The notes under the pieces were generated by a model. It ran no database searches. It was given only the letters and a program-made list of their open reading frames with translations, and had not been told where the DNA came from. A stretch of 47,210 nt of DNA, taken from IMG/VR virus record IMGVR_UViG_3300034073_002088, positions 1 through 47,210 of that record. One strand, 5' to 3'. The stretch comes from a virus. The position numbers were made by a program, and so were the translations under genes. The stretch's first letter is position 1. Each line of letters opens with the position of its first letter. Of the stretch, positions 1 through 47,210 are shown in pieces.

Positions 1-428
1 GCTGGGTTTCGCCGCGCCATATGGCACCCCTTGGCAGAGGACCCTGGTTCGCTCATGGCGGCCCGCTGGCGGCCTCATTAGGGGCCCCATAGGCACCCAT
101 AGCTACGTCACGAAGCCCCTGTCTGCGCCTTCCTATGGGCGAGCAATGCGCATCATGCGACCACGAGTGGCCCCGTGCGCCCTGTCTGGGCGACGTGCAT
201 CGCTTCATGGGCGGCGCCAATGCTATGCGCCACTATCGGGCGATGCGCCCTTGCCGATGGCCCGCATGGTGCTGCTGGCGATCTCATCCACTCGGTCGTG
301 GGATAGGCGGCGGTGGGCGGCACAACGCCGTTGCGATGATCGAATGCGCATCGATCATCCGTTGGCCCGAGGATTGCGGGGATGCAGTACTCGCAGGAGC
401 GGCATGGGCGCATGGGCGGGCCTCGATG
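1..428. other. Non-coding left edge rich in ATGGGC/GCCCAT
   Basis: No convincing gene is visible on either strand; the open frames here lack ribosome binding sites and have unnatural composition. The stretch is dense in ATGGGC or its complement (about 92-100, 135-141, 207-212, 400-418) and in short GATGCGC/GCGCATC motifs. It lies downstream of the gpZ-like gene on the minus strand. It could be a spacer, a packaging or regulatory region, or decayed sequence; nothing decides between these. Confidence 0.3.
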
Positions 429-1055
429 TTATAGACCGTAGCGCGCCTTCACTGTGGCCTCGGCCTTGCGGTACGCCTCGATCTGTCTGCGCACCTGCTC
501 CTGCCCTTCGGCTTGCAGGGCTGCCTCGTATGGGGCGCTGTAGAGCCGGAGCATCTCGGCCGGGTTCGGGCCGCGCACCGTCTCGACCTTCTTGCCGCCG
601 TTGCTGCGGAGCCTGATGAATACCGGCTTCTTGCCCTTGATCTGGAACGTGCGCCGCCCGAGACGATTGGCGTCCCAGGATAGCCAGCTGGCACCAGCGG
701 GCGTTGCGGTGCCGCCGTTGCGCGCCATTGCACCAGCACGTCCGAAGTTGGAGTACGACGCCTTGAAGTAGGCCTTCGTGATCGGGAGATTCTTGTCGCG
801 GATGCGATACGTGGCCTCAAGGTTCCCGGCGCTGGCGTTGCGATAGCTGACGCCCCGCTTGAGCCGGGACACGCCCCGGACCATCTTGGTGTCGGTCTTG
901 AGCTGGCGATGGGCCGCCGAGCCGAATTTGCGGATTGCCTTGTTGAGCCCCCAGGCGATGCGCTTGTCCATCGCCTCTTTGGGTAGGTCGGCCAACGCGT
1001 TAGCGAGGGGTTGCAGGTCCAGCTTCACGTCGATGGCGACATTGTACCCGGCCAT
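429..1055 (-). CDS. gpZ-like minor tail / tail completion protein
   Basis: This 208-aa protein resembles the prophage minor tail protein Z (GPZ) family: an N-terminal segment on how the protein acts on a set of 'ALADLPKEAMDKRIAWGLNKA'-type helices, then a basic middle rich in Arg/Lys and a C-terminal region ending in a helix. Length is close to lambda gpZ (about 190 aa). Family members act at the head-tail junction or tail end during morphogenesis. It is followed on the same strand by non-coding sequence and preceded by a 48-aa gene, so it is probably part of a late head/tail operon that continues outside the window. Family assignment is by pattern only. Confidence 0.6.
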   Translation of the reverse strand: MAGYNVAIDVKLDLQPLANALADLPKEAMDKRIAWGLNKAIRKFGSAAHRQLKTDTKMVRGVSRLKRGVSYRNASAGNLEATYRIRDKNLPITKAYFKASYSNFGRAGAMARNGGTATPAGASWLSWDANRLGRRTFQIKGKKPVFIRLRSNGGKKVETVRGPNPAEMLRLYSAPYEAALQAEGQEQVRRQIEAYRKAEATVKARYGL

Positions 1056-1073
1056 GGTCCCGCTCCGATCTAT

Positions 1074-1220
1074 TTATCTCCCTCGTCTGGAGGGCAGCAC
1101 GGTCCTACGGAGGTCTCGCGCGGCGTGCTTGGCGACGACCGCCGCCCGCTTGATCGCCTGTTGGGCGGTGCGGGCACCTGCGAGGGCTTGCTTGCGCTTC
1201 GAGCATCCCGAGCACGACAT
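1074..1220 (-). CDS. Small basic 48-aa protein with CxxC
   Basis: ATG at 1220 has a GGAG motif about 8 nt upstream and the frame ends in TAA at 1074, 19 nt before the gpZ-like start. The protein begins MSCSGCSKRKQAL and is strongly basic, with one CxxC pair and a helical Ala/Arg-rich remainder. It looks like a genuine small late gene. The IscB element ends only about 18 nt upstream, so its ribosome binding site sits against or inside the element boundary and the original 5' region may have been replaced. Function unknown. Confidence 0.55.
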   Translation of the reverse strand: MSCSGCSKRKQALAGARTAQQAIKRAAVVAKHAARDLRRTVLPSRRGR

Positions 1221-1303
1221 CAACTTTTCTCCGGGTTACCCCGGCCTTCAGGCCGGGGCGGGATAGGAGTTCTCGCATCGAGCGCGGGCTTTACCCGCCG
1301 AGA

Positions 1304-2593
1304 CTACGAGAAACTGTAGCCATCGCCACGAGCGATAGTGGTGCAGTGCTTCCAAGAAACATTCTGCACGACGCCCGTCGGCGTCTGTATGTTGAACGAA
1401 CCGCTCGCGCGGATCGCAACGCGACCGACATGGCGACCGGAGTTCTTTCCGCGCGCAACATCGGCAACCACCATGTCACCGGTCTGAAAACCGAACGCTG
1501 ACTTCCCCCGCATCAGATGCCCGCGCGGGAAGCCGTACTTATTTAGCCGTGTGCGTTGGTACGCGCCGCGCCCGGTGCATTTGATTCCAAGTGCTGGGGC
1601 CTGCCATCCTGCGAGCGCATCCGTCTCGCCGACGCAGGCTGCATCCAGGGCGTGCGTCTTGGGGATGCCAAGCCGCGAGCGGTTCCACTTTGTGCGGCCT
1701 CCAGACCCACAGCGCACCGCGAGTCCTGTTGCCTTGATCTCCTGGAACAACGCCCAGCGAGTCGAGTTGACGGCTGCTGCGTCCCGAAGCGGCGCCTTGG
1801 CCTGGATCTTGATGCGGGCCAACACCTTCGGCTGCTTGGCGAGAAATACTTCGACCGGTTGCGCGCCCTTCTTCTGATTGCACGAGACACATGCAACGCA
1901 GAGGTTGGACACGCGGTTCGATCCGCCACGAGCGCGAGGCTCAATGTGATCTATGTTGAGGGGCACGTCGGCGATGCCGCAGTACGCGCAGGCGCGACCC
2001 CACTTTGCGAGCAGGTATTCCCGGACCTCTGTTCCGGCGAGCGTCCCACGCTGATACTCGACGCCGGAGATCTCCGGGTTTTCCATAGCTTGCATGTCGA
2101 AACGCACAAGCTCTTGCGCGATGCCAGTGACGGGGCACCAGCGCCGCAAGCGCTCAACCCAAGACATCGTCGTTTCGACGCGGTGCCGCAGCGACGGCGC
2201 GAGCCAGCCCTTGGGCTTTGTCCTGTTATCGAACCGTGCCGGACGATAGCGCAGGTTCTTGCTGCGCCGACGACGACGAAATGCTGCGCGGGCCTTCAGC
2301 TTGTCGCGTATGGCCGCACCGCGATGGGCCAACTCGGCGAGCCAAAGCACCGTGTCTGGCTTGTTGCCGGCGCCGCCGCGAACAACGGCGATGCCAGTGA
2401 CCTTGCTGCCCGGATCGAGCTTGATTTCAACCGGCTGCAATTCGCAGTCGTCCTGCGTCCGATCCTTGAGGATGATCGTAAACGGATAGCGCCGGAAGAC
2501 CGCCGCCCTCTTTCTCGTCAACAAAAGCCGAGCCCGCTTTTCAGAGCACGGCATCAGAGGCCGCTTATCCGACCCGAGAACAAACACCGACAT
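1304..2593 (-). CDS. iscB: IscB RNA-guided nuclease
   Basis: This 429-aa protein has the complete IscB architecture. The PLMP motif is at residues 12-15 and RuvC-I Asp60 (KLDPGSKVTGIA). An Arg-rich bridge helix follows at about 101-120 and RuvC-II Glu161. The HNH domain has CAYC (202-205), NIDH with catalytic His216 and SCNQ with Asn239. RuvC-III has His314 and Asp317 (THALDAA). A C-terminal target-interaction region follows. IscB proteins are ancestors of Cas9 and cut both DNA strands using an omega RNA encoded just upstream. All catalytic positions are present, so it should be active. ATG at 2593 has AGGAGG 6 nt upstream. Confidence 0.93.
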   Translation of the reverse strand: MSVFVLGSDKRPLMPCSEKRARLLLTRKRAAVFRRYPFTIILKDRTQDDCELQPVEIKLDPGSKVTGIAVVRGGAGNKPDTVLWLAELAHRGAAIRDKLKARAAFRRRRRSKNLRYRPARFDNRTKPKGWLAPSLRHRVETTMSWVERLRRWCPVTGIAQELVRFDMQAMENPEISGVEYQRGTLAGTEVREYLLAKWGRACAYCGIADVPLNIDHIEPRARGGSNRVSNLCVACVSCNQKKGAQPVEVFLAKQPKVLARIKIQAKAPLRDAAAVNSTRWALFQEIKATGLAVRCGSGGRTKWNRSRLGIPKTHALDAACVGETDALAGWQAPALGIKCTGRGAYQRTRLNKYGFPRGHLMRGKSAFGFQTGDMVVADVARGKNSGRHVGRVAIRASGSFNIQTPTGVVQNVSWKHCTTIARGDGYSFS

Positions 2594-2858
2594 TGCGACC
2601 TCCTTTCTGTCTTTAGAGTTTGGCCTTGCGGCCCCAGTAAAGTTCCCCTCGACCTTGCAAAAGAGCGGCTATATTCCGAACCGTTTCGTGCCTGACCTGG
2701 CGTGTCTGCTTTCGGAATTTCCAGAGCCCGCCGCTGAGGAAGCACGGCGGGGTGGGTCTTTAACCTCTCTAAGTGCGGCTCCGGCTTGCGCCGGGGTCTG
2801 GTAACTATGGCCTCCCAGTCAGTCTCCCTCCTGGAAAGCCCCGGCCTTCAGGCCGGGG
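2594..2858 (-). ncRNA. Candidate IscB omega RNA scaffold
   Basis: IscB omega RNAs are encoded 5' of iscB, with the guide at the RNA's 5' end drawn from sequence beyond the element end. This 265-nt non-coding stretch starts with the element-end hairpin, contains further stems (for example GCCGCAAGGC near 2627-2640 and CCGGCGCAAGCCGG near 2783-2798) and ends in the AAAGGAGG that is also the iscB ribosome binding site, as in characterised examples. The guide would be the roughly 16-20 nt of minus strand immediately above 2858. Boundaries are inferred. Confidence 0.65.
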
Positions 2859-2883
2859 ATCAGTTACGGCTTTGCCTCCAAAG

Positions 2884-2912
2884 CAAAACGGCGGCCCGCC
2901 TTGGGACCGCCG
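2884..2912 (-). terminator. Rho-independent terminator (-)
   Basis: On the minus strand CGGCGG-T-CCC pairs with GGG-CCGCCG across a 5-nt loop with one bulge, followed by GTTTTG. It would end transcripts coming from about 3200 before they reach the IscB element. Confidence 0.55.
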
Positions 2913-3229
2913 CTCTCGTCTGCAAGTATCCGCAGACAATTCTCGAATGTGACCAAAACATGCCGAAGCAACGTACCGTTGTCAACGCTATGTGTTTGAA
3001 ACAAGTAACAAAAATGGCAAAGCAAGTATCCGCAAATACTGTCGTTTTACTGCTAGATGACGCGCGCACGACTGCTCGAGTGCTCCGAAGAACACGCGAT
3101 GTCTATCTGATTCGCGTAGAAATACTTTGGGATCGTTTGATCTCGAGCCGATGGCAAGGTTTTCTATCTTCCCCGGGCCTGCGCGCAACTTTATTGCGCG
3201 ATGTGGGCGTTTTATACTAGATGCTTGCT
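2913..3229. other. AT-richer region, candidate short transcript
   Basis: No convincing protein gene is seen. On the minus strand a TATAAA at about 3210-3215 lies just downstream of the operator-like palindrome at 3230-3244, and a terminator follows at 2884-2912. This would give an RNA of about 300 nt. Near its 5' end is a GCGCAA-N5-TTGCGC hairpin (3184-3200). The phrase AAGTATCCGCA occurs twice (about 2922-2934 and 3023-3035). Base composition is visibly lower in GC than its neighbours, suggesting recent acquisition or a regulatory function. It could also hold the late promoter. Confidence 0.3.
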
Positions 3230-3244
3230 TTGCACAATCCGCAA
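3230..3244. promoter_or_regulatory. Operator-like palindrome (one mismatch)
   Basis: TTGCA-CAATC-CGCAA fits the TTGCA-N5-TGCAA consensus at all but one position. It lies between the terminator of the double-HTH gene and a TATAAA on the minus strand, so it could control minus-strand transcription into 3200-2913. Confidence 0.45.
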
Positions 3245-3273
3245 AGAAAAAGGGCGGACACCGCTGCCCGCCC
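3245..3273 (-). terminator. Rho-independent terminator (-)
   Basis: On the minus strand GGGCGG and CCGCCC flank a 10-nt loop and are followed by TTTTTC. It sits 32 nt after the stop of the double-HTH gene and ends the 5092-3305 operon. Confidence 0.75.
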
Positions 3274-3304
3274 TGTTTCCGCGTCTTGATCTCGGCCTTT
3301 GCTG

Positions 3305-3859
3305 CTATCTGGGCCAGTCCTCAGGGCGCCATCCGGCCAAATACGCCTCAATGAGCCGCCGCTGGCAGCCTCTGATCGGCCTCTTCCCCGTCTCCAGGTC
3401 ATACTGCTGCTGGCGCCTCTGGGTGCCCTCGTAGCCGAGCATCTCGGCCATCTGGTCCAGGGTGAGTTCCAGCGCTGCCCTGGCCCTCTTCATCTCGTTT
3501 GGCGTCATGGCTGTCTCCTCACGTGCGGGCTGCTCGACGATGCGCCCAATAATTCTGACTCTCGACACATCGGCGGTCTGCGGCTCTTTGACAAAATTGG
3601 GCGGAGGCACGCCGAAGAACGCGGCCAACTTGCGCAGCTCGATGATGTTCAGACGGTTCTTGCCGCACATCTTGTTGCTGAAACGCTGCTCCGACACACC
3701 GAGGTGATGAGCGACGTGCTTGTTCTTGAGTCCCATCCGCTTGATGTTCTGCCGGGTCCAGTCGATGGCTGCTTGGTCCAGATTGGATGGCCGGTAGTCC
3801 GCCCATTTCACACGCTTGCGCTTCCGTTTGGGCTCGTCCGTGTCAATTCCGTCCGTCAT
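3305..3859 (-). CDS. Double helix-turn-helix regulator
   Basis: This 184-aa protein has two HTH-like segments. After a basic N-terminus (residues 11-16, KRKRKR) comes an XRE-like HTH at about 40-90 (KNKHVAHHLGVSEQRFSNKM... LRKLAAFFGV). A second sits at about 118-165 (MKRARAALELTLDQMAEMLG...). It is likely a DNA-binding transcription regulator, the last gene of the operon starting at 5092, and is followed by a strong terminator. The start is fixed by GGAGGAGG upstream of ATG 3859. The two domains might be a fusion of two phage Cro/antirepressor-type proteins; an ATG lies at the start of the second domain. Confidence 0.6.
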   Translation of the reverse strand: MTDGIDTDEPKRKRKRVKWADYRPSNLDQAAIDWTRQNIKRMGLKNKHVAHHLGVSEQRFSNKMCGKNRLNIIELRKLAAFFGVPPPNFVKEPQTADVSRVRIIGRIVEQPAREETAMTPNEMKRARAALELTLDQMAEMLGYEGTQRRQQQYDLETGKRPIRGCQRRLIEAYLAGWRPEDWPR

Positions 3860-3876
3860 GGTGTCCTCCTCCTTGA

Positions 3877-4215
3877 TCAGCGAAGCAGCTCGCCCACGTT
3901 GCTATTTCTCATCCGCAGGCGAAGATCGGCGCAGGCGTTGGCGCGGCCCATGCGGCGCGCGTTGCTTTCAAGTTGGGTTCTCATCCGCTCCATGCCGTTG
4001 GCGATGCCTGCCATGTTTGGCGCCGATGCCGGGAGGTTATCGAGAAAGGTTGAGACCTCACGGCTAAGTGGCATGCTGCAGAACTCAGAGGCTGCAATGA
4101 GCGAGCCCATCGCCTCGACGGCCTCCCGAAACGCCTTTTGGCTTTGCGCCTGGGCGGCTCCGATCCCGCCAATGAAGATTGCCGCTGCTGCGATTGATGA
4201 TTTGATGCGTGCCAT
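3877..4215 (-). CDS. Small exported (periplasmic) protein
   Basis: Start at ATG 4215, with AGGAGG about 10 nt upstream, gives 112 aa beginning MARIKSSIAAAAIFIGGIG and ending the signal at AQAQ, a textbook Sec signal peptide with an AxA-type cleavage site near residue 24. The mature part is helical with two Cys (FCSM, ACAD), which could form a disulfide. The gene lies between early regulators in one operon, so it is probably expressed on infection or in the lysogen. An envelope role such as superinfection exclusion or lysogenic conversion is possible but unproven. Confidence 0.6.
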   Translation of the reverse strand: MARIKSSIAAAAIFIGGIGAAQAQSQKAFREAVEAMGSLIAASEFCSMPLSREVSTFLDNLPASAPNMAGIANGMERMRTQLESNARRMGRANACADLRLRMRNSNVGELLR

Positions 4216-4277
4216 AGCCGTGTCCTCCTCGGTTTTTGCGCCCGGCTCCTCAGTTGAGGGCCGGGCCGTTGGTCGCG

Positions 4278-4484
4278 TCAGATATTGTGCCCGCGACGAT
4301 CCAATTCCTTGCTGATCGCATCGTGCCACGATCTTGTCCTCATCCACATGGTGTCGTCGCCGATGCGGTCCGCCGTGATGGCGTCCGCCCTGCACAGCGC
4401 GCGCAGCCGGACAAGATCCGCCATGGCGAGAGTGTGCAGCGTCTGCTTGCTGACCTTGATGCGTTTCGTCGCCACTTGAGCCAT
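4278..4484 (-). CDS. Small 68-aa early protein
   Basis: Good AGGAGG ribosome binding site before ATG 4484 and position inside a co-directional operon support this gene. The protein is helical and basic (RIKVSKQTLHTLAMADLVRLRAL) and ends in a Trp/His-containing tail. It resembles small phage early proteins of unknown function; no domain recognised. Confidence 0.55.
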   Translation of the reverse strand: MAQVATKRIKVSKQTLHTLAMADLVRLRALCRADAITADRIGDDTMWMRTRSWHDAISKELDRRGHNI

Positions 4485-4540
4485 CGTCGTGTCCTCCTAA
4501 TTGGGCTGGGAAGGCGGCGCTGAGGCCGCCTCCGTTGAGA

Positions 4541-5092
4541 TCAGGCTGCGATGAGCGGGCGTGGCTGCCATGCAGCGATCATGCGGCGCAGGTCCGCGAG
4601 GTAGGCGGCGGCCATGCCGATCTCCCGCGTCACGACGTTGGCGTGCTGGCGGTTGAGATGCGCGGCCATCTCGAGCGCGCTGGCCGATGGCATGCCGAGC
4701 TGGAAAGCCGAAGTGCGCATCGGGCGATCCCCGCAGGTGACGTAGAAGGGCCGCCCGTTGCCGTCGACCTCGATCTCGACCTTCGCGGCGCTCTTGATCG
4801 TCTTGCGGCCGACGTACTTGGTGATCTGCACCCATGCGCGCGCCTCGGTGGGCGGGGCGGTCAGGCAGCGCACCTGCGCCTCGAGCTGCGCGATGCGGGC
4901 CTCGGTCCAGCTGACCGCTTGCTTGGCGAGATCGCAGCTCTGTTCGAGCGGCAGGTGGCCCGATCCCCGGCATGTGCCGGAGAAAAAGCCGAGGGCTGTT
5001 GTGTATCCGTGGAGCGCGAGAACTCCGCGCGGGAGCTTCTGCTTGGAGCCGCAGACTTGGCAGGTGCCGGAATGCTTTGCTGCGTGTGCCAT
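4541..5092 (-). CDS. Zinc-ribbon-containing early protein
   Basis: ATG 5092 with AGGA 8 nt upstream gives 183 aa; starts further upstream lie across the promoter. CQVCG near residue 12 and a second Cys (FFSGTCRG) about 25 residues later suggest one half of a zinc site. The middle contains a predicted strand-rich region (KVEIEVDGNGRPFYVTC). It is the first gene of the operon running to 3305 and sits directly behind the promoter/operator at 5139-5189. Function unknown. Confidence 0.55.
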   Translation of the reverse strand: MAHAAKHSGTCQVCGSKQKLPRGVLALHGYTTALGFFSGTCRGSGHLPLEQSCDLAKQAVSWTEARIAQLEAQVRCLTAPPTEARAWVQITKYVGRKTIKSAAKVEIEVDGNGRPFYVTCGDRPMRTSAFQLGMPSASALEMAAHLNRQHANVVTREIGMAAAYLADLRRMIAAWQPRPLIAA

Positions 5093-5138
5093 GTTCGTCG
5101 TCCTATCGGGTTGGCGCAATGCCGTTGGCGATGACTTA

Positions 5139-5167
5139 GCTATAGTGCGTCGCAATTCTGCGATCAA
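5139..5167 (-). promoter_or_regulatory. Promoter of the 5092-3305 operon
   Basis: On the minus strand TTGATC (5167-5162) and TATAGC (5144-5139) are separated by exactly 17 bp. A diverged palindrome TCGCA-ATTC-TGCGA (5150-5163) overlaps the spacer, and a perfect operator-like site lies just upstream at 5175-5189, so the promoter is probably repressed in the lysogen. Confidence 0.65.
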
Positions 5168-5174
5168 CAGAAAA

Positions 5175-5189
5175 TTGCAGATTCTGCAA
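5175..5189. promoter_or_regulatory. Operator TTGCA-N5-TGCAA
   Basis: TTGCAGATTCTGCAA, perfect to the consensus, with a palindrome extended to 6-bp arms (TTGCAG/CTGCAA). It lies upstream of the minus-strand promoter at 5139-5167. Confidence 0.65.
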
Positions 5190-5218
5190 AAAAGATGCCG
5201 GACACTTGGCCCGGCATC
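5188..5218 (-). terminator. Rho-independent terminator (-)
   Basis: GATGCCGG and CCGGCATC form an 8-bp perfect stem with a 9-nt loop, followed on the minus strand by six T residues. It ends the ssb-containing operon immediately after the 62-aa gene, and its U-tract overlaps the operator. Confidence 0.8.
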
Positions 5219-5221
5219 GCC

Positions 5222-5410
5222 TCACACAGCCCAGCGAATCAGCACTAGCGGGCCTATTCTCCAGACCGAGCGGACCAGATACGGCTCGCTCGGCACCATC
5301 CTGCTAATTCGCCAGCCGGGCACAACAAATGCCTCCCAGGCTCCTACCTTGAACGTCCAGCCCTGCTCATCGCCTGGGCTATCGACGCGATATCCGCTGC
5401 CAAGCTCCAT
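5222..5410 (-). CDS. Small 62-aa protein downstream of SSB
   Basis: ATG 5410 lies directly after the ssb stop codon and the stop is next to the terminator, so the frame fits a coupled last gene. The sequence is beta-like and Trp/Val-rich (GWTFKVGAWEAFVVPGW). No family recognised. Confidence 0.5.
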   Translation of the reverse strand: MELGSGYRVDSPGDEQGWTFKVGAWEAFVVPGWRISRMVPSEPYLVRSVWRIGPLVLIRWAV

Positions 5411-5412
5411 GA

Positions 5413-5877
5413 TCAGAACGGAATCTCGTCGTCGATCATCTTGGGCGCGGCCTTGGCCGGTGCTGCCTTGGCGGGCGCGCTGTAGCCGGACGGCGCTTGG
5501 TGATCGGGACGCGATCCGCCCGCCTCATCTGCCCGGCTCAGCATCTGGATCGAACCGTTGAATCCGCCCAGCGTGATCTCGGTCGAGTATTTCTCGGCGC
5601 CGCTCTGGTCCTGATATTTGCGGGTCCGCAGCTGGCCCTCGACGTAGAGCAGCATCCCCTTCTTGACGTACTGCTCGACCGTGCCGACGAGCGCGCCGGT
5701 GACGACGATGTTATGCCACTCGGATTTCTCCTTGCGCTCGCCCGTCCCCTTGTCCTTCCAGCTCTCGCTCGTCGCAAGCGAGAACGTCGCCATGCGATTG
5801 CCATCGTTGAACGACCGCACCGCTGGGTCTTTGCCGACCCTGCCGATCAACGTCACCTTGTTCAGACTGCCTGCCAT
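5413..5877 (-). CDS. ssb: Single-stranded DNA-binding protein
   Basis: This 154-aa protein is a bacterial-type SSB. An OB fold spans about residues 1-110 (NKVTLIGRVGKDPAVR, FSLATSESWKD, EWHNIVV, KKGMLLYVEGQLRTRKYQD). An Ala/Pro-rich linker follows and the acidic tip DDEIPF that recruits replication and repair partners. It would coat ssDNA during phage replication alongside the primase-helicase and RecT encoded here. Length is near the usual 150-180 aa. Confidence 0.95.
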   Translation of the reverse strand: MAGSLNKVTLIGRVGKDPAVRSFNDGNRMATFSLATSESWKDKGTGERKEKSEWHNIVVTGALVGTVEQYVKKGMLLYVEGQLRTRKYQDQSGAEKYSTEITLGGFNGSIQMLSRADEAGGSRPDHQAPSGYSAPAKAAPAKAAPKMIDDEIPF

Positions 5878-6157
5878 TGTCGTCCCCCTCTTGCCCGATT
5901 GGGCCTCTCAAGAAATCTTCACCAGTTCGCTCGCCAGCGGCCGTTTGCGGGAGCCTTGGGTACCCTAGCGGCCGACCCCGCCTTGCCCGCCAGCGCGCAG
6001 CCCCAACGCGAGCAAACGGCATTCCACGGGCCAACTCGAACGCTACAGAACGCAGAACCCTTGAATTTGACCCGTGGCGGCCATTTCGATTGGCCCTAGC
6101 CATACCCACCACCACGCAACAAAACTCAGCCAGCGGCCAGCTACGGCCCGGCAATCG
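5878..6157. other. Intergenic spacer without supported gene
   Basis: I see no gene with a plausible start and composition. The open frame running through here on the minus strand overlaps the ssb start by more than 150 nt in another frame and has low-complexity Arg/Gly-rich content. GCGGCCG occurs near 5938 and 5970 and could pair. Confidence 0.35.
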
Positions 6158-6850
6158 CTATTTCGCCATGTCCCCATCGTTCCAGCTCGTAATTCCGCGC
6201 GGCCTCGGCTTGGCTTGAGCCGCCAGCCGGTAGAACGCGGCCAGCTCGGCCAGGGCCACCCGGAAATGGGCCATGATCTGCCGCGAGCCGCAGCCCAGCG
6301 TGCCCTCGAGGGCGGACGGGAACATCTCACGCCCGATGATCGCCTCGGCCAGCCACGCCGCCACGTAGTGATCCCGCGCGAACGCGCCCCGCCTCTGCAT
6401 CGCCGTCAGACGGGCGGCGCCGATATCCCGAGCCCTCACCGTCCGCGCGGCCCCTTTGCCGGTCCATCCGCGCTTCTGATCCTGGCGGGTCTGCTCGGTC
6501 GCGTGGAACCCGATGGCGTCGTAATTCATCACGCCGGACGACCGATCCATCGCCATGTCGTAGTCGAGCCTGTACATGCGGCAGACCGCCTGCTCGAGAT
6601 CACTAAGCGTGCCCCGCTGCACGAGATATTCGACAGGGCTCAGGCGATGCGGCGCGACGATCTCGATGCCGCCGAGCTGATCCTCGATGCGCCGCAGGTC
6701 CCCAACGCCCAGCGCGCCGTCGAGCGCGATCTTTGCCATTGGCGTCATCTCGGCGTGGATTGATCGGGCCGCGATGTGCTCGACCAGGGACCGCGACACG
6801 TCCTCGACGTCGGGCTCGCGGTCCCATGCGGCTGTTTGTGCTTGCGTCAC
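6158..6850 (-). CDS. Unknown early protein, possible regulator
   Basis: GTG 6850 with GGAG 7 nt upstream gives 230 aa; longer frames would run through the operator at 6875. The C-terminal part (LGCGSRQIMAHFRVALAELAAFYRLA) looks like an HTH-like or helical end, and the middle contains charged helices. It sits behind its own operator-like site, between the primase-helicase and ssb. A transcription regulator or antiterminator is possible, but I do not recognise the family. Confidence 0.5.
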   Translation of the reverse strand: MTQAQTAAWDREPDVEDVSRSLVEHIAARSIHAEMTPMAKIALDGALGVGDLRRIEDQLGGIEIVAPHRLSPVEYLVQRGTLSDLEQAVCRMYRLDYDMAMDRSSGVMNYDAIGFHATEQTRQDQKRGWTGKGAARTVRARDIGAARLTAMQRRGAFARDHYVAAWLAEAIIGREMFPSALEGTLGCGSRQIMAHFRVALAELAAFYRLAAQAKPRPRGITSWNDGDMAK

Positions 6851-6874
6851 ACGCAATCTCCGTTCCGTTGACGC

Positions 6875-6889
6875 TTGCACAATCTGCAA
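6875..6889. promoter_or_regulatory. Operator TTGCA-N5-TGCAA
   Basis: TTGCACAATCTGCAA matches the consensus perfectly. It lies 25 bp upstream of the GTG start of the 230-aa gene and just after the end of the primase-helicase gene, marking an internal regulated start of transcription on the minus strand. Confidence 0.6.
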
Positions 6890-6931
6890 TCTGTGAATCA
6901 CAAAAAGGCCCCTTGCGCAAGGAATCACTAC

Positions 6932-8503
6932 TCAGAACTCAACGATGTCGGAGACGAACGGAGGGACCGTAGGGCCTCTGTCAAACGGATCAGCTTGGCC
7001 GATGCCGTCCGGCATAGTGCCGTGGACCGCCGCCGCCTCATCTGGCGCAGCGGGCGCCGAGAAAAAATACTCGGCGTTGCGATTGTAGATCATATCCATC
7101 GTGCCGAGCCGCCCGGTGCCGTGCCACTTGACCTTGTCGATCTTGATCGACGTGCGCGATGTCAGGCGGTCCTTGCGATGAACGATCACGACATGGTCGG
7201 CCATGCCCTCCCAATGCCCGCCGCCGCTGATGTCGGCCATCGTCGGCTCGCGGGTCTCGCCCTTGGCCGGATTGTAAACGCCTCGGTTCGGATGGGTCAC
7301 CACGAACAGCATGATGTTCCGCCGCCGCGCGAACGACTTGAGCGCGTTCAGCGCCTGCCGCTCGGCCCGGATCGGATCGCGCCCGCCGTCGAAATCGATC
7401 TTGTTCCAGGGGTCCACCACGAGCACGTCGTAGCCGTGCCTCATGAGTGCTTTGTCGGCCATCTCGAGCAGCCAGGGGATGGTCGGGAGCTCGCCATCCT
7501 CGCTCGCCGTGCGGTCCATGAACACGAATCCGTCGCGAATCCATTGATCAGCTGCGCGCCGATCCTCGTCGGACATCGTCACCTTCAGGTTCTGGAATCC
7601 GGCCTCGTGGCTCCGCTTGATGGATCGGACCCTCTTGGACCGGCCATGCCAGTACCGCCGCAGTCGGTCCCGGTAGAAGGGTTTCACGGGCTCCTCGAAC
7701 GAGGCAACGCACGCCCGCATCCCCCGGCAGACGAGATCGCAGACGACGCCCGTCAGCCACGTGGATTTGCCGTGCGAACTGACGCCAGCCACGACAGTCA
7801 TGCCGCCGCGAAACGGGCGGTACAGGTCGTCGAGGCCGGGCATCTCCATGCGGTATGCTTCGATCTCCGCCTCAGGGTAATCGTCGAGCGTGAATACACC
7901 GGCGAGCGGATAGGGACGCGCCCCGTCGAGGCAGGCGCGCACCGCGTCCGGCCCCAGCTTGACGCGCACCTCGTTGAGGTCTTTGCAGCCCTCGGGGTAC
8001 TGGACGAACTTGCATCGGGCCTCGTCGAATAGCCCGGCCAGGACTTCGCGATACGCCACGCCCTTCTCGTCGCCATCGGTCGCCAGGATGATCGTCTGCC
8101 AGTGCTGCATCGCCTCCGCCCGGAATGGGTCAAGCCGTGCATCCGATGCGGACGTGGCAGCGCCCTTGGTCCCAGACACCGCCACGTAGCCCGCAGCGAG
8201 CGCCGTCAGGCAATCCAGCTCGCCCTCGGTGATCACCAGCGCCTCGCCAGCCTCGGCAACCGCCTTGTCTGCGATGGCTGCGCCGTTGAACAGCGCAGGC
8301 GCGTCACTGATCGTCTCTGTCGTCCATTTGCGAGACTTGTCGCCGCCCGGCAGCAAGAGCTTCCATGCGACGAGCTTTCCATCCGGCGTCTGCGACGGGA
8401 ATCCGATTCGAGGCCCCCGCGTCTCGACGCCGATCCGATCCGCCACGTCGAGATCGATCCCCCGCTCCGTCTCCAGCCACGCCCGATGACCCTGCGCCAG
8501 CAT
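6932..8503 (-). CDS. Toprim primase / DnaB-type helicase (T7 gp4-like)
   Basis: From ATG 8503 (GGGGGA 7 nt upstream) the protein has 523 aa. A Toprim domain comes first, with VITEGELDCLTAL and IILATDGDEKG carrying the metal-binding acidic residues. A RecA-like hexameric helicase follows: Walker A GVSSHGKSTW, Walker B DVLVVDP and THPNR further on. This is the T7 gp4/Twinkle layout, and it would prime and unwind at the phage origin. The zinc-binding primase domain usually at the N-terminus is encoded just upstream in another frame (8512-8732), so the intact protein may need a frameshift or the two parts may act separately. Reading in this frame stays open to 8695. Confidence 0.85.
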   Translation of the reverse strand: MLAQGHRAWLETERGIDLDVADRIGVETRGPRIGFPSQTPDGKLVAWKLLLPGGDKSRKWTTETISDAPALFNGAAIADKAVAEAGEALVITEGELDCLTALAAGYVAVSGTKGAATSASDARLDPFRAEAMQHWQTIILATDGDEKGVAYREVLAGLFDEARCKFVQYPEGCKDLNEVRVKLGPDAVRACLDGARPYPLAGVFTLDDYPEAEIEAYRMEMPGLDDLYRPFRGGMTVVAGVSSHGKSTWLTGVVCDLVCRGMRACVASFEEPVKPFYRDRLRRYWHGRSKRVRSIKRSHEAGFQNLKVTMSDEDRRAADQWIRDGFVFMDRTASEDGELPTIPWLLEMADKALMRHGYDVLVVDPWNKIDFDGGRDPIRAERQALNALKSFARRRNIMLFVVTHPNRGVYNPAKGETREPTMADISGGGHWEGMADHVVIVHRKDRLTSRTSIKIDKVKWHGTGRLGTMDMIYNRNAEYFFSAPAAPDEAAAVHGTMPDGIGQADPFDRGPTVPPFVSDIVEF

Positions 8504-8732
8504 CCAGTCGTCCCCCAAGTCTCGTGATTTGTTCTTTCGTCGCGTTTTCGTAAATCCGCGCCTTGCGCTCGCATCGATGGCACACGATGCCGACGTGATC
8601 CCCGTCGACGCAGATAGCCAGCGTGTGGGGCGTCTTGCGCGGCTGATGGCACCACGGGCAGTTGACCCTGGTCCATCGCCCACGGAGCCGGGCATCGATC
8701 CCTAACTCCGCGAGCATGGCCTCCCAGCCCAT
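8304..8732 (-). CDS. Zinc-binding primase domain, out of frame with helicase
   Basis: ATG 8732 overlaps the stop of the O-like gene. Residues 1-75 form a primase zinc-ribbon: VNCPWCHQP... VGIVCHRCERKARIYENATKEQITRLG. After about 8515 the frame turns into Arg/Gly/Asp-rich sequence that looks untranslated, while homology continues in the helicase frame (DDWMLAQGHRAWLE). The switch is at the G5 run (plus-strand C run 8512-8516): skipping one G joins the parts as ITRLG-DDWML. It could be a real +1 frameshift, a split gene, or a one-base error in the sequence. Confidence 0.65.
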   Translation of the reverse strand: MGWEAMLAELGIDARLRGRWTRVNCPWCHQPRKTPHTLAICVDGDHVGIVCHRCERKARIYENATKEQITRLGGRLDAGAGSSGVAGDGAGDRSRRGGSDRRRDAGASNRIPVADAGWKARRMEALAAGRRQVSQMDDRDDQ

Positions 8733-10222
8733 CAGGATTTCATCGGCCGTTCGTGGGGGAATCGCGGGATGAACGGGGCCTTGGTGTTGAGCAGCGCGTC
8801 CCGGCGATCATCAAGGCGTGCGCGCAAATCCTTGCACATCGTCTCGATGGGCTTGCTGCCGCCTCCGAATCTCCGGTCGCGCCAGTCGACGAGGATCGCA
8901 ACGACGTGCTCGGTGATCTCGCTCATCGCGACGTGGCAGACCTTCGCGATGTGCTCGAGGTCGCTCAGCCGGAACGTCTTGGCGATGGTGCGCTCAACGC
9001 CGTTTCGGTCGTCGTAGACCAGAACCGCCTTGATGCAGTTCGACGTCACCGTGATGCCCTCTGCGGAGTCGCTGGTCGGGGGCTGCTGCTGCTGCTGCTC
9101 CTGCTTCGGCTCCTGCTTCGGCTCCGCCGCTGGCTGGGCGGTCCTCCCGAAGATCCTGTCAGTGTCGTTAAAGACGGGCGGGACCGGTGCGATGTCCATG
9201 TCGGCCTGGAGTATCGCCCAGTCCCGCTCCTTCTCCTCGTCGGTCAGCGGCCGGAACGGGATGTCGGGCATCAGGTTGTTGTAGTCGGGGTGATCCGGGT
9301 GATTGTTATCCCAAGGCAACGCCTCGCCCGCCTTGCCCCCGTGCGCGTGAGCGCGCGAGCTAGAGAAGCTAGCTAGAGAATCTTTTTTATTAAGAGAAGA
9401 AGTAGAGAATAGTATGTCCCCTGAACCCTCCTTCAGGGGTTGGGCGTTTACCCCTGAACCCTCCTTCAGGGGTTGGGTGCATGGAACCCCTGAACCCTCC
9501 TTCAGGGGTAAACCGCTTACCCCTGAACCCTCCTTCAGGGGTTGTTTCGAGGTAACCCCTGAACCCTCCTTCAGGGGTTCAGCCGTTTGGACCCCTGAAC
9601 CCTCCTTCAGGGGTTGGATGTCCAATCGGCATCCAAAAGCGCTCGCAATGGTGTTGATGTCGGCGAAGGCCATGGCGGGCATGAGGCCCGTGCGGAGGCT
9701 CCGAGCGAAGTGCTTGCCCCGCGATGTGACGCAATAGCCGGACGCCTCAAGGCGCCGCCACGCATCGATGATGCTCTTTTCTGACCGACCAAGAAGCTCC
9801 CCGATAGCTTTGTTGGAAAGGCTGACACCGCCCCTGTTGTTGTCGCACGCAATGCTGACGATCACCGCCAGGGCTTGGTCGATGGGGTGGGATGGATTGG
9901 CTCGGGCTATCGCTATCGCCGCCATCGCAGCATGCCCGGCCAGAGCAGCCCGCCGCCAGGGCGTTTGACGGAAATCGAGATCGTCGCCAAACAGGCAGCC
10001 GTCGCGCTCGCCCTTGATGTACCGGGCAAGGTCATCTCGGATCGCATCGCGCTGCACAGCTATCGCCGCCGCCAGCTCCTCGCCGCGCTTGCCCCTGATG
10101 TCGCTGCGCAGCGCCCGCAGCTCATCGTATGACCGCCACGCGCGAGGCATGGTAGCGGCCATCGCCGACGCCTCGAGCGCTTCGACTTCGTGTTCGGATA
10201 TGATGCGTGATTGACCGTCCAT
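8732..10222 (-). CDS. O-like replication initiator containing the origin
   Basis: This 496-aa protein has a winged-helix domain at about residues 110-175 (VSLSNKAIGELLGRSEKSIIDAWRRLEASGYC) typical of phage/plasmid replication initiators. Six copies of PLKEGSG follow at about 203-268, encoded by the iterons, then a Gln-rich linker (KQEPKQEQQQQQ) and a C-terminal domain that should recruit the helicase. The layout is that of lambda O: initiator gene with the origin inside it, followed by the helicase gene. It is transcribed from the promoter at 10389-10418. Confidence 0.75.
   Translation of the reverse strand: MDGQSRIISEHEVEALEASAMAATMPRAWRSYDELRALRSDIRGKRGEELAAAIAVQRDAIRDDLARYIKGERDGCLFGDDLDFRQTPWRRAALAGHAAMAAIAIARANPSHPIDQALAVIVSIACDNNRGGVSLSNKAIGELLGRSEKSIIDAWRRLEASGYCVTSRGKHFARSLRTGLMPAMAFADINTIASAFGCRLDIQPLKEGSGVQTAEPLKEGSGVTSKQPLKEGSGVSGLPLKEGSGVPCTQPLKEGSGVNAQPLKEGSGDILFSTSSLNKKDSLASFSSSRAHAHGGKAGEALPWDNNHPDHPDYNNLMPDIPFRPLTDEEKERDWAILQADMDIAPVPPVFNDTDRIFGRTAQPAAEPKQEPKQEQQQQQPPTSDSAEGITVTSNCIKAVLVYDDRNGVERTIAKTFRLSDLEHIAKVCHVAMSEITEHVVAILVDWRDRRFGGGSKPIETMCKDLRARLDDRRDALLNTKAPFIPRFPHERPMKS
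9378..9416. other. AT-rich unwinding element next to iterons
   Basis: This stretch contains TTTTTTATTAA and runs of A/G, strikingly AT-rich against about 64% GC surroundings. It directly abuts iteron 1. In lambdoid origins an AT-rich segment beside the iterons is where the initiator melts DNA. It encodes the loosely conserved part of the initiator after the last repeat. Confidence 0.65.
9418..9613. repeat. Replication origin iterons (six copies)
   Basis: Six copies of CCCCTGAA-CCCTCC-TTCAGGGG (22 bp, perfect 8-bp inverted arms, 9 bp with flanks in most) start at 9418, 9451, 9487, 9520, 9556 and 9592. Spacings are 33 or 36 bp, about three helical turns and always a multiple of three. The 5-14 nt between copies vary. 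Because identity is at DNA level including synonymous positions, selection acts on the DNA sites; they are probably bound by the encoded initiator. Confidence 0.85.
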
Positions 10223-10341
10223 AATGGACCCCCGTTTTGAATGATGCGGGGCTTGACCTCGGACGACGCCGCGCGATAAGCTGCGCGCACCGTTTTGGCT
10301 TTCGTCCGACGTAGACCCCTTCTTGCTGCTTCACGATCCGG

Positions 10342-10370
10342 CCCCGCTCGCGCGAACGAGCGGGGTCTTT
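10342..10370. terminator. Strong hairpin in the initiator leader
   Basis: CCCCGCTCG and CGAGCGGGG form a 9-bp perfect stem with a 6-nt loop, followed on the plus strand by TCTTTG. It could end plus-strand transcripts or act as an attenuator in the minus-strand leader of the initiator gene. Confidence 0.45.
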
Positions 10371-10388
10371 GCGTTTGGCGGCGGCGTC

Positions 10389-10418
10389 ATGATAGGGGCA
10401 TGTCGCGCTTGTTTGCAA
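10389..10418 (-). promoter_or_regulatory. Promoter of initiator-helicase operon
   Basis: On the minus strand TTGCAA (10418-10413) and TATCAT (10394-10389) are separated by 18 bp. The -35 hexamer is one half of the operator at 10413-10427, so binding there should block transcription. The leader to ATG 10222 is about 160 nt and contains the hairpin at 10342-10365. Confidence 0.55.
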
Positions 10419-10427
10419 GAACTGCAA
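10413..10427. promoter_or_regulatory. Operator TTGCA-N5-TGCAA
   Basis: TTGCAAGAACTGCAA, perfect to the consensus, overlapping the -35 box of the minus-strand promoter for the replication genes. Confidence 0.65.
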
Positions 10428-10501
10428 AGACGTGCTTGCCAGTCGTTGCGAATACGGTCATTCCAACGGTGCAGCCCAAGAGGTCGCACCTCCCAACTCT
10501 C

Positions 10502-10531
10502 GCCCCGGCGCACCAACGTCGGGGCTTTTTT
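10502..10531 (+). terminator. Rho-independent terminator (+)
   Basis: GCCCCG and CGGGGC flank a 12-nt loop and are followed by six T residues on the plus strand. No plus-strand gene ends here, so it may end a short RNA starting near the operator at 10413. Confidence 0.6.
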
Positions 10532-10558
10532 GTTGAAAATCACATGCTTCAGGGCATG

Positions 10559-10588
10559 AAAAAGCCGCCCCGGCATCACCGAGGCGGC
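10559..10588 (-). terminator. Rho-independent terminator (-)
   Basis: On the minus strand GCCGCC and GGCGGC with a 13-nt loop are followed by TTTTTC. It ends the cro-to-membrane-protein operon 17 nt after the stop at 10605. Confidence 0.7.
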
Positions 10589-10597
10589 ATCGATTAA

Positions 10598-10612
10598 TTG
10601 CAACTTATGCAA
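10598..10612. promoter_or_regulatory. Operator-like site over a stop codon
   Basis: TTGCAACTTATGCAA fits the consensus perfectly and overlaps the last codons of the 403-aa membrane protein gene. No promoter is evident beside it, so it may be an auxiliary site for looping or a chance match. Confidence 0.4.
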
Positions 10613-11816
10613 CGCGGTTTGCTTTGGCCCGCTCGATCATGGCGGCCACCTCGGCCGCGCTGGCACGCCGGATGCCACCTTTCAGCCCGCCAGCCACCGG
10701 CATGTCGGCGGCGGGCTCAGGAAAAGACGGGCGCTGCCTGGGGACGATCCGATGCACCGCCACAGGATCGGGCTCAGGTGCAGGCGTCGTCGGCGGCGCC
10801 GTGGCTGGTTCCGCCATCGCGGGCGGCGCCTGGGGTACGGATGCAACTGGTGGCGGTTGCGGTGCCCGACGCACAGGCTCAGGCACAGAGGCAACAGCCG
10901 GGTTTTGGACAGGCGGCATCGGCCGACGCGGAATAGGCGGCGGGACGCCCTGACGGATCGACACGACGGCCTCCTCTGGCGCCGGATCGACGCGGAACGT
11001 CGGCGCCCTCGGCGTCACGGCCAGGACCGTGCTCGCCTTGTCCGGCATCAACATCGCCAGCGCCACGGGCAGGCCCAGCGCGCTCCCGATCTCGATCAGC
11101 GCGACAGAGAGCGCGATCAGACCCAGCAGGATCGTGCGCTCATCAACGCCCACGAACGCGCGGATCGTCTCGACGAGCGGGTCCCCGTACTCCCGGCCAT
11201 GATCTCGGATTTCCTGCCGGGCCGCCGCAATCCTGGCGTCCTCGGCCTTGGCGGTCTGGGCGGCTGCCAGCTCGACGGACAGCTCGCCGTAGCGCCTGCA
11301 CAGCGTCTCACGGCGTCCTGCTGTGATGTACTGACGGCAGCCGTTCGTCGCGGCCCAGCTCGGGTCCAGGCGCAACGCCGCGATCTCAGCCTCGACCACC
11401 GGCAACGGCTTGTTGGTCGGCAGCCATCCGCGATCCTTCTGCCGCTCGATCAGCATCTGACGATCCGCAGCGGTGTTGTCCCGAGCCGCCGTCGCAATGT
11501 AGAACGAGTGGAACCGCTCGCCAGCTACGAACCCGGTCGCCGACATAAGCGAGAATACAATGGAGACCGAGCCGAGCGCGGCGATTGATGCCGCCCCGAC
11601 CCAGCGGCGCCGGGCGATCATGAAAAAGAGAACCGCGACAGCCACGCTCTTGAACAGGTCGGACGCTATCGAGGCGCCGGACAGGATCACCTTGTCGAGC
11701 TCCGACTGACCGAACGAGCGGGCGAACTTGACGTTGGCGGCAATGGATACCGCCATCAGGCAAAGGGCGGCGAGCAGCGCGCCCACGCCCAGGATGATGC
11801 GTGTGGTCCGTGACAT
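10605..11816 (-). CDS. Multi-pass membrane protein with Pro-rich tail
   Basis: This 403-aa protein has about four membrane segments (residues about 7-29, 43-68, 72-99 and 228-256), a soluble helical loop between the third and fourth with Cys residues (NGCRQYI, ETLCRRYG), and a long Pro/Ala-rich C-terminal tail (PPPIPRRPMPPVQNP) ending in a short helix. It is the last gene of the leftward early operon and is followed by a terminator. A membrane anchor for replication, a superinfection block or an inhibitor of host envelope functions are all possible; no family recognised. Confidence 0.6.
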   Translation of the reverse strand: MSRTTRIILGVGALLAALCLMAVSIAANVKFARSFGQSELDKVILSGASIASDLFKSVAVAVLFFMIARRRWVGAASIAALGSVSIVFSLMSATGFVAGERFHSFYIATAARDNTAADRQMLIERQKDRGWLPTNKPLPVVEAEIAALRLDPSWAATNGCRQYITAGRRETLCRRYGELSVELAAAQTAKAEDARIAAARQEIRDHGREYGDPLVETIRAFVGVDERTILLGLIALSVALIEIGSALGLPVALAMLMPDKASTVLAVTPRAPTFRVDPAPEEAVVSIRQGVPPPIPRRPMPPVQNPAVASVPEPVRRAPQPPPVASVPQAPPAMAEPATAPPTTPAPEPDPVAVHRIVPRQRPSFPEPAADMPVAGGLKGGIRRASAAEVAAMIERAKANRVA

Positions 11817-11819
11817 GGC

Positions 11820-12341
11820 CTACGCGGCCCTCCGTAGTAAGGGGTCAAATCTCATGTACTCCTTGGGGGACAGGACCGCGCAGCCGTAGAACCAGAGCCC
11901 GATAGCATCGGCCTCGTTGTCGTCTTTCGGCTGCCAGCCATACTCGCGACACTTGATGATCGGCGGATAGGGCTTCGTGGATTTCCCGAAGCCGCCACGC
12001 CCGCAGAAGAACTTCTTCCAGGTACCCGCATCGACAGAACGCACGGGCACTTTGCGATGATGCGCGACACGCTCAGCCGTGCCCGCCAGATTGTAGAGCT
12101 TCATGAGGGTGTCCTTGCGGATCGACCCCATTGGCATGATCGGCTCCTCGTAGACGATCTGCTCCACGTCATGCTCAATGCAGAGCCGATTGAGCCATTG
12201 GGCGAAGTCGTTGAGGTATGGCCCGAGCTCGACGCCGGTCTTGGGGAGGGAGAGAACGCCGGAGACGGGGTCGCCCGCCTCCGTCGTCCCGAAGGCCCAG
12301 CCGGTCTTGGTGGCGAGATCAAGCGACAGCAGACGCGCCAT
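11820..12341 (-). CDS. RuvC-like Holliday junction resolvase
   Basis: From ATG 12341 the protein has 173 aa with the RuvC-fold acidic residues: Asp8 in LLSLDLATKTGWA, Glu65/66 in IVYEEP and Asp141/Asp145 in DDNEADAIGLW. This pattern is typical of phage crossover-junction endodeoxyribonucleases of the RuvC group, which cut branched DNA before packaging or after recombination. It overlaps the end of the ParB-like gene by 23 nt. A start at 12365 would add a weakly supported 8 residues. Confidence 0.85.
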   Translation of the reverse strand: MARLLSLDLATKTGWAFGTTEAGDPVSGVLSLPKTGVELGPYLNDFAQWLNRLCIEHDVEQIVYEEPIMPMGSIRKDTLMKLYNLAGTAERVAHHRKVPVRSVDAGTWKKFFCGRGGFGKSTKPYPPIIKCREYGWQPKDDNEADAIGLWFYGCAVLSPKEYMRFDPLLRRAA

Positions 12342-13032
12342 CGATCTCTCTCGTCCGCTTGGCAATCTGATTGAGCATGCGCAGCGCTTCAGCCAAGTCG
12401 GCGTTGTCTTCCGGCCGCCCTTGCCACTTCGCGACGATGGTCTCGATGTCCGGCTTCAGCGCCAAGAGCGCCTTGAGCCGTCCACGCATCGCGTTCAGCT
12501 TGTGGTTGCCGACGCGCTTCGTGGGCGGGGCGCGACGATTGTCACGCCGCGCCTCCTCGATGGGGATATCCCCTCGCGTCACGTCAAGCGCACGCGCCAC
12601 GGATATCTCGCCCCGCGTCATCATATCGATGACCTCGGCGCTGGCATTGCGCTCGACGACCAGCGCCCGCTCGAGCAGCTTCGGGTTGACGCTCATGGTC
12701 GATGCCGCGTCGGCCCTAGGCATCGTGCCGCCCTTGACCAGCTTGGCCGCGATGACGACCCGTTGCTGATCCGTCAGGTGGCGCCGCTGCAAGTTCGTGG
12801 CCGCGACGTAGGACATCCATTTGTCTGGATCGGTCCACGACATGACGTCAAACTCGGGCTCGACGCCTGCCGCCAAGCAGGCGCGGTAGCGGTTGCGGCC
12901 GTCCAGTATCTTGCCGTCGCAGAGCATGATCGGATTGATCAGCCCGTTGTCCCGGATCGACTGGACGAGATCGTCGAACTCCTTGCCCTCGAGGAGGGGG
13001 AAAAGATTGGCGAGCGGGTGAAATTCAAGCAT
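12319..13032 (-). CDS. ParB-like N-terminal domain protein
   Basis: The 237-aa protein opens with a ParB/Srx-type domain. It includes HPLANLFPLLEGKEFDDLVQ, then NGLINPIMLCDGKILDGRNRYRAC with the nucleotide-binding GRNRYRA box, followed by helical DNA-binding-like sequence (NLQRRHLTDQQRVVIAAKL; VNPKLLERALVV). ATG 13032 overlaps the upstream TGA and has AGGAG 8 nt before it. There is no ParA in the window, so it may be a solitary ParB-like DNA-binding regulator or CTP-switch protein rather than a partition system. Confidence 0.75.
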   Translation of the reverse strand: MLEFHPLANLFPLLEGKEFDDLVQSIRDNGLINPIMLCDGKILDGRNRYRACLAAGVEPEFDVMSWTDPDKWMSYVAATNLQRRHLTDQQRVVIAAKLVKGGTMPRADAASTMSVNPKLLERALVVERNASAEVIDMMTRGEISVARALDVTRGDIPIEEARRDNRRAPPTKRVGNHKLNAMRGRLKALLALKPDIETIVAKWQGRPEDNADLAEALRMLNQIAKRTREIDGASAVA

Positions 13033-13385
13033 CACGCCATCTCCTCTGCCATATCAACGAGATCGGGCACGAGCTTGGCGGTACCCGGCTGCAATACGTT
13101 GATGCCCTCGAGGACCGCGACGAGCGTCTGGACGATGTCATGAGCCTCGCGGATATCGGCGCGGCGGATGACAATGCCCATCGCCACGCCCTTCATGTTG
13201 TAGCCCCGCTCGGCCTTGAGCCGGGACTTTTCCGCCTTGATCGGGGCGGTCCCCTCCTTGGCCTGATCGATCATGTCAATCAGGCGATCCACATCGTCGG
13301 CGGCGGATACCGGGTCAAATCCGACGAAGTTCGCCATTGAGTCAGCCGTCACCGGCTCTTGTTCTTTACGTAGTTTTTTTGCCAC
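13032..13385 (-). CDS. Helical 117-aa early protein
   Basis: Charged helical protein with KAEKSRLKAERGYNMKGVAMGIVIRRADIREAHDIVQTLV in its middle. The 'GYNMKGV...IRRAD' pattern is reminiscent of the DUF2312/GapR coiled-coil DNA-binding family (GF-N-M-KALRKVIRLR), but the match is weak. It lies between cro and the ParB-like gene and overlaps the latter. Confidence 0.5.
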   Translation of the reverse strand: MAKKLRKEQEPVTADSMANFVGFDPVSAADDVDRLIDMIDQAKEGTAPIKAEKSRLKAERGYNMKGVAMGIVIRRADIREAHDIVQTLVAVLEGINVLQPGTAKLVPDLVDMAEEMA

Positions 13386-13402
13386 TGTTCCCCCTGAGGA
13401 TG

Positions 13403-13615
13403 TTAGACAGACGCCGCCAATTGCTCGACCGTGACTCGTCCTCGCTTGGATATTCTGGAAGTCGCGGTCGCAATGCTGATCGCGTCACGAACGTCCAGCG
13501 TGCGAGCTTTCTGGAGCTCGATCCGCAGGAGCGTCCACTTGCTGACGCCGGTCATGGCGGCAAGATCAATTAGCGTGATGTCGTTCTTCACACGCCACGC
13601 GCGAAGCGGGTGCAT
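13403..13615 (-). CDS. Cro-like small HTH protein
   Basis: A 70-aa protein with a single XRE HTH (ITLIDLAAMTGVSKWTLLRIE). ATG 13615 has AGGAG 7 nt upstream. It is divergent from the CI-like repressor across a 54-bp region holding two operator-like palindromes, the classic cI/cro switch. It is first gene of the leftward operon 13615-10605. Confidence 0.75.
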   Translation of the reverse strand: MHPLRAWRVKNDITLIDLAAMTGVSKWTLLRIELQKARTLDVRDAISIATATSRISKRGRVTVEQLAASV

Positions 13616-13628
13616 AAGCGTACTCCTG

Positions 13629-13643
13629 TTGCAAACAACGCAA
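13629..13643. promoter_or_regulatory. Operator at cI/cro switch (one mismatch)
   Basis: TTGCA-AACAA-CGCAA, one mismatch to the consensus. Its centre is 24 bp from the centre of the next site at 13653-13667, similar to spacing between adjacent lambda operators. Confidence 0.6.
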
Positions 13644-13652
13644 CGAGTACAC

Positions 13653-13667
13653 TTGCACGAACTGCAA
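13653..13667. promoter_or_regulatory. Operator at cI/cro switch (perfect)
   Basis: TTGCA-CGAAC-TGCAA ends 2 nt before the ATG of the repressor gene. Binding here would block repressor transcription or early elongation, suggesting autoregulation. Confidence 0.65.
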
Positions 13668-13669
13668 TT

Positions 13670-14365
13670 ATGGGCAACAAAATGGCTCCTCGACGGACGA
13701 AAGCGACAGGAACGAAGCCGGGATCTAAGTTGCGGGAAATGCGCGAGAGCCTGGGGCTCACGCAGGAGCAGGCGGGCAAGTACATCGGCCTGTCAGTCTT
13801 TACGTACAATCGACGCGAGCTAACCCGTAGCTTTCGCATCAAAGAATTAACCGGGCTGGCTACCCTGTTTGGCGTCCCAATCGAGGAACTTATACGAGCC
13901 CAGCAGGGCGGGAGTGATGACAGTCGGACGACCCCGGCGCTTGGAGCCACGGTCCGAGTCGTGGGGGTCTACAAACCGAAGCGGGGAATGATGCAAGCCG
14001 CCGAACGTGAGCTGGTGTCAAATTACGCACCAACGACAGAAGTCTCTGAATCTGCCTATGCAATCGAGGTGGAAGACGACGCAATGGTCGATGCTTCGAA
14101 CCCGCGTCGATCCATATTCGCCCAAGATTGGTGCGTGATCGAACCGACCAGGGCACCGACCGCCAGGGACATCGTGCTGGCGGAGGACCCGATGACGGGC
14201 GACGAGGTGCTCCGGCAGTACATCCCGCTGCACCCATCAAACGAGCGGGCGCCGGGCTACATCCTGCGGGCCGTTGCCCCAGGCTACGACGAAATCTACG
14301 TCGCGGGGACCAGCACAGAGGCCATCCTCGGCGTGGTGATCGAAAAGAGAACACTTCTTAAGTAA
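13670..14365 (+). CDS. CI-like repressor with degenerate S24 peptidase fold
   Basis: 231 aa: N-terminal XRE HTH at about 18-75 (LREMRESLGLTQEQAGKYIGLS) and a C-terminal S24/LexA-like domain at about 125-231. In this fold the catalytic Ser sits in a GDSM-type motif and a Lys lies about 40 residues later. Here the positions read EDDAM (Ala138) and VLRQY (Arg182), so self-cleavage should be impossible. ATG 13670 lies right after the operator with no Shine-Dalgarno, so the mRNA may have a very short leader, as lambda cI has from PRM. A GTG at 13610 in frame overlaps cro and has no ribosome binding site either. Confidence 0.8.
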   Translation: MGNKMAPRRTKATGTKPGSKLREMRESLGLTQEQAGKYIGLSVFTYNRRELTRSFRIKELTGLATLFGVPIEELIRAQQGGSDDSRTTPALGATVRVVGVYKPKRGMMQAAERELVSNYAPTTEVSESAYAIEVEDDAMVDASNPRRSIFAQDWCVIEPTRAPTARDIVLAEDPMTGDEVLRQYIPLHPSNERAPGYILRAVAPGYDEIYVAGTSTEAILGVVIEKRTLLK

Positions 14366-14389
14366 TGTTTCGTTCCTGCAATTTATGCG

Positions 14390-14417
14390 TTGATGCAAGT
14401 TGCAGGAAATGCAATCT
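14390..14417 (+). promoter_or_regulatory. Rightward early promoter with operator
   Basis: TTGATG (14390-14395) and CAATCT (14412-14417) are 16 bp apart. A perfect operator TTGCAGGAAATGCAA (14400-14414) covers the spacer and -10. A weaker half-matching palindrome is centred 24 bp upstream (14376-14390). The 7-mer GCAATCT is shared with the promoter at 24673-24701. Confidence 0.5.
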
Positions 14418-14458
14418 TCTCCCCATCGCTCTGGGGGATACACAGCGATTCGCACAAC

Positions 14459-14527
14459 GGCTTGAGGCTCGCATCTAGCGGTCTCAAGCCATCCAACCAT
14501 CCCCTCGAGCGCGCCAAGCAGGGGATG
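14459..14527 (+). promoter_or_regulatory. Two leader hairpins, second covers the RBS
   Basis: GGCTTGAG (14459-14466) pairs with CTCAAGCC (14483-14490), and CATCCCCT (14498-14505) pairs with AGGGGATG (14520-14527). The second arm is the only Shine-Dalgarno candidate for ATG 14532, so translation of the first rightward early gene may be controlled by this hairpin, or an antiterminator may act here. Confidence 0.45.
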
Positions 14528-14531
14528 TTCA

Positions 14532-14834
14532 ATGCTAACCGAACAGCATCGGGTCGCATCTTATTTGCGACAACGGCCGGGCTATGTCCCGGAGATTGCA
14601 AGCGCCCTCAGTCTGCCACCTGAGATCGTTTACGCGGCCGTCAGACGGCTGTGCGAGCTCGGGATCGCAAAGGGCGTGATCGAGAGCGAGACCAGCGTCC
14701 GCTACGAACTGCGCCAGCCCGAAAAGCACAGCGACGACGCCGTTGCCAAGGCCGAGCGCGAGTGCAGCGATCTGGCAAAGCCCGGCGCCGTCAAACCCCT
14801 CGTGCCTGTGGAGGGGTTCTATGAACGTAGCTAA
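14532..14834 (+). CDS. Winged-helix protein, first rightward early gene
   Basis: A 100-aa protein with a winged-helix domain in its first 65 residues (HRVASYLRQRPGYVPEIASALSLPPEIVYAAVRRLCELGIAKGV). It is probably an early regulator. It overlaps the next gene by 14 nt. Confidence 0.6.
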   Translation: MLTEQHRVASYLRQRPGYVPEIASALSLPPEIVYAAVRRLCELGIAKGVIESETSVRYELRQPEKHSDDAVAKAERECSDLAKPGAVKPLVPVEGFYERS

Positions 14835-15663
14835 TGCGCGCGCCGTGATCGGCGGCAATGCCCCACCAGCCTCCGAAGTCCTCGACGAGCGCTCGCGCAC
14901 GCTCCAGGCGCGCGGATCGCAATGGGTGACGACGGTCCAACAGATTGAGACCCAGGCTCAGGCCGACGAGGCGGCGCTGCTGATCGAAGAGCTTTTCAAG
15001 CTCGAGAAGGAGATCGATGCGGCCCGCAAGGCCGAGGCAGACCCCGTCCACAAGGAATGGAAGGCGATCAATGCACGCTGGAAGAGGCTGGCCGAGCGAG
15101 CATCTGATACGGGCGCTGCTGTCAACCGTCTGCTCCAGCCCTACCTGTCCGAGATGCGCCGACGGCAACAACAGCAGGCCGAAGAGGCCCGCCGCAAAGC
15201 CGAAGAGGCGGCGCGCGAGGCCGAGCAGACGGCCGAGGCTGCCTACGAAGCATATGCGGACGCCCAAGAGAGGGGCGCGGCTGGACCTGAAGCAAACGTC
15301 CTCGCGGCCCTCGAGGACGCCAAAGCGGCACAAGCGGCGGCGCAGCAGGCTGATCGGGATGCCGAAGCTGCCGCGAACGCCAGGGCTGCAGCAGGCGGCT
15401 TGCCTGATGAGGATGGCAATCGGCGGAAGGTGAGGCTCCAGACGACGAAAAAGGTCGTCATGGACGTGCCAGCCAATTTCCCGCCGAAGGTCCAGGCGGT
15501 CGCTCTCAGCAAGATGGTGCCCTGGATCGTCGATCAGCTCGGCGTCAATGGCCTCGACGCGCTCAAGAACGAGATCGGGCGCCTCGTCAATCTGGCCCAC
15601 TCCAAGACCGGCGAGGTCGCACCGGGCTGCAAGGTCGTCGAGATCGAAAGGATCGTCAGATGA
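14821..15663 (+). CDS. Coiled-coil protein upstream of RecT
   Basis: 280 aa: a helical N-terminus, then a long Ala/Glu/Arg-rich coiled coil (about 115-215, RRRQQQQAEEARRKAEEAAREAEQ) and a C-terminal globular part (KKVVMDVPANFPPKVQAVALSKMVPWIVDQLGVNGLDALKNEIGRL). Genes of this kind are common next to recT/bet in phages. A role as recombination partner is inferred only from position; there is no visible exonuclease motif. Confidence 0.55.
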   Translation: MNVANARAVIGGNAPPASEVLDERSRTLQARGSQWVTTVQQIETQAQADEAALLIEELFKLEKEIDAARKAEADPVHKEWKAINARWKRLAERASDTGAAVNRLLQPYLSEMRRRQQQQAEEARRKAEEAAREAEQTAEAAYEAYADAQERGAAGPEANVLAALEDAKAAQAAAQQADRDAEAAANARAAAGGLPDEDGNRRKVRLQTTKKVVMDVPANFPPKVQAVALSKMVPWIVDQLGVNGLDALKNEIGRLVNLAHSKTGEVAPGCKVVEIERIVR

Positions 15664-16646
15664 GCAAGGCGCTCGTGACATTCGCGGGCTTCGAGTCGGA
15701 GCTTGCACAGCGGCAGGACGAGATATCGTCAATCCTGCCGCCGCACATATCCATCGACAGATTCCGCAACACCGCGATCATCGCATGCAAGCAGGAGCCG
15801 CGCCTGCTGACGGTCGAACGCCGGTCGCTGCATCAGGCGATCACGGAGGCAGCCGAGGACGGGCTGCATCCCGATGGACGCGAGGGCGCCATCGTTATCT
15901 TCGGCAACGAGGCGCAATGGACGCCGATGCTCTACGGCCTGCGCAAGCGGGCGATGGAGCTTGCCGGGATGATCCTCTCCGCCGAGGTCGTCCACGAGGG
16001 CGACCACTTCGTCTGGCATCAGGGCGATGATCCACGCCTCGAGCATGTCCCGGCGAAGCTCGGCACGGATCGCGGCCAGATGATCGGGGCTTACGCCATC
16101 TTCCGCAAGGACGGCGCGATCATCCATCGCGAGGTGATGGACAGGACTCAGATAGAGGCGGTCCGCAACACGAACCGGAAATGGTCCTCGTCGATTATGT
16201 GGACCAAGTTCGCCGGAGAGGCGTGGCGCAAGACGGTCGTTCGCCGCGCGGTGAAGACGGTCCCATGCGTTCCCGAGCTCGAGCGGATCATAGAGCGCGA
16301 GGACCGGCAGTTCGCATTCGCCCCCGCGAGATCGAAGCCCGAGCGGAAGGAGGCCGCGGTCCCGCCGCACGATTCGGACGGCGTGATCATCGACGTAGAG
16401 GATATCGCCGACGACGGCTCGGAGATGATCATCGAGCAGCCCAGCGCGAAGCCGGTCAAGAAGCCCAGCGCGCCCGCCTCGCCGCTCGAACGACTGTCGG
16501 CAGCATGCAAGGCCGCGACATCAATCACCGAGATCAACGCCGCATGGGCTGACCACGAGAAGGAGATCGCGCCAGCGGATCACGACAAGGCGGTCGCCAT
16601 ATTCGAGGTCGCGTTCGAGCGGGTCGTCGGGGGCCGCAATGGCTGA
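15660..16646 (+). CDS. recT: RecT-family single-strand annealing protein
   Basis: 328 aa with RecT hallmarks: LTVERRSLHQAITEAAEDGLHPDGREGAIVIFGNEAQWTPM early on, then YGLRKRAMELAGMILSAEVVHEGDHF, and a Trp-rich KWSSSIMWTKFAGEAWRKTVVRRAVKTVP in the core. The C-terminus is variable and acidic. It would anneal complementary strands for recombination and circularisation of phage DNA. No RecE-like exonuclease is seen beside it. Confidence 0.9.
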   Translation: MSKALVTFAGFESELAQRQDEISSILPPHISIDRFRNTAIIACKQEPRLLTVERRSLHQAITEAAEDGLHPDGREGAIVIFGNEAQWTPMLYGLRKRAMELAGMILSAEVVHEGDHFVWHQGDDPRLEHVPAKLGTDRGQMIGAYAIFRKDGAIIHREVMDRTQIEAVRNTNRKWSSSIMWTKFAGEAWRKTVVRRAVKTVPCVPELERIIEREDRQFAFAPARSKPERKEAAVPPHDSDGVIIDVEDIADDGSEMIIEQPSAKPVKKPSAPASPLERLSAACKAATSITEINAAWADHEKEIAPADHDKAVAIFEVAFERVVGGRNG

Positions 16647-17061
16647 AGAGATCGTTGTGCGCAGCCAGCAGGGCGTCCTCGTGCCGGTCGACGACGAGGG
16701 CGAGAGCGCCATCATCAATCTCGACGGCAAAGAGGTGATGGCCCGGCTCTGGCTGGCCCGCAGCCTCAAGCACAACCGGTGGGCGCACAAGCTCTTCGCC
16801 CTCGTCGCCGATAACCACCCGTTCTTGCAGACGCCCCAGGCGGTCAAGACGGACATCAAGCTGCGGCTCGGCATGTTCGATCCGGTGATCACGGCAAGCG
16901 GCAAGCTCGTCTACGTCATGCACTCAACGTCGTTCGCCGCGATGGATCAGCAGGAGTTCCAGACGTTTATCGAGGGAGCGGAGCGGGTCATCTGCAAGGA
17001 CCTGCTGCCAGGGATCACGAGCGATGAAATCGCAATGGAGATCATGAGGTTTTTGCGATGA
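16639..17061 (+). CDS. DUF1367-like phage protein
   Basis: 140 aa. The pattern LWLARSLKHNRWAHKLFALVADNHPF followed by IKLRLGMFDPVITASGKLVYVMHSTSFAAMDQQEFQTFIEGAERVI resembles DUF1367-type proteins found near recombination genes in lambdoid phages. Function unknown. It overlaps recT by 8 nt and the next gene by 4 nt. Confidence 0.6.
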   Translation: MAEEIVVRSQQGVLVPVDDEGESAIINLDGKEVMARLWLARSLKHNRWAHKLFALVADNHPFLQTPQAVKTDIKLRLGMFDPVITASGKLVYVMHSTSFAAMDQQEFQTFIEGAERVICKDLLPGITSDEIAMEIMRFLR

Positions 17062-17312
17062 CGAAGCGACAAATGCGCAGGCCCGCGATGAGGGACTACA
17101 CCGACGAGGAGCGCACCGCGCTCTGGAAATCGATCCAACGGACAATCGAGGGCCATCGCCACGACGAGGTCATCCGCGCCCTGATCTTGCTCGCGTGTTT
17201 CCACAGTTTCGCGCCGCACCGCACCGTCCAGGACGTCGAGTTCCACATCCACAACAAGGTCGACGACGCGATCCGGAAGATGTCGGCGCCATCCCATGCT
17301 CTCATCCACTAA
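17058..17312 (+). CDS. Hypothetical 84-aa protein
   Basis: ATGA overlap with the previous gene and overlap with the next support it as part of the operon. It is helical, with a His/Phe-rich middle (LLACFHSFAPHRTVQDVEFHIHNKV). No family recognised. Confidence 0.5.
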   Translation: MTKRQMRRPAMRDYTDEERTALWKSIQRTIEGHRHDEVIRALILLACFHSFAPHRTVQDVEFHIHNKVDDAIRKMSAPSHALIH

Positions 17313-17694
17313 GAACCCGCGCGCCCGTGATCGGGCGTACCTCACCGCACTGCACGAGATGGTCTGCGTGACGTGCGGCAGCAGCCAGAACATCGAAGCG
17401 GCGCACATCCGCGTGACCCGCATCGATTGGACTAAGGCGACAGGCATCCGCACAGGAGCCGGAGGCGCCGAGAAGCCGAGTGACGCCTGGGCGGTGCCGC
17501 TCTGCTCCTCATGCCATCGCGAAGGCCCCGATGCCGAGCACCGGGTCGGGACCATCGCCTTCTGGAAATCGCGCGGGCTCGATCCGCACGAAATCGCAAG
17601 TGAGTTGTATCGAGCGTTCCTGCGTGGGGGAGCACGGGCGATGGCATCGTCAATGCTCAGGATCAGGACTTTCGGGACAAGGGGCAAGCCGTGA
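17296..17694 (+). CDS. HNH-type nuclease-like protein (DUF968/NinG-like)
   Basis: 132 aa with CVTCG near residues 24-28, an IEAAHIRV His (about 38) and CSSCHREG near 72-79 followed by EHRVGTIAFWKSRGLDP. This spacing matches zinc-binding HNH proteins of phage nin-like regions that assist recombination. The catalytic His pattern is AAHIR rather than DHI. Overlap of 17 nt with the upstream gene. Confidence 0.7.
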   Translation: MLSSTKNPRARDRAYLTALHEMVCVTCGSSQNIEAAHIRVTRIDWTKATGIRTGAGGAEKPSDAWAVPLCSSCHREGPDAEHRVGTIAFWKSRGLDPHEIASELYRAFLRGGARAMASSMLRIRTFGTRGKP

Positions 17695-17807
17695 AGGCGC
17701 TCAACTCAATCATCGCATGGGTCGTCATGCTGGCGACAGTGAGCTTCATCGCGACGTTGATCGGCACGGGCGGGGCGATCCTGGCGCACATCGGGGGCGG
17801 GCAATGA
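17691..17807 (+). CDS. Small single-pass membrane protein (38 aa)
   Basis: GTG 17691 overlaps the upstream TGA as GTGA, and its stop overlaps the next ATG as ATGA, so it is embedded in an overlapping operon. The peptide MKALNSIIAWVVMLATVSF continues as a hydrophobic helix of about 28 residues with a Gly-rich end. Function unknown. Confidence 0.55.
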   Translation: MKALNSIIAWVVMLATVSFIATLIGTGGAILAHIGGGQ

Positions 17808-18037
17808 CGAAGCAGCAGCGGCGTATGCTCTCGATCATCGACGAGCGGATCAGGGCGGATGGCGTGTCGCCGTCGTTCGAGGAGCTGCGCCAGGGCATGG
17901 GTCTGGCGAGCAAGTCTGCGGTGCATCGCATTCTCGGCGCCCTCGAGCGCGAGGGTCACATCTCTCGCAGCAAGTACTTTGCGCGAGCGATCCGCATCAA
18001 CCACCAGTCCTGCCCGCATTGCGGCGGCGCGATCTAG
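17804..18037 (+). CDS. Stand-alone LexA-like winged-helix protein
   Basis: 77 aa matching the LexA N-terminal domain: RRMLSIIDERIRADGVSPSFEELRQGMGLASKSAVHRILGALEREGHI. There is no peptidase domain; instead it ends CPHCGG, half of a zinc knuckle. It could bind SOS-box-like sites without being cleavable, modulating host or phage LexA-type promoters. Confidence 0.65.
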   Translation: MTKQQRRMLSIIDERIRADGVSPSFEELRQGMGLASKSAVHRILGALEREGHISRSKYFARAIRINHQSCPHCGGAI

Positions 18038-18045
18038 GGGGCGCC

Positions 18046-18282
18046 ATGTCGGGCATCAAGATCACCAACACCCCATCGCACGGTGACGTCGAGAACTGGA
18101 TCGCCGCCTCGGCGGTCAAGGTCGGGGATCGCGTCAAGATTCCCAGCAGGTCGGCTAACCCGATGCGCGGGAAGCAAGGAGTCGTAGTCAGAGTTGCACG
18201 TGGCGTTGTCAGCGTTGTGTTCCCGGAGTCGGACAAAATCGAACGCTTTCAAGCCCGGAGCATCATCCGTGTCGACCAATAG
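18046..18282 (+). CDS. KOW/SH3-like small protein
   Basis: 78 aa from ATG 18046. The segment VKVGDRVKIPSRSANPMRGKQGVVVRVARGVVSVVFPE has the shape of a KOW motif, found in NusG/ribosomal proteins and phage antitermination factors. Function inferred only at fold level. Confidence 0.5.
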   Translation: MSGIKITNTPSHGDVENWIAASAVKVGDRVKIPSRSANPMRGKQGVVVRVARGVVSVVFPESDKIERFQARSIIRVDQ

Positions 18283-18550
18283 AGATACCGTCAAAGAGGT
18301 TCTGCGCTCGGCCTTCGAGCGCATCAAGCGATGCCGATCCAAGGCCATCGCGGCCGCCATCGTGACGCGCACCGCCGAGCAGCCAGGGGACGTATTCGAT
18401 CCATCCTACCTGCGCAGCATCGGACCGGCAGATGCCGACAAGGCGGGCGAATGGTCGGCGGAGATCGCAGCGTTGCGCGCCGAGCGGGCGGTGATCGCCC
18501 AGCGCATCGCGGCGCTGCAGCACGCAATCGACAGGACAGCACGGGCATGA
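18269..18550 (+). CDS. Hypothetical 93-aa helical protein
   Basis: GTG 18269 with GGAG 9 nt upstream, overlapping its neighbours on both sides. Basic N-terminal helix (VKEVLRSAFERIKRCRSKAI), then a helical C-terminus (SAEIAALRAERAVIAQRIAALQHAIDR). No family recognised. Confidence 0.45.
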   Translation: MSTNRDTVKEVLRSAFERIKRCRSKAIAAAIVTRTAEQPGDVFDPSYLRSIGPADADKAGEWSAEIAALRAERAVIAQRIAALQHAIDRTARA

Positions 18551-18996
18551 GCTGGGGAGAGCACATCATGAGCCTTGCAGCCCACGTCGCGAGCAAGTCG
18601 AAGGACAGCACGAAGGTCGGCGCCGTCCTTGTGGGCGATGGCAACGTCGTGATCCTGACGGCCTACAACGGCCCGCCTCGCGGCGTTGCGGACACCCCGG
18701 ACAGGTTCGAGCGTCCGGCGAAGTATCTCTTCGCCAGCCATGCGGAGGCGAACCTGATTGCCTTCGCGGCTCGCGAGGGCGTCAGGACGGCAGGCAAGGC
18801 CGTCTACTGCACGCACCACCCGTGCTCGTCATGCGCCCGCACGATGATCCAGGCGGGCATCGCTCGCATCCATGTCGGCAACGGCACCACGCGCATGCCG
18901 CCAGAGGAGTTCGACGCGGCTCGGCTCATGTTCGGCGAGGCAGGCGTCCCGGTCGTCTTGCATGAGCCGGACGTGCGGATCGTCGAGGACGGATAA
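18547..18996 (+). CDS. dCMP/CMP deaminase
   Basis: 149 aa with the zinc deaminase signature: HAEANLIAFAAREG (zinc His and catalytic Glu) and THHPCSSCARTMIQAGI (PCxxC). KVGAVLVGDGNVVILTAYNGPPRG is typical of deoxycytidylate deaminases. It would convert dCMP to dUMP for dTMP synthesis; with the DfrB-like gene at 21086 it suggests the phage supports thymidylate supply. Confidence 0.9.
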   Translation: MSWGEHIMSLAAHVASKSKDSTKVGAVLVGDGNVVILTAYNGPPRGVADTPDRFERPAKYLFASHAEANLIAFAAREGVRTAGKAVYCTHHPCSSCARTMIQAGIARIHVGNGTTRMPPEEFDAARLMFGEAGVPVVLHEPDVRIVEDG

Positions 18997-19017
18997 CAAG
19001 CAGCAGCGAACGAGACG

Positions 19018-19231
19018 GCTCGGCCTGCCTGTCCCTTGAAACCCTCCCCGGAGGTGCCGAGCCCCACCGAACGACCGGCCTAGGACCACCTGAAACCCTG
19101 GATCGGTGTGCCGGTCGCCACCACCAACAGAAAGCTCGGCCTGCGGGCATATGAAACCCTTCGAAACTGTGCCGAGCCCCACCGAACGACCGGCCTGTAC
19201 TTGCTTGAAACCCTACACCGAGCTGCCGGTC
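19018..19231 (+). ncRNA. Tandem dual-spacer hairpin array, cluster 1 (4 units)
   Basis: Units: 19018-19062, 19073-19116, 19134-19177, 19188-19231. Each is arm, CT, 9-nt variable (10 in the first), TGAAACCCT, 9-nt variable, T, complementary arm. Arms alternate GCTCGGC/GCCGAGC and GACCGGC/GCCGGTC. Linkers are conserved: CCCACCGAAC after the first type, a 17-nt GCCACCACCAACAGAAA after the second. Compensatory arm changes argue for a folded RNA. The layout fits a TIGR array (tandem interspaced guide RNA) with two 9-nt spacers per guide. The last unit is followed by GCCCTTCTTG and the ribosome binding site of the next gene. Confidence 0.8.
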
Positions 19232-19260
19232 GCCCTTCTTGAACCAACGAGGAAATCAAC

Positions 19261-19851
19261 ATGAAACCGACCACGAACCCGTCCGAAGTCCTGTCGAGCC
19301 TCATCGCGAAGCATCTGGCGATCCAGCCACAAGAGGACGCGGCCATCGCGTCTCGTGTTGCAGCGGAGATGATCGGCGACGTGACCCTAACCCGGTGGGC
19401 GCTCGAGGCATTCGTCATGGAGCGGCTGAACCGCATCGAACGGGATCATCGCCGTGATGCAATCGTGGCTGCCCGTGACGGCATGACAGCAGCGCCACGC
19501 GAGATCGCTCGGCGTCGACAAGAGGCGATACTGCGCGGCCAGATGGAGGCCACGCGAGGGCGTGTTGCGGAGCGGGCCAAGATTCTCCGCGAATACGGCC
19601 CGTACTTGATGATGGCATTCGACGGTGCCCCGCTCTACGGCATGACGCGCGACCAAGTCCTCGACATTGCCAGCCGCCGCGAGACCGTTGGGCGCACCTA
19701 CCAGCAGCAGGCCGGGTATCTGCGGGACATCGCGATCAGGCTCGGCAGCGATCAGACCGTTGCCGATGCTTGGACCGAGGCCGATCTGGCGCGGCTGTAC
19801 GTGAGGAAATTCCAAGGCGGGGAAGCGCCATTGCTTCAGGCTGCGGAGTAG
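19261..19851 (+). CDS. Unknown 196-aa protein between the two arrays
   Basis: ATG 19261 with GAGGA upstream. Entirely helical, charged sequence (ERLNRIERDHRRDAIVAARDGM; EIARRRQEAILRGQMEATRGRVAERAKIL), then a globular C-terminus (GRTYQQQAGYLRDIAIRLG). Its start ATGAAACCG resembles the array core TGAAACCCT, perhaps by chance. It lies between the two hairpin clusters and upstream of the Nop-domain gene, so it may be an accessory protein of that system or a passenger. No family recognised. Confidence 0.55.
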   Translation: MKPTTNPSEVLSSLIAKHLAIQPQEDAAIASRVAAEMIGDVTLTRWALEAFVMERLNRIERDHRRDAIVAARDGMTAAPREIARRRQEAILRGQMEATRGRVAERAKILREYGPYLMMAFDGAPLYGMTRDQVLDIASRRETVGRTYQQQAGYLRDIAIRLGSDQTVADAWTEADLARLYVRKFQGGEAPLLQAAE

Positions 19852-19857
19852 CAGAAC

Positions 19858-20124
19858 CGGGCGGCCCGGAACATCGTGAAAACCTGAATGCGTCTGCCGC
19901 CCGTCCTCAAAGCTCGGCCTGCCCGCACGTGAAACACTCTATCGCGGTGCCGAGCCCCACCAAACGACCGGCCTGTACCAGTATGAAACCCTTTATCGTC
20001 TTGCCGGTCGCCACCACCAAAAGAAAGCTCGGCCTGGACCAACGTGAAACCCTAACCGTCGCTGCCGAGCCCCACCAAACGACCGGCCTGATGCCACTTG
20101 AAACCCTGAGATGCCGTGCCGGTC
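19858..20124 (+). ncRNA. Tandem dual-spacer hairpin array, cluster 2 (5 units)
   Basis: Units: 19859-19902, 19912-19955, 19966-20009, 20027-20070, 20081-20124. The pattern equals cluster 1. The first unit has a third arm pair GGGCGGC/GCCGCCC, CC instead of CT and core TGAAAACCT; the second has TGAAACACT. All spacers differ from each other and from cluster 1. The cluster starts 7 nt after the stop of the 196-aa gene and ends 24 nt before the Nop-domain gene, so array and mRNA are probably one transcript. Confidence 0.8.
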
Positions 20125-20148
20125 GCCCTTCTCCAACAAGGAACCCAA

Positions 20149-21066
20149 ATGGACCACATCAACGCCACCATCACAGCGATGGCCGACCTTGCCCGTGAGC
20201 GTAACATTCTGATCAAGCACACAACGGCCAGCTCGAACAGGATCACAGCCGTGTGTCGCGGCTTCATCCTGAACGAGAATCCCGCGCTCGCAGCCGCATC
20301 GGTCATCACGCAGGACATGACCGACAAGCAAAAAGCCAAAGCCATGAAGGTCCGCGAGAAGATCAAGACGATGGCGCTGGCAATGGCCGAGCGGATCAAG
20401 AAGGGCAGCAAGGAAGGCGGAGACGGGCACGCTCGGGCCGCCATCGACATCATCGCGCGCAACATCAACGACGTTGCCAAGAAACGCGAGCGGATCGACG
20501 CGGACATAGGACGGCTCGCGAAGACGTTGCCAATTGCGCCGTGGGTCGACACCGTGACGGGATTCTCCCACACGCAGGCGGGTCTGATCCTGGCCGAAAC
20601 TGGCAACCTCTCGAATTACGCCACGCCGTCGCGCGTCTGGAAGCGCATGGGGCTCGCGGTGCTCAACGGTGCTGCGCAACGGCGTATCAAGGGTGACGAT
20701 GCGATCCCCCAAGGCTACGTCCCGCGCCGCCGCGCCGTGATGTACATGATCGAGGACACCGTCCTGCGGCTATCGATCACCGGGGAAAAGGAAGACCAGC
20801 CGCGCGCGTCCATCAATGAGTTTGGCGACATCTACATGCGCGAGAGGGCCAAGCGTGAGGCGCGCATCGCTGCTGGCGAGAAGCTCTGGAAGGGCGCCCA
20901 CTATCAAGCGCGCCGCATCATGGGCAAGGAATTGCTTCGGCAGATGTGGGTGGAGTGGCGCCGCCGCGTCGACATGATCGACGACATTGAGCAGCAGGAC
21001 CCCTGGGCGGACGTGCGCTTCATGCAGCGCGAGACGGCGGTCAGGCATCAGGAGGTCGCGGCTTAA
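20149..21066 (+). CDS. Nop/IS110-C-terminal-like protein (TasA-type candidate)
   Basis: 305 aa from ATG 20149 (AAGGA upstream). Residues about 1-127 are helical with a charged coiled coil ([26 protein letters not shown]). Residues about 128-205 look like the Nop domain or IS110 transposase C-terminal (Transposase_20) domain: [40 protein letters not shown] and then [14 protein letters not shown] basic helical end follows. There are no RuvC, DEDD or HNH motifs. In TIGR-Tas systems the Nop domain holds a dual-spacer guide RNA, as in box C/D snoRNPs; a nuclease-less form would bind but not cut. Position right after the arrays supports this. An IS110-derived protein is the alternative. Confidence 0.7.
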
Positions 21067-21085
21067 AGCTGCGTCGGGGGATATC

Positions 21086-21448
21086 ATGGAAGACAGAAAG
21101 ACGTTCCAGCAGGCCTGCGAAGAAATCGTCGTCGCCATGCAAACCGCAAACATGGATAGCGCGCACGGCCTCGTGCTCAAGAGCCACCACGACTATTGGT
21201 GGCGGAAGACGTTGTCGGCCATGCAGGAACTTGAGGCGGAGAAGGCATTCTGGCTATCGGGCGAGGGCAGGAAATTCGCGCTCGGCCAGCGCGTCCGCAA
21301 GACGAAGGGCTCGTCCTGGCATGGCCGCGTCGTCGGCGTCTATTCGACGGAACTGACGCCAGTCGGCTATGCGGTCGAGAGCGAGCGCGAACCTGGGTCG
21401 GTGCAGATATATCCAGAAGCAGCGCTGGAGGCGGTCGATGCGCGTTGA
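21086..21448 (+). CDS. DfrB (R67)-like type II dihydrofolate reductase with N-terminal extension
   Basis: Residues 62-120 closely match R67 [41 protein letters not shown] and PGSVQIYP. The active-site residues Lys32, Gln67, Ile68 and Tyr69 of R67 correspond to Lys72, Gln107, Ile108 and Tyr109, and core Trp38 to Trp78. R67 is a 78-aa homotetramer that makes tetrahydrofolate and resists trimethoprim. Here a 60-residue helical extension (with a Cys and two Trp) precedes the SH3-like domain. It would support thymidylate synthesis beside the dCMP deaminase. Start ATG 21086 with GGGGG upstream. Confidence 0.85.
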
Positions 21449-21644
21449 TCTGGAGCCCAGCCTTGAGGAGCGCGCCGCCAATTGGCTCGCCGATCTAGCA
21501 ATCGCAACTGTTGCAAAGGCGGAGCGCGATGCGTGCGCGGCCATCGCTGACGATGCGGCGGCCTTCCTTTCTGATCGCGGCGAGCACGCCTTGGCGGTCG
21601 TCGCCAAGGGCATTGCCGAGCAAATCAGAAAGCGCGCGAAGTAG
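21438..21644 (+). CDS. Small helical 68-aa protein
   Basis: ATG 21438 overlaps the end of the DfrB-like gene. Ala/Glu-rich helical protein ([39 protein letters not shown]), followed closely by a hairpin. It contains a near-operator sequence (21502-21516), probably by chance. Function unknown. Confidence 0.5.
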
Positions 21645-21651
21645 GTTCCAG

Positions 21652-21738
21652 CCCCTGCAACGGGGCTGGCTTCTGGGGCCGTAGGGCGCATCTGGCGGCC
21701 CCTGCCCGGCGGGCGTCATGCGCGGCGACCCGCCGGGC
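21652..21738 (+). promoter_or_regulatory. Two strong hairpins before the ATP-grasp gene
   Basis: CCAGCCCC and GGGGCTGG form an 8-bp stem around TGCAAC at about 21652-21673. GCCCGGCGGG and CCCGCCGGGC form a 10-bp perfect stem at about 21703-21738. No U-tract follows either, so they are more likely RNA processing or stability elements than terminators. Confidence 0.4.
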
Positions 21739-21764
21739 CAACTCAAGCGCAAAAGGAGAGAGAC

Positions 21765-22550
21765 TTGCGGAAGGTAGACATCGTGTTCAAGGAACCAACC
21801 GACGAGGAACTGCGGGCATCCGCGCTCCAATGGCAGAGCATCATGGAGCCGCTTCTGATCGACAAGTGGTCGCCCGGCCTGCTCGCGCTATCTGCCCCGA
21901 CCACGTTCCTGGAGTTCCCCATGGAACTCGCCCGCGAGTGGTGGCAGGAGGAGGAGACCGGCTGGTCGGATACCGCCGAACGGTTCGCATCAGAGATTGA
22001 TCGCGCGTGCGGCTGGGATCTCAAATTCTTCCGCCTCAACAGCAGGTCTCCAAAGGACTGGATGTGGCCGCTGAAGGCGCTGGTCTCGTGCTCGGGACGC
22101 ACGATGTTGTGGGTGATGCGCGGCAGCGAGCGGATGCTGGACGACCTCACGCGGTTCGCGCGCGCCGACGTAAAGCCGGTGCTTTGCCTCAGAGACGTGC
22201 TCTACGGGTGCACGCCGAGTTGGGAACTGCGCGTGTTCGTAAAGAACGGCGTGGTCAAGGCAGTCGCGGAGTACGGGCACGGGCCCACGCTTCGGTTCCC
22301 GCGCGAGAGCGACGAAGAATTGCGAACCAATGCCGAGCGCTACGTCCTCGACGTCGTCGGGCCGCACCTGCCGCGAGACACGGTCGTCGTCGACCTGTTC
22401 TGCGAGTTGCAGAAGTTTACGCTCATCGAGATCAACCCTTACGGCCTTTCGGACCCGGTCGGCGCCGTCAGCTACGAGGCCATCGAGGCGGGCATACCCG
22501 GTATCGCGCGGCATTCCGCTCGCAACAAGCAGGAGGCGGCGCGTGTCTAG
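21765..22550 (+). CDS. CDC123/D123-like ATP-grasp protein
   Basis: TTG 21765 with AAGGAGAG upstream gives 261 aa. FFRLNSRSPKDWMWP, CLRDVLYGCTPSWELRVFVKNG and the late acidic VVVDLFCELQKFTLIEINPYG correspond in order to the motifs of CDC123-like ATP-grasp proteins (PRLN-SPKD; Arg-rich EFR-FV; DxN-type metal motif). Eukaryotic CDC123 helps assemble eIF2; bacterial and phage members are predicted to ligate or modify proteins or RNA. Target unknown. Confidence 0.65.
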   Translation: MRKVDIVFKEPTDEELRASALQWQSIMEPLLIDKWSPGLLALSAPTTFLEFPMELAREWWQEEETGWSDTAERFASEIDRACGWDLKFFRLNSRSPKDWMWPLKALVSCSGRTMLWVMRGSERMLDDLTRFARADVKPVLCLRDVLYGCTPSWELRVFVKNGVVKAVAEYGHGPTLRFPRESDEELRTNAERYVLDVVGPHLPRDTVVVDLFCELQKFTLIEINPYGLSDPVGAVSYEAIEAGIPGIARHSARNKQEAARV

Positions 22551-22605
22551 CCTCACGAAGCGAACGCGCTGGCCGGGAACGGCTCAGAGACAAAGGAGAC
22601 CGGAA

Positions 22606-22803
22606 ATGGATAAGGACGGGCTGTGCAGAGCCATCGACGCACTCGACAACGTGACCGCGAGCCTTGTCAACCTCACGTCGCTATCTGACCGAGTGCACGT
22701 CGAGGCGTTACGAGAGGTGCTGCCAGGGATCATCGCCGCGCTGAAACAGCATTCGGGCTACGAGGCGTATGTCGGCGACATCGCTGCCAAGGAATCAATC
22801 TGA
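22606..22803 (+). CDS. Small helical 65-aa protein
   Basis: ATG 22606 with AAAGGAG upstream and ATGA overlap with the next gene. Acidic helical protein (CRAIDALDNVTASLVNLTSLSDRVHVEALREVLPG). Function unknown. Confidence 0.55.
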   Translation: MDKDGLCRAIDALDNVTASLVNLTSLSDRVHVEALREVLPGIIAALKQHSGYEAYVGDIAAKESI

Positions 22804-23036
22804 TGCCAGCACGCAAGATCAAGGACGACGACGGCGTCGTCGTCACGCCGGGATGCAGGATTGCGTTCTCGTACAGCATCCCGCCCGTGCCCGTCGAGGC
22901 CGAGGTCATCGAGCGCGACGGCAAGATAATAGCGCTGACGCCCGGGCACAATCCGCCCGAGTGTCCGGTGGCGAAGTTGCAAGAGTACGTCTGGAGCTTC
23001 TGGGTTGTGGAGCAGGAAGCCGAAGATGCACTTTAG
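22803..23036 (+). CDS. Small 77-aa beta-rich protein
   Basis: Start overlaps the preceding stop (TGATG). SH3-like beta strands are likely (GVVVTPGCRIAFSYSIPPVPVEAEVIERDGKIIALTPG), ending in a Trp-containing acidic tail. Function unknown. Confidence 0.55.
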   Translation: MPARKIKDDDGVVVTPGCRIAFSYSIPPVPVEAEVIERDGKIIALTPGHNPPECPVAKLQEYVWSFWVVEQEAEDAL

Positions 23037-23172
23037 AGCAGATAACTGGGAGCAGCACGAGGTGCTTTGCTTCCGAGGCGCATCGGCCCAGATCGTGTCC
23101 GTGTGGGTCTTCGCGCGAAGCTGGCGCGAGGCGTGCGAAACGGTCCGGCGCGCGGGATGGACGCCTGCGTAA
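23026..23172 (+). CDS. Small 48-aa protein before integrase
   Basis: ATG 23026 overlaps the previous gene by 11 nt and the stop lies 19 nt before the integrase start. MHFRADNWEQHEVLCFRG continues to VWVFARSWREACETVRRAGWTPA, a natural-looking Trp/Arg-rich small protein. It could be an excisionase-like factor by position, but it shows no clear HTH. Confidence 0.45.
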   Translation: MHFRADNWEQHEVLCFRGASAQIVSVWVFARSWREACETVRRAGWTPA

Positions 23173-23191
23173 ATCGAAATAGGAGGCAGCG

Positions 23192-24385
23192 TTGGCAACT
23201 ATTGTAAAGCGTGGCGGCACCTATCACGCGCGGCACATATATAGAGTGAATGGCGTCCGCAAAGAGAAGACCAAGAGCCTCGGCACGGGGGATGCCCGTG
23301 TCGCCTACCAGCGCCTCGCCGAATGGGAGCGCGAGCTGCAAGCCAGCGAGTTCGGCGAGGTGTATCGCATCCTGATCTCCGACGCGATCATAAGGTGGCA
23401 GCAGGAGACATGGTCGGCGCTGCGGCCCAACACCATCGCGCGATACGAGACGAGCATCGCCCACATCCGCAAGCACTTCGGCGCCAAGCGGGTCGCATCG
23501 ATCACGACAAGCGATCTCGCCTCCTTCGAGGCCGTGCGCCGCCGCGCACCCGGCAGGTTCAAGTCGGACGGCAAGGGCAACGCGGTGTACGCCGCCAAGG
23601 ACAACGGCAAGAAGCTCGGCCCCCGTGTCGCTTGGGCGCCCGTCAGCGATACGACGATCCGGCGCGACTTCGCCTGCCTGTCCTCGCTCCTGACGTTCTG
23701 CGTCTCCCATCGATGGGCCGACGAGAACATCGTCGCGGGCTACCTCAAGTCCCGCAAGCAGGCGCTGGGGCGAGCCCAGGCGCGGACGCGATATCTGACG
23801 CACGAGGAGGAGGCCCGGCTGATCGCTGCCGCATGGCGCCGCAGTCAAGCGAGCGAGTTCGAGCGGCGGATGCTCCCGGCAGCGATCCAATTCGCCATCG
23901 CCACGGGGCTGCGCATATCCGAGATGATGGCCCTGACGTGGCAGGATGTGCAAAGGGGCTCACGGCCCCGAATTGCAGTTCGGGAAGGCAAGGGCGGGAA
24001 GGCCCGGATCGTCCCGTTGCAGCCATGTGCTATTTCCACACTCGACGAGATGCCCGTAGCCCACGGTGGTGGTCTGGTGTTTGCCCACGAGGACGGACGC
24101 CCGCGCGGCAATTTCGACGCCGCGTTCGCATCGGCGTGCAAGCGGGCCGGGCTGCCCGACGTGACGTGGCACGATCTTCGCCGGACGTGCGGGTGCCGTC
24201 TGCTGCAAGACCTTGAGATGAGCATGGTGCAGGTGAGGGATTGGTTGGGTCACAGCTCGGTCGCAGTGACGGAACGGCACTATGCGTTCCTCAAGCTCGA
24301 TGACCTCTTCGAGGCGCTCGAGCGTCATGCGCGAATCGATGCTCGTCCGAAGGCGGACGTTGTGCCGCTCCGTGGACGTCGCTGA
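23192..24385 (+). CDS. int: Tyrosine integrase
   Basis: TTG 23192 with AGGAGG upstream gives 397 aa. N-terminal arm-binding part, a SAM-like core-binding domain (about 60-185) and a catalytic domain with the full set: Arg in ATGLRISEM, Lys in EGKGGKARIVPL, His/Arg in WHDLRRTCG, His in WLGHSSV and Tyr in ERHYAFL. It should recombine attP at 24496-24540 with a host tRNA gene. Two small hairpins follow the stop (24392-24412, 24418-24436). Confidence 0.95.
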   Translation: MATIVKRGGTYHARHIYRVNGVRKEKTKSLGTGDARVAYQRLAEWERELQASEFGEVYRILISDAIIRWQQETWSALRPNTIARYETSIAHIRKHFGAKRVASITTSDLASFEAVRRRAPGRFKSDGKGNAVYAAKDNGKKLGPRVAWAPVSDTTIRRDFACLSSLLTFCVSHRWADENIVAGYLKSRKQALGRAQARTRYLTHEEEARLIAAAWRRSQASEFERRMLPAAIQFAIATGLRISEMMALTWQDVQRGSRPRIAVREGKGGKARIVPLQPCAISTLDEMPVAHGGGLVFAHEDGRPRGNFDAAFASACKRAGLPDVTWHDLRRTCGCRLLQDLEMSMVQVRDWLGHSSVAVTERHYAFLKLDDLFEALERHARIDARPKADVVPLRGRR

Positions 24386-24495
24386 CGCATGGGGTGTGGC
24401 GATTCCACACCCGCGAGGCACGATCTCTGCGTGCCCGACGAAATAAATTATTGAAAGACAACGGATTACAGAGACGGCGGCGGGCGATTTAATTC

Positions 24496-24540
24496 CTCAT
24501 AATCCTTAGGTCGGCGGTTCAAGTCCGCCTCCCGCTACCA
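24496..24540 (+). other. attP core: 3' half of a tRNA gene (CAU anticodon)
   Basis: The sequence contains the anticodon loop CTCATAA, the 3' anticodon arm TCCTT, a T-arm GGCGG-TTCAAGT-CCGCC, acceptor strand TCCCGCT, discriminator A and CCA. The 5' half is missing: upstream bases cannot pair with TCCTT. Integrases often use such blocks so that insertion rebuilds the tRNA, probably tRNA-Met or tRNA-Ile2. Phage genes on both sides mean this is attP, not attL/attR. The next terminator may belong to the element. Confidence 0.8.
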
Positions 24541-24550
24541 ACAAAATCAA

Positions 24551-24581
24551 GGGGTTAGCTGCCATCCAGCTAGCCCCTTTT
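24551..24581 (+). terminator. Rho-independent terminator (+)
   Basis: GGGGTTAGCTG pairs with CAGCTAGCCCC (one G-T wobble) around a 5-nt loop, followed by TTTTGCTTTTT. It separates the integrase operon from the accessory operon. Confidence 0.75.
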
Positions 24582-24649
24582 GCTTTTTCGGACCACCACA
24601 CCGCCTGCAAACACCGGCTGCCAGGGTGGTTCGATTGGTGTAGCAGTGA

Positions 24650-24664
24650 TTGCAGATGTTGCGA
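24650..24664. promoter_or_regulatory. Operator-like site (one mismatch)
   Basis: TTGCA-GATGT-TGCGA, one mismatch, lying 34 bp upstream (centre to centre) of the perfect site at 24684-24698. Confidence 0.45.
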
Positions 24665-24672
24665 CTCTGGCG

Positions 24673-24701
24673 TTGCCCCTAAATTGCAAATAGTGCAATC
24701 T
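24673..24701 (+). promoter_or_regulatory. Promoter with operator for the 24737 operon
   Basis: TTGCCC (24673-24678) and CAATCT (24696-24701) are 17 bp apart. The perfect operator TTGCAAATAGTGCAA (24684-24698) covers the spacer and part of the -10, and the -10 region is shared with 14390-14417. Confidence 0.5.
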
Positions 24702-24736
24702 AACCCCCGACCATTGCAGCCACGGGGGAACCGCCA

Positions 24737-25030
24737 ATGCACGACGCCTATCGCCGAGCAAGCCTGCTCAGTCTCCTTGACCCGGACGATCACCCGCTCG
24801 TCACCGTCTCGCCGCCCGATCTCCTGGGCAGTCTGCCGGACGAGGCCGGACGCGCCGCCCTGAACGCTTGGTACATCGGCCACTACGCCAGCCTCCTCCC
24901 GGAGGACGACGACAGGCGGGCCAGCGCCATGCGCGCCGTCGCGGGCGAGCACCGCATCATCAGCCAGATTGCCGAGCTGATGGCCTATCGCATGCGTGCC
25001 AACGCTGCCGTCGCAGCCAACCTGGGGTGA
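24737..25030 (+). CDS. Hypothetical 97-aa protein
   Basis: First gene behind the regulated promoter. Helical, with acidic and Ala-rich stretches (DEAGRAALNAWYIGHYASLLPEDDDRRASAMRAVAGEH). A GGGGGAA lies 7-12 nt before the ATG. Function unknown. Confidence 0.5.
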   Translation: MHDAYRRASLLSLLDPDDHPLVTVSPPDLLGSLPDEAGRAALNAWYIGHYASLLPEDDDRRASAMRAVAGEHRIISQIAELMAYRMRANAAVAANLG

Positions 25031-25035
25031 GCAGC

Positions 25036-25458
25036 ATGTCTTGGAGACCCAGGGAGATCGACACTCAGCCGATCACGACGCAGGAAGTGCTCGCCGAGCT
25101 GTCGCGTGAGATGAACATGCGCGTGAAAGTCTACACGGCCCGGATCGATAGCGGGCAGATGTCAGCGGACCGAGCCGTTGCGCAGTTTGGGCCGCTCTTC
25201 CGCGCCTACAAGGACTACAACGCCATCGCCAAGGCGGACACGTCTGTGGAGACGCTGCTGAAGCTGCGCGAGCGTCTGGATGCGCGAGGCGGCCTGCATC
25301 GCGTCAAGCTGGCGCTGGACGTGCTGGATGCCGCCGAGAAGAACCCGCAAGCGTTCGCTGCGGCCCTGGGCGGCGAGGCGGCCAAGATGCTCATGGAAGC
25401 ATTTCCTGACGCCAAGATAGTGATCAATGACAGCGACGATCTGGTGGATGCGGCATGA
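25036..25458 (+). CDS. Hypothetical 140-aa helical protein
   Basis: ATG 25036. Mostly helical: ITTQEVLAELSREMNMRVKVYTARID, then LFRAYKDYNAIAKADTSVETLLKLRERLDARGGLHRVKLALDVLDAAEKN and an acidic end. The layout suggests a structural or small-terminase-like subunit but I cannot place it. It overlaps the next gene (ATGA). Confidence 0.45.
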   Translation: MSWRPREIDTQPITTQEVLAELSREMNMRVKVYTARIDSGQMSADRAVAQFGPLFRAYKDYNAIAKADTSVETLLKLRERLDARGGLHRVKLALDVLDAAEKNPQAFAAALGGEAAKMLMEAFPDAKIVINDSDDLVDAA

Positions 25459-25790
25459 GCGAGCAACTGAAACTCGCGCTCGGCGCCAAGCGAGACGCGA
25501 TGCGCAAGGTGCTCGATAGCGCGGGCGTGGACTGGCAGACGCTCGCCCGGCTGGTCGTGCGCACGATGCGCGGCCAGGAGGTGACCGGCGAGGACATCCG
25601 CCTGCGTTGCGCCGAGCTTGGCATCAATCCGCCCCATCACAACGCATGGGGCGCGTTGATCAATCAATTGCAGCACCCCCGCGACGGGACGCGGCCATAC
25701 CTGATCGCGACGGACCGGTTTGTCCCCATGCGGGGACCGAAGTCCAACGCACGCGTGACGCGGGTCTACGTCGTTCCGAGGGATCTGTGA
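25455..25790 (+). CDS. Intact copy of the gene carrying the TnpB insertion
   Basis: 111 aa. N-terminal helical part, middle LRCAELGINPPHHNAWGALINQLQHP and C-terminus YLIATDRFVPMRGPKSNARVTRVYVV. The pattern 'HHNAWGA...' occurs in small phage DNA-metabolism proteins of unknown function. A second, diverged copy of its last about 42 residues follows the TnpB element (27119-27247). A TTGAT motif lies at 25656-25660, exactly where the other copy is interrupted. Confidence 0.65.
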   Translation: MSEQLKLALGAKRDAMRKVLDSAGVDWQTLARLVVRTMRGQEVTGEDIRLRCAELGINPPHHNAWGALINQLQHPRDGTRPYLIATDRFVPMRGPKSNARVTRVYVVPRDL

Positions 25791-25865
25791 TCAATGTTGC
25801 CCGCGCGCAAACCCTGCCCTTCAGGGCGGGGCAAGCGTCGGCCACCAGATGGAGCCACACAGCAA

Positions 25866-27071
25866 ATGCTAGTCCGACGCGCCAACCTTTATCGGCTTGA
25901 GCCGACACCGGAGCAGGCCATCGCGTTTGCTCAGTGGGCTGGCGCGTGTCGCTTCGTTTACAACTGCGGCCTGGAGCAGCGACGCGATTGGCATCGACAC
26001 GCGAAGCTGTCCTATGTCCAGCAGGCACGAGAGATCACAGAGGCTCGCGCAGCGTTCGATTGGCTGGCCGCCGTTCCGGTGCATGCGTTGCAGCAGGCGC
26101 TCCGCGATCTCGACACAGCATATCAGCGCTTCTTTGCGAAGCTGGGTGGCTACCCCAGGCCGCGACAGAAGGAGCGCGACGACACGTTCCGTCTGCCAGA
26201 CCCAAGCTACCTTGGCTTCAAGCGCCTATCGAAGCGGATGGGCGCAATCAAGGTTCCGAAGCTGGGATGGGTCAGGTGTCGGGACTGGCGACCGCTCGGC
26301 GGCGAGCTGCGCAACGTCACGATCCGGCGCAAGGCCGGGCACTGGTATGCAGCCATCCAATGGCAGCGCGAGATCCCTGATCCGGCACCTAAGAATGGTC
26401 CCGCCATCGGCATCGACCGCGGCGTGGCCGTGTTCGCAGCTCTGTCGGACGGCAGCAAGATTGAGCCGCTCAACTCGTTTCGGCGCATCGAGGCAAAGCT
26501 GGCGAAGCTACAACGTCGCCTCGCTCGCAAGACGAAATTCTCGGCCAATTGGCGCAAGCTGAAGGCCAAGATCAGCCGCCTGCATTCGCACGCGGCGAAC
26601 GCTCGGAAAGACTATCTGCACAAGCAGTCGACGATCATCGCCGAGAGCCAAGGCGTGGTGAAAGTCGAGAAGTTGAACGTGCGGGGCATGTCTGCGAGCG
26701 CGAAGGGGACGATTGAGGAGCCGGGCCGCAACGTGCGCGCCAAGGCCGGGCTCAACAAGTCTATCCTCGACCAGGGCTGGTCCATGTTTAGGACCATGCT
26801 CGTCTGGAAGCTGGCGGAACGTGGTGGACGCCTCGAAGAGGTGTCCGCTGCATACACCAGCCAGACCTGCTCGGAGTGCGGCGTGGTCGACGCTGCGAGC
26901 CGTTGCAGCCAGTCCGAGTTCCGTTGCATTGCGTGCGGACATTGTGCCCACGCGGACATCAACGCAGCGAAGAACATTCTCCAGGCCAGGACTTTGGCCG
27001 TAGAGCCTCCCAAGCGAACGCGGATTAAGCGCGTCGGCAAGAGGAAGCAACCCACGGAGGGCTCGCAATGA
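25866..27071 (+). CDS. tnpB: TnpB RNA-guided nuclease
   Basis: 401 aa from ATG 25866. RuvC residues are all present: Asp184 (AIGIDRGVAVFA), Glu268 (VVKVEKLNVRGM) and Asp364 (HADINAAKNIL). The zinc finger is C335-C338...C354-C357 (CSECG... CIACG). N-terminal HTH-like part MLVRRANLYRLEPTPEQAI. TnpB is the ancestor of Cas12 and cuts DNA guided by an omega RNA (reRNA) transcribed from its own 3' end. It should be active. A longer reading from 25794 crosses the left-end hairpin and is unlikely. Confidence 0.93.
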   Translation: MLVRRANLYRLEPTPEQAIAFAQWAGACRFVYNCGLEQRRDWHRHAKLSYVQQAREITEARAAFDWLAAVPVHALQQALRDLDTAYQRFFAKLGGYPRPRQKERDDTFRLPDPSYLGFKRLSKRMGAIKVPKLGWVRCRDWRPLGGELRNVTIRRKAGHWYAAIQWQREIPDPAPKNGPAIGIDRGVAVFAALSDGSKIEPLNSFRRIEAKLAKLQRRLARKTKFSANWRKLKAKISRLHSHAANARKDYLHKQSTIIAESQGVVKVEKLNVRGMSASAKGTIEEPGRNVRAKAGLNKSILDQGWSMFRTMLVWKLAERGGRLEEVSAAYTSQTCSECGVVDAASRCSQSEFRCIACGHCAHADINAAKNILQARTLAVEPPKRTRIKRVGKRKQPTEGSQ

Positions 27072-27117
27072 GCGCCAAATTGGGAACCTCCGGCCTGAAG
27101 GCCGGAGAGCATGTCAG
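26960..27117 (+). ncRNA. Candidate TnpB omega RNA (reRNA) scaffold
   Basis: TnpB reRNAs overlap the 3' end of tnpB and end at the element's right end, with the guide taken from the flank. Here the right-end hairpin (27088-27107) would be the last scaffold stem and the guide would start at about 27118 with TGCCCAGCTGCTC, the first bases of the interrupted gene copy. The 5' boundary is only a guess. Confidence 0.6.
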
Positions 27118-27247
27118 TGCCCAGCTGCTCTACCCGAAGGACGGGACCCGGCCGTATCTGCTGCCGACAGACAAGCTGGTCCCGATGCGGGGGCCGAAGA
27201 GCAACGCGAGGCTGACGCGGGTCTACGTCGTCCCGGCTGACCTTTAA
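27068..27247 (+). CDS. Chimeric 59-aa frame: tnpB tail start fused to the interrupted gene
   Basis: ATG 27068 overlaps the tnpB stop (ATGA) and is preceded by GGAGG with 7-nt spacing. The frame reads MSAKLGTSGLKAGEHVSAQL through the right-end hairpin and then the remnant LLYPKDGTRPYLLPTDKLVPMRG...TRVYVVPADL. About 42 residues match the C-terminus of the 111-aa protein at 25455 with roughly 75% identity. So the element restores expression of the 3' fragment as a translationally coupled fusion. Confidence 0.6.
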   Translation: MSAKLGTSGLKAGEHVSAQLLYPKDGTRPYLLPTDKLVPMRGPKSNARLTRVYVVPADL

Positions 27248-27257
27248 GGATACGCCG

Positions 27258-27494
27258 ATGCGCGACTTCGCGGATATCCCGCACACGAAACGGCTCGCCC
27301 TCTTTGAAAGCCAGGGCGGGATGTACTCCATCGCCTGGACCTACGTCATGTACGCGGGCGATGGCGTGTCGATCTTCAACGACGAGATGGCCGTCGTGAT
27401 CGGCAAGGAGAAGATCAAGGGGCGGGCATATCTGGCTGGAACAGGATCGGGCGGCCCCAATGCAATCCCGCACTATTACGTCGTCGTCTCCTGA
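27258..27494 (+). CDS. Hypothetical 78-aa protein
   Basis: ATG 27258 with AAGGA upstream, starting 11 nt after the chimeric frame. Beta-rich sequence (GMYSIAWTYVMYAGDGVSIFNDEMAVVIGKEKIKG; IPHYYVVVS). No family recognised; same operon. Confidence 0.5.
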   Translation: MRDFADIPHTKRLALFESQGGMYSIAWTYVMYAGDGVSIFNDEMAVVIGKEKIKGRAYLAGTGSGGPNAIPHYYVVVS

Positions 27495-27837
27495 TACCGG
27501 CGAGGTCGCCGCGCTGCTCCAGGCGGCGGCCTTGATCTTCCGCGATGGGCCACCGCCCAAGGCTCGCAAACGGGATCGCTACGACGCCATCGGCGCGATC
27601 TTCAACGCGGCAGGCATACCGGAGCGCCTGATGTACGAGCGCCGGGACGTGATCGCCGCATTCGGGCACCTCGACATCGCCGCGAACCTGATGGCCCATA
27701 TGTCCATCAGCCGCGCGTGCCTGGAGCTTGAACGCGAGGCCCTATTGGCTATCTACCGGCGTGCATGGACGACGGCCAAGCGATCCGAAGCCGCAGCCGA
27801 AACGCAAAAAGGCCCCGGCCCGGCGCGAGGGGGATGA
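27460..27837 (+). CDS. Hypothetical 125-aa helical protein
   Basis: Overlaps the previous gene by 35 nt in another frame and is the last gene before a terminator. Mostly helical (YDAIGAIFNAAGIPERLMYERRDVIAAFGHLDIAANLMAHM), with a Lys/Pro-rich end. No family recognised. Confidence 0.45.
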   Translation: MQSRTITSSSPDTGEVAALLQAAALIFRDGPPPKARKRDRYDAIGAIFNAAGIPERLMYERRDVIAAFGHLDIAANLMAHMSISRACLELEREALLAIYRRAWTTAKRSEAAAETQKGPGPARGG

Positions 27838-27893
27838 CGCGCCGGGCCGGGGCCGGAACCTCGCAGCAGCCGCCAAGCCCGCGAGGATATGTG

Positions 27894-27928
27894 GCCGCCC
27901 AGGTTCGTCCTGGGCGGCTATTTGTTTG
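27894..27928 (+). terminator. Rho-independent terminator (+), convergent junction
   Basis: GCCGCCCAGG-TTCGT-CCTGGGCGGC, a 10-bp perfect stem followed by TATTTGTTTG. It ends the rightward accessory operon where the leftward tail operon also ends (28038). I see nothing else in 27838-28037. Confidence 0.75.
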
Positions 27929-28037
27929 CCCGCTCACGCTCGTGGCGGAGCGAGGCGTTGCGGCGTCGGTGGGCGATCTCGTGGGCTTAGATGCTGGAAA
28001 CAAGCGGCATGCGAGATCGTGCGCATCATGCTCTCCT

Positions 28038-28826
28038 TCAGTTCCAGTTGAGGACTTCATTCAGTTTGCGCGCCGTCTGCGGCCCGTAAACGCCATCGGG
28101 CTCGAGCCCGTGCTTCTCCTGAAACGCGCGCACCGCCTGGGCCGTCACCCAGGTGTAGGCGTCCTGGCAGGTCGTCGGGAACCCGGCTGCCGCCAGAGCA
28201 TCGTGCAGCGCCTCGACGTCGGAGCTGCGCATGCCGTCCGCGAACATCTCGACGGGCGGCTCGGGATCGACAAGCAGCTGGGGCATCATCATCGCGTGCG
28301 GCGGCGTCCAGCGGCCGTAGAAGAACAGCTCAAGTTCGCAGGCGCGGCGGGCAACGAGCGGCGCCAGAGCCTGCGCGTTGTCGCCCGATGCGATCTCGCG
28401 ATACTGCGCCCAGGCACGGGCAAGGCCATCCAGGCTATCGAGGTTCCCGGCGCGAGCAGCTTCGGCGTTCAGGGCGCCGAACCGCCCCGTGTTGATGATC
28501 GCCAGCACCTGCGACGTTGCGAACAGCGTCGGCTTGATGTGCATCACCAGCGAGCAGAGCGCGCCGAATTGATGCGGCTCCAGCGGGACCTTGATTGCCG
28601 ATGTGACGTATGCCTCCACATTCGCGAGGTCGCGCGCCAGCAGGTCGCGTGCCTCGCCCGATGTGATCCGCATCCCCGGATTGACGTTCGGCCCGGAGTG
28701 GCCGTAGCCGATGGTCATGTATGGCCATTGGCCGCCGTGCGAGATGTGAGACGGGCACGCATAGGCGACATGCGCGCACCCGGTGAAGTATTGCATCAGG
28801 TCGATAGCGTCTTCGTGGATCGCCAT
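28038..28826 (-). CDS. Lysozyme-like (GH24-type) protein with altered active site and PG-binding domain
   Basis: 262 aa from ATG 28826. The N-terminal half resembles phage lysozyme, with PYMTIGYGHSG at residues about 37-47, and the end is a PG_binding_1 repeat (TAQAVRAFQEKHGLEPDGVYGPQT). In GH24 enzymes the catalytic Glu starts an EG-x-x-x-x-x-Y motif; here the motif reads TGCAHVAYAC, so Glu is replaced by Thr and the following Asp by Cys. It may use another mechanism or only bind peptidoglycan. It is the last gene of the tail/fibre operon, distant from the holin-spanin cluster. Confidence 0.65.
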   Translation of the reverse strand: MAIHEDAIDLMQYFTGCAHVAYACPSHISHGGQWPYMTIGYGHSGPNVNPGMRITSGEARDLLARDLANVEAYVTSAIKVPLEPHQFGALCSLVMHIKPTLFATSQVLAIINTGRFGALNAEAARAGNLDSLDGLARAWAQYREIASGDNAQALAPLVARRACELELFFYGRWTPPHAMMMPQLLVDPEPPVEMFADGMRSSDVEALHDALAAAGFPTTCQDAYTWVTAQAVRAFQEKHGLEPDGVYGPQTARKLNEVLNWN

Positions 28827-28848
28827 AGTGTCCCCCTTTGGCGAGTGA

Positions 28849-29754
28849 TCAAGCGGTGCGGACGAATAGGAAAGAAAGGCCATCTGCGCCGCTGCCAAGA
28901 ATGGTATAGACGCCGCCCACAACGAAGGCGTTATTGTATATAACCCGACCTCCGGATGACACTTCTATGGGTGCTGTGCATGTCAGAGACGCCCCGCGAC
29001 CCAGTGGAAATGGGACATAGTTTCCGTCGTTATATGGGTCTGGATTGTAAGTTGTCAGGATGAGCGCGCCGACGCCGGTCCCGGTGACATCAGGGACAGT
29101 AAGTCCGCTTGCTGTCCCGCTTGCGATAGCCGTGACGCGCCCCTTGGCATCGACCGTGATGTTCGGCGAGGTGTACGCCCCCGCCGTGACACCGGTCGTA
29201 TCAAGCGTCATCGTTGTGCCGCCGCCCCCGACGATCACATCGCCGTAGTCGCCATTGGCAAGCCCACTACCCGTGGCGCCATTCGCTGCTGCCGTGATCC
29301 GGCCATCAGCATCGACCGTGATGTTGGCTGCGGTGTACGACCCGGCAGTGACGCCCGTTGCAGCAAGCTCGGGAGCCGCCACCGCATTGGGATCGATGCT
29401 CATGACGGTGCCGCCGCCAGATACGGTAATGTCGCCGTAATCGCCATCGGTGAGACGCGGGACGTACCCGCTCTTGCTCAGCAGGTGGTAGAACACACCG
29501 CGCGGCGTGAGCGGCGTGATCCAATTGGCGCCGTCGTGATAGTAGTAGCGCCCGTTCGCAGCCGAAGACCCATCCGGCCGGTACCAGATGACGGACGTAT
29601 CCGCAGGCGCCGTCGCGCTGGCTACGATCTCGAGCAGGGCGATGGACTGCATGCACCGCGCCATCACGTCCAGCGGCCAGTAGATTTCGTTGTTGAGCGG
29701 CGAGGTGCTGTTAGCCAGCACGAACCGCTGCCCGTTGATGTTCAGTGCAGACAT
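28849..29754 (-). CDS. Tail fibre / tail spike protein
   Basis: 301 aa. N-terminal unique region, then repeats of the type DYGDITVSGGGT-M-LD and GVTAGSYTAANITVDADGRITA, seen in phage tail fibres (two or three copies between about 100 and 215), and a C-terminal region likely to trimerise or bind the receptor. Confidence 0.7.
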   Translation of the reverse strand: MSALNINGQRFVLANSTSPLNNEIYWPLDVMARCMQSIALLEIVASATAPADTSVIWYRPDGSSAANGRYYYHDGANWITPLTPRGVFYHLLSKSGYVPRLTDGDYGDITVSGGGTVMSIDPNAVAAPELAATGVTAGSYTAANITVDADGRITAAANGATGSGLANGDYGDVIVGGGGTTMTLDTTGVTAGAYTSPNITVDAKGRVTAIASGTASGLTVPDVTGTGVGALILTTYNPDPYNDGNYVPFPLGRGASLTCTAPIEVSSGGRVIYNNAFVVGGVYTILGSGADGLSFLFVRTA

Positions 29755-29765
29755 TCAAAGTCCCC

Positions 29766-30065
29766 TCAGAAGAATGTTCCAGCAGGCTGCGTGAAGGCAG
29801 CGAGCCGCTGGGTGATCGCCAGCTGGATGATGTCCCACAGGTGGGTGTCATCCGTCTGGTCGTTGGCGACAGCGAGGCCAGCCTGGGCGGCGGCATACGC
29901 GAACATACCGACATACCAATTGAAGAAGGACGCGGTAGGCACGGTGCCATCCGAGGCGCCAGGACCGGAGCAGTTCTTGAACCACGTCTCCGCGCCCGCA
30001 TAGCTATCGGGGTCCGCGCTCGGGCGAACGGTTGTGGCCCGAGGGCCGAGGGGTCCGAAACCCAT
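29766..30065 (-). CDS. Short fibre-associated protein, paralogue of the long fibre N-terminus
   Basis: 99 aa beginning MGFGPLGPRATTVRPSADPD, followed by TWFKNCSGPGASDGTV. This closely parallels the start of the 713-aa fibre (GPNGPRATTSRP, TWFQDASGPGKKDGTV). It is probably a duplicated attachment domain binding the baseplate or another fibre. Confidence 0.65.
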   Translation of the reverse strand: MGFGPLGPRATTVRPSADPDSYAGAETWFKNCSGPGASDGTVPTASFFNWYVGMFAYAAAQAGLAVANDQTDDTHLWDIIQLAITQRLAAFTQPAGTFF

Positions 30066-30074
30066 GGTTGATCC

Positions 30075-30527
30075 TCAATCGTTGAGCGAGTTGTTGAAGA
30101 CGGCGACGAAGTCGGTGCTGGAGACGCCGATCTCGGACAGGCTGACCTGGATGGCGCCGACCTCATCCGTCAGTGCGTCGAGCCTGCCACCCAGCTCGCG
30201 GAAGAAGTCTGGATCGTCGGCAACGATCAACGCGATGTCTTGAAGCGCTCCGGCCGCACCGGTGCCGTTGATGATCGCGGTGCATGTGTCTTGGATGGCC
30301 GACAGCGTCTTGTGAGACGACCAGACCGTCGCGGACGAAACGTCGTTGTCGTTGATGACGCCCGCCTGGATGGCGACCAGCCGGACCTCATTGATGGCGC
30401 CGACGATGTTCTTCGCCGCCGTTTCCAGGCTCGATGTATCCCCCGTGAAGCTCCCGGTCAGCATGGCCCGCAGCGTGCGGAACTCCGTGCTGACTCTGGC
30501 AACGAGGGCAATCAGTTGCTCGTTCAT
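30075..30527 (-). CDS. Fibre-module helical protein
   Basis: ATG 30527 with GGAAGG upstream gives 150 aa, helical with Leu/Val heptads (ALVARVSTEFRTLRAML; IVGAINEVRLVAIQAG; LGGRLDALTDEVGAIQVSL). A coiled-coil structural or fibre assembly protein; exact role unknown. Confidence 0.55.
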   Translation of the reverse strand: MNEQLIALVARVSTEFRTLRAMLTGSFTGDTSSLETAAKNIVGAINEVRLVAIQAGVINDNDVSSATVWSSHKTLSAIQDTCTAIINGTGAAGALQDIALIVADDPDFFRELGGRLDALTDEVGAIQVSLSEIGVSSTDFVAVFNNSLND

Positions 30528-30544
30528 GGGATTGCCTTCCGAAC

Positions 30545-32686
30545 TCAAGCGGCTGACAATGCCTCATCAAGCATGGCAGCGTAATTTACGCTCAATGTGC
30601 TGGATACAGCATCAGCTCGCTCCGATAGCGTCTTGATGGCGAGGACGATATCGCCGACGAGCCGTTCAGGGCTGAACAGGAGCGTGCCGTCTCCGCCCGC
30701 ATCTGCGGTGTCGATCACGCCGACCTCGGCGGGCTGCAATCCGAACGCGAGCGCCGTGTCCCTCACGTCCTGGGCGATGAACGCGAAGCTGCGATGCGGG
30801 TCCGCGCGGCTGCCGTCATTCTCAACCTGCGTTACCACAAGCTGCGTAGACGGCGTACCGTCATCGTTGCCCCCATCGACGGTGACAATCTCCCGATCCA
30901 CGTACCGCGCACGCGGGTTGAGTCGGTACGCTCGTGGCGTCAACGCGAGCAGCAGAGGCAGGCCGCGATTGGTCTGGTCGTACCCGTCGTCGATCAGCTT
31001 GTCGCGCGCGTCAGAGATAGACGCGAACGGCGCGTAGCCTACCGGCGTCTGCGTAGGACCGCCAAGGACTGCTTGGTTATTCGCAGTTGCAGCGCTCAGC
31101 TTGCCAAGCAATGTGACGTTGCTGAACGTATTCTGAAATCCGGCGTAGTAGCCAAAGGCGTCGACGTTGTTGCCGGTGTTCTCTCGCGCGGCGTTCCACC
31201 CCGCAGCCGAGACGAAATTGCCGGCGTTCTCTCGCGCGGCGTTCCACCCCGCAGCCGAGACATTGTCTCCGGTGTTCTCTCGCGCGGCGTAGTATCCATC
31301 CGCAGAGATGTTGTCGCCGGAGTTCAGGTACGCGGCCTGAGCACCTGTTGCAGAGACGATGCTGCCGCTATTGCTGTATGCTGCGTAGTACCCGTCGGCC
31401 GAGACGAAGTTGCCAGTGTTCAGCCGAGCCGCGAACCAGCCGCTCGCCGAGACGGTGTTGCCAGTGTTCTGGTACGCCGCAGCCCAGCCGCTCGCGGAGA
31501 CGTTGTCCCCGGTGTTCTGCTGCGCCGCGTACCCGCCGGTCGCAGAGACATTGTTGCCGCTGTTTGACTGGGCGGCGTACCCGCCGCTCGCGGAGACATT
31601 GTTGCCGCTGTTTGACTGGGCGGCGTTCCATCCGCTCGCGGAGACTTGGCTGCCGGTGTTCTGGTAGGCTGCAGCCCAGCCGCTCGCGGAGACGTTGCTG
31701 CCGGAGTTCTGGTATGCCGCAGCGTAGCCGCTCGCGGAGACTTGGGTGCCCGTCGCGCCCTCCGCAGCGCTCGTCCCAAATGCAAAGATGCTGTTCGCCG
31801 AGTCGTATCGCAGAAGCGGAGCGATGGACTGAACGGTCAGGAGAAGGTCGCTCGTCTCGGCGCCGTTATTTACATCGAAGTCAGCGATGGTCGCGATGGC
31901 AGATGGAGCGAGCGTTGCCTTGCCGTCCGCGCCGACCGTAAGCCTGTTCCCGGCATCCGACGAGACACCTAGAATTGAGCTCACATCGACAATGATGTCT
32001 GGCTTCGATGCCGTGTTGTACGCGAAGCGCATGGTCTTGGTCGCCGGGTCATAAATCCCCGAGGACACATAAAATTCAGACCCAACAAACAGTCCTTGCC
32101 CGTCAGAAGTGAGCGCGTTGCCAGCAGCAGGAGAGATCAGCCCGCTTGCCAGTGTCGACGTGGCAGAGGCATCTGCAATGATGCCAGACACAGCTCCGTC
32201 AGCATTGAGATAGGCAAGCCCATCTGATCCATTCGCCAAGATGTTGTCGGCGTCAGTCGAGACGCCAATCGGCGCCCGCCAATCGGTCCCAAGCATGCCG
32301 TCGATGGCGGCCACAATCTGCCCGGCATCGGGCGGCGATGCGCGCCAGCCCGTTCCGATGGCGGCGTCGAGCTTGGCCGCGATGTAATCCGCATCGACAT
32401 TCTGGACCACCCCGGCGTCGATGAGCGCCAGGATGCACCGCAGCAGGAAGGTGTCGGAGACGACGTTGCTGGTCGAAGATAGCGTGTTGTCGGCAGCGCT
32501 CGCGGCGTCGAGGATCGCCAGCCGCTCGGCGACCAGGGTGTTCAGGAACTCGGCATTGATAACCGTGCCGTCCTTTTTGCCCGGACCGGATGCGTCCTGA
32601 AACCACGTCTGGAGCCCGTACTGGTCTGCGCCTTGAGCCGGACGCGAAGTTGTAGCCCTTGGCCCGTTTGGCCCCCAACCGTGCAT
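30545..32686 (-). CDS. Long tail fibre with 16-residue repeats and S74-like chaperone
   Basis: 713 aa. Attachment domain at the N-terminus, a shaft, then about 14 tandem 16-residue repeats of the type VSASGWAAAYQNTGSN (encoded at about 31130-31760) recalling YadA-like head repeats. The C-terminus from about 560 (SISDARDKLIDDGYDQTNRG, PRAYRLNPRA, SFAFIAQDV) looks like an intramolecular chaperone of peptidase S74 type, which trims itself off after trimerisation. The main host-recognition protein candidate. Confidence 0.8.
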   Translation of the reverse strand: MHGWGPNGPRATTSRPAQGADQYGLQTWFQDASGPGKKDGTVINAEFLNTLVAERLAILDAASAADNTLSSTSNVVSDTFLLRCILALIDAGVVQNVDADYIAAKLDAAIGTGWRASPPDAGQIVAAIDGMLGTDWRAPIGVSTDADNILANGSDGLAYLNADGAVSGIIADASATSTLASGLISPAAGNALTSDGQGLFVGSEFYVSSGIYDPATKTMRFAYNTASKPDIIVDVSSILGVSSDAGNRLTVGADGKATLAPSAIATIADFDVNNGAETSDLLLTVQSIAPLLRYDSANSIFAFGTSAAEGATGTQVSASGYAAAYQNSGSNVSASGWAAAYQNTGSQVSASGWNAAQSNSGNNVSASGGYAAQSNSGNNVSATGGYAAQQNTGDNVSASGWAAAYQNTGNTVSASGWFAARLNTGNFVSADGYYAAYSNSGSIVSATGAQAAYLNSGDNISADGYYAARENTGDNVSAAGWNAARENAGNFVSAAGWNAARENTGNNVDAFGYYAGFQNTFSNVTLLGKLSAATANNQAVLGGPTQTPVGYAPFASISDARDKLIDDGYDQTNRGLPLLLALTPRAYRLNPRARYVDREIVTVDGGNDDGTPSTQLVVTQVENDGSRADPHRSFAFIAQDVRDTALAFGLQPAEVGVIDTADAGGDGTLLFSPERLVGDIVLAIKTLSERADAVSSTLSVNYAAMLDEALSAA

Positions 32687-32695
32687 GATGCGCTC

Positions 32696-33592
32696 CTAGC
32701 AATACTGCCGCACGACGCGGACGTGTGCGTGCCTATGGCGGTCGACAAAGCAGAGAATGCTTTCGAGATCAGGCGCGCACAGTTGGTCGCAGCCCATCTC
32801 CATGCACCCCATCTGATTCCAGTCCGGCAGGTGCATGATCGGGCTCGTCTCCATGAGCCCAACAAGCAGCACGTAAGCGGTGCCGGTGTATTCGTGCGTC
32901 CAAGGGGCGCCGCAGCCGACCAGCAGCGTCCCCGATATCTCGGTCACCGCGTATGGCGGGCACGGCACGTCATCGCAGGGCGGGTCCAGAGGGATGGCCG
33001 CTGCATCCTCCTCGTAATAGCCAGCGATGTTGCAGTCCTCTTCGTCGGCGTTGTGCGTCTCGACGCCAAGCGATGAGCCGCGAAGATCGGCTTCAGGGCA
33101 TTCCCCCAGCTGCGCAAAGCCCAGCTCGCTCCCGCCGTGCAGCCACTCGACCTCGGGCGGCATCTGATCGCAGCCCATGTCCCAGCACCCCGGCTGGATT
33201 TCGGGCGGCAGGTCCGTGCAGCAGATGTCCGCAAGCAGCATCCGCGCCAAGTCTTGCAGGGACGCGCATGTGCCGTCCCCTATCGCCGTCATCTTGGCGC
33301 AAAGGTCGTTGATGTTGCAGTCGTCGGGTATGCCGTAGTCCGCGTACCACTCGGGCAGCGTCTGGTCCGCCGTATCGCAGACGAACTCCGGGAGAAGTCG
33401 GCAGGCGAGCTCGTGCTCGTGCTGTAGGATGTGAGCAACCGCCCTGACGCGCCCGTTTAGGTACGTGCCAGGGCGGTCAGCTGCCTCGAACGCAAAGCCA
33501 GGGGGAAGCATCGCGCAGAGGATTCGAGCCCAGTCATCAACCGTCGATGGGCACGGCGCCGTGGAGCCATGCTCCGGGTAACAATCAAGCAC
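32696..33592 (-). CDS. Mu gp48-like baseplate protein, cysteine-rich
   Basis: 298 aa. The N-terminal part (WARILCAMLPPGFAFEAADRPG... LPEWYADYGIP) fits DUF2313/Mu gp48 baseplate-to-fibre proteins. The rest has a remarkable 20-plus Cys residues, many in MGC-D and CCT type contexts, far above normal for a cytoplasmically assembled structural protein. It lies between the gp47-like and fibre genes, as in Mu. Confidence 0.7.
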   Translation of the reverse strand: MLDCYPEHGSTAPCPSTVDDWARILCAMLPPGFAFEAADRPGTYLNGRVRAVAHILQHEHELACRLLPEFVCDTADQTLPEWYADYGIPDDCNINDLCAKMTAIGDGTCASLQDLARMLLADICCTDLPPEIQPGCWDMGCDQMPPEVEWLHGGSELGFAQLGECPEADLRGSSLGVETHNADEEDCNIAGYYEEDAAAIPLDPPCDDVPCPPYAVTEISGTLLVGCGAPWTHEYTGTAYVLLVGLMETSPIMHLPDWNQMGCMEMGCDQLCAPDLESILCFVDRHRHAHVRVVRQYC

Positions 33593-33606
33593 CGCCGCCC
33601 CCTATT

Positions 33607-34674
33607 TCAGATGTAGCAGATGGACCCCATTACCGGGATGTAGCCAGTCGCGAACGTCGTATCCAACGGCTGCGCTATCGTGTGCGTGCTGTCACCGGTG
33701 ATGCGGGCGACAGCCTGCCAAATTGCAGAATTGCGCAAAGTGAACGCTTTGCTCGGCATCGACGGATCGACGCGCCGCCGAAACAGGTCGGAAAGCTCCG
33801 CCTCAATGAGCGCCTGGGTCGCCTCGCTCGGCGTGATCCCCGCGATCTTGATGTTGATCTCCGCCGCCAGCGGGGCGGCCACGATCACGCGCGCCGTCGC
33901 AGGCCGGACCGTCTCGATGTAGTCGTCCACATCCTGCACGAGTGTCGCCGTGGGGATGCCATTGGCCGTCGAGCCGTCAGACATGAACCAGAGCGCCACC
34001 GTCCCAGGGCCATACGCGAGCGGGTCCACCCAAACGCGGGTGACGCCAGCCACGGACCAAGCCCAGGCCACGTAGTCGGACTGCGATCCGCCTCGCGGCG
34101 GGTTCCGCATGCGAAACAGGATGCGCGCGCGATACGATTCGTCGTTCTCGTTGTCCGCGCCGCTCCCGATGCCGATCTCATCGACCGCGATATCGGTGAT
34201 GGCCGCATCAGCCTCGACGAGCGTCATCGCCGCGTTGATCGCCGTATTCCCGGCCGCACCAGCGACAACGGCCTCGACCAAGCCCGTGCCAGCCCCGAAC
34301 GTGTCGAGCGTGATGTCCGCGACCACCGCGAACTGCACGCCATCGGAACGCTGCATCAGCGTGCCAGCGGTGATCGTTTGCAGGGCCGTGCCCGTCACCA
34401 CGACATTGCCGGACGCCTTGGTCGCCGCCTTGCGCGTCAGCCCCCAGGGCCGCCCGTGGTTGTCCAGCTCGTCGCCGTCCGCCGTCGTTGCGAACCGCTG
34501 CCGGGATATCCACTCGAGGTACTGCATGTTCATGTGGACCATGCCGGCCACACTTCTCATGAACACGAACTCGGTGTTGGGCCACAGGAATGCGTCGGTG
34601 CCCGGCATCTCTGCGCGGTGACGCTCTTGAGCGAGCCTAGCCAGCTCCTCAAGGCTCGGGACAGAGTAGGGCAT
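33607..34674 (-). CDS. Baseplate wedge protein (Mu gp47 / J-like)
   Basis: 355 aa. MPYSVPSLEELARLAQERHRAEMPG, DNHGRPWGLTRKAATKASGNVVVTGT, then the J-like core and end (NIKIAGITPSEATQALIEAEL) are characteristic of baseplate_J proteins. Forms the wedge ring connecting fibres and hub. Confidence 0.85.
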   Translation of the reverse strand: MPYSVPSLEELARLAQERHRAEMPGTDAFLWPNTEFVFMRSVAGMVHMNMQYLEWISRQRFATTADGDELDNHGRPWGLTRKAATKASGNVVVTGTALQTITAGTLMQRSDGVQFAVVADITLDTFGAGTGLVEAVVAGAAGNTAINAAMTLVEADAAITDIAVDEIGIGSGADNENDESYRARILFRMRNPPRGGSQSDYVAWAWSVAGVTRVWVDPLAYGPGTVALWFMSDGSTANGIPTATLVQDVDDYIETVRPATARVIVAAPLAAEINIKIAGITPSEATQALIEAELSDLFRRRVDPSMPSKAFTLRNSAIWQAVARITGDSTHTIAQPLDTTFATGYIPVMGSICYI

Positions 34675-34683
34675 CAGTGCACC

Positions 34684-35298
34684 TCAGTAATGAAAGCCGC
34701 GTGTCGGCGATCCGCGCATCTCGCGAACCTGCTGCCACAGGACCTCGAATTTCGTGGCGTATGTGCTCGAGCCGCTGACGTCGTAGCCCGTCACGCCGAT
34801 CATCAGGATGCCAGCCTCAGCCCCGATGTAGGCCGAACGAACATGGCTGCTTTCAACCTCGACATCGAAGCGGGCCACGGCGCCCTGATCGACGATTGGC
34901 TGCAAGGCCTCGACGACCATCTCCCGAGCGCGCGCGACCGTCTCATCGTTCAGGATGGACCGCCGCAGCAGCCAGAGGCGCGAGCCGACGTTGTAGTTCC
35001 CCTGCTCCTCGATCCGGGCGAAGCCGTCGCCGAACCAGCCGCGCCGGTCGGGGTCCAAGACGTCGGGCAGAACGTCGTCATCGTATGCGCGGGCATCCGA
35101 GAAGAGCTGAATCACCACCGCAGTCTGAAGCGCCTCGCGCGCCCGCAGCCCGCCATTGTTCCGCCTCTCCTGGGGCTCCGCGAGCGCGAAATCCAGATAG
35201 GCGCCACCCGTCTCGTCCGGGTAGATGATCAGGTCAGGCGTCAGAAACGGCTGCTCCTCGCAGCCCTCATCGGCCCGCAGACGAATACGCCAGGACAT
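34684..35298 (-). CDS. Baseplate protein (Mu gp46-like)
   Basis: 204 aa; MSWRIRLRADEGCEEQPFLTPDLIIYPDETGGAYLDFALAE-type start and ALQTAVVIQLFSDARA with DPDRRGWFGDGF are seen in Mu gp46/GP46 family proteins. Position between gp45- and gp47-like genes agrees. Confidence 0.75.
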   Translation of the reverse strand: MSWRIRLRADEGCEEQPFLTPDLIIYPDETGGAYLDFALAEPQERRNNGGLRAREALQTAVVIQLFSDARAYDDDVLPDVLDPDRRGWFGDGFARIEEQGNYNVGSRLWLLRRSILNDETVARAREMVVEALQPIVDQGAVARFDVEVESSHVRSAYIGAEAGILMIGVTGYDVSGSSTYATKFEVLWQQVREMRGSPTRGFHY

Positions 35299-35309
35299 GG
35301 GAAGCCTCG

Positions 35310-35822
35310 TCAGACGTGAGCGGACGCGACATGAGCGCCAGCGGATGTGATGCTCGATCCGGTCGTGACCGCTCCCGTCACGTCCAGCGTGCCCTCGATC
35401 TTGACGTTGCCCTTGAGCGTGATCGTCGGGGCCTCAACCGTCGCGGCCTCGCCCGCCTTGACCGTGGCGCCCTTCTTGACCTCGGCGAAGAGATTTCCCG
35501 CCGCGTCGAGGTAAACGAACGATCCATCCGTGTCGTAGAGCTTCGTCGCGCCTTCGGGCAAGTTCTTGGGCCGGTGCTTCGGGCTTTCCATGCCCAGCGC
35601 AATCGGCATGTCGCGCGTGCCCAACCCCAGGATGATCCCCTCGCTATTGGCTGGCGCATGTGATGCGAGCCCGTGAGGCATGACGCGAAGGACTTCCGTG
35701 TGCTCCTCGCCCTCGAGGCCCTTGTAGTCGATCAGCTGCTGGTCGCCGCTATCGTCGGTCTTGCCGAGCGTCACGCGGTGCGACACGTTCTGGTGCAGGT
35801 CTTCGACGTCTTGGTATTCCAT
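35310..35822 (-). CDS. Baseplate spike protein (Mu gp45 / V-like)
   Basis: 170 aa from ATG 35822. OB-fold start (YQDVEDLHQNVSHRVTLGKTDDSG), PHGLASHAPANSEGIILGLG, and a beta-helix end (TVKAGEAATVEAPTITLKGNVKIEGTLDVTGAV, then TSAGAHVASAHV) that forms the membrane-piercing needle. The His residues at the end recall the metal-binding tip. Confidence 0.8.
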   Translation of the reverse strand: MEYQDVEDLHQNVSHRVTLGKTDDSGDQQLIDYKGLEGEEHTEVLRVMPHGLASHAPANSEGIILGLGTRDMPIALGMESPKHRPKNLPEGATKLYDTDGSFVYLDAAGNLFAEVKKGATVKAGEAATVEAPTITLKGNVKIEGTLDVTGAVTTGSSITSAGAHVASAHV

Positions 35823-35830
35823 GCGCGCCC

Positions 35831-36889
35831 CTATTTCGGGGCTTTCCAGCCCCCGCCGCTCTTGCCGCCACCCTTGCCGCCCTTGCCACCAAGGGCTGCC
35901 GGATGGACCAGTGTCAGCTTGGCAATCGATCCTTGAGAAAGCTCGTCTTGGTGCAGCGAGATCGTGCTGATCGCCAACTCCATCGACAGACGGCAGCTTG
36001 GCACCTCGCACCAGACCAGCCAGCCGGGCTGCCAGACCATGCCGCCGATATCGCGAAAACCCTGAAGCTCGCAGGACAGCTGGACGCTATCGCCGAAGCG
36101 ATTGTCCACCGCATGCTGCGCCGTCTCCTTGGCTTCCTGCTTCGTCATGTCGACCTTCGGGACGATGACCTTCTTCGTGCCGGGGCGCCCGCCAGGGTCC
36201 GTCTCCCGGTGCTCGTAGCGTGTGTTCTGCGTGCCGGTGCCCTTGTGCCGGTGCCCCTTCACGATCACCTCACCCGCGCGATCCTCCGACGAGAACTTGG
36301 CTTGGCCGCTCTTGAAGTTGACGCCTTCGATGATGCCGCCGCCATGCCGGTGCTTGCCGTGCTTCGTGATGATGATCCCGCCATTCGCCGAGCCGCAGAG
36401 GAACAACCGCTGCTTGTCCGCGAGGTGGCCGAGCATCTTCATCTGTGTCGCGCCGACGTTCGCGCGCCACTTCGGCACGGGCGTTAGATTCTCGTCCGTC
36501 GTGTAGCCGATGCCGGATGAATCGACGTCCTGGGCGATCTGCAGGATCGTCTTGTTCTTCCATTCGTGCGTCTTGTGATCGACGCTCGACTTCACCGCGT
36601 CCGCGCCACGGCTCTTGCCGGTGATCCTGATTTCATGATTGTCCGGGGATAGCGTGATCTCCACGTCATGCACCCGGCCGATCACAAGCGGCGAGCCGTT
36701 GGCCGTCACGATGCACGGATCGTTCGGATTGATCGCCAGCGCCGCCGCCGCGATGGGCGGATTGGCAAGAGCGCCGACGATCTGAAACGTCCGCTCAGGG
36801 CTCTTGGCGTTCATGCTCACCGACATCGACTTCCAGCCGCGATAGTGCTGGCCGCCGACGACAATCTCGACGATCTCCTGCGATGGCAT
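35831..36889 (-). CDS. Baseplate hub protein (Mu gp44 / P-like)
   Basis: 352 aa, Phage_GPD-like: GRVHDVEITLSPDNHEIRITGKSRGADAVKSSVDHKTHEW, DENLTPVPKWRANVGATQ, and a basic middle. The C-terminus is Gly/Lys-rich (GGKGGKGGGKSGGGWKAPK), probably flexible. Confidence 0.8.
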   Translation of the reverse strand: MPSQEIVEIVVGGQHYRGWKSMSVSMNAKSPERTFQIVGALANPPIAAAALAINPNDPCIVTANGSPLVIGRVHDVEITLSPDNHEIRITGKSRGADAVKSSVDHKTHEWKNKTILQIAQDVDSSGIGYTTDENLTPVPKWRANVGATQMKMLGHLADKQRLFLCGSANGGIIITKHGKHRHGGGIIEGVNFKSGQAKFSSEDRAGEVIVKGHRHKGTGTQNTRYEHRETDPGGRPGTKKVIVPKVDMTKQEAKETAQHAVDNRFGDSVQLSCELQGFRDIGGMVWQPGWLVWCEVPSCRLSMELAISTISLHQDELSQGSIAKLTLVHPAALGGKGGKGGGKSGGGWKAPK

Positions 36890-36897
36890 GGCGATCC

Positions 36898-38262
36898 TTA
36901 CGGCGTGTCAGCCTCGAATAAGGCCGGGAAAAAAGCGGGATGGCGCACCCGATTGCGTGCGACCAACGCTTCCTCCTTCGGCGTGTCGGCATAAAGCCGG
37001 TATGCCCAGATAAGCGATGGCACCGACGCGTTCGCCTCGATGGTCACGGACGGGCGGATGTCTGCCACCTTGCGGCTGATCGCCTGGGCCGTCCTGTCTC
37101 GGATCGTCGAAAGCGCCGTGTAGGCCTCACCCGAAGCCGTCTCCAGCTCCCGACCGAACATCTCCGACACGTCGGCCCGCATCTGGATCGCGGCTTGCCG
37201 GTTGGCGTAGTCCGCGTTTGCAGCAGCCACGGCCAGCTCGGACAAGGCGAGCCGACGAAACAGCTGCCCGACGGCAAGCTCGTTCGACCGCTCGGCATTC
37301 GCCGTCGTGCCCAGCGCCTCCGTCGAATTGTATGTCTCCGGCTCGAATAGAGCGATGGACGACAACGCCTCGATGGCAATTTGCGGCGTTGCTGCGGCCT
37401 CGCGGACCGCCGTCATGATCTCGGCCGCCTTCGTGACGATTCCAGACGACACGTCCTCACGGGACAGGTCGAGCGAGCCGCTTCCGATCTTGAGCACGCC
37501 GCGTCCCATCACCACCAGGGTCGGCACGTCGTCGTATGTGTCGCGGATCAGGTCGGCCAGGGTCGCGACGTTCTTCGCGATCTCGCCGGTATCCACCGCG
37601 TACTGCTGGGCGATATCGCGCCCGATCTTCGTTGCGCCAGCCGTCCCGCCGATGACCTGCTGCGCTGCCGTGATGCCTGCCGTGCTCGAACTCAAGAGGC
37701 TAAGCCGGGCGTCGTCGACCTTTGCCAGCCACGTCTTGATCGTTTGCCCAGCCGCCGCCGTGACCCATGAGACTTCACCCACGGTATTGTAGCTGCGCAA
37801 GAAGTCCTGCCGCAGGTAGTCCGCAACGCCACCGGCTGCCACCGAGACGAGGTTCGCCAGCAGCCCCGCCGTGAAGACGCCGAAGCCCGATCCCGCCTCG
37901 TGGAAGCTCAGCGAGAATGCGATGTAGCCCAGGCGGTCCTTGGAAAAGACGCGCTCGCACGCATACGGGACCACCTGCAAGGCGCCATCGGACGGCAGCA
38001 CCAGCGAGCCCGGCCCGCCCCTGCGACAAGCCCGGACGAGGGCCGCCTGCTCGGACAGGGCGTTATCGCTCGCGACGTACGCCGTGACCGAGAAGCCGAT
38101 GGCCTTCTCGCCCAGGTCCTCGATGAATGGACGGTCCCGGTGGGGGAACTCATGCACTTTGACCCGGCGCCCGTACTTGATCGTGTCCGTCTCGACGTAG
38201 AACGCCACGCCCCGGAACGACGCGCGCCGTAGCGTCTTCGGCCAGTCCGTTGCGCAAACCAT
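36898..38262 (-). CDS. DNA circularisation / tail protein (Mu gp43 / N-like)
   Basis: 454 aa; starts DWPKTLRRASFRGVAFYVETDTIKYGRRVKVHEFPHRDRPFIEDLGEKAIGFSV, the hallmark of DNA_circ_N proteins. Mu N protein joins tail and DNA ends. Position after the tape measure gene agrees. Confidence 0.85.
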   Translation of the reverse strand: MVCATDWPKTLRRASFRGVAFYVETDTIKYGRRVKVHEFPHRDRPFIEDLGEKAIGFSVTAYVASDNALSEQAALVRACRRGGPGSLVLPSDGALQVVPYACERVFSKDRLGYIAFSLSFHEAGSGFGVFTAGLLANLVSVAAGGVADYLRQDFLRSYNTVGEVSWVTAAAGQTIKTWLAKVDDARLSLLSSSTAGITAAQQVIGGTAGATKIGRDIAQQYAVDTGEIAKNVATLADLIRDTYDDVPTLVVMGRGVLKIGSGSLDLSREDVSSGIVTKAAEIMTAVREAAATPQIAIEALSSIALFEPETYNSTEALGTTANAERSNELAVGQLFRRLALSELAVAAANADYANRQAAIQMRADVSEMFGRELETASGEAYTALSTIRDRTAQAISRKVADIRPSVTIEANASVPSLIWAYRLYADTPKEEALVARNRVRHPAFFPALFEADTP

Positions 38263-38265
38263 TGA

Positions 38266-38406
38266 TCAGTCCTCAATAAGGGCTGCTGCGGAGATCACGA
38301 TCCCGGCGAGCACGCCGCCAAGGAGCATCGCCCAGAGCGGGCTGCCGATGGCGGCGCCAAGCATTGCCCAGGCCGCTCCGACGACAATCGCACTACTTGC
38401 GGCCAT
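38266..38406 (-). CDS. Small membrane protein after tape measure gene
   Basis: ATG 38406 overlaps the tape measure end by 14 nt in another frame. The 46-aa MAASSAIVVGAAWAMLGAAIG continues through a second hydrophobic segment and ends with ALIED. Two short membrane helices are likely. It could be a holin-like or a spurious frame. Confidence 0.4.
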   Translation of the reverse strand: MAASSAIVVGAAWAMLGAAIGSPLWAMLLGGVLAGIVISAAALIED

Positions 38407-40726
38407 ACCCGCCCCCGTTGGTTGTTGTCGGGGCTGGCGAAGCAGCTGGACCGCTGCCTCCTCCACCATTGACCACGGCAGGAGTCTGCAATCGGCCCGC
38501 CGCCGCCTCTATGGCGGTCGCCGCCCTGGTGAGAGCATCAGCCGCGCTTTGAACCGGGAGCATGCCCTTCTCCACGGCCGGTTTGATGTCTACCGATGGA
38601 ACCACTTGATCGAACGGCAAGGGCGACATGCCCGGCTGCTCGACCTGCGGCACAGAAGGCACCGATGTCTTCGGAACCGGCTTGGGTCTGCCGGGAAGTT
38701 CCTCTTCGACATTGGTCGACGAACGCGGGCCTTTCAGCTCGTCGAGGAACTTCCGGTATTCATCGACAACCGTCAGCGATGGAAGCCCCGCCGCCGTGGC
38801 ATTCTCGTTCGTCTGATCGCTGGCGCGAGACTTGACCAAACCCATCCAGGCCAGGAAGTCGTACATCTTGTTGAAGGCAGCCGCGACCATCTCGATCCCG
38901 TTCACCGCCAACTGTGCCGCCTTGCCCATAAGCTCCGATGCCGTATGGATGCCTGTGACCTTTGTGATGAAGTCGCCGAACGATTCACCGGCCGACCCCA
39001 TGGCCTCCTTGATCCCGCCTAGGCTCTCTTGGAACTTCGCCCACTCGTCGCCCTGCTTCATTTGGGCGAATAGCTCGGAGAAGTCGGAACTGAAGCGAGA
39101 GCCAAGGTCCATCATGGACTTGCCTAAGCTCTTGAGCCCGTCGAGAACGCCAGGGAACGCCGACGCCGCCAGTACCGCCGCGCTCGCGATCAGGCCGAGC
39201 GGCGTTGCGAGAGCCGCCAGGAGCGGCCCGGCGATCATGAGGCCGACGCCAAGTCCGGCAAGCTGCATGCCCGTATTGATGAGAGCGGGATCGATCTTGC
39301 CAAGCCCGTCCACGAAACGCTCAATGCTATTGACGAATTGCTGGACGACTTTCGTGTTCGCCAAGGCGATCCACATCCGCTCGAACGACGCCTTCATGGC
39401 CTCGACGTTGCCGAAGATGGACTTGCTCCAAAGCGTCTCGACGGCGTCTAGCCCCTGCCCTTGCATGCGCTGCAACAGCTGGCGCCATTGCTCGAACTGA
39501 CTCTTGTCGCCGCCGATCATGGCTTGGCGCAAGGCTGCATTCCGCGCTATGTGACGGCCTTCAAACACCGTCCCATAGTCGGCCTCCGTCGCGCCCTTCT
39601 CGATCATCGCCTTGAGGACTTCTAGCGGGTTCAGGTCCCCCGTCTTAGCCAGGATCGACGATTCGACGGCTTGGCGCATCGCTGCGCGATCCTTGTCCGT
39701 TGTCTTGCCCAGCTTGTTCGATAGGTACGCCGTGACCTCGTCGACAATCGAATCCTTCGTCCTGTTCGGGTCTCGCGCGCCACCCTCTATCATCCTGCCC
39801 AGCGCCGCCGCATCTTTGCCGCCGAGGGAGCCGTACTGACGGACCGAGTTGCGCAGATTCCTTATCGCTTCATTAACCTCTACGACCGACGATGTACCGC
39901 GCGAGAACCGCTCGTCGTTCATATTGATGCCGAGGCGCGTCAGGATGCCTTGAGCCGGACCTGCCCGCTTCAGCAGTCGCGTCAGGTCACTCTTGACCAT
40001 TGTGCCGAACTCGGACGGGCCGAAGCCAGCTTGAGCGCCCGCCATCATCATCGGAAGCATGTCCTCCAACTTCATGCCGAGGTTCGCGCCAAGTGTTTGG
40101 AACTGGCGCATGCCCGTCATGATCGATCCTACGGACAGCTTGGTCTGATCGGCAGCGGTCAGCACCATGTCCGCCTGCCGCCGCATCCAATCGCCGAAGC
40201 CTTGCTCCGTGCCCGTCTTGCCGAAGATCGTTGTCAGCGTGTGCAGGTAGTCCGCGATCTGGTTCGCAGGCGTCTCCGTGTCCGCCTTGCTCAAAGAGAC
40301 CGTCGCCTTCAGCATGGTCTCGAGCCCGTCTTTCATGCCCGCCTTGACGAGCACTTCGCCTGCCTTGGCGATATTGGTCGACGAAAATCCCATCGCCCGG
40401 CCCATACGGAGCGCGAGCTCCGTCATGTGCTCCATCTCCTTGCGGGCAAATTCAACCTGGGTCTTGCCACTTTTCTCGTCGACAAGCTGGCCCGTACCGA
40501 CGCCGAAAATGGCCTTGTTGAACTCCTGGGCCTTCTCGATGACGTTGTAGAGCCCGTATCCGGCAGCGGCAGCCGTCGTTGCTGCGCGCCGCGTATGCTC
40601 TGCGGCCCGCTCTGCGCCCGCCTTGACGCTTTGATTGACCGCCCGGACCTGGGCCGCCATCGCGCGCAGCGGCCCGGTCAGTGCGTCGTGCGCCCGGATT
40701 GTCGCAGTCGTGACAAGCGTTGCCAT
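38393..40726 (-). CDS. Tail tape measure protein
   Basis: 777 aa. Helical N-terminus, TMP_10-like core (LNVKAGMKDGLETMLKATVSLSKA and further), hydrophobic segments at about 490-540 (LAGLGVGLMIAGPLLAALATPLGLIASAAVLAA), Pro/Gly-rich end. At about 1.5 A per residue this would suggest a tail near 115 nm. It follows the frameshifted chaperone gene, as expected. Confidence 0.9.
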   Translation of the reverse strand: MATLVTTATIRAHDALTGPLRAMAAQVRAVNQSVKAGAERAAEHTRRAATTAAAAGYGLYNVIEKAQEFNKAIFGVGTGQLVDEKSGKTQVEFARKEMEHMTELALRMGRAMGFSSTNIAKAGEVLVKAGMKDGLETMLKATVSLSKADTETPANQIADYLHTLTTIFGKTGTEQGFGDWMRRQADMVLTAADQTKLSVGSIMTGMRQFQTLGANLGMKLEDMLPMMMAGAQAGFGPSEFGTMVKSDLTRLLKRAGPAQGILTRLGINMNDERFSRGTSSVVEVNEAIRNLRNSVRQYGSLGGKDAAALGRMIEGGARDPNRTKDSIVDEVTAYLSNKLGKTTDKDRAAMRQAVESSILAKTGDLNPLEVLKAMIEKGATEADYGTVFEGRHIARNAALRQAMIGGDKSQFEQWRQLLQRMQGQGLDAVETLWSKSIFGNVEAMKASFERMWIALANTKVVQQFVNSIERFVDGLGKIDPALINTGMQLAGLGVGLMIAGPLLAALATPLGLIASAAVLAASAFPGVLDGLKSLGKSMMDLGSRFSSDFSELFAQMKQGDEWAKFQESLGGIKEAMGSAGESFGDFITKVTGIHTASELMGKAAQLAVNGIEMVAAAFNKMYDFLAWMGLVKSRASDQTNENATAAGLPSLTVVDEYRKFLDELKGPRSSTNVEEELPGRPKPVPKTSVPSVPQVEQPGMSPLPFDQVVPSVDIKPAVEKGMLPVQSAADALTRAATAIEAAAGRLQTPAVVNGGGGSGPAASPAPTTTNGGGYGRK

Positions 40727-40729
40727 GCG

Positions 40730-41280
40730 TCAAGCTCCCTGGGCATCGCGTTGTGCCTTGGCGTAGATGCCAGCAAGGTCCACGAGGACCCATAGCCGGG
40801 ACATCGGCACGTCAAGGACCTCGGCAGGCGGCAGCTTGTACGAGTAGATCAGGGTCGCGCAGAGCCGCTTTAGTTTCCCACGTCGTCGCCGATGTTGCTC
40901 AGCAGGATCGTGTTGATCCTTGAGACCAGCGTCAGCCAATCACGGCTGGAAAGCTGGCCGACGAGGATTTCGTCGAGATCGGTCAGCCGGGCGGCCCATT
41001 GCGAGGCCGCCTTGAAGTCGACCGTCGCGCGCCGGTTATCGTCGTCGCCGCGAACATCGAAGGGCACCTTGCCCACCTCGATGTAGTCAGCGGCGCGGGG
41101 CTCCCGCAGCCGTAGCTCATACAGCGTCCCCTGGTGAGACCGGATCGGCTGCGTCAGCTTGATGAGCATGGGATCATCGGCCGCCTTGCCAACGGTTGCC
41201 GCTTGTTCTGCGGGCGCTGGCGTTTCGGCTGGACCCTCATTGATCACGGGCGCGGGAGCCCTGCGAGGCACGTTGAGCAT
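40730..41280 (-). CDS. Tail assembly chaperone, -1 frameshift product (gp41')
   Basis: The zero-frame protein (40870-41280, 136 aa) is extended by 47 aa in the -1 frame. The slippery heptamer GGGAAAC, read as G-GGA-AAC in frame (minus strand, plus coordinates 40873-40879), directly precedes the TAA. Slippage gives ...DVGN-LKRLCATLIYSY.... This mirrors lambda gpG/gpGT and Mu gp41/gp41'. The longer form should bind the tape measure protein. Confidence 0.85.
40870..41280 (-). CDS. Tail assembly chaperone, zero frame (gp41)
   Basis: 136 aa, acidic with a Pro/Ala-rich linker at the start. LTQPIRSHQGTLYELRLREPRAADYIEVGKVPF is the Mu gp41-type core. The stop follows the slippery site immediately. 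Between tail tube and tape measure genes. Confidence 0.8.
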   Translation of the reverse strand: MLNVPRRAPAPVINEGPAETPAPAEQAATVGKAADDPMLIKLTQPIRSHQGTLYELRLREPRAADYIEVGKVPFDVRGDDDNRRATVDFKAASQWAARLTDLDEILVGQLSSRDWLTLVSRINTILLSNIGDDVGN

Positions 41281-41304
41281 GGAATTTCCCCCTTATGTCG
41301 TCGC

Positions 41305-41700
41305 TTAGATCGACTCGATCATTGAGACGTTCGCGGACGCGAGCTTCACGCCGCTGATCTCGCCGTCCTCGGCCTTGATCGACGGGCGTCCGACCATGCG
41401 GGCGCGCGTGAACAGGTAGGTCCGGCGCATGTCGATCATCTCGAGGGTCGCGTCGATGTAGCAGTTGAGCAGGTCCTCCATGCGGAGCCCGCACTTGTCC
41501 GAGATGGACAGCTCAACCGTTGCCGGGACCGGCTTGGTCGTGACGTACATAGACCCGTCGCTGTTAGCCAAAGCCTCGGTCTCGACCGTGGTCGGCATGA
41601 TCGTGACATTCGCGCGGATCGATAACTTCCGCGTGCCGCCGTCCGTATGGACGGTGAGGCTGACGCGCCCGCCCGAGTTTGCGCAGCACAAGTCTGCCAT
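41305..41700 (-). CDS. Tail tube protein (Mu gpM-like)
   Basis: 131 aa, beta-rich: GRVSLTVHTDGGTRKLSIRANVTIMPTTVETEALANSDGS and CYIDATLEMIDMRR. Usual length and place for Mu-type tube protein, between sheath and chaperone. Confidence 0.85.
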   Translation of the reverse strand: MADLCCANSGGRVSLTVHTDGGTRKLSIRANVTIMPTTVETEALANSDGSMYVTTKPVPATVELSISDKCGLRMEDLLNCYIDATLEMIDMRRTYLFTRARMVGRPSIKAEDGEISGVKLASANVSMIESI

Positions 41701-41712
41701 GATGTTTGCTCC

Positions 41713-43548
41713 TTAAGCTGCGCGTTGCAGATGGGCGACGTAGGACACCGCCAGAATCCGCAGCTGGTTCACGAGATCGGCGGGCAGGTAGATGTCGACG
41801 CGATTGGCGTCCTGCGCCGACCGCTCGACGATCAGGCTCGACGAGAACAGCTCGGAGTTCTCGACAACCGCCAGGGCCTCTTGCCGCTTGTATTCGTGGA
41901 CGATCACCGCCCGAATGTCGGCAGGCGTGGCAACGCCCTCCAGGCCCTCGGGATTGTCATCCATCAGCGCCGCACGCGGGAACTGCCCGGTGAGGGCCGC
42001 CTTGAACGCGCGGATCGAATACATGCACTGCGCCCGCGTCACGACATCAAGCCAGGACGCATCGGGCGAGCCCCACTCGTTCGTGCGGTAGTTCGTCACG
42101 AGCCGGTCGATGGATGCGACCTTGGTCTTGCCCGTGACATGGTACGAGCTGATGCCGGACCAGTAGAGCGAGTTGCGCTCCTGGATCGACGGGCGGTCCG
42201 ACGCCTGCTTGGGCGGAAGGATGCCGATCAGGTCCAGGCTCTGCAACGGACGCGACAACTCGGGAGGCTCGGCCAGATGCGCAGACATGCGCCCGCCCAG
42301 CGCGCCCGCCCACTTCCATGCCGGGCTGGCCGCCTTGTAGACGCCGAACACGGACGTGTAGGGCGAGTTGCGGCCCGCCCCGAACGTCATAAGGTTTGAG
42401 ATCGTGTCGTGCTTCACGCCGAGGTAATGGCCGTAGATTTGCTGATACGGCGACCACCGCCCGCTCGCGTCATTGAGGAGCACATCGATGTTGCCCATCA
42501 GAACGCTGTCGGTGTAGGGGCCGACGATCCAGTCGAACTGCTCGTCGCCGAGGTTCGCCAGCGCCGTCGAGAAGTCGGGATCGCCCGTGCCGCCGCTCAT
42601 CTGCACGAAGGTGAAGATCACCGAAGCGGTGTCGCCCTCGTCGCCGTAGTAGTTGGTGTCGAGGTAGATCGAGTTTCCTGGCGTGCCCTTGTGGCGGGCG
42701 GTCAAGTCGATCTGGCGAGAATCCAGGGCATTGACGACAGCCGTCACCGGGCGAGCCGCCGAGATCGTCGTGGCGTTGATCTCAGCCGCCAAGCGGGCCG
42801 CGAACGTCGGGCCGGTGTCGCTCGTGTACGCGATGCTCTGCACCCGCACATCGCCGATCCAGATGCTGATCGTCGTTGCCTTGCTGACAAGCCCGGTCCG
42901 GGTGAACGTGGCAGGCGTCGTGCCGAGCGTGAAGGTCGCCCCGCGATAGAGCCGGAACATGCTGCCGCCGTAGGCCGTGCCGTTGGCAACAGACACCACG
43001 AGCGCGTTCTCGAACTCGGTCGCGGTATTCATGTCCGTGTGACGCGACCATGTGCCGTTGGCGCCCGTTCCGAGGGCCGTGACGGTGTAGAGGCCGTTCT
43101 CGGTCGAATTGGTCTGCTGCCAAACGAGGACCGAGTCTCCGGCCGCGAGGGCATGACCATCGACGGTGCTGGGGGCGCCGCCTGCCAGCGTGACGTTCGA
43201 GCCGGTGGCCGCGACTGCCGTCAATGCGCGCGGCAGGATGATGGAGCCGGTCGCAGCAACGCCAACGGCGCTATCGTACATCGGCAGCGCCCAGATTTCC
43301 TGAAACGGCGCATTCGCGCGAGCCGCGACGACCATATCGGCCAGCATGCTGTTGTCGCCGAAGTAGTCGCGGGGGTCGCCCTGGACGTAGACCGGCTGGC
43401 CCTCGATGGCGGTGCCGGACGTTGTCATCTGCCCGAGCAAGAGCAGGCGGTTCGGGCTGACGTAGGGCGTCTGCGCACCGCGAAGCTCGGCGTAGAATAG
43501 CGGCACCCGCAACGTTGCTTGCGGGATTTGATTGAACTGGATCGCCAT
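41713..43548 (-). CDS. Tail sheath protein with inserted surface domain
   Basis: 611 aa versus about 495 in Mu gpL. Start MAIQFNQIPQATLRVPLFYAE, middle IWALPMYDSAVGVAATGSI and end (RSAQDANRVDIYLPADLVNQLRILA) are sheath-like. Between about residues 103 and 224 an extra domain is inserted: NVTLAGG, TVDGHALAAGDSVLVWQQTNSTENGLY, WSRHTDMNTA and FTLGTTPATFT. This motif set belongs to domains usually found in phage tail fibres/spikes. It should stick out from the sheath surface. Confidence 0.9.
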   Translation of the reverse strand: MAIQFNQIPQATLRVPLFYAELRGAQTPYVSPNRLLLLGQMTTSGTAIEGQPVYVQGDPRDYFGDNSMLADMVVAARANAPFQEIWALPMYDSAVGVAATGSIILPRALTAVAATGSNVTLAGGAPSTVDGHALAAGDSVLVWQQTNSTENGLYTVTALGTGANGTWSRHTDMNTATEFENALVVSVANGTAYGGSMFRLYRGATFTLGTTPATFTRTGLVSKATTISIWIGDVRVQSIAYTSDTGPTFAARLAAEINATTISAARPVTAVVNALDSRQIDLTARHKGTPGNSIYLDTNYYGDEGDTASVIFTFVQMSGGTGDPDFSTALANLGDEQFDWIVGPYTDSVLMGNIDVLLNDASGRWSPYQQIYGHYLGVKHDTISNLMTFGAGRNSPYTSVFGVYKAASPAWKWAGALGGRMSAHLAEPPELSRPLQSLDLIGILPPKQASDRPSIQERNSLYWSGISSYHVTGKTKVASIDRLVTNYRTNEWGSPDASWLDVVTRAQCMYSIRAFKAALTGQFPRAALMDDNPEGLEGVATPADIRAVIVHEYKRQEALAVVENSELFSSSLIVERSAQDANRVDIYLPADLVNQLRILAVSYVAHLQRAA

Positions 43549-43551
43549 CGG

Positions 43552-43764
43552 TTACTCCTTGGGGGCAATCTTGCTGGCAATGAAGGGCTTCGCAGGAGCA
43601 GCCACAGGCTTGGGCGGGTCTGCGCTCTCGATGATCACGCCACCCTCCGCCGCCCTTCGGCGCCAGAATGGATTGTCCGGCATCACGCCGGGACGCAATT
43701 CGATGCCGGTGAACGGGTCAATGATGCGCATGCCCGGCGCGGGGGACACCTTGATGAGGTTCAC
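43552..43764 (-). CDS. DUF2635 / Mu gp38-like protein
   Basis: 70 aa: VSPAPGMRIIDPFTGIELRPG and VMPDNPFWRRRAAEGGV match DUF2635. Always found before the sheath gene in Mu-like tails. Overlaps the upstream gene by 4 nt. Confidence 0.85.
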   Translation of the reverse strand: MNLIKVSPAPGMRIIDPFTGIELRPGVMPDNPFWRRRAAEGGVIIESADPPKPVAAPAKPFIASKIAPKE

Positions 43765-44504
43765 GACGTTTTCTCCATGTCGATGATGTCGGTGCGGGTT
43801 GTCGCCGCCTGCTCTGTTCGGATCGCCACCTTCCGCAGCGGGGGCAACGTCACGAAGTCGCGGGAGCCGTTGATCAGGTCGCGCGTGCTCGCAAACACTG
43901 GACTCTCAAGGATTTGATCCTCCAGCGCCTCGAGGTACGGGACCAGAAGTCGACGTCCGCTCCCCGTCGCCGTCACCGTGTCGATGGTCGGCGTGGGCAG
44001 GCAGTCCTGATTGAGCGCGACTTCAATCGCGATCTGGCGCACAGCGTACCGCGCCGCCTGCTCGGATGATCGGAAGGGCTCGCTATCCCACGTCTCAACG
44101 CACCGGACCAGGCGGTGCCAAGCCAGAGCCCAAGGGTTCGTCGGATCATGCAGGGCCGTCTCGACCTCAGCCTCGAAGAGATCAAGCATCGCCTCGAGCT
44201 CGGCATCGGTCTCGATCCAGCTGACGCCGCTGTTGGAGACGGAGCCTATCGCGATCTCGATGACGAGGTTCACCTTGCGCTGCCAGACAGCCCGGCCGCT
44301 TCCGCCGCTCGCCACGTTCGTGCGCTTCTCGTCGGCCGTGTAGACCAGCGCCACCGGTGTCATGCTCTCTTGAGCGATATCCGTGACGGGCCTGATCTTG
44401 CTATCGAAGACGGCTTCCCCGGCCATCGTCGGAAATGGACCATCGCCGCCCCGCGTGAGCGCCAGGACGGTCGCGGCCCGAAGGAGGAGCCTGTTCGGGA
44501 TCAT
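43761..44504 (-). CDS. Probable tail terminator (Mu gp37 position)
   Basis: 247 aa; VALVYTADEKRT, WQRKVNLVIEIAIGS and ELEAMLDLFEAEVETALHDPTNPWA suit a tail terminator/completion protein (beta sheet plus helix). Length is larger than Mu gp37 (188 aa). Assignment mainly by position. Confidence 0.6.
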   Translation of the reverse strand: MIPNRLLLRAATVLALTRGGDGPFPTMAGEAVFDSKIRPVTDIAQESMTPVALVYTADEKRTNVASGGSGRAVWQRKVNLVIEIAIGSVSNSGVSWIETDAELEAMLDLFEAEVETALHDPTNPWALAWHRLVRCVETWDSEPFRSSEQAARYAVRQIAIEVALNQDCLPTPTIDTVTATGSGRRLLVPYLEALEDQILESPVFASTRDLINGSRDFVTLPPLRKVAIRTEQAATTRTDIIDMEKTS

Positions 44505-44902
44505 GCGGCGGGCGGGGCCTCAAGGTTCTCGAGCACCAGCGTCGTGCGTGTGTGCATGTCGAAGCGCACGTCGAGGACAGCGAACCAGCGCCCGAGGTGC
44601 GGGATGTAGACCCTGTCGCCCTGGGTCGGCGGGAACTTGCACGCGCCCCGCTGGACGGACAGCGTCGACACCATCGACGAGATCATCGTCTCGTCCAGCC
44701 CATCCGCGCCCGGCGACTTCGAGCCACCCATAGGGCGCTCGATCTCATCGTAGATGCCGCAGACCTCATAGCTGGGCCGGTCCGGCGCCGCCGAGGCTCG
44801 CCGATTGGGCCGCGAGATTGTGGGGTGGATGACCGCCGTCGTGCCGAGCTTGGCATCCATGATGCTCGATGCCCGCGCGAGCTGCTGCATGAAGCGGCTC
44901 AA
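44501..44902 (-). CDS. Probable head-tail joining / neck protein
   Basis: TTG 44902 overlaps the upstream TGA (TTGA) and has GAGG 8 nt upstream, giving 133 aa; ATG 44890 is an alternative with no RBS. End is beta-rich (DRVYIPHLGRWFAVLDVRFDMHTRTTLVLENLEAP), like head closure/neck proteins. Low certainty. Confidence 0.5.
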   Translation of the reverse strand: MSRFMQQLARASSIMDAKLGTTAVIHPTISRPNRRASAAPDRPSYEVCGIYDEIERPMGGSKSPGADGLDETMISSMVSTLSVQRGACKFPPTQGDRVYIPHLGRWFAVLDVRFDMHTRTTLVLENLEAPPAA

Positions 44903-45339
44903 AGGACGATCCTCACATGGATCACGCGATTGACGGTCCGCGTCGGCATGACGAATGCGCCAGCCGCGATCCCGTCTACGGTGATCGTGTTCGTGAGGTA
45001 GTAGATGTCGCCGACCGCCGCCGCGCTCGCATCCACGATGCAGACGGTGTGGGTGTTGGCCTCGTCGATCAGCGTGATGGCGGTGATCGTGGGAGCTTGC
45101 GGGCTCAACGCATGAGCGGCCCATGTGCTGCTCGAAATCTTGCCGCCGTTCTCCTTGATCCAATCCGTCCAGTCGAGGCCGACATCGATAATGTCGCCCG
45201 CCTTGACCAGCAGAATCTCGTTGTTGATCGACGGCGGGTTGATGCCGGACGTGACTATCGTCGGATCGCAGGCGGGGACAACCGGGCGGCGACACTGTTC
45301 GACCGGCGTCGAGGTATAGGTCAGAGAGCTGGTCAGCAT
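44899..45339 (-). CDS. Phage fiber-tail adaptor-like protein
   Basis: 146 aa with LVKAGDIIDVGLDWTDWIKENGGKISSSTWAAHAL and YYLTNTITVDG, the recurring Ig-like pattern of the phage fibre-tail adaptor family (DWTDWL...I-SSTW...TNTIT). Likely decoration or joining protein at head or tail. Confidence 0.7.
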   Translation of the reverse strand: MLTSSLTYTSTPVEQCRRPVVPACDPTIVTSGINPPSINNEILLVKAGDIIDVGLDWTDWIKENGGKISSSTWAAHALSPQAPTITAITLIDEANTHTVCIVDASAAAVGDIYYLTNTITVDGIAAGAFVMPTRTVNRVIHVRIVL

Positions 45340-45343
45340 TGGG

Positions 45344-46036
45344 CTATCTCGCGAGAGGGACGCGCGGGCGCGAATTGGCTGGGGGCGGCGACCATGTCTG
45401 GAACGGGCCGCAGGACGCTCTGGGCTCGCCGCTGGCGGGCGTTTCGGGCGTCTTAGCTATATCGGGTGCGGCGGCAGCTTCCGGCCCTCTGTGGCCGCCA
45501 TGCGGGGCCGGATCGGGAATGCCAACCATCTTGCCGAGCAGCGGGCCAATCACGGGGATCGCGCTCGGGTCGTGAATCATCTTCTGCACGATCTGATATC
45601 CGAGGATGCCGATGGTGCAGGACAGGACGGGATACGCGGTCGAAGTCGGCGCGACCTTCAGCACGACCTCGCTGATCCACGGCGCCAATGTCGCCGCGAG
45701 CGCCGAGCCGACGAAGATGCGCCCCAGGACCTCGGTCACACCAGCACGCGAAAATACCGAGACGATCATGCCGCCGACCGCACCGAACGCAACACTCCTT
45801 GCCAAGTCAGAGGTGGCAAGGTCCTTGATCGTGTCCACGCTGCCGCCTCCTTTTGACGTGGCATGATGGGCGGCGGCTACGCCAGCCGTCACGGCAAGCG
45901 CTGCGATGGTGATCCGGTTGTCGTATTCCCCGAGCTTCCGCGTCTGATCCCCGTGACGGGGCTGTGCATCTCGCATGGCAATCTCGCTAGCTTGCAGGCT
46001 CGCCACTGCCGCCGTCGCGGCAATCGTCGTACTCAC
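45344..46036 (-). CDS. Holin-like multi-pass membrane protein
   Basis: GTG 46036 gives 230 aa. Hydrophobic segments at about 42-60, 82-100, 102-125 and 135-155, then a Pro/Ala-rich soluble tail. Directly after the spanin genes, which supports holin or antiholin function. An ATG at 45978 is an alternative start. Confidence 0.55.
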   Translation of the reverse strand: MSTTIAATAAVASLQASEIAMRDAQPRHGDQTRKLGEYDNRITIAALAVTAGVAAAHHATSKGGGSVDTIKDLATSDLARSVAFGAVGGMIVSVFSRAGVTEVLGRIFVGSALAATLAPWISEVVLKVAPTSTAYPVLSCTIGILGYQIVQKMIHDPSAIPVIGPLLGKMVGIPDPAPHGGHRGPEAAAAPDIAKTPETPASGEPRASCGPFQTWSPPPANSRPRVPLAR

Positions 46037-46304
46037 GCATGATCAACATCCCCGCCTCGATCTTGCGCTCGGCATCGACCTCGAGGGAATCGACCCAGCG
46101 GCGCACATCCGCTTTGCTCACCGCCCCTTTCGGGCGCGGGACGCGGTGCAGGATCGCATTGCGAGCGCCGTCATCGATTGGCGGGCACCGGAACGTCGAT
46201 AGCTCAACGACCGGGACTTCGGGCGGCGGCGCCTCTTTTGCGCAGCCAAGGATCGTCAGCGGGAAAGACAACGTCGCCAGCATCAGGTAAGGCGTCGAGC
46301 GCAT
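45987..46304 (-). CDS. Outer-membrane spanin lipoprotein (Rz1-like)
   Basis: 105 aa beginning MRSTPYLMLATLSFPLTILGCAKE; LTILGC is a lipobox, so Cys21 should be lipidated. A Pro-rich segment follows (EAPPPEVPVV). The gene starts inside the end of the inner spanin gene in another frame (overlap 46204-46304), the classical Rz/Rz1 layout. Confidence 0.8.
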   Translation of the reverse strand: MRSTPYLMLATLSFPLTILGCAKEAPPPEVPVVELSTFRCPPIDDGARNAILHRVPRPKGAVSKADVRRWVDSLEVDAERKIEAGMLIMREYDDCRDGGSGEPAS

Positions 46305-46623
46305 CGCGCGCGTCCTTCAATTGTTGCTCTAGGTCCGCGATCCGCATGCCCGCCGCGTCGAGATCGCGCGACCGCTCCGCAAGCGCCCGCTCGCCGTCAG
46401 CCTGGGCTTTCAGGATCAGTTGCTTCTCAAGCGCCAGCCGGTCGGCGCGCTCCTGCGCCTCGCACACTTCGATGGCCTGTCGCTTGACCGATCCGATGTG
46501 AATCTTGAGACCAGCCACGAGGCCGACGATGATGATCGGCACGCATGCAGTGATGCCGAGGGCAAAGCCGTATGGGCCGCCGCTCAGCTTTCGTGCCCAT
46601 TGCACGATGACCGCGAAGCTCAA
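46204..46623 (-). CDS. Inner-membrane spanin (Rz-like)
   Basis: TTG 46623 overlaps the endolysin TGA and has AAGGA 10 nt upstream, giving 139 aa. One membrane helix (YGFALGITACVPIIIVGLVAGL) is followed by a coiled coil (AQERADRLALEKQLILKAQADGERALAERSRDLDAAGMRIADLEQQLKD in parts) as in i-spanins. Confidence 0.7.
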   Translation of the reverse strand: MSFAVIVQWARKLSGGPYGFALGITACVPIIIVGLVAGLKIHIGSVKRQAIEVCEAQERADRLALEKQLILKAQADGERALAERSRDLDAAGMRIADLEQQLKDARDALDALPDAGDVVFPADDPWLRKRGAAARSPGR

Positions 46624-47210
46624 TGGTGGTGCATCCTTAGCTTGCGGCGGCGCTCGGACCAGATGAAAACGCACGACGCGAACGCCGCGATGCCGAGCCA
46701 GAAGAGTTCCTTCGACGCCGCCTCGACGATGAGCACCGGGAACGACACCGGCTTGCCCGCAGACATAAGCTCGCCCGCAGCCTTCGCCACGGACGTGCCG
46801 ATGCTCGCCAGTCCCGATCCGCCGCCGATCAGGGCCGCGTTGCCCGTATCGGACTGCGACATGCGCGATGGCGGGGCGTCGATGGCCTTCACCGCCACAG
46901 GCGGATCGATAACGCGCTCCGTCACCGGCATGGGCTGCGGCGCGTCCGGCACCGTAGCCATGCGCAACGCGATCTTCTCGATCCGATCCCACCGCTTCTC
47001 CCAGCCATTCTTGAAGCTGGGATAGTTGCGGAGCGACCGGCAATAGTCGCGCCGCAGTTGCATCAGAGACGTGACGACCGAGACGGGGTCGCATTCGGCC
47101 AGGGCGCGTTTCGTGCGCACGCCGATATGCCCATCGGGCACGACGCCCAGCGCGGATTGCAGCTTCTTGATAGCCGTCACCGGCCCGGAATTGACGCCGA
47201 AATCAAAGAC
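46620..47210 (-). CDS. GH108-type endolysin, 5' end outside the window
   Basis: Visible 196 aa of a protein whose start lies beyond 47210. VFDFGVNSGPVTAIKKLQSALGV and MQLRRDYCRSLRNYPSFKNGWEKRW are the hallmark of GH108/PG_binding_3 muramidases. The tail carries a Pro-rich linker and a C-terminal membrane helix (ELFWLGIAAFASCVFIWSERRRK). The catalytic Glu of GH108 would be in the missing N-terminus. A GTG at 47180 is internal. Confidence 0.8.
   Translation of the reverse strand, partial: VFDFGVNSGPVTAIKKLQSALGVVPDGHIGVRTKRALAECDPVSVVTSLMQLRRDYCRSLRNYPSFKNGWEKRWDRIEKIALRMATVPDAPQPMPVTERVIDPPVAVKAIDAPPSRMSQSDTGNAALIGGGSGLASIGTSVAKAAGELMSAGKPVSFPVLIVEAASKELFWLGIAAFASCVFIWSERRRKLRMHHH

What the first reader, a model, noticed from the sequence alone, without database searches (positions are those of the whole stretch)
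18990..21066. Phage TIGR-Tas-like system: two arrays of dual-spacer hairpins with a nuclease-less Nop-domain protein
Seen directly: nine units of 44-45 nt, each arm(7)-CT-N9-TGAAACCCT-N9-T-arm(7), in clusters of four and five. Arms are perfectly complementary and co-vary between three sequences (GCTCGGC/GCCGAGC, GACCGGC/GCCGGTC, GGGCGGC/GCCGCCC). All 18 variable segments differ. A protein with a Nop/IS110 C-terminal-like domain and no RuvC, DEDD or HNH motif lies 24 nt downstream. Known: TIGR-Tas systems use tandem interspaced arrays processed to about 36-nt RNAs with two 9-nt spacers, bound by Nop-domain Tas proteins related to box C/D snoRNPs and IS110. Inference: this is a TasA-type (binding only) system that could act as programmable repressor or competitor of other phages. 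The array split around an unknown 196-aa gene and the strictly alternating arms seem unusual.
Basis: partly seen in the sequence, partly recalled or inferred. Interest (0 to 1): 0.97.

Follow-up and report, generated by a model that had tools for sequence, protein, structure and literature searches.

The report
Phage dual-guide RNA array with partner
This phage carries a compact RNA-guided DNA-binding system of the recently described TIGR-Tas kind (hairpin guide units plus a nuclease-less TasA protein), and its relatives show an undescribed, tightly linked second protein and guide pairs that differ almost completely even between closely related phages.

Summary
Nine 44-45-nt units (four at 19018-19231, five at 19859-20124) have perfect 7-bp arms that covary among three sequences; shuffled and antisense controls give none. 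The 305-aa protein (20149-21066) is a nuclease-less Nop protein. Its family profile hits only TasR and TasH among solved structures, and its AlphaFold model matches TasR, TasH, IS110 and Nop5.

I found no description of it. (2) Box C (CCA/CCT), box D (TG/CG) and 9+9-nt spacers are conserved across about 80 phages and prophages. (3) Between related phages, homologous units keep stems (97.5%) and boxes/loops (90%), but spacers are 34% identical, which is guide-like. (4) In many relatives, though not here, units lie inside the tasA reading frame.

No target beyond chance was found. The function is inferred: programmable DNA binding against other mobile elements.

The parts
19018..19062 (+). stem-loop guide unit 1: GCTCGGC-CT-GCCTGTCCCT-TGAAACCCT-CCCCGGAGG-T-GCCGAGC
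19073..19116 (+). unit 2, spacers AGGACCACC / GGATCGGTG, arms GACCGGC/GCCGGTC
19134..19177 (+). unit 3, spacers GCGGGCATA / TCGAAACTG, arms GCTCGGC/GCCGAGC
19188..19231 (+). unit 4, spacers GTACTTGCT / ACACCGAGC, arms GACCGGC/GCCGGTC
19261..19851 (+). 196-aa all-helical partner protein gene, homologue upstream of tasA in most related loci; no Pfam/PHROG/PDB family
19859..19902 (+). unit 5 (variant boxes: CC, TGAAAACCT), arms GGGCGGC/GCCGCCC, spacers GGAACATCG / GAATGCGTC
19912..19955 (+). unit 6 (loop TGAAACACT), arms GCTCGGC/GCCGAGC, spacers GCCCGCACG / CTATCGCGG
19966..20009 (+). unit 7, arms GACCGGC/GCCGGTC, spacers GTACCAGTA / TTATCGTCT
20027..20070 (+). unit 8, arms GCTCGGC/GCCGAGC, spacers GGACCAACG / AACCGTCGC
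20081..20124 (+). unit 9, arms GACCGGC/GCCGGTC, spacers GATGCCACT / GAGATGCCG
20149..21066 (+). tasA: 305-aa nuclease-less Nop-domain protein (N-terminal coiled coil, C-terminal Nop)

Best explanation
A phage-encoded stem-loop-type TIGR-TasA system. The two arrays lie in the gaps of a same-strand gene cluster (dCMP deaminase, array 1, partner gene, array 2, tasA) and are probably read as one transcript. Each unit folds into a closed hairpin that presents two 9-nt guides, each set between a box C (CCU) and a box D (UG): one box pair in the loop UGAAACCCU, the other formed by the stem edges (...GGCCU and UGCC...). A TasA dimer would bind the two pseudo-symmetric box C/D sets. The two spacers would pair with opposite strands of a short target, read on one strand as A + 0-2 nt + reverse complement of B. 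With no nuclease, TasA would act by opening, bending and blocking the DNA, or by recruiting the co-encoded helical partner. Shown here: the anatomy, the TasA identity, family-wide box conservation, spacer hypervariability, partner linkage and the absence of self-targets. Inferred: transcription, processing, RNP formation, DNA binding, and targets in other mobile elements (my confidence in that target class alone is about 0.5).
For: Units and covariation. TasA family profile hits only TasR 9MTY (5e-26) and TasH (4.5e-11) convincingly among 177,635 PDB sequences; AF2 model pLDDT 92, pTM 0.84; fold search ranks TasR, TasH, IS110 (ISCro4), Nop5, IS621, Prp31. In 82 related loci the unit model finds 316 sense units against 10 antisense, 9 reversed and 4 shuffled. 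Boxes are CCA/CCT and TG/CG in both edge and loop, spacers 9+9 nt in about 95%, and edge and loop boxes covary. Unit prediction in four further loci found 8 and 9 units in two of them with no control hits. Homologous units: arms 97.5%, boxes/loop 90%, spacers 34% identical; 517 of 524 spacers distinct. Known stem-loop TasA arrays are expressed and cut into single-hairpin dual-spacer RNAs (PMC12045711). No self-target in the 47-kb window.
Against: No RNA or binding data. No target beyond chance: held loci, IMG/VR scans for four window units, 298 genomes for three units of a relative. Two of four further tasA loci had no recognisable unit. Window TasA is a long isolated branch with at most 33% identity to relatives, so its behaviour may differ. 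No promoter or terminator was recognised.
Confidence: 0.82

Rival explanations
1. The hairpins are guides, but the RNP targets RNA (for example mRNA of other phages or the host), as box C/D snoRNPs do, rather than DNA.
For: Box C/D-like anatomy and Nop fold shared with Nop5/Prp31; no nuclease.
Against: Closest solved relatives TasR/TasH are DNA-targeting, and TasR had no activity on RNA substrates (PMC12045711). No methyltransferase partner was recognised; the partner has no known fold.
Confidence: 0.1
2. Self-regulation: the guides direct TasA to sites in the phage's own genome, acting as a repressor or as an aid to the integrase encoded 2 kb downstream (23192-24385).
For: An integrase lies nearby; TasA-induced DNA bending was proposed as an integrase aid (PMC12045711).
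Against: No window sequence matches A+N0-2+rc(B) with fewer than 3 mismatches of 18-19. Spacers change almost completely between related phages, unlike guides for fixed sites.
Confidence: 0.07
3. The units are protein-binding DNA or RNA repeats (operators, packaging or mRNA-stability hairpins) and the spacers are neutral filler.
For: Regular palindromic repeats in intergenic gaps.
Against: Spacer length is held at 9 nt while spacer sequence is nearly random; box C/D motifs are conserved in sense orientation only; the adjacent protein is a Tas protein whose known relatives carry dual-spacer arrays.
Confidence: 0.05
4. A decayed IS110-family transposon with its bridge RNA.
For: PHROGs label the family 'transposase' and Pfam Transposase_20 matches 20 of 60 relatives.
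Against: No N-terminal RuvC/DEDD domain. Nine guide hairpins instead of one bridge RNA. IS110-like hits in 298 genomes score far lower and do not sit beside the partner.
Confidence: 0.02

Closest known systems
TIGR-TasA with stem-loop arrays (Faure et al. 2025, PMC12045711; Peromyscus gut locus)
   Same: Nuclease-less Nop protein; hairpin units with two 8-12-nt spacers flanked by box C/D; palindromic arms in place of edge repeats; array split into subarrays near tasA.
   Different: Here box C is CCU; the 9-nt loop is nearly constant (repeat-like); arms alternate between two sequences; a conserved 196-aa helical partner gene lies between the arrays, which the main text of that paper does not mention.
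TIGR-TasR / TasH with dual-repeat arrays
   Same: Nop domain, box D UG and box C CC(A), two 9-nt spacers per unit, similar 'UG...CC' loop repeat.
   Different: No RuvC or HNH; stems instead of edge repeats; closed hairpin units with linkers.
TasA-tasParB operons (Faure et al. 2025)
   Same: TasA with an adjacent second gene and arrays around and between the two genes.
   Different: Those have dual-repeat arrays and a ParB-like partner; this partner matches no ParB model and is all-helical.
IS110/IS621 recombinases with bridge RNA
   Same: Nop-like C-terminal fold; two-part guide RNA.
   Different: No DEDD domain, many guides instead of one bridge RNA.
Archaeal box C/D snoRNP (Nop5)
   Same: Nop fold, two guides set by box C/D motifs.
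   Different: No fibrillarin or L7Ae gene recognised beside it; phage-encoded hypervariable guides.

Membership tests
TIGR-Tas, TasA stem-loop type | Nop-domain protein related to Tas proteins | tested here: met
   TasR and TasH are the top hits by profile and by fold
TIGR-Tas, TasA stem-loop type | No RuvC or HNH nuclease domain (TasA) | tested here: met
   N-terminal part is coiled-coil helices, no nuclease model
TIGR-Tas, TasA stem-loop type | Tandem units with two 8-12-nt variable spacers next to the gene | tested here: met
[quoted passage not shown]
   CCT and TG in both positions in the window; covariation across loci
TIGR-Tas, TasA stem-loop type | Palindromic arms forming stem-loops instead of edge repeats | tested here: met
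TIGR-Tas, TasA stem-loop type | Transcribed and processed to single-unit RNAs bound by TasA | not testable with these tools
   needs small-RNA sequencing
TIGR-Tas, TasA stem-loop type | Dual-spacer guided DNA binding with natural targets | tested here: inconclusive
   only chance-level matches; binding itself not testable
TIGR-Tas, dual-repeat type | Two alternating short repeats (edge, loop) without stems, about 36-nt unit | tested here: not met
   units of 44-45 nt with paired arms and 9-17-nt linkers, period 53-61 nt
IS110 transposon | N-terminal DEDD/RuvC recombinase domain | tested here: not met
TasA-tasParB operon | ParB-like partner protein | tested here: not met
   no ParB match among 50 partner homologues
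CRISPR-Cas | Uniform longer repeats with adjacent Cas proteins | tested here: not met
   no such repeats; the adjacent proteins match no Cas family

The most novel reading that the evidence does not exclude
This locus belongs to a distinct two-gene TIGR subtype of alphaproteobacterial (and some other) phages: TasA works together with a dedicated helical partner protein (effector, processing or spacer-renewal factor). In many members the guides are written inside the tasA coding sequence, so that one RNA is both message and guide precursor. Spacers are renewed so fast that related phages share stems but almost no guides, without any known adaptation enzyme.
Probability: 0.5. Interest if true: 0.87.

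Novelty: new variant of a known kind. Interest (0 to 1): 0.72.

Why it matters
The role, targets, partners and spacer turnover of TIGR-Tas systems are stated open questions (PMC12045711). This work gives a cultivable-host route to them (prophages in Rhizobium, Shinella, Bosea, Methylobacterium and a sequenced Rhizobium phage), a simple unit grammar that predicts guides genome-wide, a conserved partner protein that was missed, probably because it diverges below the 50%-identity clustering used there, and natural phage pairs (L021/L027, L071/L072) that show guide replacement with stems preserved.

Tried and rejected
Rfam found nothing. Single-sequence protein search in IMG/VR found no relatives; the array pattern and then an alignment did. 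Self-targets of all nine units in the window: best 3-4 mismatches, as by chance. Targets of 276 units in the held loci: no excess over control geometries. IMG/VR exact scans of units 3, 7, 4, 8 gave 1, 6, 2, 10 hits in about nine unrelated clusters, near my rough expectation of about four sites per scan; the unit 8 hits are mostly one phage family and are not claimed as a target. Three units of a Rhizobium prophage in 298 genomes, including its own host: none. A search for the partner alone in IMG/VR was not possible because the alignment is too variable. Partner structure searches gave nothing (model pTM only 0.45). Two further unit-like hits in the window (12174-12215, 14460-14510) were dismissed because a reversed control gives three. 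Supplementary tables of the TIGR paper could not be read, so novelty of the partner and of coding-embedded arrays is judged against its main text only.

Full report
What is in the sequence. Nine hairpin units lie on the + strand in two intergenic gaps: four at 19018-19231, between a dCMP-deaminase-like gene (Pfam) and a 196-aa gene, and five at 19859-20124, between that gene and a 305-aa gene starting at 20149. Each unit reads arm7-CT-spacer A-TGAAACCCT-spacer B-T-arm7, with small departures in units 1, 5 and 6. All nine arm pairs are perfect; ten cells change on both sides and none of 500 shuffles matches this. The motif is found nine times on this strand, never on the other and never in 200 shuffles. 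Folding each unit as RNA gives the closing stem in all nine. Linkers are 9-17 nt and repeat with the arm type, as if two-unit modules had been copied while every spacer was changed (the copying is inference).

The 305-aa protein. Single-sequence searches give PHROG families labelled 'transposase' (1.4e-13 and 1.4e-9), a weak IS110 C-terminal match, and one PDB chain, 9MTY (0.0027), which is the TasR structure of the TIGR-Tas paper. A profile of 60 relatives matches 9MTY at 5.4e-26 and TasH at 4.5e-11 and no other solved protein convincingly. The AlphaFold2 model (pLDDT 92, pTM 0.84) is a coiled coil followed by a Nop domain. The fold search ranks TasR, TasH, the IS110 enzyme ISCro4, Nop5, IS621 and Prp31. 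There is no RuvC or HNH domain. This is a TasA protein, though on a long isolated branch with at most 33% identity to any relative found.

The family. A pattern scan found two other phage contigs with the same loop repeat, both with a TasA homologue. An alignment-based search then gave 70 viral and 10 bacterial loci, among them Bosea, Rhizobium, Shinella, Metarhizobium, Magnetospirillum and Methylobacterium. A generic unit model (arms of at least 7 pairs, C[AT]-N8-10-[TC]G...CC[AT]-N8-10-[TC]) finds 316 units in the sense orientation against 10 antisense, 9 reversed and 4 shuffled in 82 loci. Spacer lengths were left free between 8 and 10 but are 9 in about 95% of cases. Box C is CCA or CCT and box D is TG or CG in both edge and loop, and edge and loop covary (relatedness inflates the significance). 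Four further loci from other genomes were used as an independent check: two had 8 and 9 units with no control hits, two had none.

Guide-like variation. In two pairs of related phages (about 86-90% identical in the aligned DNA), eight homologous units keep arms at 97.5% and boxes/loop at 90%, while spacers are 34% identical. 517 of 524 nine-nt spacers in the family are distinct, and most repeats come from closely related or identical records.

The partner gene. The 196-aa protein between the two arrays has a homologue in 64 of 82 loci, nearly always directly upstream of tasA on the same strand. Most loci that lack it form one TasA clade or are cut contigs. In eight bacterial genomes the partner profile gives exactly one match each, at the tasA locus. 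In 298 genomes of one family, all six strong TasA loci and all six strong partner loci coincide; the many weaker IS110-like hits have no partner nearby. No Pfam, PHROG or PDB family fits, the model is all-helical with modest confidence, and fold searches are empty. The main text of Faure et al. says TasA lacks clear associations with other proteins and reports only a ParB-like one, using 50%-identity clusters, which would miss a family this diverse. I could not read its supplements.

Guides inside a gene. In 27 of the 52 non-redundant loci that have units between the partner and the Nop core, all those units lie inside the open frame of tasA. Over these loci 115 of 167 such units are in the tasA frame, against 6 and 3 for the other two frames. 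Regions up to 1 kb with ten units stay open, and in many loci the partner stop overlaps the tasA start. The window itself does not do this.

Targets. For TasR, spacer A and spacer B pair with opposite strands, with gaps of up to 2 bp tolerated. From the reported cut positions I derive the one-strand target A + N0-2 + rc(B). Nothing in the window fits, nothing above control geometries in the held loci, only chance-level hits for four window units in IMG/VR, and none for three units of a Rhizobium prophage in 298 genomes including its host. So self-regulation and a conserved host target are disfavoured; targets in other mobile elements remain the best guess by elimination and by the known association of TIGR systems with mobile elements, and are not shown.

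Verdict. A genuine new member of the stem-loop TIGR-TasA kind. Together with its relatives it has two features I have not found described, a dedicated partner protein and coding-embedded arrays, so I file it as a new variant of a known kind. Mechanism beyond guide anatomy is inference.

Noticed in passing
L021 3483-3760, L027 2125-2401, L034 2845-3802, L080, L087, L045, L015, L012 and others: In many relatives the stem-loop guide units lie inside the 5' part of the tasA open reading frame, in no fixed phase; 115 of 167 upstream units are in the tasA frame against 6 and 3 in the other frames.
   Followed up: partly
window 1307-2668 (-) and 25791-27068 (+): The same phage contig also encodes an IscB-like protein (RRXRR + HNH) and a TnpB-like protein (OrfB_IS605 + Cas12f1-like TNB), so three kinds of RNA-guided protein gene lie in 47 kb. 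Their RNAs were not sought beyond Rfam.
   Followed up: partly
L033, L037, L044, L055, L057, L059, L069, L074, L077: A TasA group without a recognisable partner gene; whether it has a different partner was not examined.
   Followed up: no
L099, L101, L102, L104-L108: A phage family shares an exact match to unit 8 (GGACCAACG-C-GCGACGGTT) inside a small conserved open frame; within chance for one scan but worth a check if more units hit it.
   Followed up: partly
L008 8397-8481 (-): Units with the same loop TGAAACCCT but only short TGGC/GCCA stems, looking intermediate between stem-loop and dual-repeat arrays.
   Followed up: no
L110, L112: Two tasA-partner loci with no unit by the generic model: lost arrays or a different unit grammar.
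   Followed up: no
L007 4128-5700: Isolated, named Rhizobium phage RHph_X2_25 (MW960032) carries the same TasA-partner system with several stem-loop units; a cultivable test system.
   Followed up: yes

Follow-up and report, generated by a model that had tools for sequence, protein, structure and literature searches.

Where did the R67-type dihydrofolate reductase (DHFR) come from, and what was its role before trimethoprim? This question is touched by a small gene in a virus record of IMG/VR that is 47,210 bases long; the whole record was analysed and is called the window here. The preliminary description of this DNA had presented the gene as a phage-encoded DfrB/R67-like reductase with a new N-terminal extension, placed in an operon next to dCMP deaminase, and had proposed phages as the reservoir from which dfrB genes later entered integrons.

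The window gene encodes an R67/DfrB-like core with its active-site residues

The phage DfrB-like gene (21086..21448, + strand) is single-copy in the record. Its reading frame is open, starts with an ATG 6 nt behind GGGGGA, and translates to 120 aa. PF06442 (DHFR_2, R67 DHFR) matches residues 63-117 with an E value of 3e-24 (85.1 bits, the cut-off being 25), and the NCBIfam model trim_DfrB, aligned over its positions 22-77, matches residues 62-117 at 1.2e-26, with a score of 92.4 bits that lies under the resistance cut-off of 137. R67 crystal chains match residues 63-117 at about 1e-18; a further match there is to PHROG 31682, a family without assigned function. The SH3-like core spans residues 62-118 (21269..21439, + strand) and holds the equivalents of K32, W38 and VQIY: Lys72, Trp78 and Val106-Gln-Ile-Tyr109 align with K32, W38 and V66-Y69 of R67, so the conserved Lys, Gln-Ile-Tyr and Trp named at the outset are indeed kept. 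Glu stands at the position of R67 H62 and Val at that of W45.

Identity between the window core and plasmid DfrB enzymes is 64-72%. The barrel of the AF2 model has a pLDDT of about 90-95, and its seven best Foldseek matches are all R67 DHFR, at 0.7-0.8 Å (for 2gqv: 4.6e-8, TM 0.96 by target length, 0.8 Å). The likeness to R67/DfrB1 (PDB 1vie, 2gqv, 2rk1) thus concerns a 55-residue SH3-like core, with 59-65% identity over the Foldseek alignments. On the other hand, the window protein has 120 aa and R67 has 78, a helical hairpin is predicted where R67 has its short disordered N-terminus, and the gene lies in a phage early region, whereas the clinical genes lie in integrons. The PF06442 match and the R67 fold match of the model bear out the original assignment and, judged by its sequence, the window gene truly belongs to the R67/DfrB family and is under constraint.

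The N-terminal extension is predicted to be helical and is under constraint

The helical extension of about 60 aa that had been described from the sequence (21086..21268, + strand) reappears in the AF2 prediction as a hairpin, with helices at residues 7-21 and 25-58 and the barrel after them; the pLDDT of this part is moderate (about 65-85). No known family could be assigned to it: a PHROG search with the extension alone gave no match, a Pfam search of the window protein gave no second domain beside the core, and an extension-only scan of viral contigs returned a single relative, encoded on a 5.3-kb viral contig (L002). The two proteins are 85% identical over residues 1-117, and dN/dS between them is 0.12 for the extension, 0.055 for the core and 0.10 for the whole gene. 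Such values point to purifying selection on both parts: the extension must be translated with the protein and under constraint, and the whole reading frame is a real gene. As L002 and the window have nothing in common at the DNA level outside the gene, the gene appears to move as a unit.

Extended DfrB homologues of phages and bacteria, DfrB-H2 to DfrB-H6, have been published (Lemay-St-Denis 2023, PMC9835603). They include proteins of a Pseudomonas phage and a Vibrio phage; in them, too, the core carries additional domains, and the genes lie in phages or next to recombinases. Of five homologues assayed, two of which come from phages, four made E. coli resistant to trimethoprim; DfrB-H5 was shown to reduce dihydrofolate with kinetic constants like those of R67 (PMC9835603). 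The phage gene type is therefore already known, and of the novelty first claimed only the extension itself remains new, as it differs from DfrB-H2 to DfrB-H6 in matching no searched family and in being common to one other viral contig only. The same core, at no more than 80% identity, is also found in phage proteins annotated as DHFR/R67 (Rhizobium phages RHph_TM3_3_3 and RHph_N3_2, Ochrobactrum phage ZX86) and in an unannotated gene of phiM9, but their N-terminal domain is different or absent. By homology to such proteins, the window protein would be expected to have DHFR activity.

A TIGR-Tas-like locus lies between the dCMP deaminase gene and dfrB

The dCMP deaminase gene (18547..18996, + strand; PF00383 4.9e-20, PHROG dCMP deaminase 1.1e-34) is on the same strand as dfrB, which loosely fits the operon first described, but it lies 2.1 kb upstream and is not an immediate neighbour. 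Between the two genes there is a locus that the preliminary description had missed. A repeat search and a listing of the units gave two arrays, one of four stem-loop units (19016..19234, + strand) and one of five (19862..20127, + strand); all nine units are built around the repeat TGAAACCCT and are flanked by variable sequence of about 9 nt. An ORF (19261-19851, + strand) separates the arrays, and a Tas-like/IS110-like Nop-domain gene follows (20149..21066, + strand), whose stop codon is 19 nt before the dfrB start. This gene matches NCBIfam TIGR_Tas_endo at 3.8e-18 and IS110 at 4.2e-10, and its PHROG match is a transposase. The arrays and the Tas-like gene are much like the TIGR-Tas systems described in PMC12045711, although the score of 66 bits is below the Tas-model cut-off of 100.

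The early gene block ends with a tyrosine integrase gene (23192..24385, + strand; PF00589 2.7e-22, PHROG integrase 6.6e-58), and dfrB also stands a few genes before an integrase in RHph_TM3_3_3, Pseudomonas phage PS-1 and RHph_N3_2. A sigma-70 promoter search over 17000-24600 found none, and neither ThyA, ThyX nor a phage FolA was found in the window. Downstream of dfrB, an ORF at 21765-22550 has a match to D123 (PF07065, 1.8e-10), which is odd for a phage early region; the D123 family is known mainly from eukaryotes.

DfrB cores are found in many phages and keep their active site

A DfrB core is encoded in 213 IMG/VR viral contigs, in 26 phage records (several already annotated as R67 DHFR), in 98 plasmid records, where most of the matches listed are known dfrB resistance genes, and at 51 loci in a set of 84,980 species genomes. 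The only DfrB match in 384 other, evenly drawn genomes of Alphaproteobacteria was weak and below the cut-off. The architectures range from a 62-aa stand-alone protein to the C-terminal domain of proteins of several hundred aa, and many cores form the C-terminal part of unrelated early proteins. Among 50 extended members, Lar-like domains were found in two and no other enzyme domain was seen.

K32, W38, V66, Q67, Y69 and P70 are invariant across 121 distinct cores. For most of this set VQIY belonged to the search patterns, which in part enforces its invariance, whereas K32 and W38 formed no part of them. In a set picked without any motif, 12 of 12 annotated phage homologues keep K32, W38 and VQ(I/V)Y, down to 41-56% identity. 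Diverged DfrB genes of Schitoviridae Rhizobium phages (L284, L285, L026) adjoin the virion RNA polymerase gene, and in them GPVQIYP replaces GSVQIYP.

In the tree, the window core is separate from the clade with the integron dfrB genes

It had been suggested that the gene be placed in a phylogeny with dfrB genes. In a tree of 78 DfrB cores, based on 54 columns and with the bootstrap not settled, all integron dfrB rows fall in one clade (support 98/89), which they share with several phages and with genes of Burkholderiales. The window core is not inside this clade; it groups, with weak support, among mostly alphaproteobacterial phages. The clinical clade with its Burkholderiales genes, outside which the window core stands, agrees with a report of Burkholderiales as environmental hosts of dfrB (PMC11662351). 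As far as core sequences can tell, the tree argues against direct descent of clinical dfrB from the window lineage, and a direct route of the window gene from phage to clinic is not supported. Of the reservoir proposal, one half stands, as phages do hold DfrB (the 213 viral contigs set against the one weak match in 384 alphaproteobacterial genomes), while the integron origin is weakened by the tree. Phages may be an older source of dfrB, which is compatible with the tree.

Folate and pterin genes accompany some DfrB relatives

One 71-kb viral contig (L019, IMGVR_UViG_3300020045_001617) encodes at 6025-7023 an in-frame DfrB-ThyA fusion of 332 aa, which combines a DfrB core (2.5e-18) with a complete thymidylate synthase (1.2e-107) and has its ATG beside an upstream stop codon. 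This fusion is known from that single contig. Further candidates from tblastn (L296, L308, L309, L313, L314, L323) proved to be ThyA preceded by sequence that is unrelated or spurious, and RHEph10 and RHph_N1_10 were rejected as such fusions, since they carry a different domain (GDY, see below) and not a DfrB core. Joining the ends of the phiM9 record would leave about 1 kb between DfrB and a second thymidylate synthase-like gene.

In related freshwater phages, a stand-alone DfrB of the 62-aa class follows GTP cyclohydrolase I, and in six contigs (L079, L080, L084, L086, L089, L091) the cyclohydrolase stop codon and the DfrB ATG overlap as ATGA. GTP cyclohydrolase I was present at 16 DfrB loci, at 3 loci of the GDY domain and at 0 random loci. 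The freshwater cluster (L075) also has a gene like 6-pyruvoyl-tetrahydropterin synthase (QueD-like) and an ORF that by eye is QueE-like; because these two co-occur, the cluster may concern 7-deazaguanine and not folate.

As a class, DfrB phages are not enriched in thymidylate synthase: ThyA was found in 4/50 DfrB records and 2/48 random viral records, and ThyX in 0/50 and 3/48 (p 0.74 combined). The excess of dCMP deaminase (5/50 vs 1/48) is not significant either (p 0.2). No phage FolA was found in the 50 DfrB records (the window and 49 others), a count that covers DfrB records only. Most DfrB neighbours, such as integrase and HNH, are unrelated to folate.

A remote sister domain is linked to thymidylate synthase

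GDY-SH3 is the name that we give to a remote sister domain of DfrB. In profile comparison (hhalign) the two families align with a probability of 89-93 over about 51 columns, whereas 100 column-shuffled controls reached at most 9.5. At the R67 positions, GDY-SH3 keeps K32 and Tyr69, has His for Q67 and Phe for W38, and its loop is shorter; the predicted fold is the same. For the GDY model (pLDDT 94), the seven best Foldseek matches are all R67 DHFR, with the Q67H mutant first, though AF2 may know R67. A second structural aligner also placed R67 first, with Tudor domains close behind (Z 9.8 vs 9.2). As Tudor domains score nearly as high, kinship of GDY and R67 is not proven by structure alone.

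In the Rhizobium phages RHEph10 and RHph_N1_10, GDY-SH3 stands in frame at the N-terminal place before ThyA, just as DfrB does in L019. The GDY part was omitted from the annotated ThyA gene of the Rhizobium phages, and a TTG behind AAGGA is its probable start. Such GDY-SH3/ThyA loci of Rhizobium phages like RHEph10 are L369, L370, L385-L389 and L464. In Pelagibacter phage Kolga (L382), GDY-SH3 immediately precedes a thymidylate synthase that is very different; there the domain is C-terminal in gp36 (1713-2165), whose N-terminal half resembles, by eye, a phage nucleotide-modification-associated domain.

Thymidylate synthase was found in the examined flank of 35/80 viral GDY loci (a conservative count without kinship correction, most within 350 bases), of 0/80 random viral loci and of 1/92 DfrB loci. 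Tyr69 is kept in 19/19 distinct ThyA-linked GDY domains and in 24/32 others (p 0.02, kinship ignored). FolA was present in none of 13 records with ThyA and GDY and in none of 3 with ThyA and DfrB, as compared to 13/34 ThyA records with neither (p 0.004); these counts ignore kinship, and the records may be incomplete.

A reductase role is somewhat favoured for the window gene

For the window gene, our reading, held with slightly better than even confidence, is that it supplies a temperate phage, early in infection, with a type II (R67/DfrB-like) reductase for dihydrofolate or dihydropterin. Four barrel domains would assemble into the R67 pore, in which NADPH and dihydrofolate would meet and hydride transfer would proceed without a catalytic residue. 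The phage dCMP deaminase would feed dUMP to the host ThyA, which uses up tetrahydrofolate, and the reductase would regenerate the tetrahydrofolate consumed by thymidylate synthase. The helical extension would then be a replaceable addition that may serve oligomerisation or tether the protein to a partner. Counted in favour of this role are the core identity, the fixed active site, the R67 fold match and the active published homologues (PMC9835603), together with the L019 fusion, the GTP cyclohydrolase I overlap, the GDY-ThyA linkage, the absence of FolA and the dCMP deaminase of the window. Counted against it are the lack of thymidylate synthase enrichment, the non-significant deaminase excess, a window without ThyA or ThyX, and a fusion seen in a single contig. 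With no enrichment of ThyA/ThyX in DfrB phages and no significant excess of the deaminase, there are good arguments for a folate role in some relatives, but for the window gene such a role is no more than plausible.

The cores found at the C-terminus of unrelated early proteins would also suit a binding module. The published view is that a binding fold reduces dihydrofolate by accident, through a mechanism called primitive (Lemay-St-Denis 2023, PMC9835603), and in line with it the core could be a non-catalytic SH3-like binding or oligomerisation module on phage accessory proteins. The many unrelated sequences joined to the core, the mostly folate-unrelated neighbours and the thymidylate synthase counts of DfrB phages overall speak for this idea. 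It is nevertheless rather unlikely in our estimation, as the pore residues do not vary although the remaining parts of the proteins do, the core is fused to ThyA and translationally coupled to GTP cyclohydrolase I, and the sister family is linked to ThyA where FolA is absent. The freshwater cluster, in which GTP cyclohydrolase I meets the QueD-like and (by eye) QueE-like genes as in 7-deazaguanine synthesis, raises another scenario, namely NADPH reduction of some other pterin-like or deazapurine substrate, e.g., for phage DNA base modification, and not of dihydrofolate. No such genes lie near the window gene, however, and DfrB-H5 does use dihydrofolate with R67-like constants (PMC9835603), so we regard this scenario as improbable. 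Homology to dfrB might finally suggest a trimethoprim resistance cargo gene of recent clinical origin, but the score falls below the NCBIfam resistance cut-off (92.4 vs 137 bits), the core is outside the clinical clade, the identified neighbours are phage genes with no resistance gene among them, and DfrB is conserved across many phage groups; such an origin is thus very improbable indeed.

Type II DHFR may be an old phage reductase family

Three observations are new here: the DfrB-ThyA phage fusion, the freshwater DfrB that overlaps GTP cyclohydrolase I, and the GDY-SH3 sister family. The wider pattern that they form is more interesting than the window gene itself. The relatives linked to ThyA and to GTP cyclohydrolase I suggest a native use of the fold as a phage folate or pterin reductase. 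It is quite possible, although we stop a little short of even confidence, that phages have long had type II DHFR as a family of folate/pterin reductases, comprising DfrB cores as well as GDY-SH3 domains, the latter beside or fused to ThyA and replacing FolA, and that it is not a recent, drug-driven product of an inert barrel. Clinical dfrB would then be one mobilised branch of this family, and the window gene another, phage-resident one. Where phages have this fold fused with, or coupled to, either thymidylate synthase or GTP cyclohydrolase I, a native folate/pterin role becomes cheaply testable, and a FolA-free partner of phage thymidylate synthase, if true, would fill a gap in phage nucleotide metabolism.
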